Positions 1 to 64,000 of a stretch of DNA of 64,000 nt are shown here, piece after piece. The translations under genes were made by a program, and so were the position numbers. The stretch lies in contig NZ_CP022600.1 of assembly GCF_002952215.1 (NCBI RefSeq), positions 2,542,001-2,606,000 on the forward strand, given 5' to 3'. The stretch's first letter is position 1; the number at the start of each line of letters is the position of its first letter. Source of the DNA: Porphyrobacter sp. HT-58-2. Lineage in GTDB: Bacteria > Pseudomonadota > Alphaproteobacteria > Sphingomonadales > Sphingomonadaceae. The notes under the pieces were generated by a model, which was not told the origin of the DNA, did not search any database, and saw only the letters and a program-made list of their open reading frames with translations.

Positions 1-1263
1 GGGGCGGTGCCGACCGAGGCAGACATCGCCGAGATGAGCCGGATCGTCGAGGAAGGCGTGCGCGCGGGCGCTCTGGGCTTCTCGACCTCGCGCACCGTGC
101 TACACAAGTCGGTCGACGGCGAACTCGTCCCCGGCACCACGGCCACAGCCGAGGAGCTGGTCGCGATCGGCAAGGCGATGGGCCGCGCCAAGGCCGCTGG
201 CGGCCATGCAGTGTTCGAAATGGCGAGCGACCTGAAGCGCGAATGGAACGAGTTTGAGTGGATGGGCAAGCTGAGCCGCGAGGCCGGCATTCCTGTAACC
301 TTCGCCGCGCTGCAATCCATCGCCAAGGAGCTCTCGCTCGACGAGCAGATCGCCCAGATGCGCGCCGAGAATGACAATGGCGCGAACATCGTCGCCCAGA
401 TCGCGCTGCGCGGCAACGGGATCATCATGGCGTGGCAGGGCACCGTCCACCCCTTCCGCTTCCGCCCAAGCTGGATGGCGATTGCCGATCTGCCGTGGGA
501 GGAACAGCGCGCCAAGCTGCTCGACCCCGCGTTCAAGGCGCAGATGCTGGCCGAACCCAACGACTACACCGATGCCCCCAAGGATATCGGTGGGGTGGTG
601 ATGGCGATCAGCATGGGCTGGACGCTGCAATACGAGATGGACCCCGATTTCGACTACGAGCCTGCGGCCGATGCCAGCATCAACGCCCGCGCCGCGGCAG
701 CAGGCGTCGCCCCGCAGGAATATGCCTATGACCTGCTGTGCCGCGACGAGGGGCGCGGGTTCATCTACCTGCCGATCCTCAACTACGCCGACGGCAACCT
801 CGATTTCCTCCATCCGCTCCAGCACGCCGAGGATACGGTGAACTCGCTCAGCGATGGCGGCGCGCATTGCGGGACGATCTGCGATGCGGCCTCGCCCACC
901 TTCATGCTCGAACACTGGGTCAAGTCCCGCCGTCGCGGCGCGCGCATTAGTCTGGAGCAGGCGATCAAGCGCCAGTGCCGCGATACCGCGATGCTCTACG
1001 GTCTGGAGGATCGCGGGCTGATCGCGCCGGGCTATCTGGCCGATCTCAATGTGATCGACATGGAGCGCCTCAAGCTCGGCAAGCCGTGGCTCGCCTTCGA
1101 CCTGCCCGCAGGCGGCAAGCGGCTGCTGCAGAAGGCCGATGGCTATGTCGCCACGATCAAGAGCGGCGTCGTCACCTTCCGCGACGGGCAATGGACGGGC
1201 GAGACACCCGGTGGCCTGATCCGCGGGCCGCAGCGGGTGGAGCTGGCCGAAGCGGCGGAGTAA
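1..1263 (+). CDS. Amidohydrolase family protein, N-acyl-D-amino-acid deacylase type (5' truncated by window)
   Basis: The reading frame is open from base 1, so the start lies outside the window; 420 residues are visible. The sequence resembles the amidohydrolase_3/D-aminoacylase group, metal-dependent TIM-barrel hydrolases acting on amide bonds. Supporting segments are SDGGAHCG (near visible residue 285), which fits the late metal-site Asp/His region, and a C-terminal GYLADLNVID segment typical of the small beta-sandwich domain that closes these enzymes. The exact substrate cannot be read from the sequence; D-acylamino acids or a related cyclic amide are possible. A hairpin overlaps the stop codon and the next gene is convergent. 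Confidence 0.8.
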   Translation, partial: GAVPTEADIAEMSRIVEEGVRAGALGFSTSRTVLHKSVDGELVPGTTATAEELVAIGKAMGRAKAAGGHAVFEMASDLKREWNEFEWMGKLSREAGIPVTFAALQSIAKELSLDEQIAQMRAENDNGANIVAQIALRGNGIIMAWQGTVHPFRFRPSWMAIADLPWEEQRAKLLDPAFKAQMLAEPNDYTDAPKDIGGVVMAISMGWTLQYEMDPDFDYEPAADASINARAAAAGVAPQEYAYDLLCRDEGRGFIYLPILNYADGNLDFLHPLQHAEDTVNSLSDGGAHCGTICDAASPTFMLEHWVKSRRRGARISLEQAIKRQCRDTAMLYGLEDRGLIAPGYLADLNVIDMERLKLGKPWLAFDLPAGGKRLLQKADGYVATIKSGVVTFRDGQWTGETPGGLIRGPQRVELAEAAE

Positions 1264-1274
1264 TCCTCCGCCGC
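1252..1274. terminator. GC-rich hairpin between convergent genes
   Basis: GCGGCGGAG (1252-1260) is perfectly complemented by 1266-1274 around a 5-base loop that contains the TAA stop codon of the amidohydrolase. It lies between two convergent genes, so it may act as a bidirectional terminator. There is no T-run on either side, so the call is tentative. Confidence 0.4.
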
Positions 1275-1279
1275 GCGGC

Positions 1280-2371
1280 TCACGGCTCGATCACGATCCC
1301 CTTGGCCGGGTCGATCTGGCCGGCGACCATGGCGGCAAAGGTGTCGCGCGCCGCGGCGAGGCCGGGAAGGCGCTCGATGGCGACAGTACCATCGGCGGCC
1401 TTGAGGAATTCGTGCCACGCCGCCGCGACCAGCCTGCCGCCTTCCTCCGGGCCATGCGCCTTGAAGAAGGCGACCGCATGATCGGGCGCAAAGAACAGCG
1501 CAGGCTTGGGGCCGGGCAAGGCCTCGCCCCCGCCGCCCATCGTGGAGCGCGCTTCGATATGGGTCATGCCCACGAGCGCCGAATGGACCAGCGCGTCGTC
1601 GAAATGGCGGTGGATGCCCGCCAGCAACTCGGCATTGCCGGCAAAGTCGACGCTGACCGAGCGCAGCACTGGCACACGCTCCAGATCGTCATAGGCGACG
1701 ACCTCATCATAAAGCCCGGTCGCCGTGACGAAGGCGACATTGCCCCGCGATGTCAGGCCGATGCGCTTCACCCCCGGCGAGGTCTGCCGCGCAACGCTGG
1801 CAAGGCCCAGCGCGGTCTTGGACGAGGCGCTGGTGACGATCAGCTGCTCCGCCCCGAACCAGTCGGCCCCGCGCAGGAAACATTCGATCAGGAAGCCGGT
1901 GCGGAACAGCGGGCCGAAGATCATCCGCTCCGCCTCGCGCGCGGGATCATGCTCCGGATCGGCGGCGAGGCGCGTGTAACTGTTGTAGACCGGGCTCATC
2001 GGCTGGCGATGGGCGGCGGTGTCCATGAAGCCGGAGGGCGTGACCTTGCCGGGGATCACATCCAGATGGCTCGCCATCGGCAGATAGCCATAGACCCGCT
2101 CGCCCACCGCGATCTCGGGGTGGTTGCTCTCGATCACCCGCGCATGGCCCCACATCGGCACGATGCCGTGGCCTTCTGGGGCCGGGAAGAAGTCCCAATA
2201 GCGGAAGCTGTCCCCCGCCACCGCGTAGGTGACGTTGTTGGCAGTGACCGAGAAACTCTCGACCGCAAGCCGCACGGCGCCTTCGGGGAGCTGAGCGAGC
2301 GGCACCTCGGCCAGCGTGGCCTCGGTCAGCGCGTCCTTGCGGACGTGCACCTGTACGGCATTCATCGGCAT
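1280..2371 (-). CDS. DUF2855 family protein
   Basis: A 363-residue protein that matches the DUF2855 family from end to end by its N-terminal pattern (VTANNVTYAVAGD, then a WDFFPAPEGHGIVPMWGHARV region). The family has an oxidoreductase-like, quinone-reductase-reminiscent layout but no established reaction. No signal peptide or membrane segment is seen. It starts 22 bases after the dnaN stop on the same strand, so it is probably cotranscribed with dnaN, although a functional link is not implied. Confidence 0.75.
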   Translation of the reverse strand: MPMNAVQVHVRKDALTEATLAEVPLAQLPEGAVRLAVESFSVTANNVTYAVAGDSFRYWDFFPAPEGHGIVPMWGHARVIESNHPEIAVGERVYGYLPMASHLDVIPGKVTPSGFMDTAAHRQPMSPVYNSYTRLAADPEHDPAREAERMIFGPLFRTGFLIECFLRGADWFGAEQLIVTSASSKTALGLASVARQTSPGVKRIGLTSRGNVAFVTATGLYDEVVAYDDLERVPVLRSVSVDFAGNAELLAGIHRHFDDALVHSALVGMTHIEARSTMGGGGEALPGPKPALFFAPDHAVAFFKAHGPEEGGRLVAAAWHEFLKAADGTVAIERLPGLAAARDTFAAMVAGQIDPAKGIVIEP

Positions 2372-2393
2372 TCCCCTCCTTATCGGGCGGGGA

Positions 2394-3521
2394 TCACACC
2401 CGCATCGGCATCAGCACATAGAGCGCGCGGCTGGCCTCGTTCTCGCGGATCAGGGTCGGCGCACCGGCATCGGCGAGGTGCAGTTCGACCGTGTCGGCAT
2501 CAACCTGATCGAGAATGTCCTTCAAGTAATTGGCATTGAAGCCGATTTCCATGCCCTCGGCACGGTATTCGGCCGCCAGTTCCTCGGTCGCGGTGCCATT
2601 GTCGGGCGAGGTCACCGACAGCGTCACCCGGTCGCCATCCAACCCGATCTTGACCGCGCGGGTCTTCTCCGTGGCGATGGTTGCCACGCGGTCCACGCCC
2701 GAACGGAACAGCTTGGGATCGACCTTCAGGAGCTTGTCGTTGGCGGTCGGGATCACGCGGCTGTAATCGGGGAAGGTGCCGTCAATCAGCTTGGAAGTCA
2801 GCACCACCCCGCCCTCGCCGCCCAAGGTGAAACGGATCTTGCTGGCGGAAAGGTCGATCAGCACATTGCCGTCGAGTGCTTCGTCGAGAAGCTTGCGCAG
2901 CTCGCCCACGGCCTTCCGTGGGACGATCACGTCGGGCATTCCGGCCGCGCCTTCGGGACGCGGCAGGGTGAAGCGCGCAAGCCGGTGACCATCCGTGGCG
3001 GCGGCCTTGAGCAGCGGCTCGTCCTCGTCGGTGACGTGCAGGAAGATGCCGTTGAGGTAGTAGCGGGTTTCTTCCGTGGAGATGGCGAAGCGGGTACGAT
3101 CAATCAGTTCGGCCAGCATCCTGGCTGGCAGTTCGAAGCTGGTCGGCAGGTCGCCTTCAACGATCACCGGGAAATCATCGCGCGGCAGCGTCGGCAGCTT
3201 GAAGTTGGAGCGCCCCGCCTTGACTTCCAGACGGTTGTCGTTGGTGGTGAGGCTGACCTGACTGCCTTCAGGCAGCTTCCTCGCGATATCGAACAGCAGG
3301 TGCGCCGAAACAGTGATCGCGCCCGGCTGATCGACCGAGGAGGCGCTCATCGTCTCGACTACCTGCAGATCAAGGTCGGTCGCCATCACCCGCACGCTGC
3401 CGCCGCCATCGGCGTCGATCAGCACGTTCGAGAGGATGGGGATGGTGTTGCGGCGCTCCACCACGGATTGCACATGGGAAAGGCACCGCAGCAGCGTCGC
3501 GCGTTCGATCGTGGCCTTCAT
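2394..3521 (-). CDS. dnaN: DNA polymerase III sliding clamp (beta subunit)
   Basis: DnaN forms the ring-shaped dimer that tethers the replicative polymerase to DNA. The 375-residue length, the N-terminal MKATIERATLLRCLSHVQSV, the central IPILSNVLIDA segment and the C-terminal YVLMPMRV end are all typical of the three-domain clamp. dnaA and recF are not adjacent, unlike the classical dnaA-dnaN-recF order; an isolated dnaN is common in Alphaproteobacteria. It is followed closely by the DUF2855 gene. About 160 bases upstream hold no other gene and probably carry its promoter. Confidence 0.97.
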   Translation of the reverse strand: MKATIERATLLRCLSHVQSVVERRNTIPILSNVLIDADGGGSVRVMATDLDLQVVETMSASSVDQPGAITVSAHLLFDIARKLPEGSQVSLTTNDNRLEVKAGRSNFKLPTLPRDDFPVIVEGDLPTSFELPARMLAELIDRTRFAISTEETRYYLNGIFLHVTDEDEPLLKAAATDGHRLARFTLPRPEGAAGMPDVIVPRKAVGELRKLLDEALDGNVLIDLSASKIRFTLGGEGGVVLTSKLIDGTFPDYSRVIPTANDKLLKVDPKLFRSGVDRVATIATEKTRAVKIGLDGDRVTLSVTSPDNGTATEELAAEYRAEGMEIGFNANYLKDILDQVDADTVELHLADAGAPTLIRENEASRALYVLMPMRV

Positions 3522-3681
3522 CGCTTGTCCCTATCGTACCTGTGTGTGGCAGAGAGCCGAAGGAATCGCCCTCAAGCGCCGGAAAGTCCGCAAAACCTTA
3601 GCGCGCCCAACAATACGGGCAAGCAGGCGGCTTTGCGAGCGGCGACTCTATTGGGGATAAGGCAGCGAACTTGGCCCCGCC

Positions 3682-4446
3682 CTACCCCAGCATGGCCATT
3701 CCGCCGTTTACATGGAGGGTCTCGCCCGTCACGTAAGCGGCCTCGCGGCTGGCGAGAAAGGCGACCGCTGCGCCAATCTCTGCGCCTTCGCCCATCCGGC
3801 CCATCGGGATCCGGGCATTGATCGCAGCCTGCTGCTTTTCATCGAGCGCGGCGGTCATCGCGGTGCGGATGAAGCCGGGTGCTACGCAGTTGGCGGTAAT
3901 CCCGCGGCTGGCGACTTCCTGCGCAAAGGCCTTGGTCATGCCGGTCAGTCCCGCCTTGGCAGCGCAATAGTTCATCTGGCCCGGATTGCCGGTCGCGCCG
4001 ACGACGCTGGTGATGTTGATGATGCGCCCGAAACGCGCCTTCATCATCGGCTTGGCCGCTGCGCGCATCAGGCGGAAGCTGGCTTCAAGGTTGATGCGGA
4101 TCACCTGATCCCACTCCTCGTCCTTCATCCGCATCCCCAGATTATCGCGGGTGATACCGGCATTGTTGACGAGGATGTCCATCGTGCCGAGCGTATCGAG
4201 CATCGCCGGGATCAGCTCCTCGACCTGGGTGGTGTTGCCCAGATCGCAGGTGATCTCGACATGCCCGTCATGATCGTGGTGGGGATAGGTCGCGTTCAGC
4301 TCATCGCGGAAGGCCCGCAGCTTGGCCGCGTTGGAGCCTGACAGGGCGAGACGCGCCCCCTGCGAGGCGAGCGCATGCGCAATGCTCGACCCGATCCCGC
4401 CACTTGCGCCGGTGACCAGCGCGTTCATGCCCTTGAGGGAAAACAT
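3682..4446 (-). CDS. fabG: 3-oxoacyl-[acyl-carrier-protein] reductase
   Basis: FabG carries out the NADPH-dependent reduction of 3-oxoacyl-ACP in fatty acid elongation. It is a classical SDR: TGASGGIG cofactor loop (12-19), NNAG (94-97), and the catalytic Ser147, Tyr160 and Lys164. The 254-residue length is slightly above the usual 245, mainly from a loop near residues 54-62 (YPHHDHDGH). It is downstream of fabD and one secreted unknown on the same strand. acpP, often the next gene, is not here: the following 160 bases are non-coding and dnaN comes next. Confidence 0.93.
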   Translation of the reverse strand: MFSLKGMNALVTGASGGIGSSIAHALASQGARLALSGSNAAKLRAFRDELNATYPHHDHDGHVEITCDLGNTTQVEELIPAMLDTLGTMDILVNNAGITRDNLGMRMKDEEWDQVIRINLEASFRLMRAAAKPMMKARFGRIINITSVVGATGNPGQMNYCAAKAGLTGMTKAFAQEVASRGITANCVAPGFIRTAMTAALDEKQQAAINARIPMGRMGEGAEIGAAVAFLASREAAYVTGETLHVNGGMAMLG

Positions 4447-4461
4447 GATCTGGCGTTCCTC

Positions 4462-5040
4462 TTACTGCTCGGCAAAGGCGCGACGGCTTGACCGCTGCAT
4501 CGCCATTGCACCTAGAAAAGCGCCCACCTGCTCGCCCTTGGCCTCGTCGGTTCCAATCCCGAGTTCGAGCATGAAAGCGCCGAACAGGATCGCATTGCGC
4601 GGGCTGACCTCATCGGTCTGACCAGCAACGCCAAGTGCAACCTGTTCTTCGAGAGCCGTCCAGAGCGACGAACGATCGCCCTTGGCGAGCGCGGCGTCCA
4701 CCTTTGCAACTTCATCGCGGGACAGCGGCCCATGGCGACGAATGGCCTGCTCCATCAGTCGGCCCAGTTCGAAGAAGATTGCAGGCTCGAAATCGGCTTC
4801 GCCCCATTGATGCGTCGCGGCACAGGTCAGAACCGCAGTGCCAGCCACCATGCCGAGCGCCTCCATAGCCGGGCTCTCAGCCTCAGACAGCATGTCGATC
4901 TGGGGCAGGAGCCCGTCGATCTGCCCGGTCTGTTCGTCAGTATAGCTGTTTGCCATGCAATCGAGCTGGGCCGGATCGGCCGCTTGCGCGCCCGAAGCCA
5001 TCATCAGTGCCGCGCCCGCCAACCAGTATGCCCGCATCAT
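4462..5040 (-). CDS. Hypothetical secreted protein between fabD and fabG
   Basis: A 192-residue protein with an N-terminal signal peptide (predicted cleavage after the AQA near residue 20) and no recognised domain. The mature part is acidic and predicted mostly helical, with two cysteines near residues 28 and 73. The ATG overlaps the fabD stop (ATGA), and GGAG sits just upstream, so it is translated from the fabD-fabG message. A second in-frame ATG follows immediately. Function unknown; an envelope location can be inferred from the signal peptide only. Confidence 0.75.
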   Translation of the reverse strand: MMRAYWLAGAALMMASGAQAADPAQLDCMANSYTDEQTGQIDGLLPQIDMLSEAESPAMEALGMVAGTAVLTCAATHQWGEADFEPAIFFELGRLMEQAIRRHGPLSRDEVAKVDAALAKGDRSSLWTALEEQVALGVAGQTDEVSPRNAILFGAFMLELGIGTDEAKGEQVGAFLGAMAMQRSSRRAFAEQ

Positions 5041-5975
5041 CCAATCTCCTTCGCAAAGGCCTCGAGATCCTGCATGGTCACAAGGCTCGTCACCTGCGCA
5101 TCGCGATCCGTCCGGCTGACCATCGGCCCGACCACCTTTCCGCCCAGTTCGACAAAGCTTTCCACGCCATCGGCCCGCATGGCAAGCACGCTTTCACGCC
5201 AACGCACGCGGCCGGTCACCTGTTCGACCAGAAGCGCGCGTTCTTCGTCGGGGTCGGTGACAGGGGCGGCGGTAACATTGGCGTAGATCGGCAGGGCCAG
5301 CGCGCCCGGCGGGGTTGCCGCAAGCGCGTGAGCCATCTTCTCCGCCGCCGGCGCCATCAGCGAGGAATGGAACGGGGCGGAGACATTGAGGACCATGCCC
5401 CGCTTGATCCCGAAGTCCTTCACCAGCTCCACCGCGCGCTGGATCGCGCCCGTGTGGCCAGAAAGCACGACCTGCGAGGGGTCGTTATCATTGGCGACTT
5501 CGCAGACTTCGCCTTGCGCAGCGGCTTCGGCCAGAGCCTTGGCCTGATCGATGTCCGCGCCCAGCAGCACCGCCATCGTACCCTCGCCAACCGGAACGGC
5601 TGCCTGCATCGCCCATCCGCGCAGCTTCAGCAGGCGCGCGGTGCTGGGCACCGTGAAGGCGCCGATCGCGGCCAGCGCGGTGTATTCCCCGAGCGAATGG
5701 CCCGCGACGCAGTTTGCCGTTTCGAGCAGCTTCACCCCGAAATCCCGCTCCAGCACACGCAGCGTGGCGATGGAATTGGCCATGATCGCGGGTTGGGCAT
5801 TCTCGGTCAGAGTCAGGCGGTCCTCAGGCCCGTCTCGCATCAACGCAGTGAGGTTCTGGCGCAAGGCCTCGTCAACCTCGCCGAACACGTCGCGCGCTGC
5901 TTCGCTTGCGGCGGCGAGTTCGCTTCCCATGCCGACCTTCTGGCTGCCCTGCCCCGGAAAAAGAAATGCGCGCAT
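5037..5975 (-). CDS. fabD: Malonyl-CoA:ACP transacylase
   Basis: FabD loads malonyl units onto acyl carrier protein, supplying chain extender for fatty acid synthesis. Seen: the N-terminal FPGQGSQKVGMG motif (6-17), the nucleophile elbow GHSLGEY with Ser94, and His203 in the APFHSSLM segment completing the Ser-His dyad. Length 312 matches the family. It is the first gene of a fabD-(secreted unknown)-fabG unit and its stop overlaps the start of the unknown by four bases. Confidence 0.96.
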   Translation of the reverse strand: MRAFLFPGQGSQKVGMGSELAAASEAARDVFGEVDEALRQNLTALMRDGPEDRLTLTENAQPAIMANSIATLRVLERDFGVKLLETANCVAGHSLGEYTALAAIGAFTVPSTARLLKLRGWAMQAAVPVGEGTMAVLLGADIDQAKALAEAAAQGEVCEVANDNDPSQVVLSGHTGAIQRAVELVKDFGIKRGMVLNVSAPFHSSLMAPAAEKMAHALAATPPGALALPIYANVTAAPVTDPDEERALLVEQVTGRVRWRESVLAMRADGVESFVELGGKVVGPMVSRTDRDAQVTSLVTMQDLEAFAKEIG

Positions 5976-6013
5976 CTGTGACCCTCGTTATCTCATCATT
6001 TTGGCGCGCGCCG

Positions 6014-6844
6014 TTACGTCCGCGCGGGCGGACTGGCAAGGCCGAAGGGCACAACCCTGTTGGCAGAGGTATGCCCGATCAGCGCCCGGCCGAGATAAGG
6101 GATGCCCGCCCGCGCGCACCAGTATTGCGCGATTTCCTCTTCGGTCTGGCCGAAATCGACATAGTTTTCCGGCACGTCGGTGACCGCCCCAAGCCTGAGG
6201 CCGGCAAGCCGCGGCAGCGTTCCGGCCAGGTGGAAGAACATCCGGTCGATGGCATAGAGGTGTTCGGACACTTCCTCTACCATCACCACATGGCCGGTAA
6301 GATCGGGCATCATCGGTGTGCCCGCCAGCATTGCCAGCGTGATGAGGTTGAAGGCAGCAGCGGGCGTGGTGCCATCAAGGCTCGGTTCGACCCCGCTGGT
6401 ATCGCCTTCAAGCCAGCGCAGCACCCGCCGGATCGCCTCACGCCCGCCTTCAGAACGTGCGCTGACGGGCATATGGCCATGCACGCTTTGCCCGATGCCA
6501 TGGCGATAGAGCGCCGCAAGCAGATAACCGGCATCGGAAAAGCCGACATAGGTCTTGGCCCGTGCGGCGGCGTTCATCCGCGCGACGGCGGCCTCGGCGA
6601 TCCGGTTCGATCCGTAGCCACCCTTGGCGAACCACACGACATCGAAGGCCGGGTCATTGGCGCATTCGACAAACGCGGTCAGCCGCCGAAGATCATCGCC
6701 CGCAAAATGGCCCTGTCGCTCAAAGCATTGATCATGGAACATCACCCGATGCGACGGGAACTCGGCTGCAACCAGTTCCTCGAAGGCAGCCTGCTGCTCG
6801 CGCGTGATCGGGGTCGCAGGGGCGCAGATGGCGATATTCGTCAT
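6014..6844 (-). CDS. ldcA: LD-carboxypeptidase (peptidase S66 family)
   Basis: S66 enzymes remove the terminal D-Ala from murein tetrapeptides in the cytoplasm so the tripeptide can be reused. The Ser-Glu-His triad is visible: Ser103 in YVGFSDAGY, Glu190/191 in VMVEEVSEH, and His258 in IGHTSANRVVPFG. Length is 276 residues. The longer open frame would run into the divergent Mur ligase gene, so the ATG at 6844 is chosen, leaving a 58-base divergent promoter region. The neighbouring ligase supports a role in peptidoglycan recycling. No signal peptide is seen, as expected. Confidence 0.88.
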   Translation of the reverse strand: MTNIAICAPATPITREQQAAFEELVAAEFPSHRVMFHDQCFERQGHFAGDDLRRLTAFVECANDPAFDVVWFAKGGYGSNRIAEAAVARMNAAARAKTYVGFSDAGYLLAALYRHGIGQSVHGHMPVSARSEGGREAIRRVLRWLEGDTSGVEPSLDGTTPAAAFNLITLAMLAGTPMMPDLTGHVVMVEEVSEHLYAIDRMFFHLAGTLPRLAGLRLGAVTDVPENYVDFGQTEEEIAQYWCARAGIPYLGRALIGHTSANRVVPFGLASPPART

Positions 6845-6902
6845 GCGTAACAGCCTATGGCGCTTGTCAGGCGCGCGCGCAAGCCAATAACCAAGCGAGG
6901 AT

Positions 6903-8330
6903 ATGGATAACGGGGTCATGTCCGGCTCGCTCGCAGGGCGACCGCTCTTCTTTTGCGGCATCGGCGGGTCCGGGATGCTGCCTCTGGCGCAGATTGCGCA
7001 AGGGCTCGGCTCGCCTGTCGCAGGCTCAGACCGGAGCCGTGACCAAGGCCGCACGCCTGAGAAATTCGCCTGGCTCGAGAGCCATGGCTTCACGCTGTTC
7101 CCGCAGGATGGCAGCGGCGTGACTTCGCCCGATCAGGTGCTGATTGCTTCGGCCGCGATTGAGGATACCGTTCCCGAAGTCGCCCGCGCTCGCGAATTGG
7201 GATGCGAACGTCTGAGCCGCGCCGAACTCCTCTCGACCCTGTTCAACGCCGCTGATTTCTCGATCGCGGTGGGCGGCACATCGGGCAAGTCGACAGTCAC
7301 AGGCATGATCGCATGGATTCTCGCCGAAGCCGGTCACGAACCAACGGTGATGAACGGCGCGGTGATGAAGAACTTCGTCACGCCCGCCAACCCCTTTGCC
7401 TCCGCCCGGATCGGATCGCGCGACCTGTTCGTGAGCGAAGTCGACGAGAGCGACGGCTCCATCGCACTTTACCGGCCGACCGTCGGCGTGCTGCTGAATG
7501 TCAGCCTTGACCACAAGAGCATCGAGGAACTGCGCGTCCTGTTCGGCAATTTCGTCGCTACAGCAGGGACGGCGGTGATCAATCTCGACAGTCCAGAGGC
7601 CGGATATCTTGTCCCGCGGGCAGAGGCGAGCGTGACCTTCGGGGTCCGCAGCACCGCGGCTGACATCACGATTGATCCTGAATCCATCGACCAGAGCGAG
7701 CTCGGGATCCGGGCTGCGGTCATCGACAACCGGCGGCGCGAAGTATTCCCGCTGATCCTGCCGATGCCGGGACTGCACAACCTGTCGAATGCCCTCGCAG
7801 CCATTGCGGCAGCCAGCGCGGCGGGGATCGCGGTGGGCCATGCCGCCTATGCGCTGCGCAGCTTTGAAGGCTTGGCGCGACGTTTCGACGTGATCGGCAC
7901 CAGCCCGTCGGGCATCTCTGTCATCGACGATTTCGGCCACAACCCCGAAAAATGCGCCGCCACGCTGCGTACCCTGAAGGCGACGCCCGGCCGCGTAATC
8001 GCCTTTTTCCAGCCCCATGGCTACGGCCCCTTGCGCCAGATGGGCGAGGAACTGGCCAAGACCTTTGCGCGCGAGCTTGACTCGGACGATATCGCGGTAA
8101 TGTGCGACCCGGTCTATTTTGGCGGCACGGTCGACCGCAGCGTGGGTTCGGAACGGATCGTCGCGCAGATCAAGGTTTCGGGCGGGCAGGCCGAACACAT
8201 TCCTGCCCGCGAAGCCTGCGCGGATCGCATCGCCGACCTTGCCCGCGCAGGCGACAGGATCGTGGTGATGGGCGCGCGAGACGACACCCTGACGGAGTTC
8301 GCCCGATCGATCCTCGCCCGCCTGCCCTGA
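6903..8330 (+). CDS. Mur ligase family protein, MurC/Mpl-like (murein tripeptide recycling likely)
   Basis: This 475-residue ATP-dependent ligase joins UDP-MurNAc to L-Ala (MurC) or to recycled tripeptide (Mpl). Seen: N-terminal GIGGSGM (19-25) as in MurC/Mpl, a P-loop GGTSGKS (124-130), a central EVDESDGS, and a C-terminal DDFGHNP. The P-loop and the DDFGHNP segment depart from the usual GTHGKT and DDYAHHP, so it belongs to a divergent branch. It is divergent from an LD-carboxypeptidase and away from any dcw cluster, which favours Mpl-type recycling over essential MurC; this is inference. The GAGGAT upstream is very close to the ATG; an ATG at 6918 is an alternative. Confidence 0.78.
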   Translation: MDNGVMSGSLAGRPLFFCGIGGSGMLPLAQIAQGLGSPVAGSDRSRDQGRTPEKFAWLESHGFTLFPQDGSGVTSPDQVLIASAAIEDTVPEVARARELGCERLSRAELLSTLFNAADFSIAVGGTSGKSTVTGMIAWILAEAGHEPTVMNGAVMKNFVTPANPFASARIGSRDLFVSEVDESDGSIALYRPTVGVLLNVSLDHKSIEELRVLFGNFVATAGTAVINLDSPEAGYLVPRAEASVTFGVRSTAADITIDPESIDQSELGIRAAVIDNRRREVFPLILPMPGLHNLSNALAAIAAASAAGIAVGHAAYALRSFEGLARRFDVIGTSPSGISVIDDFGHNPEKCAATLRTLKATPGRVIAFFQPHGYGPLRQMGEELAKTFARELDSDDIAVMCDPVYFGGTVDRSVGSERIVAQIKVSGGQAEHIPAREACADRIADLARAGDRIVVMGARDDTLTEFARSILARLP

Positions 8331-8365
8331 CCCTTTACGCCCGCGCCCTGCGCCATTCCCGGCGG

Positions 8366-8620
8366 ATGCTGGGTGTGCTGACACTGGCCGTGCTGCTGGT
8401 GCTGACGGTTGACCGCCTTTACGGCCATTCGACCATCGCCTTTGCCACAGCGATCATCCTGCTGCTTGTCGCCAACGCCCCGATGCTGCGGTTCAACTGT
8501 CCGCGCTGCGGCAAGAACGCTTTCTTCCGGGGGGTCTTCGTGGTGCCTTGGCCGAACCGCATCTGCACGCGGTGCGCAGAGGATCTGGACAGCGTGCTTC
8601 CCAAAAACGCGGGTGGTTGA
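8366..8620 (+). CDS. Small zinc-ribbon membrane protein, hypothetical
   Basis: An 84-residue protein with two hydrophobic segments in its first 40 residues, then a CPRC...CTRC pair spaced like a zinc ribbon. The frame is open upstream into the ligase gene; the ATG at 8366 is the first sensible start after the ligase stop. It sits 35 bases downstream of the ligase and 29 bases upstream of the acyl-CoA synthetase ATG. No family is recognised with confidence; some DUF983-like proteins share the Cys-pair plus membrane layout, with the order reversed here. Confidence 0.6.
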   Translation: MLGVLTLAVLLVLTVDRLYGHSTIAFATAIILLLVANAPMLRFNCPRCGKNAFFRGVFVVPWPNRICTRCAEDLDSVLPKNAGG

Positions 8621-8649
8621 AGCGGACGCCTTTGGCTAGCCCTACTGTC

Positions 8650-10191
8650 ATGAACCCGCGCGACTTTTCTCTCGACACGCTGCTGGCAAACTGCGCCCAG
8701 CGCCATGCCCATCGTCTTGCCACGGTTGACGGCACGCAGCGCCTGACGTGGTCAGAGCTTGATAACCGCGTCACCAGCCTTGCACGCTGGCTGCTGGCGA
8801 GAGGCATAGCGCCCGGAGACCGTATCGCGCTCCTGCTGACTGACGGCGCACCGTTCCTTACCACCCTGCTCGCCTGCGGGCGGATCGGTGCCATCGCAGT
8901 GCTGCTGAACTGGCGTCTCGCCCCGGCTGAAATCGCCTGGATTTGCGGCAATGCCGAGCCCGCTCTGACTTTCGTCAACCCCCGCTTTGCCAGCTTGCTG
9001 GCCGAAGCCGATGCGGGCGAGGTGCATGGGATCGACGAGGCCCACGCCGCCGACGGTTTCTTCGAAACCATTGTGACCACCCTTCATGGCCCCTTTGGCC
9101 ACGCCTATGACCTCGGCCTCGGCCTTGCTCCTGAACGGCCGCTCTACATGATGTATACCAGCGGCACGACCGGCAGGCCCAAGGGTTGCCTGCAAGCGGG
9201 CAGCGCGGTTGCCGCCTCGGCGCTTGGCTTTGCTCAGCATCGGCGCTTCACCCCCGAGGAGGTGCTGCTCTCGGTCAACCCGCTGTTCCATGTGGTGGGG
9301 ATGCAACAGGTCGCGGCGATGCTCGCCTGCGGGGGTACCAGCGTGTTTGCAGGGCGCGATGATGACAGCGCGGCGATCCTCGATCTGCTTCACCGCGAAG
9401 GCTGCACCACCACCAGCGCCTTCCCCACCATCAGCTTTCCGTGGCAGGGCATGAATCCCGTGCGCGATGGCCGGATGCCGCTTACCAATTACACTGGCGG
9501 CGCGGGCATGGGCCGCCCGCAGATCTACGAATTCATCGAGCAGGAGTGGGATGCGCGCGTGGTCGGCGGCTACGGCCAGACCGAAATCTGCGGCTTTGCC
9601 ACCTTCATCGACTATGCCGATATGCTGGAAGCCCCGCGCTCGATCGGCTGGACATTGCCGCATGTGACCATGACCGTGCTCGATCCCGAAGGCCAGCACC
9701 TGCCACCGGGCGAGGAGGGCGAACTGTGCCTGCGCGGCCCTTCGGTGATGCTCGGCTACTGGCGCAACCCGGAGGCGTCCGAGGCGGCGCTGGGCCACGG
9801 CTGGCTGCGCACCGGCGATCTCGGCACCATGGACGCACGCGGGCGCGGCTATCTGCTGGGGCGCGCCAAGGAGCTGATCAAGACCGGGGGCGAGAATGTC
9901 TATCCCGCTGAAGTCGACGCGATCTTCGCCGCCATGCCCGAAGTCGCGGACGCCGGCTGTTGCGGGGTGCCGGACAGGCAATGGGGCGAGGCGGTCAAGG
10001 CCTTCGTGGTGCTGAAGCCCGGTCACACCCTCACCCGCGCCGAGATCACGGCGCGCTTCAAGGACCGGATCGCTGGGTACAAACGCCCGCGCTACATCGA
10101 ATTCGTGGACAGCCTGCCGCGCGACCCGATCGGCAAGCTGCTGCGGCGCGAGCTTTCGGCACGGCCTGTGACGCCCGATCAGGCGGCCTGA
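8650..10191 (+). CDS. Class I adenylate-forming acyl-CoA synthetase
   Basis: The 513-residue enzyme activates a carboxylic acid as acyl-AMP and transfers it to CoA. Motifs in order: the phosphate-binding YTSGTTGRPKG (169-179), GGYGQTE, TGDLG, GRAKELIKTGGENVYP, and catalytic Lys496 in DPIGKLLRREL. The start at 8650 is chosen because the longer frame overlaps the preceding gene. Fatty acids or small aromatic acids are possible substrates and cannot be separated by eye. No partner genes for beta-oxidation or aromatic breakdown are adjacent. Confidence 0.88.
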   Translation: MNPRDFSLDTLLANCAQRHAHRLATVDGTQRLTWSELDNRVTSLARWLLARGIAPGDRIALLLTDGAPFLTTLLACGRIGAIAVLLNWRLAPAEIAWICGNAEPALTFVNPRFASLLAEADAGEVHGIDEAHAADGFFETIVTTLHGPFGHAYDLGLGLAPERPLYMMYTSGTTGRPKGCLQAGSAVAASALGFAQHRRFTPEEVLLSVNPLFHVVGMQQVAAMLACGGTSVFAGRDDDSAAILDLLHREGCTTTSAFPTISFPWQGMNPVRDGRMPLTNYTGGAGMGRPQIYEFIEQEWDARVVGGYGQTEICGFATFIDYADMLEAPRSIGWTLPHVTMTVLDPEGQHLPPGEEGELCLRGPSVMLGYWRNPEASEAALGHGWLRTGDLGTMDARGRGYLLGRAKELIKTGGENVYPAEVDAIFAAMPEVADAGCCGVPDRQWGEAVKAFVVLKPGHTLTRAEITARFKDRIAGYKRPRYIEFVDSLPRDPIGKLLRRELSARPVTPDQAA

Positions 10192-10358
10192 CTTCAGGCG
10201 CGCGAACGATCGTCACTCATTTCACAGCGTGCCTGCCACAGCTTGGCGGAGCCGCGCCGACCACGCGTCTTGCAATCCTTGCAAAGCGGCCGCGGAATTG
10301 CGATCTGTCTGGATCTTGGGCCTCATCTCCGGGGTGCAGCAAAGGGTGTTGATCCAGC

Positions 10359-10997
10359 GTGACAGGTTACGAGCTTTCGCAGCAACGCAGGCTCTCGCGC
10401 TGGAAGCGCAAGCTGCGGCAGTTCTTTGGGCCGTGGGGCGTGTTCATACAGGGTTTCATCGAACATCCTGTAATGGTCGGTTCGATCATCCCGTCATCGC
10501 GCTTCACGATCCGCAGGATGCTCGCGCCGGTGGATTGGGAGCACTGCCGCCTTTTCGTTGAATATGGCCCCGGCGTCGGTACTTTCTGTCGCCCGGTGCT
10601 CGACAAGCTGCGGCGTGACGGGACGCTGATCGTGATCGACACCAACCCGTTGTTCATCGACTATCTCAGGCGCACCATCGGGGACAGCCGCTTCATCGCA
10701 GTCCATGGCTCGGCAGAGGATGTCGAGGCAATCATCAGCGCCCATGGCTTCGAACACGCCGATTACGTGCTGTCGGGCCTGCCGTTCTCGACTCTGCCCG
10801 AAGGCGTCGGCCCGCGCATCGCAGCGGCCACGCACAGGGCAGTCCGCCCGGGCGGCGCGTTCCTGACCTACCAGTTCAGCAAGGTCGCGCGCGATCTGAC
10901 GGCGCAATATTTCAGCCGGGTCGACGATGGCTTCGAATGGCTCAACATCCTGCCATGCCGCCTTGCATGGGGCTGGAAAAGCGAGGAACAGGCCTAG
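10359..10997 (+). CDS. Phospholipid N-methyltransferase-like SAM-dependent methyltransferase
   Basis: A 212-residue protein with a GTG start. The SAM-binding loop VEYGPGVGTF (67-76) and the SGLPFS segment (139-144, motif IV position) match the COG3963/PmtA-type group, which methylates phosphatidylethanolamine or related lipids at the membrane. The N-terminal 35 residues are basic and amphipathic, as in membrane-associated PmtA. Substrate is inferred from family only; rRNA dimethylases share the general fold but have a different NLPY-type motif. Its stop overlaps the convergent GST gene by four bases. Confidence 0.75.
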   Translation: MTGYELSQQRRLSRWKRKLRQFFGPWGVFIQGFIEHPVMVGSIIPSSRFTIRRMLAPVDWEHCRLFVEYGPGVGTFCRPVLDKLRRDGTLIVIDTNPLFIDYLRRTIGDSRFIAVHGSAEDVEAIISAHGFEHADYVLSGLPFSTLPEGVGPRIAAATHRAVRPGGAFLTYQFSKVARDLTAQYFSRVDDGFEWLNILPCRLAWGWKSEEQA

Positions 10998-11635
10998 CTT
11001 TCAAGCGCCTTGCGGCCCGCTTCCTCCCGCGCAAAGGCCCGAATAAAGGCGGGGCGCGCGCTGAGACGGGCGCGGTAGGCCTTGAGGCTGTCCGGCACGC
11101 CCTCATCCAACCCGACGCTTTCCGCCAGGATCAGCGCATAACCGACGCAGATGTCGGCGACGGTGAAGCGGTCGGCACACAGGTATTCGCGAGATTGAAG
11201 GCGCTGCTCAATCTTCACCAACCGCTTGTGGAACCACTTGGCATAGGCCTGCCCTGCTTCCTGCAACCCCTTGTCCTTCTCGAACAGGCAGAAGCGCATA
11301 TAGACCGTCTGGGGGAAGGTGATCGTCGCGTCGGCGTGGTAGGTGAAGTCGCAATACTCGCCGTAATCCCGCTCCCCGGGCGCTACCGCCAACGGGGTGA
11401 ACCCCTCGCGCGTGGCGAGGTAATGCGCGATGGCGCAGCTCTCGGTCATCCGGGTGTCGCCATCCACCAGCAGCGGCACCGTGCCGAGCGGGTTCAGTTC
11501 CATGTAGTCCGGCGCAAGATAGCGGGGCGGAAACGGCAGGATCCTGAGGTCGATATCGACGCCCGCTTCCTCCGCCGCCCAGGTGGCGCGCAGGCCGCGC
11601 GAACGGGCGCAGGTGTAAAGGACAGGTTTGCTCAT
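10994..11635 (-). CDS. Glutathione S-transferase family protein
   Basis: A 213-residue protein with an N-terminal thioredoxin-fold domain (VLYTCARSRGLRATWAAEEAG, then NPLGTVPLL with the cis-Pro and TESCAIAHYL for glutathione gamma-Glu binding) and a helical C-terminal domain containing FTVADICVGYAL. These are standard GST landmarks. The substrate is unknown. The ATG at 11635 gives the expected start MSKPVLYTC; the longer frame runs into the DUF808 gene. Confidence 0.9.
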   Translation of the reverse strand: MSKPVLYTCARSRGLRATWAAEEAGVDIDLRILPFPPRYLAPDYMELNPLGTVPLLVDGDTRMTESCAIAHYLATREGFTPLAVAPGERDYGEYCDFTYHADATITFPQTVYMRFCLFEKDKGLQEAGQAYAKWFHKRLVKIEQRLQSREYLCADRFTVADICVGYALILAESVGLDEGVPDSLKAYRARLSARPAFIRAFAREEAGRKALES

Positions 11636-11645
11636 GGGCGCAGCC

Positions 11646-12593
11646 TTAATGCCCCTCGCCCGCGCCCACACCCAGCACTTTGTGCAGGACAAAGGCGATA
11701 ATCGCGCCCAGCACAAGCCCGACAATCCCCGAAAGCGCCGCATAGGTCACCCAGCCCGCCACACCGCCCAGCGCACCGGTCGCCGCCATCACCGCGCCCT
11801 CGGCGCCGTGGATCAGGTCGTAAAGCGCGTGGAAGCCCACCTCGTGGGTGCCATGGACGATGATCCCGCCGCCGACCCACAGCATCGCAATCGTGCCGAT
11901 GATCGACAACGCCACCAGCAGCTTTGGCACAAAGGCCAGCAGCAGGTGCCCGAAACGCTGCTTCCACGCCTCGCCCTGCTGGGTCAGATGGAGCCCGATA
12001 TCGTCGATCTTCACGATCACCGCGACTGTGCCGTAGACCGCCACCGTCACCACGATTGCCACCAGCGCCAGCGCCAGCCCGCGCTCCCACCAGCTCGGCA
12101 GTTCGAGCGCGGCGAGCGTGATCGCCATGATCTCGGCCGAGAGGATGAAATCGGTGCGGATCGCCCCGCCCACGCGTTCGTTCTCGAAGGCGACCGGATC
12201 GGTAATCTCGTCCTCTAGCGTCGTGCCATGCTTGGCCGCGCCGAGCTTCTCCATCACCTTTTCCGCGCCTTCGTAGCACAGAAAGGCCCCGCCCAGCATC
12301 AGCAGCCAGATGATTGCGCCGGGCAGGAATTCGGACAACAGCAGCGCGCCAGGCAGCAGGAACAGGAGTTTGTTCCTGAGACTTCCCTTGGTGATCTTCC
12401 AGATGATCGGCAGCTCGCGCGCTGGCGAGAGCCCGGTGACATAGCTCGGCGTCACGGCCGCATCGTCGATCACCACGCCGGCAGTCTTCGTCCCCGCCTT
12501 GCCCGCGGCCACGGCCACATCGTCGATCGAGGCCGAAGCAGCCTTGGCGATCACGGCAATATCATCGAGCAATGCTACAAGACCTGACGGCAC
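11646..12593 (-). CDS. DUF808 family inner-membrane protein
   Basis: A 315-residue membrane protein of the DUF808 (YedI-like) family, recognised from its N-terminal MPSGLVALLDDIAVIAKAAS and the SYVTGLSPARELPIIWKI segment. Several membrane helices follow (around residues 78-105, 155-190, 225-260, 280-305). The molecular function of the family is not established. It lies 10 bases upstream of the GST gene on the same strand, so the two may share a message. Confidence 0.88.
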   Translation of the reverse strand: MPSGLVALLDDIAVIAKAASASIDDVAVAAGKAGTKTAGVVIDDAAVTPSYVTGLSPARELPIIWKITKGSLRNKLLFLLPGALLLSEFLPGAIIWLLMLGGAFLCYEGAEKVMEKLGAAKHGTTLEDEITDPVAFENERVGGAIRTDFILSAEIMAITLAALELPSWWERGLALALVAIVVTVAVYGTVAVIVKIDDIGLHLTQQGEAWKQRFGHLLLAFVPKLLVALSIIGTIAMLWVGGGIIVHGTHEVGFHALYDLIHGAEGAVMAATGALGGVAGWVTYAALSGIVGLVLGAIIAFVLHKVLGVGAGEGH

Positions 12594-12671
12594 GGCAAAC
12601 CCCCTTGCGAATCATGCAGGTCGGACAACCCGCTGATGCGCGCCTGCCCTTACGCTTGCGCACCGACAAGA

Positions 12672-12700
12672 CTTGCAATTCACCCGCAAAGCTGTAAGGG
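12672..12700 (+). promoter_or_regulatory. Predicted promoter of the rpsF-rpsR-rplI operon
   Basis: CTTGCA (12672-12677), a 17-base spacer and TAAGGG (12695-12700) followed by GCCGCG. The arrangement matches the one before rpsA (35554-35582), and the GC-rich sequence after the -10 is what growth-rate or ppGpp-controlled promoters usually have. Prediction by eye. Confidence 0.5.
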
Positions 12701-12723
12701 GCCGCGCTTCGCATGGGAACCGC

Positions 12724-12748
12724 CCGGCGATGTATCGAAGAAAGCCGG
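12724..12748 (+). promoter_or_regulatory. Hairpin in the rpsF leader, possible S6:S18 control element
   Basis: CCGGC (12724-12728) pairs with GCCGG (12744-12748) in the roughly 105-base leader of rpsF. Several phyla have an S6:S18-binding leader element for feedback control of this operon. The match here is by position and general shape only, not by a verified consensus. Confidence 0.25.
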
Positions 12749-12810
12749 AGGGGCCCCATCCATATGCGGACGGATCAGCCAGCGATCGGCAGGTAGTGAA
12801 AGGACGCAAG

Positions 12811-13176
12811 ATGGCGCTCTACGAGCACGTCTTTCTTGCGCGTCAGGATCTGAGCCAGGCTCAGGTTGACGCGCTGGCGGCGCAAGCCACCGAAATTGTC
12901 GAAGCCGGCAACGGCAAGGTCACCAAGACCGAGACCTGGGGCCTCAAGTCCCTCGCCTACAAGATCGAGCGCAACCGCAAGGCACACTTCGTGCTGCTCA
13001 ACATCGATGCCCCCGGCTCGGTGGTTGCCGAACTCGAGCGCCAGACCCGTATCAACGAAGACATCATCCGTTACATGACCATCCGCGTGGACGCCCACGA
13101 GGAAGGCCCCAGCGTGATGATGCGCAAGAACGAACGCGAGCGGAAGCGCCGCGAAACCCGTGAGGAGCGCGACTGA
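12811..13176 (+). CDS. rpsF: 30S ribosomal protein S6
   Basis: S6 sits on the 30S platform with S18. The N-terminal [15 protein letters not shown] and the [19 protein letters not shown] strand are typical; 121 residues with a charged C-terminal tail rich in Arg and Glu. The tail ends in EERD, not in the Glu-Glu end that E. coli RimK extends, which matters because a RimK homologue is encoded 3.7 kb away. An in-frame longer open frame is ignored: the ATG at 12811 follows AAAGGACG. The stop overlaps the rpsR start by one base (TGATG). Confidence 0.97.
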
Positions 13177-13400
13177 TGGCCCGCCCGTTTTTCCGCCGCC
13201 GCAAGTCCTGCCCGTTCGCGGCCAAGGACGCCCCCAAGATCGATTACAAGGACGTGCGCCTGCTGCAGGGCTTCATGTCCGAGCGTGGCAAGATCGTGCC
13301 TTCGCGCATCACCGCCGTCTCGGCGAAGAAGCAGCGTGAACTGGCTCAGGCGATCAAGCGCGCGCGCCAGATCGGCCTGCTGCCCTTCATCGTGAAGTAA
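13176..13400 (+). CDS. rpsR: 30S ribosomal protein S18
   Basis: A 74-residue S18, typical of Alphaproteobacteria, with RRRKSCPF near the N-terminus, the [22 protein letters not shown] core split over residues 24-45, and the [22 protein letters not shown]-terminal region. It binds next to S6 on the 30S platform. It starts at the last base of the rpsF stop codon, so the two are translationally coupled. Confidence 0.97.
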
Positions 13401-13414
13401 GAGGAGAAGGACAC

Positions 13415-14020
13415 ATGGATATCATTCTCCTTGAGCGCATCGAAAAGCTCGGCGCGATCGGCGACATTGTCACCGTGAAGGATGGCTATGCGCGCAACTT
13501 CCTGCTGCCGCAGAAGAAGGCTCTCCGCGCCAACGAAGCCAACAAGAAGGTCTTCGAAGCCAACCGTGAGCGTCTGGTGGCCGAGAACGCCGCCCGCCGC
13601 ACTGATGCCGAAGCCATGGGCGAAAAGGTTGCAGGCGCAGAAGTGGTGCTGATCCGCGCCGCCTCGAACGCCGGCCAGCTCTACGGCTCGGTCAGCGTCC
13701 GCGACATCGTCGCCGGTCTCGCCGAACAGGGCCACAGCGTCGACAAGCGCATGGTCATCCTTGGCGCGCCGATCAAGAACATCGGGATGCACAACGTCAC
13801 CGTTGCCCTGCACCCCGAAGTGCGCGTCACGGTGAAGGCCAACGTTGCCCGTTCTGACGACGAAGCCAAGCTGCAGAGCGAAGGCGTCGACGTGCTCGCG
13901 CAGATGTTCGAAGACGAACAGCGCGCGATCGAGGAACAGGCCGATGCCACCCGCATCGACACCAGCCTCGAACCCGGCGAGATCCCGGCCGAACTGCTCG
14001 AAGGCGGCGAGGACGCGTAA
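13415..14020 (+). CDS. rplI: 50S ribosomal protein L9
   Basis: L9 binds the L1-stalk base of 23S rRNA. The N-terminal [19 protein letters not shown] and [13 protein letters not shown] segments are diagnostic. The 201-residue length is about 50 longer than E. coli L9, due to an acidic C-terminal extension (residues 150-201) usual in this lineage. Preceded by GAGGAGAAGGA and followed by a strong terminator hairpin that ends the operon. Confidence 0.97.
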
Positions 14021-14044
14021 GCCTCCCGGCCTCCCGGCTGACAC

Positions 14045-14089
14045 ACAAGAAGGGCGCGAAGGTCATCTCGATCTTCGCGCCCTTCTTGT
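14045..14089 (+). terminator. Terminator after rplI
   Basis: A perfect 17-base inverted repeat (14045-14061 with 14073-14089) around an 11-base loop, 24 bases after the rplI stop. The stem ends in CTTCTTGT rather than a clean T-run. Position and stem strength make it the likely end of the rpsF operon. Confidence 0.75.
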
Positions 14090-14156
14090 AAACAGCACCC
14101 GCAAACGCCAAGGTGCTGACACGCAACGATAACAACAAAGGAGCAGAGCAACTGCC

Positions 14157-15593
14157 ATGATCGATATTCCCGGGATTCTCGCCCAGCTGCAGCAGCATTA
14201 CGACGAGGCGGTGCGCACCTTGCGCGATGATGTGATCGCCTTTGGCAAGGATGGCACGATTCCCCCCGCTCGCAAGCGCGAAGACGGCTCCTACGCCTAT
14301 CCCCTGATCACCCTGCGCTATGCCGGGGTCGGCGCGCCGCGTGATCGCAGCCGCGCCTTTGGACGGCTGGAGATGCCCGGTACCTATACCACCACGGTCA
14401 CCCGCCCCGATCTTTTCGCGCATTACCTGACTGAGCAGCTCCAGCTGATCGCCGCTGAATATGAAATCGACGTCAGCGTCAGCCGGTCGCGGCAGGAGAT
14501 CCCCTTCCCCTATGTGCTCGATGGCGAGGCGGGCGCAGCGATGGTCGGCATTTCCCCGCAGGACATCGCGGCGCACTTCCCCTCAACCGATCTGGCCCTG
14601 ATCGGCGATGAACTGGCCGACGGAATCGAAATCGACGGCACCAGCGACATTCCCCTCTCGCTGTTCGACGGGCTTCGCACCGATTATTCACTGGCGCGGC
14701 TGAAGCACTACACCGGCAGCGAAGTCAGCGATTTTCAGGACTTCATTCTGTTCACCAACTATCACCGCTATGTCGATGAATTCGTGAACTGGGGCGCCGC
14801 ACAGATCGGCCAGAATGGCTATGTCGCGCTGACCGGCGCGGCCGGGCTCGACATCCGTGAGCCGACCGTCCACGCGCAGGATCAGCTGAACGACACGGCA
14901 TGGCGCCGCCACCAGATGCCCGCCTATCACCTGATCCGCGAGGACGGGCGCGGGATTACCCTCGTCAACATCGGCGTCGGCCCGTCCAACGCGAAGACGA
15001 TCTGCGATCACCTGGCGGTGCTGCGCCCCCACGCCTGGCTGATGATCGGCCACTGCGGCGGCCTTCGTTCCACCCAAAAGATCGGTGACTTCGTACTCGC
15101 CCACGCATACCTGCGCGATGATCACGTGCTCGATCCCGTCCTGCCCCCCGAAGTGCCGATCCCGCCGATTGCCGAAGTGCAGCAGGCGATGGCACTGGCA
15201 GCAGAGGAAGTCAGCGGCGTGCAGGGCGCGAACCTGAAACAGCGGATGCGCACCGGCACGGTCGTGACCACCGATGATCGCAACTGGGAGCTGCGCTATT
15301 CTTCGTCAGCCAAGCGTTTCTCCCAGAGCCGCGCCATCGCCATCGACATGGAAAGCGCGACCATCGCCACGCAGGGCTACCGCTTCCGCGTCCCCTACGG
15401 CACGCTGCTGTGCGTCTCGGACAAGCCGCTGCACGGCGAGATCAAGCTGCCCGGGCAGGCCAACAAGTTCTACGAGGAGGCCATCGCCGCGCACCTGCAA
15501 ATGGGCATCGTCGCCTGCGCCAAGCTGCGCGACGAGGGCGACCGACTGCACTCGCGCAAACTGCGCGCCTTTAACGAGCCGCCGTTCAGATGA
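14157..15593 (+). CDS. amn: AMP nucleosidase
   Basis: Amn cleaves AMP to adenine and ribose 5-phosphate and helps set adenylate pools. The 478-residue length matches E. coli Amn (484). The C-terminal nucleoside-phosphorylase-like domain is seen from VNIGVGPSNAKTICDHLAVL, through MIGHCGGLRSTQKIGDFVLAH, to AIDMESATIATQGYRFRVPYG, which carries the Glu that contacts ribose, and CVSDKPLHGEIKLPGQANKFY. It has its own upstream AAAGGAG Shine-Dalgarno, and its stop overlaps the following SDR gene by four bases. Confidence 0.95.
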   Translation: MIDIPGILAQLQQHYDEAVRTLRDDVIAFGKDGTIPPARKREDGSYAYPLITLRYAGVGAPRDRSRAFGRLEMPGTYTTTVTRPDLFAHYLTEQLQLIAAEYEIDVSVSRSRQEIPFPYVLDGEAGAAMVGISPQDIAAHFPSTDLALIGDELADGIEIDGTSDIPLSLFDGLRTDYSLARLKHYTGSEVSDFQDFILFTNYHRYVDEFVNWGAAQIGQNGYVALTGAAGLDIREPTVHAQDQLNDTAWRRHQMPAYHLIREDGRGITLVNIGVGPSNAKTICDHLAVLRPHAWLMIGHCGGLRSTQKIGDFVLAHAYLRDDHVLDPVLPPEVPIPPIAEVQQAMALAAEEVSGVQGANLKQRMRTGTVVTTDDRNWELRYSSSAKRFSQSRAIAIDMESATIATQGYRFRVPYGTLLCVSDKPLHGEIKLPGQANKFYEEAIAAHLQMGIVACAKLRDEGDRLHSRKLRAFNEPPFR

Positions 15594-16348
15594 GCCTCTC
15601 GCGCTCCATCGCGGGCCGGGTCGCCATCGTGACCGGCGCGGCCAGCGGCATGGGCCGGGCAACCGCGCGGCTGTTTGCCGCCGAGGGCGCGCGGGTGGCG
15701 GTGGTCGACCTTGAGGCCAAAGCAGCGCAAGCGGTTGCGACCGAATGCGGGGAAGGCGCGCGAGCCTATGCGCTCGATGTGGCGGACGGGGCGGCTATCA
15801 CCAGCACCGTGGAGCAGATCGGCGCGGATTTTGGAGCGGTGGACATTCTGGTGAACAATGCCGGGGTCTCCAGCTTCTGCGCACTGGATGACCCGGCCTA
15901 TGAGGACATCTGGCACCGCGCCATCGCCGTGATGCTGACCGCACATCAACGCATGGTGCGCGCCGCCTTGCCGTGGTTGCGGCAGAGCGATGCGCCGCGG
16001 ATCGTCAACATCGCCTCGACCGAAGGATTGGGCGCGACCCCGGGGGATACGCCATATGTGGCAGCCAAGACCGGCGTTGTGGGCCTGACGCGCGGGCTGG
16101 CGGTCGATCTCGGTCCGGAAGGGATCACGGTCAACTGCATCTGCCCCGGCCCCATCCGCACCGCAATGACCGATGCCGTGGCCGAGGAGCACAAGGCAAT
16201 CTTCGCCAAGCGGCGCACCGCTCTGAGACGCTATGGCGAGCCGGAGGAAGTCGCCCACATCACCCTGTCGCTGGTGCTCCCTGCGGCAAGCTACATCACC
16301 GGGGTCGCGATCCCGGTGGATGGCGGGCTGATGGCGCGCAATGCGTGA
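15590..16348 (+). CDS. SDR family oxidoreductase
   Basis: A 252-residue classical short-chain dehydrogenase: cofactor loop TGAASGMG (15-22), NNAG (89-92), catalytic Ser143, Tyr156 and Lys160, and a C-terminal YITGVAIPVDGGLMA. An acidic residue at the end of beta-2 (VVDLEAK, Asp40) suggests NAD rather than NADP. The substrate is unknown. It starts within the amn stop codon (ATGA), so it is translated from the same message, though no shared pathway is obvious. Confidence 0.85.
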   Translation: MSLSRSIAGRVAIVTGAASGMGRATARLFAAEGARVAVVDLEAKAAQAVATECGEGARAYALDVADGAAITSTVEQIGADFGAVDILVNNAGVSSFCALDDPAYEDIWHRAIAVMLTAHQRMVRAALPWLRQSDAPRIVNIASTEGLGATPGDTPYVAAKTGVVGLTRGLAVDLGPEGITVNCICPGPIRTAMTDAVAEEHKAIFAKRRTALRRYGEPEEVAHITLSLVLPAASYITGVAIPVDGGLMARNA

Positions 16349-16373
16349 TGCGCGCCAGCCCCCTTCAGCGCCA

Positions 16374-16439
16374 GCCAGACCCGGGTCAGACCCTGGTCAG
16401 ACCCACCTCAGACCTCGCTCAGACCCCTCCCAGAGCAGC
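16374..16439. repeat. Imperfect 11-bp tandem repeat (about six units)
   Basis: Six consecutive 11-base units share a CAGAC core: units begin at 16374, 16385, 16396, 16407, 16418 and 16429, of the form GTCAGACCCTG with changes mostly in the outer bases. The last unit is the most degenerate. The array lies between the SDR and rimK 3' ends, 11 bases before a parS-like palindrome. Confidence 0.8.
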
Positions 16440-16450
16440 GTTTTTCAAGC

Positions 16451-16466
16451 GTTTTCACGTGAAACA
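16451..16466. promoter_or_regulatory. parS-like site 1
   Basis: The 16 bases match 14 of 16 positions of the ParB-binding consensus TGTTTCACGTGAAACA and contain the full inner palindrome TTTCACGTGAAA. It lies between two convergent genes, where a chromosome-partition site would not disturb coding. Confidence 0.65.
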
Positions 16467-16492
16467 TCGCCCGGACGAGGGGTAAGCAGCGG

Positions 16493-17398
<906 letters not shown>

Positions 17399-17422
17399 GG
17401 GGTACCTTTCGAAGCCGGTCTT

Positions 17423-17878
17423 CTACCGGCGGCCCGGCCCCATATCCGCATTCACCGGCGATTGCAGCCACGAATAACCGCTATCAACGACGAAACGCCT
17501 CCTGAGCGCCGTGCGCCCGATCAGCATCGGGAATTGCATCTGGGACCGGTCCGCCAGGCTTATTTCTGCCCGGAACGTCATATTACCGATCGACAGCGGC
17601 GTCTTTATGACAAAGCGTTCCTGCCTCTCGCCATTGGAACTGGTGATGCCACGCAAATCGACATGCACCGCTTCGCAGGTGTGCCGCATCCCCCCCCAGT
17701 CGACCGCAAAACGGACATAGCGTCTTCCATCGCGCCGAAAATCATCAAGCACATGGGCATGGAGCGAAGATGTGCGCGCGCCGGTGTCGATCTTGGCGGG
17801 GATGCCGACAAGGCCGAGTTCGGGCAGGCCGACAAGCTCGCGCCAACCGACGACAGTCAGGGGCTTTGCGTCCGTCAA
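17423..17878 (-). CDS. RimB-like retropepsin (ATP-dependent zinc protease family)
   Basis: A 151-residue protein of the PF05618 family, annotated as putative zinc protease but shown by later work to be retropepsin-like; in Pseudomonas the homologue RimB acts with RimK on S6. The active-site segment KIDTGARTSSLHA has Asp31-Thr-Gly of an aspartic protease. IGRTALRRRFVVD near the C-terminus is also typical. Its ATG overlaps the upstream lipoprotein stop (ATGA), and rimK follows after 24 bases, so the RimB-RimK pairing is conserved here. Confidence 0.88.
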   Translation of the reverse strand: MTDAKPLTVVGWRELVGLPELGLVGIPAKIDTGARTSSLHAHVLDDFRRDGRRYVRFAVDWGGMRHTCEAVHVDLRGITSSNGERQERFVIKTPLSIGNMTFRAEISLADRSQMQFPMLIGRTALRRRFVVDSGYSWLQSPVNADMGPGRR

Positions 17879-18888
17879 GGCAGGATCGCCATCCCGTCTC
17901 CGCCCGCGCCGCCGGGGAGACGACGCAGTACCTTGCCGGTGGCGTAATCGACTTCGGCGACAGTGTCCGATCCGGTTTCGGCGACATAGATACGGCTGCC
18001 GTCAGCCGACCACAGGATGGTGACCTGAAAACGCGTCTCAGCCTCGGCGGGGCTTGAGACGACAATGGTGCGGATCACCTTGGCGGTGGCCGTGTCGATG
18101 ACGCTCAGGGTGCCGTCCTGCAGGTCTGACGTGATCGCAACATCGCCTTGCGGGCGGATTGCGATGCGCAGGGGAAAGCGCCCGGTCGCCACGGTCTCGC
18201 GCACCTCCATCTTATGCGGATCGAGCGCGAAGGCCTGGTTGGAGCCCCGCGCCGAGACCCACAGGGTTTCGCCATCGGGTGACAGGGAAATGCCCTCCGG
18301 CTCCTCCCCCACCGTGACCGAAAGCGGCGCGCGGCGGGTGACGAGATCGATCCGCGTCACCGTGCGCGACCCGAGATCAGTGGTCCACGCCACGCTTTCA
18401 TCAGGTGCGACCACGATCATGTGGCTGCCTTGCTGGGCGGTGGCGAACTCGGTCAGGGCGGGCTTTTCAGACAGGGGATGTTCGATCCTGAAGATCGACT
18501 GCCGCGCCTCGGTGGTGACATAGATCGTTCCGCCGGGATGCCAGACAATGCCATGCGGACGGGCGTTGCGGCCCACGGTGATGCTGACGACCTTTTCGAG
18601 AGAATCGGTGCGGAAGATATCGACACTCCAGCCGCCATAGCAGGCGAGCGCGACATGACGGCCATCAGGCGAGGTGGCAAGCTCGTGCGGATTGGCGCAG
18701 CTTGGCACCCTGAGCACTTGCCTGCCGGTCGCCAGATCGACCTTGGCCAGACTGTTGCCGCGCTTGGCCGCGACAAACAGCGTCGGTGGCATAGTAGCTG
18801 CCCCCGCCCTGTCCGGCGCTTCAACCGGCGTGCAGGCGGCGAGCACCAGCAGCGCAGCCCCCACGATCCATCCGCGCCCGCGTCGCAT
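17875..18888 (-). CDS. YncE-like beta-propeller lipoprotein
   Basis: A 337-residue protein with a lipoprotein signal (lipobox LAAC near residue 19, counting from the ATG at 18888) and at least five blade-like repeats of the YVTN/cytochrome-d1 kind, with signatures such as LATSPDGRHVALAC, VAPDESVAWTTD, ISLSPDGETLWVSARG and ILWSADGSRIYVAE. Such proteins usually fold as seven-bladed propellers in the periplasm and act in binding or scaffolding. The start overlaps the M2 peptidase stop by one base. The ligand is unknown; a role alongside the neighbouring peptidase is a guess. Confidence 0.82.
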   Translation of the reverse strand: MRRGRGWIVGAALLVLAACTPVEAPDRAGAATMPPTLFVAAKRGNSLAKVDLATGRQVLRVPSCANPHELATSPDGRHVALACYGGWSVDIFRTDSLEKVVSITVGRNARPHGIVWHPGGTIYVTTEARQSIFRIEHPLSEKPALTEFATAQQGSHMIVVAPDESVAWTTDLGSRTVTRIDLVTRRAPLSVTVGEEPEGISLSPDGETLWVSARGSNQAFALDPHKMEVRETVATGRFPLRIAIRPQGDVAITSDLQDGTLSVIDTATAKVIRTIVVSSPAEAETRFQVTILWSADGSRIYVAETGSDTVAEVDYATGKVLRRLPGGAGGDGMAILP

Positions 18889-20738
18889 CACCAGCCGGCC
18901 TTCTCGCCCTTGTTCTGCTGATCGAGCCACTTCTTGAGCGGAGCAAAGTATTCAGCCATCGCCTTGCCGCTCATCTGTCGCTCGCCGGTGAAGGCTTCCA
19001 GAGCATCGGGCCAGGGCTTGGAGGCGCCCATTTCCAGCATCGCGTTGAGCTTCGCGCCGACCTCCTTGTTGCCGTAGAACGAGCAGCGGTGGAGCGGCCC
19101 CTTCCACCCGGCGGTGTCGCAGGCGGCCTTGTAGAACTGGAACTGGAGCAGCCGCGCGAGGAAATAGCGGGTGTAGCTGACGTTGCCGGGAATGTGATAT
19201 TTCGCCCCCGCATCAAAGCCCTCAGGATCACGCGGCACTGGCGGCACCACGCCCTGATAGTCGCGGCGCGGATCGTTCCATCCGGTGTTCATCGCAGCTT
19301 CCGGGATCGACCCATCGTAGAGCCCCCAGCGATAGCGATCGAGCAGCAATCCAAAAGGCAGGAACGCGACCTTGTCCATCGCCTGCCGCAACAACAGGCC
19401 AATGTCCTTGTCCGCGCTCGGCACGTCCTTGGGATCGAGCATGTCGATCTGGACCAGATATTCCGGCGTGATCGACAGCGCGATCATGTCGCCGATCGCC
19501 TCGTGGAACCCGTCATTGGCGCCAGTCAGGTGCAGGAAATCCTGCCCGTTATAGGCGCGCTGATAATAGTTGTGGCCCAGCTCGTGGTGGATGGTGATGA
19601 AGTCGTCCGCGTTGGGCTTGATGCACATCTTGATGCGTAGATCATCGACATTGTCGACGTTCCAGGCCGAGGCATGGCACACCACTTCGCGGTCGGCGGG
19701 CTTGGTGAACTGGCTGCGTTCCCAGAAGGTGGCAGGCAGTGGTGCAAAACCCAGCGACGAGAAAAACTGCTCACCCACCTTGACCATGCCGACCGCATCA
19801 AGGTTCTTCTTCGCGATAAGGTCGGTCAGATCATACCCAATATCGCCTGCGCCTGCAGGCGCGACCAGCGGGTAGATGTTGCCCCATTCCTGCGCCCACA
19901 TATTGCCCAGCAGGTCGGCACGGATCGGGCCGGTGCGCGGCTGGACGGCGTCGCCATACTTCTCGTTGAGCTTGCGCCGGACATAGGTGTGCAGCGCGAT
20001 ATAGAGCGGCTTGACCTCCTGCCACATCCGCTCCGTCTCGGCGGCGAACTGTTCGGGCGGCATATCGTACCCCGAACGCCACATGGCGCCGAAATCGGCA
20101 AAGCCCAATTCCTTGGCGCCTTCATTGGCGAGCGCAGTCATGCGAGCATAATCCGAACGCATCGGCGCGCCGACATTGTCATGCCAGCTTGCCCACATTT
20201 CCTTCAATTCTTCAGGCGTGCGGTCGAGATTGCCCATCTCGGCCTCGATATCGCTGCCGTTGATAGGCTGGCCGTTGAGCGTCCCCTTGCCCCGGCCATA
20301 GGCCGAGCCGAGACGGGTGGCGATGTCATTGAGTTCCTCGGCCGCGCCGGGGCGGTTCGGAGCGGGCAGTGAAATGCCGTTGCGCAGCATGTCGAGCTTG
20401 CGGGTAGTCTCGGCATCCAGTCCGGCAATGCGGGCATAGCGCGCCGCTTCGTTGGCATAGGCGACCTGCTTCAGCGTCAACTCGGCTCCATACTTGGCCG
20501 CGAGTGTGTCGCTGTCGTGGTTGATATAGGTCGCATTGATCCAGGAAATGTGGGCATAGGCCTTAGAGAAATCTGCAAAATCGGCCTCGACCATGGCGAT
20601 CCACGCCTTCGCCCCTTCAGGCGTTTCGGGATATTCGGCGACGGTTTGCGCAGGTGCATCCTGCGCCGCAAGAGGCGCGGCAACGGCAATAGCTAGCGCG
20701 GCTGCGGCACTCCGCAGAAGGGGGACGGCAAGATTCAT
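18888..20738 (-). CDS. M2 family metallopeptidase (ACE-like peptidyl-dipeptidase)
   Basis: A 616-residue secreted zinc peptidase related to angiotensin-converting enzyme. A signal peptide ends near AAPLAAQ (residue 26). The zinc site is complete: HELGH at 385-389 with the third ligand Glu413 in FHEAIGD. It would release C-terminal dipeptides from peptides in the periplasm. It is the first gene of the run leading to the propeller lipoprotein, the retropepsin and rimK. Its own promoter should lie in the 63 bases before the ATG. Confidence 0.94.
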   Translation of the reverse strand: MNLAVPLLRSAAAALAIAVAAPLAAQDAPAQTVAEYPETPEGAKAWIAMVEADFADFSKAYAHISWINATYINHDSDTLAAKYGAELTLKQVAYANEAARYARIAGLDAETTRKLDMLRNGISLPAPNRPGAAEELNDIATRLGSAYGRGKGTLNGQPINGSDIEAEMGNLDRTPEELKEMWASWHDNVGAPMRSDYARMTALANEGAKELGFADFGAMWRSGYDMPPEQFAAETERMWQEVKPLYIALHTYVRRKLNEKYGDAVQPRTGPIRADLLGNMWAQEWGNIYPLVAPAGAGDIGYDLTDLIAKKNLDAVGMVKVGEQFFSSLGFAPLPATFWERSQFTKPADREVVCHASAWNVDNVDDLRIKMCIKPNADDFITIHHELGHNYYQRAYNGQDFLHLTGANDGFHEAIGDMIALSITPEYLVQIDMLDPKDVPSADKDIGLLLRQAMDKVAFLPFGLLLDRYRWGLYDGSIPEAAMNTGWNDPRRDYQGVVPPVPRDPEGFDAGAKYHIPGNVSYTRYFLARLLQFQFYKAACDTAGWKGPLHRCSFYGNKEVGAKLNAMLEMGASKPWPDALEAFTGERQMSGKAMAEYFAPLKKWLDQQNKGEKAGW

Positions 20739-20801
20739 GATGGCAGGTTCCCGTCAGTCATGTGACAATGCTGGAGGGTTTGAACCCCTCGGCAGCGGGA
20801 A

Positions 20802-21572
20802 TCAAGCCGCCAGAAAGCCTGTGATTGCCTCGCCGAGTTCAGGCTTGGTCACACTGCTCATATGCGTTCCGGGAACGGCGATATAGCGCGCATCGGGCAG
20901 CAGCGCGGCAAGTTCCTCGGCCGAGCCATTGTCCTGATCCGCGTCACCGCAGATCACGGCAGTTGGCATCGTGATGGAGGCGAGGCGCGCGACGTCGAAA
21001 TCATCCATCGCATCAAGCAGCAGGCGCGCCGCACTACGGTCGACACCCTGCGACCTGAGAAAGGTGCGCGCGGCGAAGGCAGGGTCGCCGGGACGAATCG
21101 TGTCGAATTCGTCGATCACCCGCTTGAAGAAACCCGCACGTCGCTGCCATTCGGAAAGGCCTGCCAACCCCATCCCGCACACACACAAACGGCGCGGTTC
21201 GAGAATTCCGTAGGCCACCGCGTGGATTGCTGTGCGTGCGCCGAGCGAGAAGCCGACCAAGTCGAAACTTCCCGGTGCCAATTCCATTTGCTCCGCCAGC
21301 GCGGCCACATCGCGCACAAGCACGCCGACCGGATAGGCCGCTGGATCGCGCGGCGCCGCGCTCTCGCCGTGAACACGGAAATCGAACATGATTGCGCGGC
21401 AGCCCGCCGCCGCTAGCCGAGCGCCGTGGCCCCACTTGATCCAGTTCATCTGGGCCGAGGAAAACAGCCCATGGAGCAGGATCACGGGGCGGCCCGCGCC
21501 TTCAGTATGCACGGCAAGTTCGGTGCCGTCGAAGCTGGCGAAGCGGAAGGTCTCGGTCACCGGAAGAAACAT
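20802..21572 (-). CDS. Alpha/beta hydrolase
   Basis: A 256-residue alpha/beta-fold hydrolase: oxyanion segment ILLHGLFSS, nucleophile elbow GFSLG with Ser109, and a C-terminal VPGTHMSSV that supplies the catalytic His. An acid at AVICGDADQDNG completes the triad. The ester or amide substrate is unknown. There is no signal peptide. The start overlaps the upstream lipoprotein gene's end by 16 bases, so they are probably cotranscribed. Confidence 0.85.
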   Translation of the reverse strand: MFLPVTETFRFASFDGTELAVHTEGAGRPVILLHGLFSSAQMNWIKWGHGARLAAAGCRAIMFDFRVHGESAAPRDPAAYPVGVLVRDVAALAEQMELAPGSFDLVGFSLGARTAIHAVAYGILEPRRLCVCGMGLAGLSEWQRRAGFFKRVIDEFDTIRPGDPAFAARTFLRSQGVDRSAARLLLDAMDDFDVARLASITMPTAVICGDADQDNGSAEELAALLPDARYIAVPGTHMSSVTKPELGEAITGFLAA

Positions 21573-22129
21573 TGGGTTCCGGCGTAGAGCATCTCCACCT
21601 TGTCGCCCGCAATGAACCCGCCGATGCGCTCTCCAAGGGCGAATTCCTCACCCAGCGTGCTACCCTCGACCAGCGCAAAGCCGGGTGCAGCCTCGGCATC
21701 GGCACGGGGGCTGCCGACCTGCACCTTGCCTGCCAGCCGGACAGTGCCGCTGGCAGGCGTATCGCCGTCCTGTGTCAAATGCCAGTTCCAGCCCACCAGC
21801 CGCCCCTGCTGGAAGTGAGCGGTGAGGCCACCGGGGAAGTCCGTGAAGGTGATCGCACCGGCCCCGCATTCAGGATTCTCGCCCGTACGCAGCACTGGCC
21901 CCAGCGTCCGGACAAGCGAAGCCTCGACCTCCTTCTGGCCGGCCGCGAAATAGAACGCTTCAGGGCCCGCAGACAGGCCTTCGGCACGCAGCTCAACGAC
22001 GTCAACCGCAAGCGCCCGGTCGGCAGTTTCACCTTGCTGACGTTCCGCCGGGCTCGGCACATCGCCGTTGTCACAGCCCGCCAGCGCGAGCGCGCCTGCC
22101 AACATCAAGAGACCCACTCCGCGCGTCAT
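21557..22129 (-). CDS. Hypothetical lipoprotein
   Basis: A 190-residue protein with a clear lipoprotein signal peptide (lipobox LAGC, Cys near residue 18) and no recognised domain. The mature part has three further cysteines or so, including a terminal CFFR end. ATG at 22129 overlaps the stop of the DUF2238 gene (ATGA), which decides the start over an upstream in-frame ATG. Function unknown. Confidence 0.75.
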   Translation of the reverse strand: MTRGVGLLMLAGALALAGCDNGDVPSPAERQQGETADRALAVDVVELRAEGLSAGPEAFYFAAGQKEVEASLVRTLGPVLRTGENPECGAGAITFTDFPGGLTAHFQQGRLVGWNWHLTQDGDTPASGTVRLAGKVQVGSPRADAEAAPGFALVEGSTLGEEFALGERIGGFIAGDKVEMLYAGTQCFFR

Positions 22130-22746
22130 TCCTGCATCCCTTTCCACCACCCGGCCCTGCGTACCAGCGGGGCGACCAGAATTGCTCCCAAGGCCGCTAG
22201 CGCCATATCCTTCTGCGCGTCAAACATGTCGCCCTGTTCGCCATTATAGGCTCGGGCTGCCTCAGGGGCGAGCGCGAGGGTGAGGCTCCATTCGAAGATT
22301 TCGTAGAGCCCGCCCACCGCAAGCACGAATAGCACACCGAAAACGAGCGCCATTCGTCGCGAAAGGCCCCAGTATCGCACACCTGCCTCCACCATGGGCG
22401 GCATGGCGAGCAGGCCGAAGGCGAAATGTACCACCCGATCGAACATGTTGCGCTGAAACCCGAAAGCTTCGTTGATCCCCCCGCTTAACCACGCATCATA
22501 GGGCACGAAACTGTAAGACCAGCGCGCGGCAAAGAGATGCAGAAGGACAAACGCGGCCATGCATCCGGCGGATAGATTGCTGATCGGCCAGCGCCGCAAT
22601 GCCCGCCAGCCCACCGGCAGCAGCAGCACCACCGGCCCGACCTGAAGCCACGTATTGGCCGGATAAAGCGCGCCCCAAGCGCTCAGCGGCACGCCCAGTG
22701 CCACTGCCGCGAGCATCCATGTCTGCGCCAGCGGTAACCGCGCCAC
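22126..22746 (-). CDS. DUF2238 (YjdF-like) membrane protein
   Basis: A 206-residue integral membrane protein with about six hydrophobic helices. The motif YEIFEWS near the centre and GEQGDMFDAQKDM toward the end are typical of the YjdF/DUF2238 family, whose function is not known. The GTG at 22746 lies 8 bases past the asd stop with GAAGAAGGG upstream; an ATG at 22716 is the alternative. The longer upstream frame overlaps asd and is not used. Confidence 0.75.
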   Translation of the reverse strand: MARLPLAQTWMLAAVALGVPLSAWGALYPANTWLQVGPVVLLLPVGWRALRRWPISNLSAGCMAAFVLLHLFAARWSYSFVPYDAWLSGGINEAFGFQRNMFDRVVHFAFGLLAMPPMVEAGVRYWGLSRRMALVFGVLFVLAVGGLYEIFEWSLTLALAPEAARAYNGEQGDMFDAQKDMALAALGAILVAPLVRRAGWWKGMQE

Positions 22747-22754
22747 GCGCGCAG

Positions 22755-23780
22755 TCAGCCCTTCTTCAGGTGCCGCCGCCCGAGCAGTTCGGCGATCTGC
22801 ACCGCGTTGAGGGCGGCCCCTTTGCGCAGATTGTCCGAGACGCACCACAGCGTCAGGCCGTTCTCCACCGTCGGGTCTTCGCGCACCCGGCTGACAAAGG
22901 TCGCGGCATCGCCGACGCATTCGATCGGGGTGATGTAGCCCCCGTCCTCGCGCTTATCGACCAGCATCACGCCGGGGGCTTCGCGCAGGATGTCCATCGC
23001 CTGTTCGGCAGAGATTTCGTTCTCGAACTCGATATTGACGGCCTCCGAATGGCCGACAAACACTGGCACGCGCACGCAGGTCGCGGTCAGCTTGATCTTC
23101 GGATCGAGGATCTTCTTGGTCTCGACCACCATCTTCCATTCTTCCTTGGTCGAACCATCGTCGAGGAAGCTGTCGATATGGGGGATGACGTTGAAGGCGA
23201 TCTGCTTGGTGAACTTCTGCGGTTCGACCGGATCGCCGACGAAGATCGCGCGGGACTGGGCGAACAGCTCGTCCATCCCGGCCTTCCCAGCGCCCGACGT
23301 CGACTGATAGGTGCTCACCACCACGCGCTTGATGGTTGCTGCATCGTGCAGCGGCTTCAGCGCCACCACCAGCTGTGCGGTCGAGCAGTTGGGGTTGGCG
23401 ATAATGTTGCGGGCGGTGTAGCCGTCAATCGCGTCGGGGTTCACCTCGGGCACGATCAGCGGAACATCGGGATCCATGCGGTAGAGCGACGAGTTGTCAA
23501 TCACGATGCAACCGGCAGCCGCTGCCTTGGGGGCATACTCCTTGGCCGGACCGGAGCCCGCCGCGAACAGGGCAATGTCCCAGCCGGCAAAATCGAAATG
23601 CTCGATGTTCTTGCACTTGAGCATCTTGCCGGTGTCGCCGAATTCGACTTCACTCCCCGTCGAGCGCGGCGAGGCAACCGCGGCGACTTCGTCGCACGGA
23701 AACTCACGCTCGGCGAGGACCTGCATCATTTCGCGTCCGACATTGCCGGTCGCGCCGACCACTGCCACCCGGTAACCCAC
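22755..23780 (-). CDS. asd: Aspartate-semialdehyde dehydrogenase
   Basis: Asd reduces aspartyl phosphate to aspartate semialdehyde, feeding lysine/diaminopimelate, threonine and methionine synthesis. Seen: NADP loop GATGNVG (9-15), active-site Cys132 in IIANPNCSTAQ, and a C-terminal CVSDNLRKGAALNAVQIAE. Length is 341 residues. The start is the GTG at 23780, preceded by CAGGAGAAT; the upstream open frame lacks a ribosome site. The DUF2238 and lipoprotein genes follow in tight succession. Confidence 0.96.
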   Translation of the reverse strand: MGYRVAVVGATGNVGREMMQVLAEREFPCDEVAAVASPRSTGSEVEFGDTGKMLKCKNIEHFDFAGWDIALFAAGSGPAKEYAPKAAAAGCIVIDNSSLYRMDPDVPLIVPEVNPDAIDGYTARNIIANPNCSTAQLVVALKPLHDAATIKRVVVSTYQSTSGAGKAGMDELFAQSRAIFVGDPVEPQKFTKQIAFNVIPHIDSFLDDGSTKEEWKMVVETKKILDPKIKLTATCVRVPVFVGHSEAVNIEFENEISAEQAMDILREAPGVMLVDKREDGGYITPIECVGDAATFVSRVREDPTVENGLTLWCVSDNLRKGAALNAVQIAELLGRRHLKKG

Positions 23781-23877
23781 TTGGCATTCTCCTGATATTT
23801 TGCAGGTGCGAAATAGCGGCACTTGGCCCAAGCGCAACTGCTAACAGCGCGGTGCAGACCTATTCCGCCCCCATGAA

Positions 23878-26121
23878 TTACTGCGGCGGGGTCACCCCGT
23901 GGCGTTCAAGGAAGCGGAAGATCGAATTCCACACATGCGGGCCGATCTTGGGGCCGGAGACGCGGTGGGTGTAGCCGGGGTAGAGCATCATCTCGAACGG
24001 CGTGTTGCTTTCCTGCAGCACAGAAATGAGTTCCGAGGCGTTCTCGAACACCACGTTATCGTCTGCCATGCCGTGGATCAGCAACAGCGGATCGGCGATT
24101 TTCGTCGCGTCGGGAATGGCGCTGGCTGTCTCGTAGGCCTCCGGCACCTCGCGGGGATCTCCCATATAGCGTTCGGTATAGTGGGTGTCGTAAAGCTCCC
24201 AGCGGGTCACCGGTGCGCCGGAAATGCCCGCCGCATAGAGACCGGGGTCTGCCTCCAGCATCTTCAGCGTCATGTAGCCGCCATAGGACCAACCATAGGT
24301 CGCGATCTTGTCGGGATCGACGAAGTCGAGCGCCTTCAGGAACTGCGCCCCTGCCTTCTGGTCGCGCACTTCGGCCCCGCCCATCGCGCGGTAGAGCGGC
24401 TGTTCGAAATCCACGCCCCGGTTGGCCGAGCCGCGATTGTCGAGTTCGAAGAAGATATAGCCCTTGTCGACAATCGCCTGCGCCAGCGCCCCGCCCCAGC
24501 CCTTGGTCACGGTCTGCGGCCCCGGCCCGCCATAGTGCTGGAAGAATACAGGGTAACGCTTACCAGGTTCTATCTCGGGCTTCATCATCATCCAGTGGAG
24601 CGGTGTGCCGTCCTCGGCGGCAATAGTGCCGAATTCGGGCATCACGTGGCTGGCCAGGAAGGGGGCGTAGGGGTGGTCGCCCTCGATGCGGTTCTCCTCA
24701 ATCCACGCCACTCGCGCGCCATCCGGCGTCGCCAGATAGGATTGCGGCGGCTGGTTCGGGCCGGAGCGCGAAACGTAGAGCAGCCGCCCCGCCCCATCCA
24801 TGCTCGCGGAATTGGTGAAGGCGGGATCGGTAAGCAACTCGGGCTCCCCGGTGCCATCCAGCCGCGCGCGATATATCTGCTGGGTCAGCACATCTGCCGT
24901 CGCCTGATAGGTAAAGGTGCCCGCTGCCTCGTCGACGCCGACCAGCGAAGTCGTGGGCGAGGTACCGTTGGTGAGCTGCTGCCATGCCCCGCCATCGTAG
25001 CGGTAGAAATGGCCGTAACCATCTCGCTCCGACCACCACAGCAGGCTGCCGTCCTTGAGGAAGCGGTAATTGTCCGAGAGGTTGACCCAGTAATCGGGCC
25101 GCGCTGCGTTCTCGGTGAACCAGACGGTGCTCGCACCCGTGACAGGATCGACCCGAAGCATGTCGATTTTCGTCTGCGCGCGATCCTGGCGCTGGACGTA
25201 GATCGCGCTCGCATCCGGCGCCCAGTCGACGCGGGCGACATAGATGTCGATGTTGAGCCCGAGATCGACCTTGACGCTGTTTCCGCCGTCCGGGTCCATC
25301 ATGTAGAGTTCGACCACGGCATTGTCGGTGCCCGCGGCCGGATAGCGCTGGTCAAACACCTTGGTGCCCTTGGCCCCGATTGCCGCACGGGTGACGATGC
25401 CGACCGGGCTTTCATCGGTGCGCTGGACGACGATGCGGCTGTCATCGGGCGACCACCAGTAGCCCTGAAGGCGCGCCATTTCCTCCTGCGCGACGAATTC
25501 TGCCTCGCCCCAGCGGATCGTCTCGGCCTCGTCGGCGGGGGTAATCGGCGCAGCCTCGCCGCCCACCGGCCCGGTCCACAGCCGCCGGTCGCGCACGAAG
25601 GAGACATAGCCGCCCTTGCTCGACAGCTTGGGGTTGAGTTCTGTTTCTTCGGTGTCGGTCAGACGCGTGACGGTGCCATCGAGCTTTGCCAGAAACAGAT
25701 CGCCGTCGAGCGGCACCAGCACTCCGCTACCGTCGCTCGACCATTGATAGGTAATGATGCCCTTGAGCCCGGCGACGCGGGCGCGCTCGCGCTGCATCTT
25801 TTCGTCCTCGGAAAGCTCCTTGCCGCTGCCGAGCTTGGCCGAATCGACCAGCATCCGCCATTCGCGGGTTTCGATGTCATAGCCCCACAGGTCATAGCGC
25901 TCGCGTTCGTCAGCGCGGTTCCTGAGCAGGGTGAGATAGCGGCCATCAGGCGACAGCTTCACCTGTCGCGGCGCAGGGCCATCAAGGCCGGGGGAGGCAA
26001 AGACGCGTTCGAAGGACAGAGTGGGCGCTTCGGCCTCAGACATGGCTGGCGTCTCCGCAAGGACGGGCGTTGTCAGACAGGTGGAGAGGGAAAGGGCAAC
26101 CGCAGCAAGAACCGAACGCAT
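23878..26121 (-). CDS. S9 family peptidase (dipeptidyl-peptidase IV-like)
   Basis: A 747-residue secreted serine peptidase that would remove N-terminal Xaa-Pro dipeptides or cleave related peptides. A signal peptide ends near PVLAETPA (about residue 22). A beta-propeller domain fills roughly residues 40-490, and the C-terminal alpha/beta-hydrolase domain carries Ser612 in GWSYGGYMT, Asp687/688 in GMADDN and His719 in YTHRVS. Glu-containing motif VAQEEMARLQGYWWSPD matches the DPP-IV double-Glu region. It is monocistronic by spacing. Confidence 0.93.
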   Translation of the reverse strand: MRSVLAAVALSLSTCLTTPVLAETPAMSEAEAPTLSFERVFASPGLDGPAPRQVKLSPDGRYLTLLRNRADERERYDLWGYDIETREWRMLVDSAKLGSGKELSEDEKMQRERARVAGLKGIITYQWSSDGSGVLVPLDGDLFLAKLDGTVTRLTDTEETELNPKLSSKGGYVSFVRDRRLWTGPVGGEAAPITPADEAETIRWGEAEFVAQEEMARLQGYWWSPDDSRIVVQRTDESPVGIVTRAAIGAKGTKVFDQRYPAAGTDNAVVELYMMDPDGGNSVKVDLGLNIDIYVARVDWAPDASAIYVQRQDRAQTKIDMLRVDPVTGASTVWFTENAARPDYWVNLSDNYRFLKDGSLLWWSERDGYGHFYRYDGGAWQQLTNGTSPTTSLVGVDEAAGTFTYQATADVLTQQIYRARLDGTGEPELLTDPAFTNSASMDGAGRLLYVSRSGPNQPPQSYLATPDGARVAWIEENRIEGDHPYAPFLASHVMPEFGTIAAEDGTPLHWMMMKPEIEPGKRYPVFFQHYGGPGPQTVTKGWGGALAQAIVDKGYIFFELDNRGSANRGVDFEQPLYRAMGGAEVRDQKAGAQFLKALDFVDPDKIATYGWSYGGYMTLKMLEADPGLYAAGISGAPVTRWELYDTHYTERYMGDPREVPEAYETASAIPDATKIADPLLLIHGMADDNVVFENASELISVLQESNTPFEMMLYPGYTHRVSGPKIGPHVWNSIFRFLERHGVTPPQ

Positions 26122-26210
26122 TCAAAGCTCACCTCGTCGTGGCAGACCGCACAAGCTGCGGCGCGCCACGTTCCTCGCAACCGCGCAGCCCAAAGGCAAG
26201 AGGTACAAAC

Positions 26211-26241
26211 GAAAAGGGCGGCACCTTGCGGCACCGCCCTT
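26211..26241 (-). terminator. Terminator after rplS
   Basis: On the minus strand a 10-base stem (26216-26225 with 26230-26239, two G-T pairs) closed by a GCAA tetraloop is followed by TTTTC. It lies about 25 bases after the rplS stop and ends the ffh-to-rplS operon. Confidence 0.85.
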
Positions 26242-26264
26242 CGTGTTTCGGTGGCTGAGACGCC

Positions 26265-26633
26265 TTACGCCTTGGGCGCGGTCGCCTTGCGCTCGACGAT
26301 ACGTGCGCTCTTGCCGGTGCGGCCGCGCAGGTAATAGAGCTTGGCGCGGCGCACCACGCCGCGGCGGACCACGGTGATGCTCTCGACGATCGGCGAGTAG
26401 AGCGGGAAAACGCGCTCGACGCCTTCGCCAAAGCTCATCTTGCGCACAGTGAAGTTCGAACCCATGCCGCGGTTCGAACGGGCGATCACGACGCCTTCAT
26501 AGTTCTGAATACGCTCGCGGTTGCCTTCCTTCACCTTCACGCCGACGCGGACGGTGTCGCCTGCGCGGAATTCGGGGATGTCCTTGCCGGACTTGGCGAT
26601 TTCTTCGGCTTCAATCTGCTGGATCAGGTTCAC
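26265..26633 (-). CDS. rplS: 50S ribosomal protein L19
   Basis: L19 lies at the subunit interface. The N-terminal (V)[16 protein letters not shown], the [17 protein letters not shown] region and the [12 protein letters not shown] end are diagnostic; 122 residues. The start is a GTG at 26633, chosen because the family begins MNLIQQ. It overlaps the trmD 3' end by 23 bases, so translation of the two is coupled. It is the last gene of the operon and is followed by a strong terminator. Confidence 0.97.
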
Positions 26634-27462
26634 TGGTCCGGTTCCTTCGTTTTTGCCGCGCGCCAGAGGCAGACTGGACCCGAGCACCCTCATGGCGCTC
26701 CCACAAGTCCGGCCTGCGTGACCGTGTGTCGTCCTCGCTCCTTGCCTTGCGCCAAGCAGCGATCTTCGCATGATCCCCCGATCGCAGCACTTCGGGGATC
26801 GTGCGCCCTTCCCATTCCTGAGGTCGGGTATAGTGCGGGTATTCGAGAAGGCCGTTTTCGTACGACTCTTCCGCCCCGCTCAAGGTGGCGCCCATTACGC
26901 CGGGAATTAGGCGAATGCAAGCGTCAAGGATGGTGAGCGCCGCCATCTCGCCGCCCGATAACACGATGTCGGCGAGGCTGACCTGCTCGATTGCGGGCCG
27001 GGCTTCGAACAGGCGTTCATCGAACCCCTCGAACCGCCCGCACAGGATGATGACGCCGGGGCCTGCCGCAAGCTCCCGGATGCGGGCTTGCGTGATGGGT
27101 TTGCCGCGCGGGGTCATGGCGAGGACGGGGCGCGTTACACCTTCCCCGTTCGTGTCGAGCGAAGTCGAGACACCTTTCTGTGTGTCACTGTCTCTCGACT
27201 GCGCTCGAGACGAACGGAGTTTTTCCGGCTCCTGCACGCTATCCAAAGCCCGCGCCAGCACATCGCACTTGAGCACCATCCCCGCCCCGCCGCCTGCGGG
27301 GGTATCGTCGACGGTGCGGTGCTTGTCGGTGGCAAAGTCGCGGATCTGCACCGTCTCGCAGGCCCACTTGGCCTCCGCCAGCGCGCGCCCCGCGATGGAA
27401 TGCCCGAGCGGCCCGGGGAACATCTCCGGGTAGAGCGTGAGGATGGTGGCGGTGAAGGTCAT
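26611..27462 (-). CDS. trmD: tRNA (guanine37-N1)-methyltransferase, with in-frame repeat insertion
   Basis: TrmD makes m1G37 in tRNAs reading CNN/CGG/GGG codons and prevents frameshifting; it is essential in most bacteria. Seen: [29 protein letters not shown] (residues 41-63), [15 protein letters not shown], and the knot region [17 protein letters not shown], all intact. Length 283 exceeds the usual 240-255 because residues about 82-106 are encoded by a 72-base palindromic repeat (27146-27217) related to one at 51729-51803. The insert falls before MTPRGKP, in a segment of variable length in the family. The ATG overlaps the preceding small ORF stop (ATGA). Confidence 0.93.
27146..27217. repeat. 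Palindromic repeat inside trmD, family A copy 1
   Basis: Arms 27146-27173 and 27190-27217 (28 bases each) match as inverted repeats at 25 of 28 positions around a 16-base loop. Arm consensus begins CCGTTCGTGTCGAGCG. The same arms recur at 51729-51803. The element is 72 bases, a multiple of three, and is read through in frame by trmD. Confidence 0.92.
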
Positions 27463-27689
27463 TCGAAATTCTTGTCTTTCGTCTTCGATCCGATTTTGGA
27501 AGTCCGAGACAACAACCACGCAATTGCAAAGGCAACAGGAACGAGGAAAAACAGCAGCGTAGCTACTTCCAAGGTCGGCACTTCAACAGGCCTACTGCAA
27601 CCATCAAGACAAGAAAATTCGTTGGCGGGCGCATCTCGAGCTGAAGTTCGAGCAAATGCCATCAAATGATGGATGGTCAATTCAGCCAA
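27459..27689 (-). CDS. Small ORF with one membrane segment (uncertain)
   Basis: A possible 76-residue protein (TTG start) or 67 residues from an ATG at 27662. It has one strong hydrophobic segment ([18 protein letters not shown]) followed by a basic tail. The stop overlaps the trmD ATG, as in true coupled pairs, but base composition is clearly lower in GC than the neighbours and no good Shine-Dalgarno is seen. It could be a recent or fast-evolving small gene or non-coding. Confidence 0.35.
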
Positions 27690-28630
27690 TTAACCCCCTC
27701 CTTCGCCCGCGTATCAACTGTCAGCTCGAAAATATCCGGCCGCGCATAATGCCCATCGGTATCGAGGTTCGCCAGCCCCTCGGCGACCTCAGCCAAATCT
27801 AGTTCGGCGAAGAGCGTCTCCTCCCCCTCGCCCGCTTGCGCGATCACGCGGGTGTCGGGCGCGGCGATCAGGGAGCCGCCGCGGTTGAGCACCTCGCCGG
27901 GGATGGCTTCGAGCAGTTCGCGGGCATCATCAGGCCCGCCCACCCGCTCCAGCCCCACAAGCAGATCGTCCTTCGTCTGCACCAGCCCCGCCGCCAGCAC
28001 GAAGCAGCGCCCCTCCATCGCATAATGCCGCGAGGCAATCGCATGGCTCTCCCGCACCGTCGGCCACGCCGCGATATGCACATCCTCGCCGAGATTGTGC
28101 ATCGCCGCGCGCGCCAAGGGCATCCAGTGCTCCCAGCAGATCAGCGTGCCGAGGCGGCCCCACTCGGCCTGATGCACCCCCAGCGTTGAACCATCACCGC
28201 GCGCCCAGATCAGGCGCTCCCCGTGGGTGGGCACCAGCTTGCGATGGTCGAGCACCGGCAGGCCCGGGCGGAAGGTCAGCTGGTTGTTGACGAGGCTGCG
28301 CCGCACCCGCTCATGCGCGCCGATGGAGATGATCGCTCCGCTCGCGTCAGCCAGTTCCTGCAAGGGCAAAAGGCGCTCGTCATTGGCGACCACCGCCTGT
28401 TCCAGCATGATCGCATGCAGCGCCCGCGTGCCGGGATGATCCCACAGCGCCGCGCCGGGGGCTTCATCAAGCCACAGCGGATAGCCGCCCAGAAAGGTCT
28501 CGCCGAAGGCCACCACCTTCGCGCCATTATCAATGGCTTCGCGGGCGAGCCCAAGGGCCTTGTCGATCCCCGCCTGAAAATCGAGCGGGATCGGCGCGGC
28601 TTGGACAACAGCAACGTAAAGACTGGTCAT
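27677..28630 (-). CDS. Nitrilase / carbon-nitrogen hydrolase
   Basis: A 317-residue enzyme of the nitrilase branch, with the Glu-Lys-Cys triad: Glu44 in FGETFLGGYP, Lys131 in HRKLVPTHGE and Cys165 in LICWEHWMP. The CWEHW surrounding and the GGYPLW motif are those of true nitrilases, which turn nitriles to carboxylic acids and ammonia, rather than amidases. The natural substrate cannot be told. It lies inside the ffh-trmD translation operon, 23 bases after the TIGR04222 gene, an unusual location. Confidence 0.9.
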   Translation of the reverse strand: MTSLYVAVVQAAPIPLDFQAGIDKALGLAREAIDNGAKVVAFGETFLGGYPLWLDEAPGAALWDHPGTRALHAIMLEQAVVANDERLLPLQELADASGAIISIGAHERVRRSLVNNQLTFRPGLPVLDHRKLVPTHGERLIWARGDGSTLGVHQAEWGRLGTLICWEHWMPLARAAMHNLGEDVHIAAWPTVRESHAIASRHYAMEGRCFVLAAGLVQTKDDLLVGLERVGGPDDARELLEAIPGEVLNRGGSLIAAPDTRVIAQAGEGEETLFAELDLAEVAEGLANLDTDGHYARPDIFELTVDTRAKEGVNWLN

Positions 28631-28653
28631 GCCCTTGCGCTTAGTCGCGCAAA

Positions 28654-29472
28654 TCAGCCCCCGCAACCGCCGCAGCCACCGCCACCATCGCCGCCGCCGT
28701 CGCTGCTGCCATCGGCTCCGCCACCGTCGCCGTTCTGCTGGCGCATGGTGTGAACTGCCTCCCATGGTGTACCGACCAGCACTCCGGTGCCGAACAGGGC
28801 AACGGCCATCGCAGCCTCCTCAGCCTGCGGCGCGCGGGCGATGCGATTGTTTCGTGCACGCAGTTCGCGCAAGGTCGCAACTCCAGCTGCCGTGCGAGGA
28901 TCGCTGCGGACGAGACGGAATAAAGCCAATCCTGCCGTCAGCACGAGCAGGGCGACAAGATAGCCCGTCGGCTCGCCCAGAACGCTCCCGGCGCGTTGGC
29001 GGTAGAGGCCGATCATCAACAAGACGGCAAAGGGCGTGATCGACAGCCAGCGCAGGCGCGCATGTTCCTCGGGCCGGAGCAGCAGGCCAGCACGCTGCAG
29101 CCGCGCGGCAACACTATCGGCGTGGGGAGCCAGCAGCTTGGCGGCATCACCCGGTGAAATCGGCGTTCTGGTACCGAGCAGCGCCTTGCCCGCAGGGCTC
29201 GTCGACAAGGAGGTATCGGCCACGGTGAGTTTGCCCTTGTCCGCTGCCACCAACCCTCCGCGCACATAAAGATCGGCCAGCAGCGAATCAGCGAATCGGG
29301 ACCGTCCGCCTGACAGCAGGGCCATGGCTTCTAGATCTTTTGGGGCACCGCGCCGACCTGGTTGGCGCAGGTTTGCAGGGATCCACCATGCTGCGGCCGT
29401 CGCAAGGCCCAGCATTATCACATAAAACAGCACGAAGTCGCTGCCCGTCCAGGACGAGAACAGCTGCATCAC
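28654..29472 (-). CDS. TIGR04222 domain membrane protein with Gly/Cys tail
   Basis: A 272-residue membrane protein. Hydrophobic segments at about 11-31, 141-157, 171-187 and 221-235; a soluble stretch of about 100 residues between the first two contains LADLYVRGGLVAADKGKL, typical of TIGR04222 proteins. Residues 248-272 are low-complexity Gly, Asp and Ser, ending in GGGGCGGCGG with Cys267 and Cys270. The family has no known function. Its ATG overlaps the stop of the GRDP-like gene (ATGA), so the two form a coupled pair. Nothing in it suggests a role in translation, although it lies in that operon. Confidence 0.75.
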   Translation of the reverse strand: MMQLFSSWTGSDFVLFYVIMLGLATAAAWWIPANLRQPGRRGAPKDLEAMALLSGGRSRFADSLLADLYVRGGLVAADKGKLTVADTSLSTSPAGKALLGTRTPISPGDAAKLLAPHADSVAARLQRAGLLLRPEEHARLRWLSITPFAVLLMIGLYRQRAGSVLGEPTGYLVALLVLTAGLALFRLVRSDPRTAAGVATLRELRARNNRIARAPQAEEAAMAVALFGTGVLVGTPWEAVHTMRQQNGDGGGADGSSDGGGDGGGGCGGCGG

Positions 29473-30014
29473 ATTATCCTTCCCGCGAGCCAGCCTCCCA
29501 CAACAAGAAGCAGACCCAACGCCAGCGCGACCCGGCGAGGAAGAATGATAACATCGAAAAAGTTAACGCGAACCGCCTTCGGATCGATGGTGAAGCGCCT
29601 ATAGGCGGCCGGCCAGATATCGGCAGGAGGGGATTCTCCGAAGATCGTTTCATAGGAGGCAAGAGTGGCGGCATACTGGCGATAGTACCGCTGATGCTCG
29701 GCCACGCCGCCCTGTGTCGGACCGTGATGGAGGTTCGTGCCTAGGACCTGAGGGCAGAACACTTCCCAATAATCACGGCTATAGGTGAGGTGGAGATGCC
29801 AGGCCTGATCGACCGCATCAGAAGGTGTCACCGGATGCCCGGCGGTGACGGCGAGATAACAGAGACGGCGGTATTCCCCGATTACCCTTTCGGCATAGGC
29901 CGCTTCCCAACGGTTCTCGCGGGCTAGACGGGCAGCGAAAGTCAGTGATGCGTCAGCAGGGCCGATTTCGTGATCGGCGATGCGTTGCCAGAGGACGGTA
30001 CCAGGCGGGCTCAC
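29469..30014 (-). CDS. GRDP-like (glycine-rich domain-containing protein-like) protein with C-terminal membrane anchor
   Basis: A 181-residue protein. The segment DAVDQAWHLHLTYSRDYW (67-83 region) and LHHGPTQGG (95-103) match the conserved core of the GRDP-like family (PF07173-like), known from plants and bacteria but without a biochemical role. His73, His75 and His96-97 could bind metal. A hydrophobic anchor spans about 161-179. The gene follows rimM by three bases and overlaps the TIGR04222 gene. The Gly-rich domain that gives the family its name is absent here but resembles the tail of the partner protein. Confidence 0.7.
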   Translation of the reverse strand: MSPPGTVLWQRIADHEIGPADASLTFAARLARENRWEAAYAERVIGEYRRLCYLAVTAGHPVTPSDAVDQAWHLHLTYSRDYWEVFCPQVLGTNLHHGPTQGGVAEHQRYYRQYAATLASYETIFGESPPADIWPAAYRRFTIDPKAVRVNFFDVIILPRRVALALGLLLVVGGWLAGRIM

Positions 30015-30017
30015 GCC

Positions 30018-30518
30018 CTATTCTTCAGCGAATTCCGCTGCGATCACAAGTCGGCGATCATCCCACTCGCGCACCGCTGCGGGAATCAACGGCACCATGA
30101 AGGTCTTCGGTCCCTTTTCGGGGACGGGATTGCGGGTGATCTCGATAATATCGGTCGCGCCATAGTTCTCGATGGCGAGCACGGAGCCGATGGCGTCACC
30201 ACTATCGGTAACGACCGGCAGCCCGAGCAGGTCGGCGTGGTAGAATTCGCCCTCGCCCAAGGGAGGCAGGGCGTCGCGAGGGACGTTCAGCGCGGTGCCG
30301 CGCAAGCGTTCGGCATCGGCACGGGAGGTGCTTTCGGCAAAGCGGGCGATGGCCCCGCCCTTGCCGTCGTCGCGCACCTTGATGAGGGTCAGCGCACCAT
30401 CATTGAAGCACTTGTGCCGTGAGAGCGCCGCGACGCCTTCACCGAACAGCTTCAGGCGCACCTCGCCCGTCACCCCATGCGCGCCGGCAATGGCAGCGAG
30501 GGTGACGGGCCTGGTCAT
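30018..30518 (-). CDS. rimM: Ribosome maturation factor RimM
   Basis: RimM assists assembly of the 30S head by binding S19. The N-terminal LAAIAGAHGVTGEVRLKLF is diagnostic, followed by the PRC-barrel region with FYHADLLGLPVV and the C-terminal FMVPLIPAAV. Length is 166, near the usual 165-180. It follows rpsP by 8 bases. In most bacteria trmD comes next; here four genes intervene. Confidence 0.96.
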   Translation of the reverse strand: MTRPVTLAAIAGAHGVTGEVRLKLFGEGVAALSRHKCFNDGALTLIKVRDDGKGGAIARFAESTSRADAERLRGTALNVPRDALPPLGEGEFYHADLLGLPVVTDSGDAIGSVLAIENYGATDIIEITRNPVPEKGPKTFMVPLIPAAVREWDDRRLVIAAEFAEE

Positions 30519-30526
30519 GTGCGAGT

Positions 30527-31012
30527 TCAGCCTTCGGCCTGCTCTTCAGCAGCGGCTTCTTCAGCAGGAGCTTCTTCGGCAGCCGGCGCTTCCTCGGCGG
30601 GTGCTTCTTCCACAGCCGGGGCAGCGGCAGCGGCCTTGGCTTCTTCCTCGGCAGCGCGTGCGGCTTCTTCGGCCTCGGCGATCTTGGCGGCACGTTCTTC
30701 GGCACGCTCCTTGGCCTTCTCGCCCGGTTCGCCCTTCTTGGGGTTGTTGCGGGCCGCACGCTCCTTGATGCCGGCGGCGTCGAGGAAGCGGGCGACGCGA
30801 TCGGTCGGCTGCGCGCCGACGCCCAGCCAGTAGCGGGCGCGGTCTTCGACCAGCTTCACGCGCTCCGGCGAATCCTTGGCGAGCAGCGGATTATAGGTCC
30901 CGATCTGCTCAAGATACTTGCCATCGCGGGGCGAACGGCTGTTGGCGACGACGATGCGGTAATAAGGACGCTTCTTGGCACCGCCGCGCGAGAGCCGGAT
31001 GGAGATCGACAT
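30527..31012 (-). CDS. rpsP: 30S ribosomal protein S16 with long Ala/Glu tail
   Basis: The S16 core is complete in residues 1-82 ([23 protein letters not shown] and the [29 protein letters not shown] segments). From about residue 95 on it carries a low-complexity tail of Ala, Glu and Pro to residue 161, about twice the E. coli length. Such tails are frequent in Sphingomonadales. The gene begins 55 bases after ffh and is followed directly by rimM. Confidence 0.96.
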
Positions 31013-31067
31013 GTGAGTTACCTTTCGATTGAATTTGAACTGCTGAACTTAAAGAACTGACTTGAAA

Positions 31068-32531
31068 TTATTTCTTGCGCGGCGGCCCGCCAAGACCGGG
31101 CAGACCGCCCATCGGGCCACCGGGACCGCCAAGGCCGGGGAGACCACCACCGCCGCCGCCCATACCGGGCATCCCGCCCATCGGACCGCCCCCGCCGCCG
31201 AACATCGCAGCAAGGCCCTTCAGCCCGCCCATCTTCTTGATCTGCTTCATCGCGCGGGCCATTTCCTGGTGCATCTTCAGCACCTTGTTGACCGTCTGCA
31301 CATCGGTCCCGCTGCCTGCGGCCACACGCTTCTTGCGCTTGGCGTTCATCAGATCGGGATTCGCGCGCTCCTTTGGGGTCATGGAGGAGATGATCGCCTC
31401 CATATGGACGAGCACCTTGTCGTCCATGCCCGAATTGGCCATCGCGGCCTTGGCCTTTTTCATGCCGGGCATCATGCCAGCGAGCATGCCCAGCCCGCCC
31501 ATATTGCGCATCTGCTTCAGCTGCATGGCCAGATCGTCGAGGTCGAACTTGCCCTTCTCAAGGTTGCGCGCCATCTTTTCGGCGTCGGCTTCCTTGATCG
31601 TGGCAGCCGCCTTTTCGACGAGGCTGACGACGTCGCCCATGCCGAGGATACGATCGGCGACGGAGCCAGGGCGGAAGGGTTCGATCGCGTCGAGCTTTTC
31701 GCCGGTCCCGGCGAACTTGATCGGCTTGCCCGTCACAGCACGCATCGAGAGTGCCGCACCGCCGCGTGCATCGCCGTCCATGCGAGTCAGCACCACGCCG
31801 GTCAGAGGCACTTCACCACTGAACGACTGGGCGACATTGACCGCGTCCTGACCGGTGAGCGAATCGACCACCAGCAGCACTTCATTGGGGGCCGAGACGC
31901 TGGCGACGGCCTTCATTTCGGCCATCAACGCATCATCGACATGCAGGCGGCCCGCCGTATCGAGCAGCAGCACGTCGAAGTTCTGCAAGCGCGCCGCTTC
32001 CATCGCCCGGCGCGCGATATCGACCGGCTGCTGGCCCGCCACGATCGGCAGGGTCGCGACATCGACCTGCCCGCCCAGCACGGCCAGCTGTTCCTGCGCA
32101 GCCGGACGGTTGACGTCGAGCGAGGCCATCAAGGCCTTCTTCCCGTGGCGTTCGCGGATCAGCTTGGCAAGCTTGGCGGTGGTGGTGGTTTTCCCTGAGC
32201 CCTGAAGGCCCACCATCATGATCACGACCGGGGGCTTGGCGTCCAGCTTGAGGCCCTCGACCTCCATCCCGCCCAGCGTCTCGACCAGTTCGTCATGGAC
32301 GATCTTGATGACCATCTGCCCCGGCGTGACCGACTTCAGGACATCCTGACCGACAGCCTTTTCGGTGACGGCATCGATGAAGCGCCGGGCGACGGGGAGC
32401 GCCACGTCGGCTTCGAGGAGAGCGATGCGCACTTCGCGCATGGCGTCGCGCACGTCCTGCTCGCGCAGCGCGCCGCGGCCCTTGAGCTTGTCGAATACGC
32501 CGCCAAGCCGGTCGGACAGGGTATCGAACAT
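31068..32531 (-). CDS. ffh: Signal recognition particle protein Ffh
   Basis: Ffh binds SRP RNA and signal sequences and delivers ribosomes to the membrane through FtsY. It has the N domain (1-95), the GTPase P-loop GLQGSGKTT (108-116), TAGRLHVDD, TRMDGDARGG, and the methionine-rich M domain with KRKKRVAAGSGT for RNA binding. The last 40 residues are Gly/Met/Pro-rich. Length 487. The ATG at 32531 follows CAGGAGAAG and gives the standard MFDTLSDRLGG start. Confidence 0.97.
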   Translation of the reverse strand: MFDTLSDRLGGVFDKLKGRGALREQDVRDAMREVRIALLEADVALPVARRFIDAVTEKAVGQDVLKSVTPGQMVIKIVHDELVETLGGMEVEGLKLDAKPPVVIMMVGLQGSGKTTTTAKLAKLIRERHGKKALMASLDVNRPAAQEQLAVLGGQVDVATLPIVAGQQPVDIARRAMEAARLQNFDVLLLDTAGRLHVDDALMAEMKAVASVSAPNEVLLVVDSLTGQDAVNVAQSFSGEVPLTGVVLTRMDGDARGGAALSMRAVTGKPIKFAGTGEKLDAIEPFRPGSVADRILGMGDVVSLVEKAAATIKEADAEKMARNLEKGKFDLDDLAMQLKQMRNMGGLGMLAGMMPGMKKAKAAMANSGMDDKVLVHMEAIISSMTPKERANPDLMNAKRKKRVAAGSGTDVQTVNKVLKMHQEMARAMKQIKKMGGLKGLAAMFGGGGGPMGGMPGMGGGGGGLPGLGGPGGPMGGLPGLGGPPRKK

Positions 32532-32623
32532 CGCCTGCTTCTCCTGCCGGACACCGAGGCACCCGGAAAATGCGAAAAACGCCGGCGGACGAAACCTCGT
32601 CGGCCAGCGTTGCGATAATGCGC

Positions 32624-32629
32624 CCCTAA
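32624..32629 (-). promoter_or_regulatory. Possible -10 element before ffh
   Basis: On the minus strand TTAGGG followed by GCGCA lies 93 bases before the ffh ATG, resembling the -10 and downstream sequence seen before rpsF and rpsA. The -35 position (32647-32652, AAAGAC) is a poor match, so the call is weak. Confidence 0.3.
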
Positions 32630-32665
32630 GGGGGAACGACATAATCGTCTTTGATCAGTGGTGAC

Positions 32666-32741
32666 TGGTGGAGCCTAGCGGGATCGAACCGCTGACCTCA
32701 ACACTGCCAGTGTTGCGCTCTCCCAGCTGAGCTAAGGCCCC
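32666..32741 (-). tRNA. tRNA-Ala (anticodon GGC)
   Basis: A 76-base gene with encoded CCA. The acceptor stem GGGGCCT pairs with AGGCTCC (one G-T), the D-arm is GCTC...GAGC, and the anticodon stem CAACA/TGTTG closes the loop CTGGCAG, giving anticodon GGC (reads GCC/GCU). The T-loop TTCGATC is standard. It is read from the same strand as ffh, which starts 135 bases further on. Confidence 0.97.
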
Positions 32742-32793
32742 GAGCCAGTCATCATGCGAAGCAGAGCATTGCACCCTGCCTGCGGGAGGCGGC

Positions 32794-32822
32794 CATTAGT
32801 GGGGCCGCCCCCGGCTTGCAAG
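32794..32822 (-). promoter_or_regulatory. Predicted tRNA-Ala promoter
   Basis: On the minus strand CTTGCA (32817-32822), 17 bases and CTAATG (32794-32799) are followed by GCCGCC. Spacing, elements and GC-rich downstream bases match the rpsF and rpsA promoters; it would give a 5' leader of about 47 bases. Confidence 0.55.
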
Positions 32823-32829
32823 CGAAAAA

Positions 32830-33171
32830 TCAGGATTCGTCGTCGTCGTCGTCGCCCGAAGTGGCAACGCCAAGATCGTCGTCACCGCCGAGGTCGACAT
32901 CATTGTCGGGCGAATCGCCGTCTTCGTCGATGTCCTCGATGTCTTCCAGATCATCGATATCGTCATCGCCGCCCAGATCGGCATCGGCTTCGACGTCCTT
33001 CTTCTTCTCGGCTTCCTCGAAGGGAATCGGCTGCTTGGACTTGAGCACCGGTTCAGGCGTCCACGTCTCACCGCATTCGATGCAGGTAACCGGATCTTCC
33101 TTGCCGAGATCGTAGAAACGCTCGCCGCATTTCGGGCAGGTACGCTTGGTACCCCATTCGGGCTTGGCCAT
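32830..33171 (-). CDS. TIGR02300 family protein (zinc ribbon plus acidic tail)
   Basis: A 113-residue protein with MAKPEWGTKRTCPKCGERFY and a second VTCIECG, giving a four-Cys zinc ribbon (Cys12, 15, 30, 33), then a tail of Asp and Glu from residue 60 to the end. This is the alphaproteobacterial TIGR02300 family of unknown function. The ribbon suggests nucleic-acid or protein binding, and the acidic tail might contact basic ribosomal proteins; both are inference. Confidence 0.88.
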   Translation of the reverse strand: MAKPEWGTKRTCPKCGERFYDLGKEDPVTCIECGETWTPEPVLKSKQPIPFEEAEKKKDVEADADLGGDDDIDDLEDIEDIDEDGDSPDNDVDLGGDDDLGVATSGDDDDDES

Positions 33172-33240
33172 TGTAGTTCCTCAAATCGGGCCGACCCTTC
33201 AGCAAGGGCGGGCCGGGCAGCTTTAAAAATCGTGGGTGGC

Positions 33241-33252
33241 TTTTTCGAAAAA
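33241..33252. promoter_or_regulatory. AT-rich 12-bp palindrome upstream of aroA
   Basis: TTTTTCGAAAAA is a perfect palindrome in an unusually AT-rich stretch (33225-33257) of the divergent TIGR02300-aroA gap. A second small inverted repeat, GCTCTT...AAGAGC, sits at 33268-33283. They may hold promoter or operator elements; nothing more specific is recognised. Confidence 0.35.
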
Positions 33253-33345
33253 TTTGGCTCCCGGCAAGCTCTTTATCAAGAGCCAGGCGGGCAAACGCGG
33301 CGCGCCTTGCCAGAACCGCGGGGCGCTGTCAAAGACCGCGGCCTT

Positions 33346-34665
33346 ATGACCAGCCACCGCTTCTCGCGCACCAACCCGCTCAAGGGCGCAATCCGCGTTC
33401 CGGGCGACAAGTCGATCAGCCACCGTTCGCTGATGTTCGCAGGCCTTGCCGTAGGGCGGAGCCGGATCACCGGACTGCTCGAAGGCGAGGACGTGCTGGC
33501 GACGGCGGCAGCCATGCGCGCCTTCGGAGCGCAGATTGCGCGCGGGGACGATGGGGCATGGACGGTCGACGGTGTGGGCGTGGGAACTCTGCTGGAGCCA
33601 AGGCAGGCGCTCGACATGGGCAATTCTGGCACCTCAACCCGCCTGCTGATGGGTCTGGTCGCCAGTCATGCGATCACCGCCACCTTTATCGGTGACGCCA
33701 GCCTTTCAGGTCGCCCGATGAAGCGCGTGATCGATCCACTAAGCCAGATGGGCGCCAGCATCGAAGCCTCGGCAGGCGGGACCCTTCCCCTGATGCTGCG
33801 CGGTGCATCGCCCGCAGTACCAATCACTTACCGCCTGCCAGTTGCGAGCGCGCAGGTCAAAAGCGCGGTGCTGCTCGCCGGGCTCAACACCCCCGGCATC
33901 ACCCGCGTGATCGAGCCTGTCGCCACCCGCGATCATACCGAGCGGATGCTTACCGGCTTCGGCGCGAAGCTCGACGTGGGCGAGGAGAATGGCGAAACGG
34001 TGATCGCCATCCACGGCGAGGCTGATCTCAAGCCCTGCGACGTGGTCGTGCCGGGCGATCCTTCCTCAGCCGCCTTCTTCATGGTCGCGGCCAGCATCGT
34101 GCCGGGGAGCGATCTTACGATCATGAATGTCGGCCTCAACCCGACCCGCGCGGGGCTGGTCGAAGTGCTGCGCCAGATGGGTGCGGATATCACGGAAGAG
34201 AACCGCCGCGAGGTCGGCGGCGAGCCGGTGGCTGATTTGCGCGTGCGCCATGCCCCACTTTCGGGGGTGGATGTCGATCCGGCAATCGCACCTGCGATGA
34301 TCGATGAGTTTCCGGTGCTGTTCGTCGCGGCAGCCCTCGCCAATGGTACCACCCGCACCTCGGGGCTTGAGGAGCTACGCGTCAAGGAAAGCGACCGGCT
34401 CGCCGCCATGGCCGCCGCTCTCCAGCTTGCCGGTGCGCGGGTGGAGGAGCACGAGGATGGTCTTACGATCCATGGAAGCCGCGGCGAACCGCTCCCCGGC
34501 ACGCCCGAAGGTGCGAACGTGGCGACCCGGCTCGATCATCGCATCGCCATGAGCATGGCAGTGGCGGGCCTTGTCAGCCGCAATGGCGTGAGCGTCGATG
34601 ACATTGCGCCGATCAACACGAGCTTCCCGACCTTCATGGGTCTGCTGGCCGAGGCGACCGCGTGA
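33346..34665 (+). CDS. aroA: 3-phosphoshikimate 1-carboxyvinyltransferase (EPSP synthase)
   Basis: AroA joins PEP and shikimate 3-phosphate on the path to chorismate. Seen: VPGDKSISHRSLMFAGLA near the N-terminus, DMGNSGTSTRLLMGL, RVKESDRLAAMA, and the C-terminal DHRIAMSMAVAGL. Length is 439 residues. Chorismate feeds the trp genes in this window. The ATG at 33346 gives the canonical start; the upstream open frame has no ribosome site. The last four bases overlap the next gene. Confidence 0.96.
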   Translation: MTSHRFSRTNPLKGAIRVPGDKSISHRSLMFAGLAVGRSRITGLLEGEDVLATAAAMRAFGAQIARGDDGAWTVDGVGVGTLLEPRQALDMGNSGTSTRLLMGLVASHAITATFIGDASLSGRPMKRVIDPLSQMGASIEASAGGTLPLMLRGASPAVPITYRLPVASAQVKSAVLLAGLNTPGITRVIEPVATRDHTERMLTGFGAKLDVGEENGETVIAIHGEADLKPCDVVVPGDPSSAAFFMVAASIVPGSDLTIMNVGLNPTRAGLVEVLRQMGADITEENRREVGGEPVADLRVRHAPLSGVDVDPAIAPAMIDEFPVLFVAAALANGTTRTSGLEELRVKESDRLAAMAAALQLAGARVEEHEDGLTIHGSRGEPLPGTPEGANVATRLDHRIAMSMAVAGLVSRNGVSVDDIAPINTSFPTFMGLLAEATA

Positions 34666-34925
34666 ACACCCCGCTCGACTGGCCGAGCATCGTCGGACTT
34701 GTCGGCACGGCCTGCATCATCGGTGCCTACGCCTATCTGACGCTCGCCAGAGCGACCAATCCCTTCGTCCTGCACGGCACCAACCTTATAGGCGCGGCGC
34801 TGTTGACTGTCTCTCTGGTCTACCACACCAATTGGGCGAGCCTGGTGCTCGAGTTCTTCTGGGCCTCAATCGCCATTCTCGGACTGGTGCGGGCCTGGCG
34901 CAGCCGCAAGCAGGAGGCCGCATGA
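34662..34925 (+). CDS. CBU_0592-like small membrane protein
   Basis: An 87-residue protein with three hydrophobic helices (about 9-29, 39-57 and 60-78) and a basic C-terminus. The pattern resembles the CBU_0592 family of small membrane proteins of unknown function; a weak resemblance to SemiSWEET-like folds is possible. It overlaps the aroA stop at its start and the cmk ATG at its end, so it is embedded in the aroA-cmk-rpsA unit. Confidence 0.7.
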   Translation: MNTPLDWPSIVGLVGTACIIGAYAYLTLARATNPFVLHGTNLIGAALLTVSLVYHTNWASLVLEFFWASIAILGLVRAWRSRKQEAA

Positions 34926-35542
34926 TCATCGCCGTCGATGGCCCAACTGCCAGCGGAAAGGGTACCATTGCCAAGGCGCTCGCTGCCCATTTCGGACTGC
35001 CGCACCTCGACACCGGCCTGCTCTACCGGGCGGTCGGACGGCAGGTGCAGCTGAATGGTGGAGATCCCGAAAGTTCGGTCGATGCGCTGGCGGCCTGCGA
35101 CTTTCCCGCAGCCTTGCTCGAAGACGAGAATCTTCGTTCCGAGGAAGTCGGCGGCTTCGCGAGCCGGGTTTCGGTGCATCCGGCGGTGCGCCGCGCGCTT
35201 TACGAACGCCAGCGCGCTTTTGCGACGCAAGCAGGCGGCGCGGTGCTCGACGGGCGCGATATCGGCACGGTCATCGCGCCTGAAGCCGAAGTGAAGCTGT
35301 TCGTCACCGCCAGTGTTGCCGAACGCGCCCGCCGCCGCTGGCTGGAGATGACCGGGCGCGGGATCGACGTTGCCCTCGCGGAAATCGAACGCGACATCGC
35401 CGCCCGCGACGCCCGCGACATGGGCCGCAAGGACGCACCACTGATCGCCGCGCCCGACGCTCTGGTGCTCGACACCACCTGCTTTAGCCGCGACGGCGCG
35501 ATCGAAGCCGCGATCGAAGCCGTGCTGGCGCGGGTCGGGTAG
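34922..35542 (+). CDS. cmk: Cytidylate kinase
   Basis: Cmk phosphorylates CMP and dCMP. Seen: the P-loop GPTASGKGT (7-15), LDTGLLYRAV, LDGRDIGTVIAPEAEVKLFVTAS, and the RDARDMGRKDAPL segment. Length is 206 residues, a little below the E. coli enzyme (227) but normal for Alphaproteobacteria. The aroA-cmk-rpsA order is widely conserved. A short hairpin follows immediately. Confidence 0.95.
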   Translation: MIIAVDGPTASGKGTIAKALAAHFGLPHLDTGLLYRAVGRQVQLNGGDPESSVDALAACDFPAALLEDENLRSEEVGGFASRVSVHPAVRRALYERQRAFATQAGGAVLDGRDIGTVIAPEAEVKLFVTASVAERARRRWLEMTGRGIDVALAEIERDIAARDARDMGRKDAPLIAAPDALVLDTTCFSRDGAIEAAIEAVLARVG

Positions 35543-35552
35543 ACCCGGTTTT
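35531..35552 (+). terminator. Short terminator at the end of cmk
   Basis: CGGGTC (35531-35536), a 5-base loop and GACCCG (35542-35547) then GTTTTCC. It overlaps the cmk stop codon and precedes the rpsA promoter. The stem is short, so it may be partial. Confidence 0.5.
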
Positions 35553-35553
35553 C

Positions 35554-35582
35554 CTTGCTTTTCGCGCATCCCTCCCCTAGGG
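35554..35582 (+). promoter_or_regulatory. Predicted rpsA promoter
   Basis: CTTGCT (35554-35559), 17 bases and CTAGGG (35577-35582) followed by GCCGCC. It shares elements and spacing with the rpsF and tRNA-Ala promoters. It would give a leader of about 170 bases without a strong Shine-Dalgarno, as is usual for rpsA. Confidence 0.5.
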
Positions 35583-35757
35583 GCCGCCGCGTTCTCACCG
35601 ATCATCCGTGATTGATGGAACCTGCGCGTTCGGCATGGGGCCGCGCGCGGAAGTCTGCCTCTTGCCCCGCCAGCCCCGGCAATGGTGCCTGGGAAGCGGA
35701 GAAAGACCCCGGAAAAACCGGTGGCCGGTAGCACAACGAAACAGGACTGGTTCCACT

Positions 35758-37464
<1,707 letters not shown>

Positions 37465-37472
37465 TTTGAGTG

Positions 37473-37494
37473 CGCCCGCCCCTCAAGGCGGGCG
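37473..37494 (+). terminator. GC-rich hairpin just after rpsA
   Basis: CGCCCGCC (37473-37480) pairs with GGCGGGCG (37487-37494) around CCTCAA. No T-run follows. It may protect the 3' end or add to the terminator 80 bases further on. Confidence 0.4.
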
Positions 37495-37572
37495 TCCTCG
37501 GTGAGTCCTTGTTGCCCTACCGCTCCGCTACTTGAGGGCGGAAGGGGAGCAATCAATCTACCGTAAGCTGGT

Positions 37573-37612
37573 AAAGGCCCGTCTGCTCTAACTGAGCAGG
37601 CGGGCCTTTTCC
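37573..37612 (+). terminator. Terminator after rpsA
   Basis: A 16-base stem (37573-37588 with 37594-37609, one G-T) with a 5-base loop and a T-rich end (TTTTCC). It lies 108 bases past the rpsA stop and just before gloB. Confidence 0.85.
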
Positions 37613-37642
37613 TTTGGCGGCGGCGGCTGTAGGGTGCCGGGC

Positions 37643-38398
37643 ATGATCCATGTTCACCAGTTCCCCTGCCTCAGCGACAACTACGGCTATCTCGTCCACG
37701 ACACCGACAGCCATGAAACTGCCGCGATCGACACCCCCGACGGCACCGAATACCTGCGCCAGGCCGAGCTAAAAGGCTGGCGCATCACTCAGATCTGGAA
37801 CACCCACTGGCACCCTGATCACGCGGGCGGCAATGAAGCCATCAAGGCTGCGACCGGCTGCACGATCACAGGCCCGGCGGAAGTCGAAGGCAGGTTCCCG
37901 ATCGACCGGATCGTTGGCCATGGCGACACGGTGATGCTTGGCGAGACGCAAGCCGCGGTGCTCGACGTTTCGGGCCACACCAATGGCCATATCGCCTTCC
38001 ACCTCGCCAGCGCCGGGGTCGCCTTCGTCGGCGATTCGGTGTTCGCGCTGGGCTGCGGGCGGATGTTCGAGGGTGAGCCGAAGCAGTTCTGGACGAGCCT
38101 CAGCCGCATCAAGGCTCTGCCGCCCCAGACGCTGCTTTACTGCGCGCACGAATACACCGCATCGAACGCGAAGTTCGCGCTCCATGCCGATCCTGACAAT
38201 GCCGCCTTGCAGGCCTATGCTGACGAAATCGCCGCCAAGCGCGCTCGGAACGAATGGACGGTGCCGACCACGCTCGAACGCGAGCTTGCCACCAACCCGT
38301 TCCTGCGCGCCGACGATCCGGCGATTATGACGAAATGGGGCGGCGCCGTGCCGCATGAGACCTTCGCAGCGCTTCGGGCGGCCAAGGACAATTTCTAG
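37643..38398 (+). CDS. gloB: Hydroxyacylglutathione hydrolase (glyoxalase II)
   Basis: GloB hydrolyses S-lactoylglutathione in methylglyoxal detoxification. The binuclear metal motif THWHPDHAGG (His55, His57, Asp59, His60), SGHTNGHIAFHL, FVGDSVFALGCGRMFEG and YCAHEYT are all present; 251 residues. A GTG nine bases earlier (37634) is an alternative start. It is the first gene after the rpsA terminator, and a quinone-reductase gene follows by four bases. Confidence 0.94.
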   Translation: MIHVHQFPCLSDNYGYLVHDTDSHETAAIDTPDGTEYLRQAELKGWRITQIWNTHWHPDHAGGNEAIKAATGCTITGPAEVEGRFPIDRIVGHGDTVMLGETQAAVLDVSGHTNGHIAFHLASAGVAFVGDSVFALGCGRMFEGEPKQFWTSLSRIKALPPQTLLYCAHEYTASNAKFALHADPDNAALQAYADEIAAKRARNEWTVPTTLERELATNPFLRADDPAIMTKWGGAVPHETFAALRAAKDNF

Positions 38399-38402
38399 AG
38401 CG

Positions 38403-39382
38403 ATGCAGGCCCTCCGGGTCGAACGTCTGTCGGACGATCTGTCCGGGATGATATTGGCTGACCTGCCGCCGCCTGTTCGGGCGCCCGGCGAGGTGCTGGT
38501 GCAGATGGGCGCGGCTTCGCTCAACTTCCCTGACCTGCTGATGACGCAGGGGGGCTACCAGTTCAAACCCGAACTGCCCTTCACAAGCGGTCTCGAATTC
38601 GCGGGCGAGGTTCTGGAGGCCGATCCTGAAAGCGGCTTTGCACCCGGCGACCGGGTGATGGGCGGCAACAAGACCGGGGCCTTTGCCGAACTAGCAAGCG
38701 TTCCGGCAGGCAAACTTGCTCCGATGCCCAAGGGCATGGATTTCCCGCAGGCGGCGGCCATGGGCGCGGCCTATTCGACTGCTTACACCGGACTGGTCGA
38801 ACTCGGCGGATTGCAGGCTGGCCAATGGGTACTAGTCCACGGCGCGAGCGGCGGCGTTGGTCTTGCTGCTTGCGATCTGGCGCGGGCGCTAGGCGCGCGG
38901 GTGATCGCCACCACCGGCAGCGCCGACAAGGCCGAGCGCATCGCTGCCCTCGCCCAGCCCGACGCAGTGATCCTCGCCGAAGGCCGCTTCCGCGAACAGG
39001 TCGCTGACGTGACCGGCGGCGCTCTGTGCGACATCGTCTTTGATCCCGTCGGCGGAGACGTGTTCGACGAATCGACCCGCTGCGTCGCCTTCGGCGGCAA
39101 GCTGGTGGTGGTGGGCTTCACGAGCGGAAGGATTGCAGACATCTCCACCAACATCCCGCTGATCAAGGGCTTCAGCATCGTCGGCCTGCGCGCCGGCGAA
39201 TACGCCCGCCGCTTTCCCGAGCGGGGCCGTGCCATCAGCGCCGCGATCAACGCTCTGGCCGAAGAAAGCCGCATCACTCCCGCGATCGACCGCACTCTGC
39301 CCCTCTCCCGCTGGCGCGAGGGTTCGAGGCGATGGCGCAGCGCCAGCTGGTGGGTAAAGTGGTGTTCGTGCCGGGCGGCTAG
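38403..39382 (+). pseudogene. NADPH:quinone reductase-like MDR protein with 1-nt frameshift near its 3' end
   Basis: Residues 1-306 read as a complete zinc-free MDR enzyme: GroES-like N-terminal half, nucleotide loop VHGASGGVGLAA, and CDIVFDPVGGD. After the codon for Glu at 39318-39320 the frame breaks: one base is missing at 39321-39322 (GAGGGTTCGAG), and in the other frame the expected end FEAMAQRQLVGKVVFVPGG follows to TAG at 39380-39382. As given, the frame would run on to 39977. The loss is at a G run, so a sequence error is as likely as a real mutation. Intact length would be 326 residues. Confidence 0.88.
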
Positions 39383-39392
39383 GCGCGCCTCT

Positions 39393-39893
39393 TCAATAGA
39401 GGTATTTGTCCTCGCGCACAGTGAAGATCAGATTGTAGCCATTGCCGGGCGTCTTGATCAGCTTGGTCTTCTTCTCGCCTTCGCGCCAGATCAGGGCCAC
39501 GCCCGGCGAAGTCGTATCCAGCACCCCGCCACCGCCATAGCCGATGACGCTGCCGAAGGTGACCTGATCCGTTTCGGGCTCGCCCAGATCAGCGCGAAAC
39601 TGGCGAAGCAGGCGCGCGTGGCAATCGGCATCGCCGTCCTGCGCGGCAAAGATGATGGTGACCAACGCCTTCTTCTCGGTGCGATAACCAATCGGAGCCT
39701 CGCAGCCGGGCAGCACCTCGACCCGCTTCTTCTCAAGCGAGGCCTTGAACGCCTTGACGTCCGCCGATGTGCTCTCGGTCGTGAATTGGCCCCACAGCGC
39801 AATGGGCGCGTGCGTTCCGTCGGTCTTGGCAGCGAGCAATGCCGAAATGCCGAGGGCCGGCATGATCAACCACAGGGCGGAAGGATTTCGCAT
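39393..39893 (-). CDS. Hypothetical secreted protein
   Basis: A 166-residue protein with a likely signal peptide or anchor in the first 21 residues (ending near SALLAA). No family is recognised. Two cysteines (in LPGCEAP and DADCHAR) may form a disulfide. ATG at 39893 is preceded by GGGAGA, which decides the start over an upstream in-frame codon. It is separated from the atp operon upstream by a terminator. Confidence 0.65.
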   Translation of the reverse strand: MRNPSALWLIMPALGISALLAAKTDGTHAPIALWGQFTTESTSADVKAFKASLEKKRVEVLPGCEAPIGYRTEKKALVTIIFAAQDGDADCHARLLRQFRADLGEPETDQVTFGSVIGYGGGGVLDTTSPGVALIWREGEKKTKLIKTPGNGYNLIFTVREDKYLY

Positions 39894-39933
39894 GATTGTC
39901 TCCCGTTCTGCCAACGCATAAACTGCGACGGAC

Positions 39934-39965
39934 AAAAGAAAAAGGGCGGCCTCGCTGGACCGCCC
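39934..39965 (-). terminator. Terminator after the ATP synthase F0 operon
   Basis: On the minus strand GGGCGG...CCGCCC (39944-39949 with 39960-39965), extended by two more pairs, followed by TTTTTCTTTT. It lies 30 bases after the atpF stop. Confidence 0.85.
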
Positions 39966-39994
39966 CCCTCTCCGTAACCGGAAAAATGCGTGGC

Positions 39995-40525
39995 TCAGAG
40001 CGAGGAGATGACCTCGTCGGCGAGCTTCTTGTCGGCCTTCTTGTCATGGGCCTTGACGATCAGCACCTTGGAGGCAGCGGCTGCGGCGGTGACTGCCTTG
40101 GCCTTGACTTCGGCCACGGCAGCACGCTCGGCAGCAGCAATCTTGTCTTCGGCCATGCGCTGGCGGCGGGCGACCATCACTTCGCTGTCCGCCTCGGCCT
40201 TGGCCAGGATCGCATCGGCTTCCTCTCGGGCACCGGCGAGCATCGCTTCGGCGTCCTTTTCGGCACCGGCAATCTTGGCCGCATACTCAGCGCGCAAGGC
40301 TTCGGCTTCCGCGCGCAGGGCCTTGGCCTCGTCCAGCGCCCGGCGGATCTCGGCGATCTTGGCGTCGAGCCCACCGGTGATGATGCCGGGAACCTTCTTC
40401 CAGATGAACACCGCGATCAGCACGGTCATCGCGAGCGCGACCCACTGATAGGAATCCATGCCCAGGACACCCGGTTCGGCGTGGCCATCAGCCCCGCTGG
40501 CGAGCAGCAGCAGAATATCAGCCAT
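39995..40525 (-). CDS. atpF: ATP synthase F0 subunit b
   Basis: One of two stator b-type subunits. 176 residues: one membrane helix at about 28-46, then a long Ala/Glu/Lys-rich coiled coil (AKALRAEAEALRAEYAAKIAGAE). In Alphaproteobacteria a b/b' pair replaces the b homodimer. The start overlaps the end of the b' gene by 8 bases. It is the last gene of the F0 operon; F1 genes are elsewhere. Confidence 0.93.
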   Translation of the reverse strand: MADILLLLASGADGHAEPGVLGMDSYQWVALAMTVLIAVFIWKKVPGIITGGLDAKIAEIRRALDEAKALRAEAEALRAEYAAKIAGAEKDAEAMLAGAREEADAILAKAEADSEVMVARRQRMAEDKIAAAERAAVAEVKAKAVTAAAAASKVLIVKAHDKKADKKLADEVISSL

Positions 40526-41012
40526 GCGCCATCACCTCCTTGACTGCGGCTTCTGCCGCAGCGAGTTCGACTTCGGCCCCGGCGACACGGGCGACGATGT
40601 CACGCGCTGCGTCAGCAGCCACGCCCTCGACTTCAGCCATCGCACTGGCGCGGGCAGCTTCAATCGCGGTTTCGGCTTCCGCAAGCCGAGCATCAAGCCG
40701 GCCCTGCGCATCGGCCAGCTTGGCCGCACTGGCCGCTGCCGCCTTCGCCTTGGCTTCGCCGATGAGCGCCTGAGCCGCAGCCCGGTTTGCATTTTCACGG
40801 GTGCGCCAAGCTGCTTCTTCGCTATCGGCCGCGTCACGGGCAGCCTGAGCCGCGGCAAGGTCGCCCGCGATCTGCTGGTCTCGCAGGTCCACAGTCCCCA
40901 TGATCTTGGGAACCATCCCGAGACCAACGACGAAGAACGTGAGACCGAAGAACACGAGCAGCCAGAACACCTGGCTCGACAGCGTATCGGCGATTTGATC
41001 GATCTGAGGCAT
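40518..41012 (-). CDS. atpF': ATP synthase F0 subunit b'
   Basis: The second stator subunit, 164 residues, with MPQIDQIADTLSSQVFWLLVFF beginning a single membrane helix (about 15-35) and a coiled coil rich in Ala. The N-terminal MPQ.DQ...SQ.FWL pattern is characteristic of alphaproteobacterial b'. Placed between c and b as expected. Confidence 0.93.
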   Translation of the reverse strand: MPQIDQIADTLSSQVFWLLVFFGLTFFVVGLGMVPKIMGTVDLRDQQIAGDLAAAQAARDAADSEEAAWRTRENANRAAAQALIGEAKAKAAAASAAKLADAQGRLDARLAEAETAIEAARASAMAEVEGVAADAARDIVARVAGAEVELAAAEAAVKEVMAHG

Positions 41013-41101
41013 TGTTGACCTTTAGCCGGAAAGCGCCTGTGGAACGGCCATCCGGGCGCTTGGGGCAAACCCAGCAAGCACCCGAAGGGCCGTATGCCGT
41101 C

Positions 41102-41326
41102 TTAGCGGAAGATCAGCAGAACGGCGATCACGAAGGCGAGCAGGCCGAGCAGTTCGGCAGCCGCAAAGCCGATGAACAGGCGGCCCTGCTGGCCGTCGGC
41201 AGCACCCGGATTGCGCAGCGCGCCTTCGAGGAACGAGGCGAACACGTTACCCACGCCGAGCGCGGCGAGACCGGCACCGATCGCCGCGAGACCGGCACCG
41301 AGAAGAGCTGCAGCAGTAGCGTCCAT
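41102..41326 (-). CDS. atpE: ATP synthase F0 subunit c
   Basis: Forms the proton-driven rotor ring. 74 residues, two helices joined by the polar loop [10 protein letters not shown]. The ion-carrying acid is Glu58 in [13 protein letters not shown]. No Na+-binding Gln/Thr signature is obvious, consistent with protons. It lies 64 bases after atpB. Confidence 0.96.
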
Positions 41327-41390
41327 GATACTAAACTCCTTGATAAAAATCTGTGTGTTGATGAGGGGTGTTAAGAGAGCCTCACAGCCC

Positions 41391-42179
41391 TCAGTGAAGG
41401 TTTTCCGCGTCGTTGATGTAGAGCGAGGTCAGCAGCGCGAAGACATAGGCCTGAATGCCTGCGACAAGAATTTCGAGCGCGCTGATTGCGACCATCAGGA
41501 TGAAGCTCGGAATACCGACCATCACGCCGGTACCAATGCCGCCGCTACCGCCCGCGATCACGAAGCTCGCCAGCACCTTCAGCAACACGTGGCCGGCCAT
41601 CATCGCGACGAAGAGACGCAGCGCGAGGCTGAAGGGACGCACCATGAAGGAAACAAGCTCGATCAGGCTGATAGGCAGCGCCAGAAATGCCGGCGTCCCC
41701 GAGGGCCAGAACAGCGAGAAAAAGTGCAGACCATGCTTCCAGAAACCGACGATCAGGACGATCGAGAAGCTGATGATCGCCAGCACCCCGGTGACGGTGA
41801 AGTGGCTGGTAAAGGTGAAGGCATGCACCCCGGGGATCAGACCGACCGGCACAAGGCCGAGCAGGTTCCCGAACAGGATGAACATGAAAAGCGTAAAGAT
41901 GTAAGGCACATACTTGCGCCCGGCCTTGCCGACATTGGCTTCGAGCAGATCGTCGATGAAGCCGGTCATGCTCTCGACCGCCATCTGCCAGCGCCCCGGC
42001 ACCAGTTCGCGCTTCATACCGCCTGCGACGAACACCCAGACGAGGATGGCGGTCAGAGCCATCCACAGCGCGGAATTGGTGAACGCGATGTTGATCCCGT
42101 CAGCCAGTTGCCAATCGGACCCCAGCAGGGGTTCGATGGTGAACTGCTTCATCGGATCGACCTTGCCTTCTTCGGCTGC
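41391..42179 (-). CDS. atpB: ATP synthase F0 subunit a
   Basis: The membrane half-channel subunit. 262 residues from the GTG at 42179 (giving (V)[18 protein letters not shown]); the ATG at 42152 is an alternative start. Several helices; the essential Arg is in [13 protein letters not shown]. The GTG choice rests on similarity to related subunits that start MAAE...DPM and on GGGGAT upstream. A parS-like palindrome (42201-42216) lies in its leader. Confidence 0.93.
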
Positions 42180-42200
42180 CACGATCGAAAGATCCCCAAA

Positions 42201-42216
42201 TGTTTCACATGAAACA
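42201..42216. promoter_or_regulatory. parS-like site 2
   Basis: The 16 bases match 15 of 16 positions of the ParB-binding consensus TGTTTCACGTGAAACA (A for G at position 9). It lies in the atpI-atpB gap. Confidence 0.7.
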
Positions 42217-42254
42217 CGCCCCAAGAGGGGACCTGAAGGTGGGCAAGCAGGGGT

Positions 42255-42602
42255 CTAACCCTCGCTATCCCGGCCCTGGGCCTCATCTGCGGGGCGCGAA
42301 TTCGCGCTGAGAATAATGCTTCTGAAGGCTGATGCCGTTCCAAGGAACAGCCCCGCCAACAGACCCCAGGGCTGGATCCCGAGCAATGCGTCCACCGCAA
42401 AGCCGATCACCAGGCCGCCGATGATCCCTCCCAGAAGGTTGGCCAGAGCGCGGTTGCCGCTGCGGTAATTCGCATCGACACCCTTCACCTGCGGCCGGTT
42501 GCGCTGTTCTTCACGCTCGCGTGCGGCCTTGAGCCGCGCTTCGAGCGCGTCAATCCGCGCATCCTCGTGAATGGGTTCTCGGGCGGGTTTCTCATCATTC
42601 AT
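42255..42602 (-). CDS. atpI: AtpI/AtpZ-like F0F1 assembly protein
   Basis: A 115-residue protein with an acidic/basic helical N-terminus and two helices (about 60-78 and 82-99), matching the small AtpI/AtpZ family that precedes F0 genes and helps c-ring assembly or Mg uptake. The ATG at 42602 follows GGGGATC; a TTG at 42629 gives a 9-residue longer form. First gene of the F0 operon. Confidence 0.82.
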   Translation of the reverse strand: MNDEKPAREPIHEDARIDALEARLKAAREREEQRNRPQVKGVDANYRSGNRALANLLGGIIGGLVIGFAVDALLGIQPWGLLAGLFLGTASAFRSIILSANSRPADEAQGRDSEG

Positions 42603-43009
42603 GCCATGATCCCCAAAAAGGTTGTTCAAGGCACGCGCGACGAGGTGCCCGCCGAGGGCGCCGCCCCCTTAGAAGGGGGGCACATATGTGTCAACATGGC
42701 CAAAGGCACAGATTGTGCAGGTGCGAACTTGTTTTTCGCAGCCGCATCCGCAGCTGCGTCCTCGGCGAGCTTCAGGCCCTGTGGGCCTGATCGCCTGCGG
42801 GCGGGCGGCCGCCCTTGCGGTCGCTGCGCGCCCGGAACCGGCATCTTCATCGGGTCTTGCGATGGTCCGGCCCGCCAACGGACGGGCCGCCAGGCCGGGG
42901 TCGAAGGCGCAGACGTGCGAAGCACACCTGCAAGGCCGCCCGCAAGTGCGCGAGCCAGAAAGGCTCGAAACGCACCAAGACTATGCCCGCGCAGGCGGGC
43001 GCACAAACC
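42603..43009. other. 407-base intergenic region between ydbL and atpI
   Basis: No convincing gene. From the atpI side: a GGGGG-rich hairpin (42664-42679), the predicted atp promoter, then hairpins CAGGCCC/GGGCCTG (42773-42779 with 42783-42789) and a 12-base palindrome GGGCGGCCGCCC (42803-42814), which may end the ydbH operon. Open frames here have no ribosome site and look like GC-rich noise. Confidence 0.6.
42666..42694 (-). promoter_or_regulatory. Predicted promoter of the ATP synthase F0 operon
   Basis: On the minus strand TTGACA (42689-42694), 17 bases and TAAGGG (42666-42671) followed by GGCGGC. The -35 is perfect to the sigma-70 consensus; the -10 and downstream bases match those before rpsF. 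Confidence 0.55.
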
Positions 43010-43390
43010 TCAGGGACAGCGCGGATCGCGAATCGGAGCATCACCGGTGCGGGTTTTCCAGGTGCCGTCGGGCGCCATGTATTTCTCGCCTGCCACGGTA
43101 GCGGCAATCGCGATGCAGCCGGAGGTGAAGGCGTATTCCTCAGGCGTTGCCTTCTTTTCTACCGCCTTTTGCGAATAGACCGCCTTGCGCTTGATATTGA
43201 TGTCATTGACCAGCCGCTGGAGCGCTGGATCGGCATCGCCGACAATGCCGAGGTAACCATCCGGCTTCTCGCCGACCTTGCCCGCTGCACGCGCGGCCGC
43301 ATAGGCAGGGTCACGCTGCGCCAGCGCCGGAGCGGCGACAAGCGCTGACAAGGCTAGCCCGGCACCTGCGGCGATAAGCAAACTGCGCAT
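43010..43390 (-). CDS. ydbL: YdbL family (DUF1318) periplasmic protein
   Basis: A 126-residue protein with a signal peptide ending AAPALAQ (about residue 24). The RDPAYAAARAAGKVGEKPDGYLGIVGD segment and NIKRKAVYSQKA are typical of YdbL. In E. coli YdbL works with the YdbH-YnbE envelope bridge, probably as a chaperone for YnbE. The second of two tandem ATGs is chosen because GGAGGAAG sits at the right distance. Order ydbH-ynbE-ydbL is the same as in E. coli. Confidence 0.87.
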   Translation of the reverse strand: MRSLLIAAGAGLALSALVAAPALAQRDPAYAAARAAGKVGEKPDGYLGIVGDADPALQRLVNDINIKRKAVYSQKAVEKKATPEEYAFTSGCIAIAATVAGEKYMAPDGTWKTRTGDAPIRDPRCP

Positions 43391-43430
43391 CATTCTTCCT
43401 CCCATCCGACCCGATGCCAGCCTCACCTCT

Positions 43431-43634
43431 TCAGAAGATATCGGCATTTTCATCGATCGTGTTCTTCGCGTCCTCCGCCAGACGCAGGATCACCTCCTGC
43501 TGGATCGTGATGTTGAGCTCGATCACGATCGGCTTGTCGGGGGCGGCGATGTTGATGCATCCCCCAAGACCTGCCGAAAGGATCAAGCCTGCCGCCATCA
43601 CGGCCCGGCGCCTGTTCCTGACGTACCGCTCCAT
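43431..43634 (-). CDS. ynbE: YnbE-like outer-membrane lipoprotein
   Basis: A 67-residue lipoprotein with lipobox LGGC (Cys at about 25) and mature CINIAAPDKPIVIELNITIQQEV, matching YnbE. In E. coli it forms a beta-strand extension of YdbH that reaches the outer membrane for phospholipid transfer. The ATG at 43634 is chosen because it gives a normal lipoprotein signal; an ATG at 43709 overlapping the ydbH stop would give a 25-residue longer N-terminus. Confidence 0.87.
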   Translation of the reverse strand: MERYVRNRRRAVMAAGLILSAGLGGCINIAAPDKPIVIELNITIQQEVILRLAEDAKNTIDENADIF

Positions 43635-43705
43635 GGCTGCTGCCCTTGTCCCGATCATTACCGGGGATGTGGCAGCGCGCCGCAGCGCGGTCAATTCGTG
43701 GTCTG

Positions 43706-46700
43706 TCATGGCTGACTTTCGCTTTCAGGAGGTTGAACGGAATTGCGAGGCACGAGGCGGCCGTTCTCGACCCGGAACCGGTCTTCGAAACTGCCGAGAT
43801 AGTTCACATCCCAGAACGAACGCACCATCGTGGCGAGTTCGTGGAAGTTTTCCGAACGGACATTGATCTTGAACCGGATCGGCAGCTTCGCAAGGCGGCG
43901 GGTGATGAAGTTCTGGCTCGTGCCCTGGCCCTGCCGCACCCCGTCGAAATCGAAATTGGTGATGATCTCGCCTGCAAGGTCGCCGTTGAGGCCGACGCTC
44001 ATCTGCCGGTAATCCAGCGAACGCAGCGCCTGAAAGGCGTAATTGCCCATCGCACCCAGATCCTCGTAGGTCAGCTCGCCGATATAGGCGACATTGCCTC
44101 CCGGCGCGCGGGCGATCAGCACCCCGCCTTCGATCCGGCCATTGCCATTGGCGTCGAACACGACCGGCACGGTGCCGTCGAAGGTGCCGGACGCGCCCAG
44201 ATTGGTGAGTTCCATCTGCGCCACGAAAGTCGCAGCATCCAGCCCGGTGATCTCGAACACATACCGCCGTTCCTCAGGCTGGCTGAAGTCCATTACCAGC
44301 GGCCGCATCCTCAGATCGCCGCCCATGAACGGGAAATGGGCATCCCGCAAAGACAGCAGGGTGCCTTCGCGGACATCGAAGCGCACCATGCCGTCCAGCA
44401 CCTCGATCCCCGGATTGATCGCGGCAATGCGCAAGACCTGATCCGGCGCTGTCGTGAGATTGACGAGATCGGAGAAGGCGACCTTGCCGGACAGGCCGCG
44501 CACCGGGCCGAAGGCGGCCGCAAAATCAAGGCCGTCGCTGGCGAAGGAACCGGAACTGGTGATGCTCTCGCCGCTCCAGTCGATCCGCCCTTCGCCGGTC
44601 AGTGTGCCGTCGGCAAAGGCGATCACGCCCTTGGCAAGCATCGAGAGGTCTTCGGGCTGAAGGTCCCTGTCAAACCTGATCCCCGGCACCTTGAGCCGCG
44701 CGCCCCCTTGCGCGCGATCGAGATCGTGGGTGATCGTGACATCGGCGATCCGGGCGCCAGCGCGCGGCTGACGCAGGCTCGCCTCGGCGGTGATGCGGTT
44801 GTCGGCCAGCGTGAGGGAGGCGCCCTGTGCCTCCAGAGGGTTGAAGCGTGCCTCACCCGTTTCCGGCCGGTCCGACAGGAGGAAGCTGGCCTCCTCCACC
44901 TGCAATGTGCCATCGGCAAACCGCCAGCGCCCCGTCATCGCGTCAAGATCAAACGGCACCGCGCCCAGCCGCGCGCTGGCGCCGTCGAACCGACCCTGCA
45001 CTTCGCCATCAAGGCTGCCGGTGAGGCTGGCGGCGGCAAGGCGCATTTCGTTCGCACCACTGCCGATCCGCGCATCGAGACCATCCAGCGCGAATGGCTG
45101 GGGATAGCGCAGCCGAACGGCGCTGGCGGCCAGCGTTGCGGGGCCATCGGCCATCCGTCCGGCAAGGCTGATCGGGCCGCTGCGCGCCGCCAGTGTCAGC
45201 GTTTCGCCATAAGCGAGCATCGGCCCCGGCCCATCAGGACACAGGGTGAGGCTCTGGCGCGCAAATGAGAGCCCGGACAATTCAAGCCCGGCAAAGCGAA
45301 GCGGCAGGCAGCGCGTTCCGAGGGCGAGACCACGCGCAGGCGTCCAGCTTCCGTCAATCGGGACGACGAGATCGCGCATCGTTCCTCCCGGCAGGTCGCC
45401 GCTCGCCCCCAGCAAACCGTCAAAGGCAAGGCTGCCATCCGCGCCCGCTCGCAATGTCAGCCGCGGGATCGCGAGCCGGTTTGCCCCATGGGCATACTCA
45501 GCCATCACCAGCCGCAGCGCCCAGCCGTCACCCCGTTGCTGTTCCATCCGGCCATTGATGTTCGGCAGACCTTCGCCGCCTGCAAGGATATTGCCCTTGA
45601 GGCCGGTGAGCCCCTCCCGGCCGATCCCGGCGCTGGCCTGCGATATCGCCAGAACCGGAGTGCCGCGGCGGCTGGTCAGGGCGGCTTGGGGCAGAATGAA
45701 GGCGATATTGTCGTCCTTGTGCCGGATCATGGCCTTCGCGCCGAAACGCGCCCCGCCGAGCGCGCGGCCCGTGGCGGTGCGCGCTTTGGCGATGAGCGGG
45801 GACAGCATGGTGCCGCGCGTCCCCTCCGCAGCAGCAGCAAGCGCGGCATCAATCTGCTGCCCCGGTTGCAAGCCCGTGCCGGCGAGTTCGCCCTCCCACT
45901 GACCCTGCGTCAGTCCAGGCGCGCCGCGCCACGCGCCCTCGGCCGACAGGCGCGCAAGGCGGCCCTGCGGCATTGCCGCGTCCATCACTGCGATGTCATG
46001 GGCAACCGCCAGACGATCCCTGGTCCAGCTGACGTCTGCCGTCCCCGAAAGGCTGGCGCCACTTGCCGCGGCAAACGCCGCGCCGCGCCCCTCGATACGC
46101 AGATCGCCCTCGGCAGAGGAGAAATCGCGCGAGAGGCTGAGAACCGTTCCGATATCAGCCCGTGCGAGCCGCGCCCCGCCGCAATCCAGCCCGCCCAGCC
46201 GCATCGGCCCTGCAAGCCGAGGCGCACCGGCCTTGGTGACAAGCTTGCCGAACAAGGTTGCCTTCTCGGCCCGGCAGCTCTGCGTGCCGATCCCCGGCGC
46301 GACCGCCGCCAGCGATCCGGCGAACCCGTCATCGAGCCTGCCCCTCCCCTCAAGCTTGATTCCGACCGGGCCGTAATCGCTTTCCAGCAAGGCGCGGCCA
46401 TCGCGGATCGTCATGTCGATTGCAGGCAGGCTGGGGGGCGCGTCGCTTCCGGTGAACACCAGCGGGTCGAGCGAACCGAGGCTGAAGCTGCCATCGCGAA
46501 AGCGCGCATGAACCCGCGCGCCTTCGATCACCACGCCGCGCACCTCCGGCCCCGACCAGCCCACACCCAGCGAAACCGCGAGGCGTTGTGCGGTGAAATC
46601 GGGCTTTGCCGGATCGCCCACCACCAGATTTGCAATCACCTGCTCGCGCGGGGAGAGGGAAATGATGTCGTAGGTCGCCGCGATGCCGCGCGCGGCGAGA

Positions 46701-46864
46701 TAATCGTCGATGGCATCTGTCGCGATGCGTTCGCGGTCGATCCATGCCGCGCTGCCGCCGACCAGCAGGCACAGCGCAAGGCCTGCCGCGATTCGCCCGC
46801 GCCAACGCTTCCGCTTGCGGCCGTCTTGCGGCCCGTCGATATGCTCATCGTCTGCCATCGGCAT
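43706..46864 (-). CDS. ydbH: YdbH family AsmA-like intermembrane phospholipid transport protein
   Basis: A 1052-residue protein anchored by a single N-terminal helix (about 25-42), with a long periplasmic part expected to form a repeating beta-groove that carries lipids between membranes, as for TamB, YhdP and YdbH. The C-terminal region has ALRSLDYRQMSVGLNGDLAGEIITNFDFDGVRQG, recognisable in this family, and PIRFKINVRSENFHELATMVRSFWD. The ynbE and ydbL genes follow, which makes the assignment firm. It is divergent from radC with 74 bases between. Confidence 0.9.
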   Translation of the reverse strand: MPMADDEHIDGPQDGRKRKRWRGRIAAGLALCLLVGGSAAWIDRERIATDAIDDYLAARGIAATYDIISLSPREQVIANLVVGDPAKPDFTAQRLAVSLGVGWSGPEVRGVVIEGARVHARFRDGSFSLGSLDPLVFTGSDAPPSLPAIDMTIRDGRALLESDYGPVGIKLEGRGRLDDGFAGSLAAVAPGIGTQSCRAEKATLFGKLVTKAGAPRLAGPMRLGGLDCGGARLARADIGTVLSLSRDFSSAEGDLRIEGRGAAFAAASGASLSGTADVSWTRDRLAVAHDIAVMDAAMPQGRLARLSAEGAWRGAPGLTQGQWEGELAGTGLQPGQQIDAALAAAAEGTRGTMLSPLIAKARTATGRALGGARFGAKAMIRHKDDNIAFILPQAALTSRRGTPVLAISQASAGIGREGLTGLKGNILAGGEGLPNINGRMEQQRGDGWALRLVMAEYAHGANRLAIPRLTLRAGADGSLAFDGLLGASGDLPGGTMRDLVVPIDGSWTPARGLALGTRCLPLRFAGLELSGLSFARQSLTLCPDGPGPMLAYGETLTLAARSGPISLAGRMADGPATLAASAVRLRYPQPFALDGLDARIGSGANEMRLAAASLTGSLDGEVQGRFDGASARLGAVPFDLDAMTGRWRFADGTLQVEEASFLLSDRPETGEARFNPLEAQGASLTLADNRITAEASLRQPRAGARIADVTITHDLDRAQGGARLKVPGIRFDRDLQPEDLSMLAKGVIAFADGTLTGEGRIDWSGESITSSGSFASDGLDFAAAFGPVRGLSGKVAFSDLVNLTTAPDQVLRIAAINPGIEVLDGMVRFDVREGTLLSLRDAHFPFMGGDLRMRPLVMDFSQPEERRYVFEITGLDAATFVAQMELTNLGASGTFDGTVPVVFDANGNGRIEGGVLIARAPGGNVAYIGELTYEDLGAMGNYAFQALRSLDYRQMSVGLNGDLAGEIITNFDFDGVRQGQGTSQNFITRRLAKLPIRFKINVRSENFHELATMVRSFWDVNYLGSFEDRFRVENGRLVPRNSVQPPESESQP

Positions 46865-46938
46865 CGTCCCCGACCCTTGCGCGCATCATCGCGCAAAGGC
46901 AATGAGGCATAAGGAACAACGCTTTCCCGGAGGTCGCA

Positions 46939-47673
46939 TTGCCGGAAGCTGAAGAGAGTTTCCCGTTTCTCGACAACGCCGTGCCCGATTGGGATGCGGG
47001 CAAGGCGGCTGGCGACGGGCATCGTGCGCGCCTGCGTGCGCGGTTGCTGACGGGCGGTGCAGAGGCGCTCGCGGATTACGAGGTGCTTGAATATCTGCTG
47101 TTCGCCGCGATCCCGCGGGGCAATACCAAGCCGATGGCCAAGGCCCTGCTGGCTCAGTTCGGCAGCCTTGCAGGCGTGATGAACGCCGATCCCAAGGCGC
47201 TCCAGCGGGTCAAGGGCGTGGGCGAGAACTCGGCGGCTGCGCTCAAGGCTGTGGCAACCGCAGCCCGGCGCATGGCGCGCGGAGAGATCATGGGCAAGCC
47301 AGTGCTCGGTTCATGGCAGGCACTGATCGATTACCTTACCACCGACATGGCGCACCTGACCGTCGAGCGTGTCCGGGTGCTCTATCTCGACACCAAGAAC
47401 CGCCTGATCGAGGATCATCACGTGGGCGACGGTTCGATCGACGAAGCCGCGATCCACCCGCGCGAAGTGATCCGCCGGGCGATGGATGTGGGCGCCTCTG
47501 CCATGATCCTCGTCCATAATCACCCCTCGGGCAGCCCCGAGCCGAGCCGCGCCGACATCCAGATCACCCAGCGCATCGCCGAGGCCGGACGGCACATGGG
47601 CGTCACCGTCCACGATCACGTCATCATCGGGCGCGAGGGACATACAAGCCTCAGGGCCAAGGGTCTTATCTAG
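46939..47673 (+). CDS. radC: RadC family JAMM-domain protein
   Basis: A 244-residue protein with a helix-hairpin-helix (LQRVKGVGENSA, about 89-99) and a C-terminal JAMM metalloprotease-like motif His193-Asn-His195-PSGSPEPSRAD206. RadC was once linked to DNA repair, but the biochemical role is not established. The TTG start at 46939 is preceded by GGAGG at a good distance. Confidence 0.92.
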   Translation: MPEAEESFPFLDNAVPDWDAGKAAGDGHRARLRARLLTGGAEALADYEVLEYLLFAAIPRGNTKPMAKALLAQFGSLAGVMNADPKALQRVKGVGENSAAALKAVATAARRMARGEIMGKPVLGSWQALIDYLTTDMAHLTVERVRVLYLDTKNRLIEDHHVGDGSIDEAAIHPREVIRRAMDVGASAMILVHNHPSGSPEPSRADIQITQRIAEAGRHMGVTVHDHVIIGREGHTSLRAKGLI

Positions 47674-47743
47674 CGCTCTTGCCATCCGCGCCCCGCCCGC
47701 CTAGCCCGCGCGGCGAGAATCCAGCCCCAAATGGAGCCGCCCG

Positions 47744-49054
47744 ATGGTCCCCCGCTATGCCCGCCCTGCCATGACCGCCCTGTGGGAGCCGGAGGCGAAA
47801 TATCGCATCTGGTTCGAGATCGAAGCGCACGCCACCCAGAAACTCGCCGATCTCGGCGTTGTGCCGCAATCCGCCGCCAAGGCGCTGTGGGACTGGTGGG
47901 CGACCAATCCGACGATCGACGTGGACGCCATCGACGCGATCGAGGCCGTAACCAAGCACGACGTCATCGCCTTCCTTGACTGGGTGGCGCAGCAGGTGGG
48001 CGAGGAAGCGCGCTTCATGCACCAGGGCATGACCAGCTCCGACGTGCTCGACACCACCCTGTCGGTACAGCTGGCGCGCGCCAGCGACATCCTGCTGGCC
48101 GATCTCGACGGGCTGCTCGCCGCAATCAAGACCCGCGCCGAGGAGCACAAATACACCCCCACCATCGGCCGCAGCCATGGCATCCATGCCGAGCCGGTCA
48201 CCTTCGGGCTGAAGCTGGCGCAGGCCTATGCCGAATTCGACCGCTGCCGCGCGCGGCTGGTGGCAGCGCGGGCGGAGATCGCCACCTGCGCCATATCCGG
48301 CGCGGTCGGCACTTTTGCCAATGTCGATCCGGCGGTGGAGGAATATGTCGCCGAGCAGCTTGGCCTCGCCATCGAACCTGTCTCCACCCAGGTGATCCCG
48401 CGTGATCGCCATGCCATGTTCTTTGCCACGCTGGGCGTGATCGCCAGCTCGATCGAGCGGCTCGCGGTGGAAATCCGCCACTTGCAACGCACCGAAGTGC
48501 TGGAGGCCGAGGAATATTTCTCGCCCGGCCAGAAGGGTTCAAGCGCCATGCCGCACAAGCGCAACCCGATCCTCACCGAAAACCTCACTGGCCTCGCCCG
48601 CGTGGTGCGCTCTGCCGTCACCCCGGCGCTGGAGAACGTGGCGCTGTGGCACGAACGCGATATCTCGCATTCCTCGGTCGAGCGTTACATCGGCCCGGAT
48701 GCCACCATCACGCTCGATTTCGCGCTGGCGCGGCTGACTGGCGTGGTCGAAAAGCTGCTGGTCTACCCTGCGCGCATGGAGAAGAACCTCAATCGCATGG
48801 GCGGCCTCATCCATTCGCAGCGCGTGCTGCTGGCGCTCACGCAGGCAGGGCTGACCCGCGACGATGCCTACCGGCTGGTGCAGCGCAACGCGATGAAGGT
48901 GTGGGAATCGGATGGCGCGCTGTCGCTGCTTGATCTGCTCAAGGCCGACGCCGACGTCACCGCCGCGCTCTCTGCCCAGCAGCTCGAAGAGAAGTTCGAC
49001 CTCGGCTACCACTTCAAGCACGTCGACACGATCTTCGCGCGGGTGTTCGGTTGA
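47744..49054 (+). CDS. purB: Adenylosuccinate lyase
   Basis: PurB acts twice in purine synthesis, releasing fumarate from SAICAR and adenylosuccinate. Seen: N-terminal MVPRYARPAMTALWEPEAKY, TSSDVLDT, the GRSHGIHAEP segment with the general acid His, and the signature GSSAMPHKRNP with the catalytic Ser loop. Length is 436 residues. Confidence 0.97.
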   Translation: MVPRYARPAMTALWEPEAKYRIWFEIEAHATQKLADLGVVPQSAAKALWDWWATNPTIDVDAIDAIEAVTKHDVIAFLDWVAQQVGEEARFMHQGMTSSDVLDTTLSVQLARASDILLADLDGLLAAIKTRAEEHKYTPTIGRSHGIHAEPVTFGLKLAQAYAEFDRCRARLVAARAEIATCAISGAVGTFANVDPAVEEYVAEQLGLAIEPVSTQVIPRDRHAMFFATLGVIASSIERLAVEIRHLQRTEVLEAEEYFSPGQKGSSAMPHKRNPILTENLTGLARVVRSAVTPALENVALWHERDISHSSVERYIGPDATITLDFALARLTGVVEKLLVYPARMEKNLNRMGGLIHSQRVLLALTQAGLTRDDAYRLVQRNAMKVWESDGALSLLDLLKADADVTAALSAQQLEEKFDLGYHFKHVDTIFARVFG

Positions 49055-49130
49055 CTTCGGCGGTGCTGGACATGCCCTGCAAATCGCCTAGTTTCGCCGC
49101 GGCTGTCGGGCAATGGGAGAGGGGCCGCTC

Positions 49131-49523
49131 GTGAAGATCCTGCGCACAATCATCTGGGTTCTGGCAGCGGTCGGCTTCCTGATCTTCGCGATCTATAACT
49201 GGCAGCCGGTCGAGCTGAAGCTGTGGCAGAACCTGGTGCTGGAAACCAAGGTGCCGGTGGTGGTGATGCTGGCCTTCCTGCTCGGCCTTCTGCCGATGTG
49301 GGCTCTGCATCGCAGCGTAGTGTGGGGTCTCAATCGCCGGGTGCGGGCGCTGGAGACCTCACTCAAGAACACCGCGCTGGCGCGCCAAGCCGATCTCACC
49401 GCAGCCACAGGCGCAGCGCAGACGGCGGATATGTCTGTGGACAAGTCCGGGACAAGCGCGGGAGAGACAAGCACGCCGCTCGGCCCGGTGGACAGCAATA
49501 CCGAAGGAGGCAGTGGCAAGTGA
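49131..49523 (+). CDS. LapA domain-containing small membrane protein
   Basis: A 130-residue protein with two hydrophobic helices (about 6-22 and 38-56), a basic connector, and a helical then low-complexity tail rich in Ala, Thr and Ser, matching the LapA/DUF1049 layout. The E. coli homologue tunes LpxC degradation in LPS control; a similar role here is only inferred. GTG at 49131 follows GGAGAGGGG; it overlaps pyrF by four bases. Confidence 0.78.
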   Translation: MKILRTIIWVLAAVGFLIFAIYNWQPVELKLWQNLVLETKVPVVVMLAFLLGLLPMWALHRSVVWGLNRRVRALETSLKNTALARQADLTAATGAAQTADMSVDKSGTSAGETSTPLGPVDSNTEGGSGK

Positions 49524-50194
49524 GCAACCCGGTCTATCTCGCGCTCGACGTGCCGCAGCTGGAACCGGCCAGAGCCTTGGTCGAGAAGGTGAAGGCGCAT
49601 ATCGGCGGGGTGAAGCTCGGCCTCGAATTCTTCTGCGCTCACGGCGCACACGGCGTGCATGAAATCGCCCATTGCGGTCTGCCGATCTTCCTTGACCTCA
49701 AGTTCCACGACATCCCCAATACCGTCGCCCGCGCGATGCAGGCGATCCATGTCTATGAACCGGCAATCGTGACGGTCCATGCCAGCGGCGGGCGGGCGAT
49801 GATGGAGGATGCCAAGGCTGCCGCTGCCGAAGGCTGCAAGGTGGTGGCAGTCACCATGCTCACCAGCCTCGATGCGGCCGATCTGACCGCAACCGGCGTC
49901 TATGGCAGCGCCGAAACGCAGGTCATGCGCCTTGCCGAACTGGCGCATGAAGCCGGGCTCGACGGGATCGTGTGCTCGGGTCAGGAAGTCGGGATGGTGC
50001 GCAAGGCGTGGCGCGACGGGTTCTTCGTCGTCCCCGGCCTGCGCCCAGCGGGGAATGGCACCGGCGACCAGAAGCGCGTCGTCACCCCTCGTCAGGCACG
50101 CGATAACGGCGCAAGCGTGCTGGTCATCGGCCGGCCCATCGCGCGGGCGGAAGACCCGGTCGCGGCGGCGCGGGCGATCGAGGCGACGCTTTAG
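49520..50194 (+). CDS. pyrF: Orotidine 5'-phosphate decarboxylase
   Basis: PyrF makes UMP from OMP. The catalytic cluster FLDLKFHDIPNT (Asp59, Lys61, Asp64) is complete, and VVPGLRPAGNGTGDQKRVVTP and VIGRPIARAEDP bind phosphate. Length is 224 residues. The GTG at 49520 overlaps the preceding stop (GTGA) and has AAGGAGG upstream. Confidence 0.96.
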   Translation: MSNPVYLALDVPQLEPARALVEKVKAHIGGVKLGLEFFCAHGAHGVHEIAHCGLPIFLDLKFHDIPNTVARAMQAIHVYEPAIVTVHASGGRAMMEDAKAAAAEGCKVVAVTMLTSLDAADLTATGVYGSAETQVMRLAELAHEAGLDGIVCSGQEVGMVRKAWRDGFFVVPGLRPAGNGTGDQKRVVTPRQARDNGASVLVIGRPIARAEDPVAAARAIEATL

Positions 50195-50205
50195 GCAGAC
50201 CGGCC

Positions 50206-50567
50206 ATGGCGGACGAGGCCACCCCAAACCTGCCCTCGCGCGATTTCGCAGCGACGGCGGCGTTCTACGCCAGGCTCGGGTTCGAGGAGGACTACCGCTC
50301 GAACGGGTGGATGATCCTCTCGCGCGGGGCGTGACGCTGGAATTCTTCCCCTATCCCGATCTCGACCCCTACCAGTCCTCGTTCAGCTGCTGCCTCAGGC
50401 TCGACGATCTGGGCGCGATGATGGCGCAGGTGGAAGCGAGCGGCGTGTCCGATGCGCGCCACGGCATCCCGCGCTATCACCCCGCCGCGCTTGATCCGGC
50501 CGGACTGACGATTGCCTATCTGATCGACCCGGACGGCACCCTGCTTCGCCTGATCCAAAACCTCTGA
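50206..50567 (+). pseudogene. VOC (glyoxalase/bleomycin-resistance) family protein with 1-nt frameshift
   Basis: From ATG 50206 the frame reads LPSRDFAATAAFYARLGFEEDYRSNGWMILSRG, a standard VOC N-terminal half, then hits TGA at 50332-50334. One base less than needed is present in the G run 50326-50329; in the next frame the protein continues as VTLEFFPYPDLDPYQSSF to 50567. The full form would be about 120 residues, as usual. A real pseudogene or a homopolymer sequencing error are both possible. Confidence 0.88.
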
Positions 50568-50572
50568 CCCGC

Positions 50573-51079
50573 ATGGCCACCATCACCCCCGCCACCGCCG
50601 CTGATGCCCCGGCGCTGAAAGACCTGCTCGAAGCCGCCTATCGCGGGGATTCGGCCCGGGCCGGGTGGAACCACGAGGCGGACATTCTAGACGATGAACG
50701 CATCGAGCGCGCCGAACTCGACGCTATGCTGGCCGATCCGGCGGTGACGGTCCTGACCGCACGCGACGGGGACAGTCTGACCGGCTGCGTAGCGGTCACC
50801 CGCATAGACTCTCGGCTCGGCTATCTCGGGATGCTGTGCGTCTTGCCGACCCTGCAATCGGCAGGCCTCGGGCGCCGCCTGCTTGACGCTGCCGAAGACC
50901 TCGCCCGCGCGCTCGGCATCGCGGCGATGGAGATGACCGTGATCGACAGCCGCGCCAGCCTCATCGCGTGGTACGAACGGCGCGGCTATGCCTTAACCGG
51001 CGAGCGCCGCCCCTTCCCCATACGGCGCGATCCGCCCATCACCTTTGTGGTGCTGGAAAAGCCGCTCGGCCGCGCGTAA
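50573..51079 (+). CDS. GNAT family N-acetyltransferase
   Basis: A 168-residue acetyl-CoA-dependent transferase. The signature LGMLCVLPTLQSAGLGRRLLDAA contains the Q/R-x-x-G-x-G/A acetyl-CoA loop, and RGYALTGERRPFP closes the fold. The acceptor substrate is unknown. It begins 5 bases after the VOC gene. Confidence 0.88.
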   Translation: MATITPATAADAPALKDLLEAAYRGDSARAGWNHEADILDDERIERAELDAMLADPAVTVLTARDGDSLTGCVAVTRIDSRLGYLGMLCVLPTLQSAGLGRRLLDAAEDLARALGIAAMEMTVIDSRASLIAWYERRGYALTGERRPFPIRRDPPITFVVLEKPLGRA

Positions 51080-51089
51080 TGCCCCAGCG

Positions 51090-51725
51090 ATGACCGGCGC
51101 CTTCGTCAAGATTTGTGGGATTTCCACGCCCGAGGCCCTGGCCGCCGCGGTGGGTGCGGGGGCGAGCCATGTGGGCTTTGTCCACTTCGCCAAAAGCCCA
51201 CGCCACCTGAGCCTTGCCGACGCCGGGGTTTTGCGGCGTCAGGTGCCTTCGCATGTCAAGGCGGTGCTGCTGGTGGTGAACCCCGATCCCGCGCTGCTGG
51301 CCGAGGCGGTGCGCACTGTCGCGCCCGATGTGGTGCAGTTCCACGGGGCCGAGCCGCCCGAAGCCCTCGCCCGCTTCCGCGCGGAAACGGAAATCGAGGC
51401 ATGGCGGGCCATGGCGGTGAAGGATGCCGCCAGCCTTGCCAACGTCGCGCAGTTTCGCAGTGCGGCCGACCGCGTGCTGCTCGATGCCCCCGCCACGGCT
51501 CTCCCCGGCGGCAATGGCACGGCGTTCGACTGGAGCCTGCTCGCCGGGTGGCAAGCGCCGCTTGCCTGGGGGCTGGCGGGCGGGCTGACCCCCGCGAACG
51601 TCGCCGAAGCAATCCGCCTCACCGGCGCGCCGCTGGTGGATACTTCTTCTGGGGTCGAGCGTTCTCCCGGTATCAAGGACGTGGACAAGATCGCGGCCTT
51701 CTGCAAAGCGGCACGACAAGCATAA
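51090..51725 (+). CDS. trpF: Phosphoribosylanthranilate isomerase
   Basis: TrpF catalyses the third step after chorismate in tryptophan synthesis. The N-terminal [21 protein letters not shown], with the catalytic Cys, the VQFHGAE segment, LLDAP and [21 protein letters not shown] phosphate-binding loops are all present; 211 residues. trpB follows after a 91-base gap that is nearly filled by a palindromic repeat. Confidence 0.96.
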
Positions 51726-51728
51726 CCT

Positions 51729-51803
51729 CCGTTCGCCTCGAGCGAAGTCGAGAGGCCTTCACCCCGGCGCAACAAGTGTCTCGACTGCGCTCGACACGAA
51801 CGG
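51729..51803. repeat. Palindromic repeat between trpF and trpB, family A copy 2
   Basis: Arms 51729-51756 and 51776-51803 (28 bases each) are inverted repeats, mismatching at a few positions, around a 19-base loop. Arm sequences match those of the repeat inside trmD; the loops differ. Ends 13 bases before the trpB ATG. Confidence 0.92.
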
Positions 51804-51816
51804 CATTAATGGACTG

Positions 51817-53031
51817 ATGAACACACCTCTCAATTCCTTCCGCAACCTGCCGGACGAGCGCGGCCATTTCGGCCAGTTCGGCGGGCGCTATGTCGCAGAG
51901 ACGCTGATGCCGCTGGTGCTCGATCTTGAGCGCGAATACCGCAAGGCGCAGGCAGACCCGGCGTTTCAGGCGGAATTCGACGACCTGCTCGAACACTACG
52001 TCGGTCGCCCATCGCCGCTCTATTTCGCGCCGCGTCTCACGGAAGAACTCGGCGGCGCACAGGTGTGGTTCAAGCGCGACGAGCTCAATCACACCGGCGC
52101 GCACAAGATCAACAATTGCATCGGCCAGATCCTGCTCGCGATCCGCATGGGCAAGAAGCGCATCATCGCCGAGACCGGCGCGGGGCAGCACGGGGTGGCT
52201 ACCGCGACGGTCTGCGCGCGCTTCGGCCTGCCTTGCGTGATCTACATGGGCGCCGAGGACGTGAAACGGCAATCGCCCAACGTGTTCCGCATGAAGCTGC
52301 TGGGGGCAGAAGTCGTGCCCGTCACCAGCGGCGGCGCGACGCTCAAGGACGCAATGAACGAAGGGCTGCGCGACTGGGTCGCCAACGTCCACGACACCTT
52401 CTACATCATCGGCACCGCGGCAGGCCCGCACCCCTATCCGGAAATGGTGCGCAACTTCCAGAGCGTGATCGGCAAGGAAGCCCGCGCCCAGATGCTCGAC
52501 CGCGTGGGCCGCCTGCCCGACCTGCTGGTCGCGGCGATCGGCGGCGGATCGAACGCGCTGGGGCTGTTCCATCCCTTCCTCGATGATCCGTCGGTCAAGA
52601 TGCTCGGCGTGGAAGCCGCAGGCCACGGCCTCGACGGGGACGAACACGCCGCCAGCCTGCTCGGCGGATCGCCCGGCGTGCTCCACGGCAACCGCACCTA
52701 CCTGCTGCAGGACGAGGACGGCCAGATCACCGAAGGCCACTCGATCAGCGCCGGGCTCGATTACCCCGGCATCGGGCCAGAACACGCGTGGCTGAAGGAA
52801 AGCGGCCGCGTCGATTACACCGCCGTCACCGACGAGGAGGCGCTCGACGCCTTCCAGCTGCTGTGCGCGACCGAGGGGATCATCCCGGCCTTGGAACCCT
52901 CGCACGCGATTGCAGCGGTGAAGAAGGTCGCGCCGACGATGCCGAAGGACGCGATCATCCTCGCCAACCTGTGCGGCCGCGGCGACAAGGACATCTTCAC
53001 CGTGGCGGAGCGTCTGGGGGTGGAGCTTTGA
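51817..53031 (+). CDS. trpB: Tryptophan synthase beta chain
   Basis: TrpB condenses indole and serine with PLP. The PLP Lys97 is in [12 protein letters not shown], the phosphate loop is [12 protein letters not shown], and [13 protein letters not shown] and [14 protein letters not shown] are typical. Length is 404 residues. The stop overlaps a small TTG-started ORF; trpA is 169 bases downstream. Confidence 0.97.
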
Positions 53032-53207
53032 GCTTTCGTCTGATTGCTATGGCCATAGCGTGGATCTGCGTGATCGCTTATCCTGCCGTGTTATTGTGGG
53101 GCCTTAAGTTCGAAAACCCCTTGCTAGAGCTTCCGCTTGTTTTTGTTTGGTTCGCAGCGGTTCTCTTCATTTACAGAGACTGGAAAAAGGGAAACTGGCG
53201 TGCTTAA
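53028..53207 (+). CDS. Small membrane ORF between trpB and trpA
   Basis: A possible 59-residue protein with two hydrophobic segments (about 5-25 and 33-49) and a basic tail. TTG at 53028 overlaps the trpB stop, and GGGGGTGGAG precedes it; an ATG at 53049 would give 52 residues but lacks a ribosome site. The stretch is visibly lower in GC than its neighbours. Its end overlaps the trpA GTG. No family recognised. Confidence 0.5.
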
Positions 53208-53997
53208 CCGCCTCTCCGCCACCTTCGCAGCCCCCCGCCCTTCGCTCGTCTGCTTCATCACCGCAGGCGATGGCGACACCGCGGCCAATCTCGATGCGCT
53301 GGTCGAAGCCGGGGCGGACGTGATCGAACTGGGGATGCCCTTCACCGATCCCATGGCCGATGGCCCCGCGATCCAGAGCGCCAATCTGCGCAGCCTCGGC
53401 GCGGGCACCACCACGGCGGACGTGCTCCGCTATGCGACCGACTTCCGCGCCCGGCACCCCGATGTGCCGCTGGTGCTGATGGGCTATGCCAACCCGATGG
53501 TGCGCCGCGGCCCCGAGTGGTTTGCCGATGCGGCGGCGCAGGCGGGCGTTGACGGCGTGATCTGCGTCGACATTCCGCCCGAGGAGGACGACGCGCTCGG
53601 TCCGGCACTGCGCGCCAAGGGCATCGCCCCGATCCGCCTTGCCACGCCAACGACCGATGCGGCGCGCCTGCCGCAGGTGCTCGAAGGGTCGGAAGGCTTC
53701 CTCTACTACGTCTCGGTCGCCGGGATCACCGGCAAGCAGCAAGCGCAGATCGAGAGCATCGAGGCCAATGTCGCGCGTATCAAGCAATCCTCTGATCTCC
53801 CCGTCGCGGTCGGCTTCGGCGTGCGCACCCCCGAACAGGCCGCAGCCATCGCCAAGGTCGCGGACGGCGTGGTGGTCGGCTCTGCGCTGGTGGAGATTTG
53901 CGGGGCCTATGGCGCGCAGGCTCCGGCCAAGCTAAAGGAGCTGACCTCCGCCCTCGCCCACGCGGTCCACACCGCCCGTCAGGAGCAACTGGCATGA
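53200..53997 (+). CDS. trpA: Tryptophan synthase alpha chain
   Basis: TrpA cleaves indole-3-glycerol phosphate and passes indole to TrpB. The catalytic Glu is in [18 protein letters not shown] together with Asp, followed by [19 protein letters not shown] and [10 protein letters not shown]. Length is 265 residues. GTG at 53200 is chosen; an AAAAAGGGAA purine run precedes it. The stop overlaps the accD ATG. Confidence 0.96.
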
Positions 53998-54845
53998 ACT
54001 GGTTCACCCGCGTCCGCAACTCGCTGGGCTTCGCGCCCGAGAAAAAGTCCACCGAGAAGGACCTGTGGATCAAGTGTCCCTCGTGTCAGGAGATGCTGTT
54101 CGTCGCCGATTACGAGGCGAACCTCTCGGTCTGCCCCAAGTGCGACCATCACGGGCGGATCGGGGCCGATGCGCGCCTCGCGCTGCTGCTCGATCCGGGG
54201 TTCGAGGTGCTGCCGCTGCCCAAGGTCACCGAAGACCCGCTCCAGTTCAAGGACACCAAGAAATACACCGACCGCCTCAAGGCGGCGCGCGCTGCCAACC
54301 CGCATGAAGACGCCTTCGTGGTCGGATCGGGCTTCATTGCCACCCGCCCGGCGGTGGTCGGCGTGCAGGATTTCGGCTTCATGGGCGGCTCGATGGGGAT
54401 GGCCGTGGGGCAGGCCTTCTGCGACGGCGCGCAGAAGGCGCTGGATCGCGGCTGCGCCTATGTCGTGGTGACCGCGGCGGGCGGTGCGCGGATGCAGGAA
54501 GGCATTCTCAGCCTCATGCAGATGCCGCGCGCGACTGTGATGACCCGGCGGCTGAAGGCGGCCGGGCTGCCCTATATTGTGGTGCTGTCAGACCCCACCA
54601 CCGGCGGGGTGACCGCCAGCTACGCCATGCTCGGCGATATCCATATTGCCGAGCCGGGCGCGCTCATCGGCTTTGCCGGTCAGCGCGTCATTCAGGACAC
54701 GATCCGCGAACAGCTGCCCGAGGGCTTCCAGCGCGCCGAGTACCTGCACAAGCACGGCATGGTCGACATGGTCGTGCCGCGCCGGGAGTTGAAGGCGACA
54801 CTGGGTCAGGTGCTGGACTATCTGACACCGGTGAAGGCGGCGTAA
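53994..54845 (+). CDS. accD: Acetyl-CoA carboxylase carboxyltransferase subunit beta
   Basis: AccD is one half of the carboxyltransferase that makes malonyl-CoA, the substrate FabD uses. The N-terminal zinc ribbon (Cys28, 31, 47, 50) and the carboxyltransferase core [20 protein letters not shown] and [12 protein letters not shown] are complete. Length is 283 residues. The ATG overlaps the trpA stop, as is common in Alphaproteobacteria. Confidence 0.96.
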
Positions 54846-54854
54846 TACGAAAAC

Positions 54855-54933
54855 GTCATCCCAGCGAAAGCTGGGACCTAGGGCGTCAAATGCGGCGCTT
54901 GCCGCTTGAGGCCCCAGCTTTCGCTGGGGTGAC
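54855..54933. repeat. Palindromic repeat between accD and folC, family B
   Basis: Arms GTCATCCCAGCGAAAGCTGG... (54855-54879) and its near complement (54909-54933) flank a 29-base loop. Each arm itself contains the small palindrome CCAGCGAAAGCTGG. Such CCCAGCGAAAGCTGGG elements are widespread between genes in Sphingomonadales. Confidence 0.88.
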
Positions 54934-54942
54934 GAGGTAGGC

Positions 54943-56247
54943 ATGAAAGATTTCGGCACATCCGACGATCCGCGCGTGCAGGCGCAGCTTGATCGCTTGG
55001 CCCGCCTGAGCCTGCCGCAGGGGCGGCTCGGCCTCGACACCATCCGCGCCCTGATGGAGCGCCTCGGCAATCCGCACCGCAAGCTGCCGCCGGTGTTCCA
55101 TGTCGCGGGGACCAACGGCAAGGGCTCGACCTGCGCCTTCCTGCGGGCGATGCTGGAGGCCGAGGGCTACCGCGTCCATGTCACCACCAGCCCCCATCTG
55201 GTGCGCTACAACGAGCGCATCCGCCTCGCAGGAGAGCTGATTTCCGACGCAATGCTCGCCGAGGTGCTGGCCGAGGTGCTGGATGCCAGTGAACAGGGGG
55301 GCGAGGACCTGGGACCGAGCTTCTTCGAAGTCACCATCGCCGCCGCCTTCCTGGCCTTCAGCCGCACGCCTGCCGATGCCTGCGTGGTCGAAGTCGGCAT
55401 GGGCGGGCGCTTTGACGCCACCAACGTCCTCGAACCCGAGGCGCTGGCCGCCTGCGGCATCGCCGCACTCGGCCTCGATCACGAACGCTTCTTGCTGGCA
55501 CCCGAAGAGGGCGTGCCGACCGAGCCGATGGCACGGATTGCCTTCGAGAAGGCGGGGATCGCGAAGAAGGGCGTTCCGCTGGTGACGCTGAGCTATCGCC
55601 CCGAATCCAACCACGAGGTGATCGCCGCTGCCCGGCGCGCAGGTGCGCCGCTGGCGATGCAGGGCGATGCATGGGACTGCCGCCCCGGCGCGATGATGAC
55701 CTACCGCGATCAGATGGGCGCGTTCACCCTACCCCACCCGGCCCTCGCGGGCGCGCATCAGGTGCTCAACGCCGGGCTCGCGCTCGCCATGCTCCAGCAT
55801 CAGGACAAGGTCCGGGTTGGCCCGATGGCGATGTCACTGGGGCTGCGGCATGCCCGCTGGCCTGCGCGGATGCAGCGCCTTTCGCCCGGTCCGCTGGTGG
55901 GCGCACGCGAGGTGTGGCTCGACGGCGGGCACAATCCGCAGGCGGGCGCGATGCTGGGTGCGCACTTTGCGGGTCAACGCCTTCACCTCGTCATCGGCAT
56001 GATCGAGGGCAAGGACCCGGCCTCGCTTATTGGCCCGCTCGGGGACGCGCTCGTCACCATCACCGCCGTGCCGGTGCCGGGGCACGAATGGCATCCGGCG
56101 AGCGCCTTCGGCCCTGAGGCGCACCCCGCCCCCGATGTGCCAAGCGCGCTGGCGATAATCCCCGACGACGGCCTGCCGATCCTCATCGCCGGATCGCTCT
56201 ATCTCGCGGGCGAGGTGCTGCGGCTGAACGATGAACTGCCGGACTAG
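54943..56247 (+). CDS. folC: Bifunctional dihydrofolate/folylpolyglutamate synthase
   Basis: FolC adds glutamate to dihydropteroate and to folates. It belongs to the Mur ligase superfamily: P-loop GTNGKGS (56-62), the TTSPHLVRYNERIRL segment, and LDGGHNPQAG near the C-terminal domain. Length is 434 residues. The accD-folC order is conserved. It converges with the AmpG-like gene, overlapping by four bases. Confidence 0.95.
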   Translation: MKDFGTSDDPRVQAQLDRLARLSLPQGRLGLDTIRALMERLGNPHRKLPPVFHVAGTNGKGSTCAFLRAMLEAEGYRVHVTTSPHLVRYNERIRLAGELISDAMLAEVLAEVLDASEQGGEDLGPSFFEVTIAAAFLAFSRTPADACVVEVGMGGRFDATNVLEPEALAACGIAALGLDHERFLLAPEEGVPTEPMARIAFEKAGIAKKGVPLVTLSYRPESNHEVIAAARRAGAPLAMQGDAWDCRPGAMMTYRDQMGAFTLPHPALAGAHQVLNAGLALAMLQHQDKVRVGPMAMSLGLRHARWPARMQRLSPGPLVGAREVWLDGGHNPQAGAMLGAHFAGQRLHLVIGMIEGKDPASLIGPLGDALVTITAVPVPGHEWHPASAFGPEAHPAPDVPSALAIIPDDGLPILIAGSLYLAGEVLRLNDELPD

Positions 56248-58088
56248 CTCTCCGGCTCGGGCGGCTGGACTACCTCAGGTGTGACCACGCCCGACGCGCG
56301 GCCCTTTCGCGCCTGCCGCGCCCATTCGATAAGACACAGCACCACCGCGAAACCGCCGATCCCGGTCGTCAGGATGAAGACGTCGTAATAGCCCTGCTCC
56401 TCGATCATCTGGCCCAATGCCCCGCGCCCCAGAGTCCCCACGAGCATGGTAAGCGAGGACAGCAGCGCGTACTGGACCGCGCTGAAGCGGGTGTTCACGA
56501 TCGAGGAAAGATAAGCGACGAACGCCGCTCCGGCGATCCCCACTGCAAGGTTTTCGAACATGATCACGAAAGCCAGCTTTGCGAGCCCCGGCGAGGGCGG
56601 AGCTGTGACGAACAGAAACGAGAATACGAAGGTCAACCAATCGATCGCCTGCGTGAAGCCGACCGCATCGCTCGCCGCCTGCATCATTGTCCCGCCAATA
56701 GCGAGTTCTGCGTACAGCAGGTTGGTCAGCGCTGCGAGCAGCGCCCCGATCGTCAGCGTCTGCATCCTGCCGAGCGCGGATAGCATCACGCCTCCGATCC
56801 CCAGCCCGCCAATAATCGCGAAAACGCCAAAGATCTTAGAGGCAAATGCCACATCCTCGTTGGTGTATTGCAGTTCGCCCAGATAGAACGGGTAGGCGAA
56901 GGTTCCCCAGATTGCATCACAGATGCGATAGATGAGGACCAGCGCGAAGATCAGAATCAGGCTCCAGCCCATACGCCCCACGAATTCAACCAGCGGAACC
57001 AGCAGCGCACGATAGAGGTGGTCGAGCGCAAGATTGCCCGCCGCAACGCTCTCCCCCTCGCCGATCAGGTCATTGCCATTGGCCTTGCGGTTGAACAGCA
57101 AGGCGGCGATGACCGACGGCAGCACGATTGTGGCAAGGATGATGAACGGCCCCATGTTGGCGGTGAACTCGGTTGGGTCGGGTCTTCCCTCGGGTCCGAG
57201 CGGGAACATCCCCAGCAGCCAGTTGAAATCGAAGTAGCGCTGCGCGCCAAACAGCGAAAACTCCAGAACCGGCAGGAACATCTCCACATAGCCGCCCAGC
57301 GCGCGCACCATGAAAATGCCAAGCGTCAGAAGGCTCCAGCCCCAAAGCGCCAGAACCCAGAAAAGATATCTGTTGCGCACCGGATAGCGCACCTCACCCG
57401 GCATATAGAGCCGCGCCAGCGCATCCTCTCCCGCCGGCTGGCCTGGCGTGTCGCCATGTCGCGCATCCGGCGCAAAAAGGCCGATTGTCCCGATGAACAG
57501 AAGGATGGCACCCATGACCATGTAGGTCTCCGGCCAGCCGATCTGCGCGGCGATGATCAACCCGAAGGCACCGCCCACCAGTGCCGCCAGCCGGTAGCCC
57601 ATCTGATAGACCGCGGAGAGGATATCGAGAGGCGCCTTCTCATCCGCCACCTCAATCCGCCAGGCGTTGATGGCGATATCCTGCGTGGAACTGGCAAGCG
57701 CGCCAATCCCCGCAAGCAGCGAAAACCAGCCCAGTTGCGACTTTGGCTCGAGCAGGCTCAGAGTAACGAGGATCGTGCCGAGCAAGACCTGCATCAGCAC
57801 GATCCACTGCTTGCGCTTGCCCAGCCGCATGAAGGCGGGAATGTTCACGCGGTCGACAACCGGTGACCAGATGAACTGGAAGGAATAGGCCAGCCCGATC
57901 AGGGAAAAGACGCCCATCGTCTTCAGATCGACCTTGGCCTCGTCCAGCCACGCATAAAGGGTGCCGAGGAACAGGGCGTAGGGCAATCCGCTCGCAAAAC
58001 CGAACAGCGCCATATAGCCCGTCTTGCGCTGCGCCATGGAACGCAAGACCACGCTCCACCCGGGCTTGCCGGCGCGCGCTTCAGCCAT
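56244..58088 (-). CDS. ampG: AmpG-like MFS muropeptide permease
   Basis: AmpG imports anhydro-muropeptides for peptidoglycan recycling. The 614-residue protein has [29 protein letters not shown] at its start (shown in part: [14 protein letters not shown]), and [14 protein letters not shown], hallmarks of AmpG, and about 14 hydrophobic helices. It is longer than E. coli AmpG (491) mainly through central segments around residues 230-340. The ATG at 58088 follows AAGGATG; the upstream open frame overlaps the divergent oxygenase gene. It fits the LD-carboxypeptidase and Mur ligase at 6-8 kb. Confidence 0.85.
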
Positions 58089-58160
58089 CGATATGCATCC
58101 TTGTTCTCGATCCCATTTGAATGCACCATTAGGCCGGGACGAGAGGATGAGAAAAGAGCG

Positions 58161-59321
58161 ATGAGCGCCTTGGCAACAGATTACCCCCGATCGTCGCCGA
58201 CGCGGGGCCAGCTTGCCCTCGCCGAAGCGATCCGGACAGGAGAGGGGCGGCAGGCGGGCGGGATCCAGACCGTGCCGGCAAGCAACTACACCTGCCCCGA
58301 TCACTTCGCGCGCGAAAGGGCGGCGCTGTTCGATCGGCTGCCGCAGGTCATCGCGCCGAGCGCGCTGTTGCCCGAGCCCGGCATGGCCGTACCGCATGAT
58401 GCGACCGGCCGCCCGCTGCTGCTGACCCGCGACAATGAGGGGCGCGCGCATGTCTTCCTCAATGTCTGCCGCCACCGCGGAACCCGGCTGGTAGAGGGAA
58501 ATGAGGTGCAATGCGCCAAGCGGCTCGTATGCCCCTATCACGCCTGGACTTACCGGCTCGACGGCGGGCTGATGGCCCTGCCCCGGCCAGAGACCTTCCC
58601 GGGGCTCGACAAGGCGGATTTCGGCCTCGTCGAACTGCCCAGCATCGAGGCAGGCGGCCTGATCTGGTTTGCGCCTGAGGAGGGTGCGGACTTCGCCCAT
58701 GCACAGGAATTGGGCAGTGATCTCGATGCCTTTGGGCTGGGCCAAGCGCACCTGTTCCGCCGCAAGCTGCACACGGTCAAGGGCAACTGGAAGCTGATCA
58801 TGGATGCTTTCCTCGAAAGCTACCATGTCACCCGCCTGCACGCCGCCACCATCGGCCCGTTCTTCAAGGACGGGATTACCGCCGGCGACCAGATCGGCCC
58901 GCACCAGCGGTCAGCCGTGGGCCGGCTGGAAGAGATGGAGGGGGTCGATCTGACTGACATGGCGCAGCTGCGCCGGGTGGTGACTTTCGCCTACCAGCTT
59001 CTGCCCGCCACGATCATCGTCCCCAGCCCCGATTATGTGAACGTGATGGTGCTGATGCCGCAGGCCGCCGACCTGACGCTGGTCGAGGATTTCATGCTCA
59101 TCCCCGAGGCTCCGCAAACCGAAAAGGCGCTGGCGCATTGGGAAAAGAGCTGGAACCTGCTCGACGGGGGGGTGTTCGCCTCCGAGGATTTCCGCGCGGC
59201 GGAGCTCGGCCAGCAGGGGCTTTCGAGCGGCGCGGTCAGCCATGTGACGCTCGGCACGCTGGAAGGCGGGATCGCGCGGTTTGACCAGATCGTGAGCGAG
59301 GCCTTGCGGGCGGCGGGCTGA
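58161..59321 (+). CDS. Rieske [2Fe-2S] aromatic ring-hydroxylating oxygenase alpha subunit-like
   Basis: A 386-residue oxygenase. The Rieske cluster ligands are Cys103-x-His105 (CRHRGTRL) and Cys124-x-x-His127 (CPYHAW); the mononuclear iron site shows His222 and His227 in ESYHVTRLH after the NWKL segment, as in this family. Substrates could be aromatic acids or quaternary amines; no beta subunit, ferredoxin or reductase gene is adjacent. It is divergent from the AmpG-like gene. Confidence 0.87.
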
Positions 59322-59339
59322 ACGCCTACCCGCCCGCCT

Positions 59340-60119
59340 ATGCCCACCCAGCCCCCTCGCTCCGAAGGTCGCCCCGAAGGGGACCGTATCGCCAAGCTGC
59401 TCGCCCGCGCCGGCATCGCCAGCCGCCGCGAGATTGAGCGCATGATCACCGAAGGCCGCGTGGCGATTGACGGCAAGGTGCTCGACACCCCTGCCACGAT
59501 CCTTACCAGCCTTAAGGGCGTGACCGTCGACGGCCAGCCCGTCACTGCAGCCGAGCCGACGCGGCTGTTCGCCTTCCACAAGCCCACCGGCCTCATCACC
59601 GCCGAGCGCGATCCGAAGGGCCGGCCGACGATCTACACCGCGCTGCGCAATGCCCTGCCCAAGGGCGCGGGGCGGGTGATGCCGATCGGGCGCCTCGACC
59701 TCAACACCGAAGGCCTGCTACTGCTCACCAATGACGGCGAAGTGAAGCGCAAGCTTGAACTGCCAGCATCGGGCATTCCGCGCACCTATCGCGCGCGCGC
59801 CTTCGGCGCGGTGTCACAGGAGCAGCTCGAAGACCTGATCGAAGGCGTCGAGATCGACGGCGTTCGCTACGGCTCGATCGATGCCAATCTCGAGCGTTCC
59901 TCAGGGCGCAACCTGTGGATCGAGATGACCATCACCGAAGGCAAGAACCGCGAGGTGCGGCGCGTGCTCGAACATCTCGGGCTTCAGGTGAACCGCCTGA
60001 TCCGCGTCGGCTATGGCCCGTTCGCCCTCGGCGATCTGCCGCGTGGGCAGGCAGTGGAGCTCAAGGGCAAGCCGGTCGACCGTTTCCTTGCCGATCTTGC
60101 GAAGGGCAACAGGAAGTGA
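59340..60119 (+). CDS. rluB: rRNA pseudouridine synthase, RluB/RsuA type
   Basis: A 259-residue protein with an N-terminal S4 RNA-binding domain (RIAKLLARAGIASRREIERMI, about 16-36) and the catalytic motif GRLDLNTEGLLLLTNDG with Asp120. It would convert uridine to pseudouridine in 23S or 16S rRNA; RluB versus RsuA cannot be told for certain. The stop overlaps the rsmD GTG. Confidence 0.9.
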   Translation: MPTQPPRSEGRPEGDRIAKLLARAGIASRREIERMITEGRVAIDGKVLDTPATILTSLKGVTVDGQPVTAAEPTRLFAFHKPTGLITAERDPKGRPTIYTALRNALPKGAGRVMPIGRLDLNTEGLLLLTNDGEVKRKLELPASGIPRTYRARAFGAVSQEQLEDLIEGVEIDGVRYGSIDANLERSSGRNLWIEMTITEGKNREVRRVLEHLGLQVNRLIRVGYGPFALGDLPRGQAVELKGKPVDRFLADLAKGNRK

Positions 60120-60670
60120 GAATCATTGCCGGGGAATGGCGGGGCAGGAAACTTGTCGCTCCCAAGGGCGAGGCGACCCGTCCCACCGCCGACCGCGCGC
60201 GCGAGACCCTGTTTGCGATGCTCACCAGTCGCCTTGGTAGTTTCGAGGGTCTGCAAGTTGCCGATCTGTTTGCAGGCTCGGGCGCATTGGGGCTTGAGGC
60301 GATCTCGCGCGGGGCCGCGCATTGCCTGTTCGTCGAGCAGGACCGCGCAGCGCTCGATTCGATCCGCACCAATATCGCCGCGCTCGGCGCGCAGGCACGC
60401 ACGCGGGTCGAGGCCGGTTCGGTGATGGGCCTCCGCACTGCCCTTGCCCCGCTCGATCTGATCCTCGCCGATCCGCCCTATCAGTCGGGCGCTGGCGAAG
60501 TCGCGCTCGACCGGCTGCTCAGGCTCGGATGGATCGGGCCGGAAACATGGATCGCGCTGGAAACCGGCGCGAAGGAGCACGTGGCGGTCAAGGGCCTTGT
60601 CGCCGACACCACGCGAAAGGTCGGCAAGGGGATGCTGCACCTGCTGCGTCTCGACGCGGCCGACGTCTGA
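60116..60670 (+). CDS. rsmD: 16S rRNA (guanine966-N2)-methyltransferase
   Basis: RsmD methylates G966 in the 30S head. It has MRIIAGEWRGRKL, the RPTADRARETLFAML segment, SAM loop [12 protein letters not shown] and DPPY (119-122), which binds the target base. Length is 184. The GTG at 60116 overlaps the preceding stop (GTGA), coupling two rRNA-modifying enzymes. Confidence 0.94.
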   Translation: MRIIAGEWRGRKLVAPKGEATRPTADRARETLFAMLTSRLGSFEGLQVADLFAGSGALGLEAISRGAAHCLFVEQDRAALDSIRTNIAALGAQARTRVEAGSVMGLRTALAPLDLILADPPYQSGAGEVALDRLLRLGWIGPETWIALETGAKEHVAVKGLVADTTRKVGKGMLHLLRLDAADV

Positions 60671-60743
60671 AGCCCGCCGTCGACAAGCCCGCTCTCGCGG
60701 CTTGCCCAGACGGCGATTGTTCTCTACCTGTTCGCATGAGACA

Positions 60744-63050
60744 ATGAGCAGCAACCTGCCCTCCCCCGCGCCCGGACGCGATGCGGTTCCCGCCTATGCC
60801 GCGCGGCTGAACCCGCCGCAGCGCGCAGCAGTGCTAGCGACCGAGGGCCCGGTGCTGATGCTGGCGGGCGCGGGAACGGGCAAGACGGCGGCGCTCACCG
60901 CCCGCCTTGCGCATCTGGTGGCGACGGGCCGCGCCTACCCTTCGCAGATTCTGTGCGTCACCTTCACCAACAAGGCGGCGCGGGAAATGAAGGAACGCGT
61001 GGCGCACCATCTCGGCCCGCAGGCGGAAGGCCTGCCGTGGCTCGGCACTTTTCATTCGATCTGCGCCAAGATGCTGCGCCGTCATGCCGAACTGGTGGGC
61101 TTACAGCACAATTTCACCATCATCGACACCGACGATCAGTTGCGCCTGCTTAAGCAACTCATCACCGAGGCCGAGCTGGACGAGAAGCGCTGGCCCGCGC
61201 GCCAGCTGGCCGGACTGATCGACCGCTGGAAGAACCGCGGCATGAGCCCTGCCGACTTGGACGCGGTGGAGAACGAGGCCTACGCCAACGGGCGCGGCAC
61301 AGCGCTCTATGCCCGCTATCAGGAGCGTCTGAAGCAATTGAACGCCTGCGATTTTGGCGATCTGATGCTGCACATCCTGACCATCCTGCGCGGCCATCCG
61401 GACATCCTCGCCGACTACCAGCGCCGGTTCCGCTACATCATGGTGGACGAATATCAGGACACCAATGCGGTGCAGTATTTGTGGCTGCGCCTGCTGGCGC
61501 AGGGCCACAGGAACATCTGCGTCGTGGGTGACGACGACCAGTCGATCTATTCCTGGCGCGGGGCGGAGGTCGCCAACATCCTCAGGTTCGAGAAGGATTT
61601 TCCCGGCGCGGAAGTGATCCGGCTCGAACAGAACTACCGCTCCACGCCGCATATCCTCGGCGCGGCTTCAGGGCTGATCCGCGCCAACAGCCAGCGCCAT
61701 GACAAGACCCTGTGGACCGAGGTCAACGGCGGCGACAAGGTCAAGGTGATCGGCGTGTGGGACGCGCCCGAGGAAGCGCGCCGGGTAGGCGAGGCGATCG
61801 AGCGGCTGGAGCGTGAGGGCGCCGGGCTCGACAGCATCGCCATTCTCGTGCGCGCGCAGTACCAGACCCGCGAGTTCGAGGACCGCTTCATCCAGATCGG
61901 GGTGAATTACCGCATCATCGGCGGTTTCCGCTTCTACGAACGCGCCGAAATCCGCGATGCGTTGGCCTATCTGCGCCTGATCGCCCAGCCTCAGGACGAT
62001 CTGGCATTTGAACGCATCCACAATCAGCCCAAGCGCGGGCTCGGTGCCAAGGCGCTCGAACAGATGCACGCCCACGCCCGCCGCACCGGCCTGCCGCTCG
62101 CCGCCGCCGCGCTGCAACTGGCCGATAGTGACGAGCTGCCCAAGCGCGCCGCTGCCACCATCGGCGGGTTGATGCGGCAGTTCCTGCATTGGCGCGAACA
62201 GGCCGAGACGCTGTCCCCTGCCGATCTGCTGCGGTTGGTGCTGGAGGAATCAGGCTACAACGCCATGCTTTCTGCCGACCATTCGCCCGAAAGCGCCGGC
62301 CGAGCGGAAAACCTTTCCGAACTTGCCCGGGCGATGGAGGAATACGCGACGCTCGGCGATTTCCTTGAACACGTCAGCCTGGTGATGGATAACGAGCGCG
62401 CCGATCAGGGCGAGACAGTCACGATCATGACGATCCACGCCGCCAAGGGCCTGGAATTCGACAACGTCTTCTGCGTCGGCTGGGAAGAAGGCGTGTTCCC
62501 CTCGCAGCGTGCCATCGACGAGGGCGGACTTGCCTCGCTGGAGGAGGAGCGCCGCCTCGCCTATGTCGCGATCACCCGCGCGAAGCGACATTGCACCATC
62601 CTGCACGCCGCCAACCGCAGGATCTACGGCCAGTGGGTGAGTTCGATCCCCTCACGCTTCATCGAGGAGCTGCCGGGCGAACATATTGATCAGGAAAGCA
62701 CGCTTAGCGGCGGTGCGAGCCTGTGGCGGGCCAACTGGCGCGAGCAGGAAGACCCCTTCGCCCACGTCGCCCGCGATAACCCCGCCAAGGCACAGCAACG
62801 CGGCCCCGGCTGGCAGCGGGCTTTGACATCGGGCTACGAAACCAAGCCCGCCCGCGTGCGCGAGAACACCCGCTCAGCCGCCAACTTCGCCGCCCCGGCG
62901 CGCAGCGACATCGCCATCGGGGCGATGGTGACCCACGCCAAATTCGGCACCGGCTGCGTGATCGATCAGGAAGGCAACAAGCTCACCATCCTGTTCGAGG
63001 ATGCAGGTGAGAAACGGGTGCTCGACAGTTTCGTGACGGTCGTGGGTTAG
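60744..63050 (+). CDS. uvrD: UvrD/PcrA-type ATP-dependent DNA helicase
   Basis: A superfamily 1A 3'-5' helicase, 768 residues. Motifs: Q-motif LNPPQRAAV, Walker A AGAGTGKT (41-48), VTFTNKAAREM, DEYQDTN, VGDDDQSIYSWRGA, QNYRS, and the late VTIMTIHAAKGLEFDNVF and EEERRLAYVAITRA. Its C-terminus (GAMVTHAKFGTGCVI) is the usual Tudor-like end that binds RNA polymerase in PcrA. It unwinds DNA in repair and replication. The ATG at 60744 is chosen; a longer open frame lacks a ribosome site. Confidence 0.95.
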   Translation: MSSNLPSPAPGRDAVPAYAARLNPPQRAAVLATEGPVLMLAGAGTGKTAALTARLAHLVATGRAYPSQILCVTFTNKAAREMKERVAHHLGPQAEGLPWLGTFHSICAKMLRRHAELVGLQHNFTIIDTDDQLRLLKQLITEAELDEKRWPARQLAGLIDRWKNRGMSPADLDAVENEAYANGRGTALYARYQERLKQLNACDFGDLMLHILTILRGHPDILADYQRRFRYIMVDEYQDTNAVQYLWLRLLAQGHRNICVVGDDDQSIYSWRGAEVANILRFEKDFPGAEVIRLEQNYRSTPHILGAASGLIRANSQRHDKTLWTEVNGGDKVKVIGVWDAPEEARRVGEAIERLEREGAGLDSIAILVRAQYQTREFEDRFIQIGVNYRIIGGFRFYERAEIRDALAYLRLIAQPQDDLAFERIHNQPKRGLGAKALEQMHAHARRTGLPLAAAALQLADSDELPKRAAATIGGLMRQFLHWREQAETLSPADLLRLVLEESGYNAMLSADHSPESAGRAENLSELARAMEEYATLGDFLEHVSLVMDNERADQGETVTIMTIHAAKGLEFDNVFCVGWEEGVFPSQRAIDEGGLASLEEERRLAYVAITRAKRHCTILHAANRRIYGQWVSSIPSRFIEELPGEHIDQESTLSGGASLWRANWREQEDPFAHVARDNPAKAQQRGPGWQRALTSGYETKPARVRENTRSAANFAAPARSDIAIGAMVTHAKFGTGCVIDQEGNKLTILFEDAGEKRVLDSFVTVVG

Positions 63051-63053
63051 GCT

Positions 63054-64000
63054 TCAGCCAAAACCAACATCGAGAAAACTCGGTCGCGGGCCGTTCCATT
63101 CGCCAGCAGGAACCGGTTCGTCATCCTCGTGATAACGGCGGCGCGGTTTGCGGTCGTCGCTGGCGGTAACACGATCGGTGCGCGGGGCCGATTTTTCGCG
63201 GCGCGGGCGTTCCTCGCGCACAGAGCGCTCTTCGCGGGCGCGACGCGGCTTACGTTCGGCGCGTACCTCGCTAGCTTCATCGGCGGGAGCCTCGTCCTTC
63301 GCGGCTTCGGCCCTGGCGATCACTTCGCTCAGATCAACGCGCACGTCTTCCTTGCCGAACACCTTGATCGCCGCGCCGGTCAGTTTTTCGACATTGGCGA
63401 TGGCTTCAGCGTCTTCTTCCGAGACGAAGGTGAAGGCGCGCCCCTTGGCTCCGGCGCGGCCCGTGCGACCGATGCGGTGGACGTAATCGTCCGGGTGCCA
63501 CGGAGTATCGAAATTGAAGACGTGGGAGACCCCCTTGATGTCCAGCCCGCGCGCTGCGACGTCGGAGGCGACGAGGATGTTGACTTCGCCCTTCTTGAAC
63601 CGGTCAAGCTCCTTCAGGCGTGAAGACTGGTCCATGTCGCCGTGAATTTCGCTCGAACGGAAACCATGGCGGTTGAGGCTCTGGTTCAACTCGCGCACCG
63701 TGGTCTTGCGGTTGGCGAAGATGATCGCGGTTTCGACCAGATCATTCTCAAGGAACCAGCGCAGCGTTTCGCGCTTCGAACGCGCCTTGACCGGCACCTT
63801 GAAGGCGGTGATGTCGGCATTGGTGGTTGCTGCGCGGGCGGTTTCGATCCGCTTCGGATTGCTCAGAAACTTCTTCGCCAGCTTCTCGATCGGCGCGGGC
63901 ATGGTCGCCGAAAACAGCATGGTCTGGCGGGTTTCGGGGAGCTTGGAGCAGATGAACTCGATATCGGGGATGAACCCCATGTCGAGCATCCGGTCCGCCT
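63054..64000 (-). CDS. DEAD-box RNA helicase (5' part beyond window end)
   Basis: Only the C-terminal 314 residues or so are in the window; the frame continues past base 64000 and the last visible residues are the end of the DEAD motif (ADRMLDMGF). Seen: LFSATMP (motif III), the helicase C-terminal domain with FANRKTTVREL, VASDVAARGLDIKGVSHVFNF split by 20-residue limits into VASDVAARGLDI and SHVFNFD, and HRIGRTGRAG. A basic, Arg-rich tail follows. RhlE-like by overall feel. It converges with uvrD, with 3 bases between the stops. Confidence 0.93.
   Translation of the reverse strand, partial: ADRMLDMGFIPDIEFICSKLPETRQTMLFSATMPAPIEKLAKKFLSNPKRIETARAATTNADITAFKVPVKARSKRETLRWFLENDLVETAIIFANRKTTVRELNQSLNRHGFRSSEIHGDMDQSSRLKELDRFKKGEVNILVASDVAARGLDIKGVSHVFNFDTPWHPDDYVHRIGRTGRAGAKGRAFTFVSEEDAEAIANVEKLTGAAIKVFGKEDVRVDLSEVIARAEAAKDEAPADEASEVRAERKPRRAREERSVREERPRREKSAPRTDRVTASDDRKPRRRYHEDDEPVPAGEWNGPRPSFLDVGFG

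What the first reader, a model, noticed from the sequence alone, without database searches (positions are those of the whole stretch)
27146..27217. Palindromic repeat inserted in frame within the essential gene trmD
A 72-base inverted repeat whose 28-base arms also occur between trpF and trpB (51729-51803) lies inside trmD. It adds about 24 residues near 82-106, in the segment before MTPRGKP, a variable loop in TrmD. The reading frame and all TrmD motifs on both sides are intact. This looks like a mobile small palindrome that gave rise to new protein sequence, as described for Rickettsia palindromic elements, but of a different family. Whether the protein tolerates it as an exposed loop can be tested.
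Basis: partly seen in the sequence, partly recalled or inferred. Interest (0 to 1): 0.85.

Follow-up and report, generated by a model that had tools for sequence, protein, structure and literature searches.

The report
Palindromes repeatedly invading one TrmD loop
A small mirror-image DNA repeat sits in frame in the gene for an essential tRNA enzyme, and in relatives of this bacterium the same loop holds unrelated repeats of at least four other families, so the loop looks like a recurrent landing site where selfish DNA becomes protein.

Summary
27146-27217 is a 72-nt pair of inverted REP-like repeats (family A) inside the only trmD found in the genome, in frame, TrmD motifs intact. Family A has 40 places in this genome; 8 lie in frame inside recognised genes (trmD, valS, uvrC, carA, glyS twice, two carboxylase genes).

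The larger finding is the site. Of 103 same-genus genomes whose trmD loop could be read, 68 have a short loop (29-32 aa, GMV to TPRG), 31 an expanded one (59-78 aa) built from one of five unrelated palindrome families (A 4, B 8, C 11, D 7, E 1), and 4 are unclear. The sister trmD (Erythrobacter colymbi) carries C, not A. Loops of glyS and valS are also multi-family.

The family in a trmD tends to be common in that genome (0 of 20,000 label permutations as strong). Some alleles moved between species by recombination. The loop is modelled with low confidence between a helix and a strand.

In-frame palindromes are known (Rickettsia RPEs, intragenic REPs), so this is a new variant of a known kind. 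It bears on a question left open for Rickettsia: hotspot for different elements, or one diverged insert.

The parts
26611..27462 (-). trmD, tRNA (guanosine(37)-N1)-methyltransferase, 283 aa, only TrmD match in the genome
27130..27231 (-). expanded loop (about residues 78-111) between helix 66-77 and strand 113-122 of the model
   Evidence: AlphaFold2: block means of pLDDT 57, 41, 50 for residues 81-110, against 79-94 in 15 of the other 16 blocks up to residue 190 (one is 59); the model draws a low-confidence helix at 80-89. Relatives without insert have 29-32 aa from GMV to TPRG
27146..27217 (.). family A palindrome: inverted pair of REP-like units, read in frame
27146..27173 (+). REP unit 1, variable stem dinucleotides TG/CA
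27174..27189 (.). variable spacer between the two REP units
   Evidence: spacers differ widely among own-genome copies and among trmD copies of relatives
27190..27217 (-). REP unit 2, variable stem dinucleotides TC/GA (a rare arm type: 3 of 78 parsed arms)
51729..51803 (.). second family A copy in the window, intergenic between trpF and trpB
54854..54934 (.). family F palindrome (begins CGTC) between the genes ending at 54845 and starting at 54943; by eye the same family sits in frame in glyS and valS of relatives
   Evidence: relatives

Best explanation
27146-27217 is a translated REP doublet. Two inverted, hairpin-forming REP units with a variable spacer, of a kind present at 40 places in this genome, lie in a loop of TrmD between a helix and the strand that leads to the MTPRG motif. 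The arms carry no stop codon in the frames used, the insert keeps the frame, and the added peptide is tolerated as a loop. The same loop is occupied by four other unrelated REP-like families in relatives, because it is one of few places in an essential protein where such an insert is tolerated. Alleles of the loop also pass between species by homologous recombination. SHOWN: identity, copy number, frame, five families at one site, the same kind of thing at glyS and valS, match to genome content, one recombinant tract. INFERRED: translation of the insert, tolerance as the reason for the hotspot, transposition as the origin, exposure of the loop. UNKNOWN: the enzyme that moves the doublets.
For: 40 places of A in the genome, 8 in frame in genes (identities). 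Five families in the trmD loop of 103 same-genus genomes: A 4, B 8, C 11, D 7, E 1, unclear 4, none 68; 45 further named loci: A 3, B 2, C 5, D 5, E 3, none 27 (that set was partly fished with a peptide of the insert, and is not a fair sample). trmD tree without the loop: at least 40 changes of state over 144 rows, 34 of presence/absence. AU test with the 46-species clade plus 5 outgroup rows rejects one origin for A (p 0.004), C (6e-65), D (3e-4) and for all 17 inserts (1e-7), not for B (p 0.29, 2 rows). trmD family against the genome's own arm counts, trmD copy subtracted: 0 of 20000 permutations as high, n = 32 genomes. Reversed order of the B units in one species (L046). All 53 expanded loops of the tree set are stop-free in the TrmD frame, but the parser could find only such loops; beside them one insert off frame (G048) and one split over contigs (G025) were seen. 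Model: low confidence in the insert between two confident elements of a TrmD fold. glyS and valS sites.
Against: Family labels are clustered on the trmD tree (43 changes with the unclear group, shuffled mean 51.2, 0 of 200 as low), so part is inheritance. Left flanks in the 46-species clade cluster by insert state beyond what the rest of trmD predicts (0 of 2000 shuffles as high, small effect 0.036), and 0 of 17 inserts sit in the D-S-A allele carried by 25 of 29 empty ones; so many of the counted changes may be exchange of old alleles, not new insertions. The four A inserts of this clade share a first unit of the rare TC/GA type, which suggests shared ancestry or selection. No target-site duplication could be shown. 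No Y1-type REP transposase found in this genome. 3 of 32 carriers have no other exact arm of their trmD family by the pattern used, and the C and D patterns also hit by chance in some genomes (reversed-pattern controls). Low pLDDT may reflect unalignable inserts; parts of the second domain are as low. No protein or RNA data.
Confidence: 0.8

Rival explanations
1. One ancient insert in the common ancestor, inherited vertically and diverged into what now look like different families (the reading preferred for Rickettsia RPE-4/6/7).
For: Same position in all; the clade's inserted alleles share flank features and four A inserts share a rare first-unit type.
Against: Families A-E have unrelated arms, and for 29 of 32 carriers of A-D the same arm recurs elsewhere in the genome (E was not counted); 68 of 103 genomes have no insert; unit order of B differs in L046; one origin rejected for A, C, D and all inserts.
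Confidence: 0.08
2. The palindromes are kept in trmD because the mRNA hairpin regulates or stabilises the transcript, not merely because the loop tolerates them.
For: Predicted folding of the 160-nt region is stronger with insert (mean -84.8, n 53 with the 4 unclear) than without (-67.1, n 95) although G+C is lower (0.65 against 0.69, no shuffled control). trmD, glyS and valS all act on tRNA.
Against: Most species lack it; family B adds almost no stability (-70.0) and the unclear inserts none (-63.4); the frame is preserved; the trmD site is a loop between secondary-structure elements.
Confidence: 0.15
3. The hotspot is a DNA-level target preference of REP movement (for example insertion next to or into an older palindrome) rather than a protein-level filter.
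For: A doublet plus what reads as an eroded B in one loop (L116, 113 aa); families replace each other at one spot.
Against: Five families with different sequences would need one shared target; the hot sites of trmD, glyS and valS share no sequence by eye (not tested systematically).
Confidence: 0.2
4. Artefact: assembly error, or a segment removed before or during translation.
For: Two draft genomes break at the loop (G025, G028) and one single-contig genome is off frame in the insert (G048).
Against: The window genome is one contig; inserts recur in many separate assemblies including named strains (E. colymbi JCM 18338, E. donghaensis DSM 16220, E. longus DSM 6997); 31 of 33 genus inserts seen are intact, in frame and stop-free.
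Confidence: 0.03

Closest known systems
Rickettsia palindromic elements (RPE), in particular RPE-4/6/7
   Same: Palindromes in frame inside conserved genes, in solvent-exposed parts; different RPE groups at or near the same site of orthologs; target genes overlap in kind (excinuclease C, tRNA synthetases, a tRNA methyltransferase) (PMC3767692, section 12 read).
   Different: There a common origin of the inserts was favoured and insertion into hotspots called 'still not negligible'; here the families are unrelated. Family A cores are 59-92 nt, at the short end of the 68-192 listed there. Hosts are Sphingomonadales, not Rickettsiales. RPE sequences were not compared here.
Intragenic GTAG and CGTC REPs (BMC Genomics 2013, PMC3733652)
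   Same: REP doublets of 20-30 encoded residues inside genes, including tRNA synthetases of an Erythrobacter; heterodimers prevail in most families; different REPs at about the same site in recB of two Xanthomonas (section 15 and part 1 of section 17 read; passages).
   Different: Family A bears neither tag (B-E not checked systematically). That paper found REPs in other genes of one functional category at different sites. Family F of this work begins CGTC and fits that group by description only.
REPINs mobilised by RAYT transposases
   Same: Two inverted REP units with a spacer, dispersed in the genome.
   Different: No Y1_Tnp (PF01797) hit in this genome; 7 of 113 genus genomes have one.
ERIC and other small mobile sequences carrying ORFs in enterobacteria (PMC2759123, passages)
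   Same: Small repeats fused in frame with genes.
   Different: Other sequences, other hosts; no recurrent multi-family site in the passages seen.

Membership tests
Rickettsia palindromic element (RPE) | palindrome in frame inside conserved protein genes | tested here: met
   trmD and 7 further in-gene copies
Rickettsia palindromic element (RPE) | host in Rickettsiales | tested here: not met
   host is in the Erythrobacter/Porphyrobacter group, judged from same-genus handles that equal named contigs
Rickettsia palindromic element (RPE) | length about 105-150 bp, or 68-192 for RPE-4/6/7 | tested here: inconclusive
   cores 59-92 nt, overlapping only the lower range
Rickettsia palindromic element (RPE) | ATGAC motif of RPE-4/6/7 | tested here: not met
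   absent from the 72 nt on either strand
CGTC or GTAG REP superfamily | CGTC or GTAG tag at one end of each unit | tested here: not met
   the 40 A cores begin CCGTTCG-like and end CGAACGG-like, except worn or partial ends in L011, L015, L017, L018
REP doublet (REPIN-like structure) | two inverted units, each with its own stem, separated by a variable spacer | tested here: met
   155 of 156 checked stem positions paired, shuffled mean 92.5, maximum 113; 7 fully paired stem types and 1 with a mismatch; 78 of 80 arms parsed
REPIN in the strict sense | RAYT (Y1-type transposase) in the genome or beside the repeats | tested here: not met
   0 hits of PF01797 at E <= 10 in own genome, rings in 10 of 14 control genomes; other transposase types were not searched
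MITE | terminal inverted repeats with target-site duplication | tested here: inconclusive
   inverted ends present; no duplication visible in empty and occupied valS sites, flanks diverged
TrmD | equivalog model score and fold | tested here: met
   NF000648 279.8 bits against cut-off 220; TIGR00088 240.5 against 195; best Foldseek match TrmD 3ief

The most novel reading that the evidence does not exclude
Certain loops of essential tRNA enzymes are standing niches for selfish DNA: once a loop of trmD, glyS or valS can hold a REP doublet, unrelated REP families repeatedly enter it and replace one another, and the alleles spread between species, so that protein loops in a whole bacterial family are drawn from a shared pool of ready-made, stop-free palindromes.
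Probability: 0.5. Interest if true: 0.75.

Novelty: new variant of a known kind. Interest (0 to 1): 0.62.

Why it matters
In Rickettsia the question whether different palindromes at one protein site mean a hotspot or one diverged insert was left open (PMC3767692). Here the families are clearly unrelated and many species exist in occupied and empty states, so the question becomes testable: how often selfish DNA enters essential proteins, whether loops filter it by protein tolerance or by DNA target, and whether the added peptides change enzyme function. Several carriers are named culture-collection strains, and TrmD occurs naturally in this group with five different inserts and with none.

Tried and rejected
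Searched for a Y1-type REP transposase in the genome: none. Rfam scan of the window at gathering cut-offs: only a tRNA. Looked for target-site duplications at valS and in 40 copies: not resolved. First covariation script parsed no arms because of a wrong pattern; repeated correctly. A scan of the 80 named trmD loci (941 kb) with strict patterns for A, B and F found 8 doublets outside trmD, none called as lying in another gene, and only 4 in trmD; the patterns were too strict for many copies and the gene call was crude, so it is background only. The idea that the frames used are the more hydrophilic ones was dropped: family F is read in its two most hydrophobic frames, and A and C partly in the least hydrophilic (set). 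The RNA-hairpin idea was weakened by family B (there the 95 empty rows were entered twice, which leaves the mean unchanged).

Rows dropped: 110 of 114 genus genomes had a TrmD match; 103 loops were read. The other seven: G025 and G028 (contig ends in the loop; G025 reads as family D on both sides), G048 (family C, off frame in the insert), G057 (off frame upstream, no insert), G066 (contig end), G073 (partial match, no insert by coordinates, not fetched), G082 (weak match, not fetched). Three rows (G089, G019, G020) have a stop inside the aligned stretch; their frames from the start are 267, 257 and 257 aa, so it lies in the C-terminal part and not in the loop. In the tree four 'unclear' rows were left out of the count of 40 changes. 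In some searches only the 30 best-scoring loci were read, of 108 and 113 genomes with a match (some of the valS matches are weak).

Full report
What is there. The 72 bases at 27146-27217 form a palindrome inside trmD (- strand, 27462..26611, 283 aa). The arms recur at 51729-51803 between trpF and trpB. A search of the whole 3.28-Mb genome gives 70 match rows at 40 distinct places (28 loci there, 12 fetched). Written side by side the copies show two inverted units of about 28 nt with a spacer that varies in length and sequence. Within each unit two positions of its own stem vary together: 78 of 80 arms could be parsed, 155 of 156 positions pair, against a shuffled mean of 92.5 and maximum of 113, with pair types TG/CA 38, CC/GG 31 and six rarer ones, one of them with a mismatch. 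In 0 of 38 doublets with both arms parsed do the two arms have the same stem type. So family A is a REP doublet, and a heterodimer wherever it could be parsed.

In genes. Of the 40 places, 8 lie in an open frame with coding-type base composition on both sides and within a recognised gene: trmD, valS, a propionyl-CoA carboxylase alpha-like gene, uvrC, carA, a carboxyl transferase gene, and glyS twice (families; the two carboxylase genes score below the NCBIfam cut-offs and are named from Pfam domains; coding composition was judged by eye). The first unit is read in three different frames ([27 protein letters not shown] types); the second is read as a [13 protein letters not shown] peptide in 7 of the 8 and as SLDFARDER in uvrC.

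The trmD loop in relatives. Same-genus search: 110 of 114 genomes have a TrmD match. The loop was read in 103. From GMV to TPRG it is 29, 30 or 32 aa in 68 genomes. In 31 it is 59-78 aa and contains one of five unrelated palindromes: A 4, B 8 (CTGAGCxTGTCGAA type), C 11 (CCTCCCC..GGGGAGGGGGACC type), D 7 (GGGGTTGGGGATGGG type), E 1. Four are unclear (37, 43, 43, 55 aa). Two more inserts were seen but not counted: G025 (D, split over contigs) and G048 (C, off frame within the insert). Family labels rest on arm patterns, with E and 'unclear' assigned by eye. Forty-five further named loci (deduplicated) give none 27, C 5, D 5, A 3, E 3, B 2; that set was fished in part with a peptide of the insert and is not a fair sample. 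Named carriers include Erythrobacter colymbi (C), E. donghaensis (D), E. longus (C), Erythrobacter sp. WG (A), Citromicrobium bathyomarinum (D), Pelagerythrobacter marinus (E), Erythrobacter sp. SD-21 (B), Novosphingobium lentum (A) and N. capsulatum (C); E. dokdonensis and E. oryzae have none. One metagenome locus, L116, has a 113-aa loop with an A doublet followed by what reads as an eroded B.

How often. A tree of trmD without the loop (148 rows) needs at least 40 changes among none, A, B, C, D, E, and 34 changes of presence/absence, the four unclear rows left out; strongly supported branches alone force 20 changes for 'none', 7 for A, 7 for B, 9 for C, 9 for D, 2 for E. A and B are scattered as widely as shuffled labels (7 changes for 7 rows, 10 for 10); C, E and 'none' are clustered, and all labels together more than shuffles (43 against a mean of 51.2), so part of the pattern is inheritance. 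In this tree the sister of the window's trmD is that of E. colymbi, which carries C (support 95). A careful tree of 51 rows (46 species around the window plus 5 outgroup rows, two of which carry D) needs 17 changes, 15 of presence/absence. Holding the carriers of the 46 together is rejected for A (p 0.0038, 4 rows), C (6e-65, 8), D (0.0003, 3) and all 17 inserts (1e-7), not for B (p 0.29, 2 rows).

Not all changes are new insertions. L045 and L055 share a stretch of about 240 nt around the insert that is nearly identical (60-nt windows 0.93-1.00), while the windows upstream (0.75, 0.87) and all but one downstream (0.75-0.90, one 1.00) are lower: the insert moved by recombination. In the 46-species clade the 27 nt left of the loop are more alike within an insert state than the rest of the gene predicts (0 of 2000 shuffles as high; the effect is small, 0.036), and 25 of 29 empty alleles read D-S-A at the junction against 0 of 17 inserted ones. 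The four A inserts of the clade also share the rare TC/GA first unit. The number of fresh insertions is therefore smaller than the number of changes on the tree. A floor that does not rest on any tree is five families, plus a reversed order of units for B (L046) and a second reading frame of the first A unit in N. lentum.

Source. For 32 genomes whose trmD carries A-D (G025 and G048 included, the one E carrier left out), the counts of arms of each family in the whole genome (copied by hand), less the trmD copy, were compared with the family in trmD. The match is stronger than in all 20,000 permutations of labels. Carriers of A have 13-102 other A arms, the 28 other carriers a median of 0.5; medians for carriers against the others are 23.5 and 16.5 for B, 5 and 2 for C, 3.5 and 0.5 for D. 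Three carriers (G090 B, G095 D, G081 D) have no other exact arm. The reversed-pattern control is almost empty for A and B but not for C and D in several genomes, so the C and D counts contain chance hits. Related genomes are not independent, so the permutation overstates significance.

Other genes. For glyS, 108 of 113 genomes match, and open frames in the rows listed run from 235 to 1103 aa, most 680-950 (short ones are fragments or broken frames). Of the 30 best loci, the site after WLCEEGIV holds, by DNA patterns or by eye: A 2, B 5, D 3, E 1, a sixth family F (PAKAG...ASAGMT) or worn forms of it 11, other palindromic-looking inserts 4, none 2, not displayed 2. Two further glyS sites also vary. 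For valS, the site of the window genome's insert was read in 29 of the 30 best loci: A 3, B 3, F 1, C 1, another 1, empty 20. These 30 are the best-scoring, hence biased to inserts like the query's. All three genes that I followed into relatives because of an own-genome insert (trmD, glyS, valS) proved multi-family sites; uvrC, carA and the carboxylases were not followed.

Structure. AlphaFold2 on 53 aligned TrmDs gives a TrmD fold (best match 3ief; mean pLDDT 71.7, the second domain with low blocks of 41-68). Residues 78-111 lie between helix 66-77 and strand 113-122, with pLDDT block means of 57, 41 and 50 for residues 81-110 and a low-confidence helix at 80-89. In the four alignments printed, solved TrmDs have only a short connection at this place. 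Exposure of the loop follows from this position by inference; it was not measured, and low confidence may partly reflect that the inserts do not align.

How it most likely works. REP doublets spread in these genomes by an unknown activity; no Y1-type transposase is found in the window's genome, 7 of 113 genus genomes have one. Most insertions in genes are presumably lost: 32 of 40 copies are not in a recognised gene. A few loops accept a stop-free peptide of some 25-50 residues. Of 33 forward frames of 11 typed consensus arms only 2 hold a stop, and neither is a frame seen in the genes. B is read in nearly all cases as VRPELVEG and STSSART types in trmD, glyS and valS, but frames are not chosen for hydrophilicity in general: F is read in its most hydrophobic ones. 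Once such alleles exist, recombination spreads them and families replace one another.

Against what is known. In-frame palindromes are well known in Rickettsia and were reported for REPs elsewhere, including tRNA synthetases of an Erythrobacter (PMC3733652, section 15 and part 1 of section 17 read; passages). For Rickettsia, different RPE groups at or near the same sites of orthologs were described and a common origin favoured, with hotspots 'still not negligible' (PMC3767692, section 12 read). PMC10969869, PMC2759123 and PMC2229807 were seen in passages. One of the original RPE papers was asked for and is not held. Nine literature searches listed no paper that I recognised as reporting palindromes in trmD, or several unrelated families at one loop, in Sphingomonadales; most subscription papers are outside that library, and most listed papers were judged by title. 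The kind is known; the occupation of one loop of an essential enzyme by unrelated families, in many species, is the new part.

Noticed in passing
own-genome loci L001-L028, L239-L250: Every family A doublet with both arms parsed is a heterodimer: 0 of 38 have the same stem type in both arms although two types make up 69 of 78 arms. Heterodimer preference is noted without explanation in PMC3733652 (passage).
   Followed up: partly
L251-L280, glyS: Glycyl-tRNA synthetase beta is expanded in many genomes of this genus, with palindromic inserts at about three sites; two A copies in the window genome's own gene.
   Followed up: partly
own genome in-gene copies; PMC3767692 Table 1: tRNA enzymes and UvrC recur as hosts of in-frame palindromes here and in Rickettsia, which may hint at a shared property of these genes.
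   Followed up: no
window 54854-54934: Family F palindrome beginning CGTC between two genes (accD-like and folC-like by recall of their sequence); fits the CGTC REP group by description.
   Followed up: no
L185 (G048) and L183 (G057): trmD off frame within the C insert (G048) and upstream of the loop (G057) in single-contig genomes; sequencing error or real, not decided.
   Followed up: no
L045 and L055, trmD: Near-identical tract of about 240 nt around the B insert in otherwise diverged genes: recombination between species.
   Followed up: yes
L116, trmD (113-aa loop): A doublet plus an apparently eroded B doublet in one loop.
   Followed up: no
G019: Six Y1_Tnp matches in one genome, whose trmD loop is a short unclear insert; 106 of 113 genus genomes have none.
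   Followed up: no
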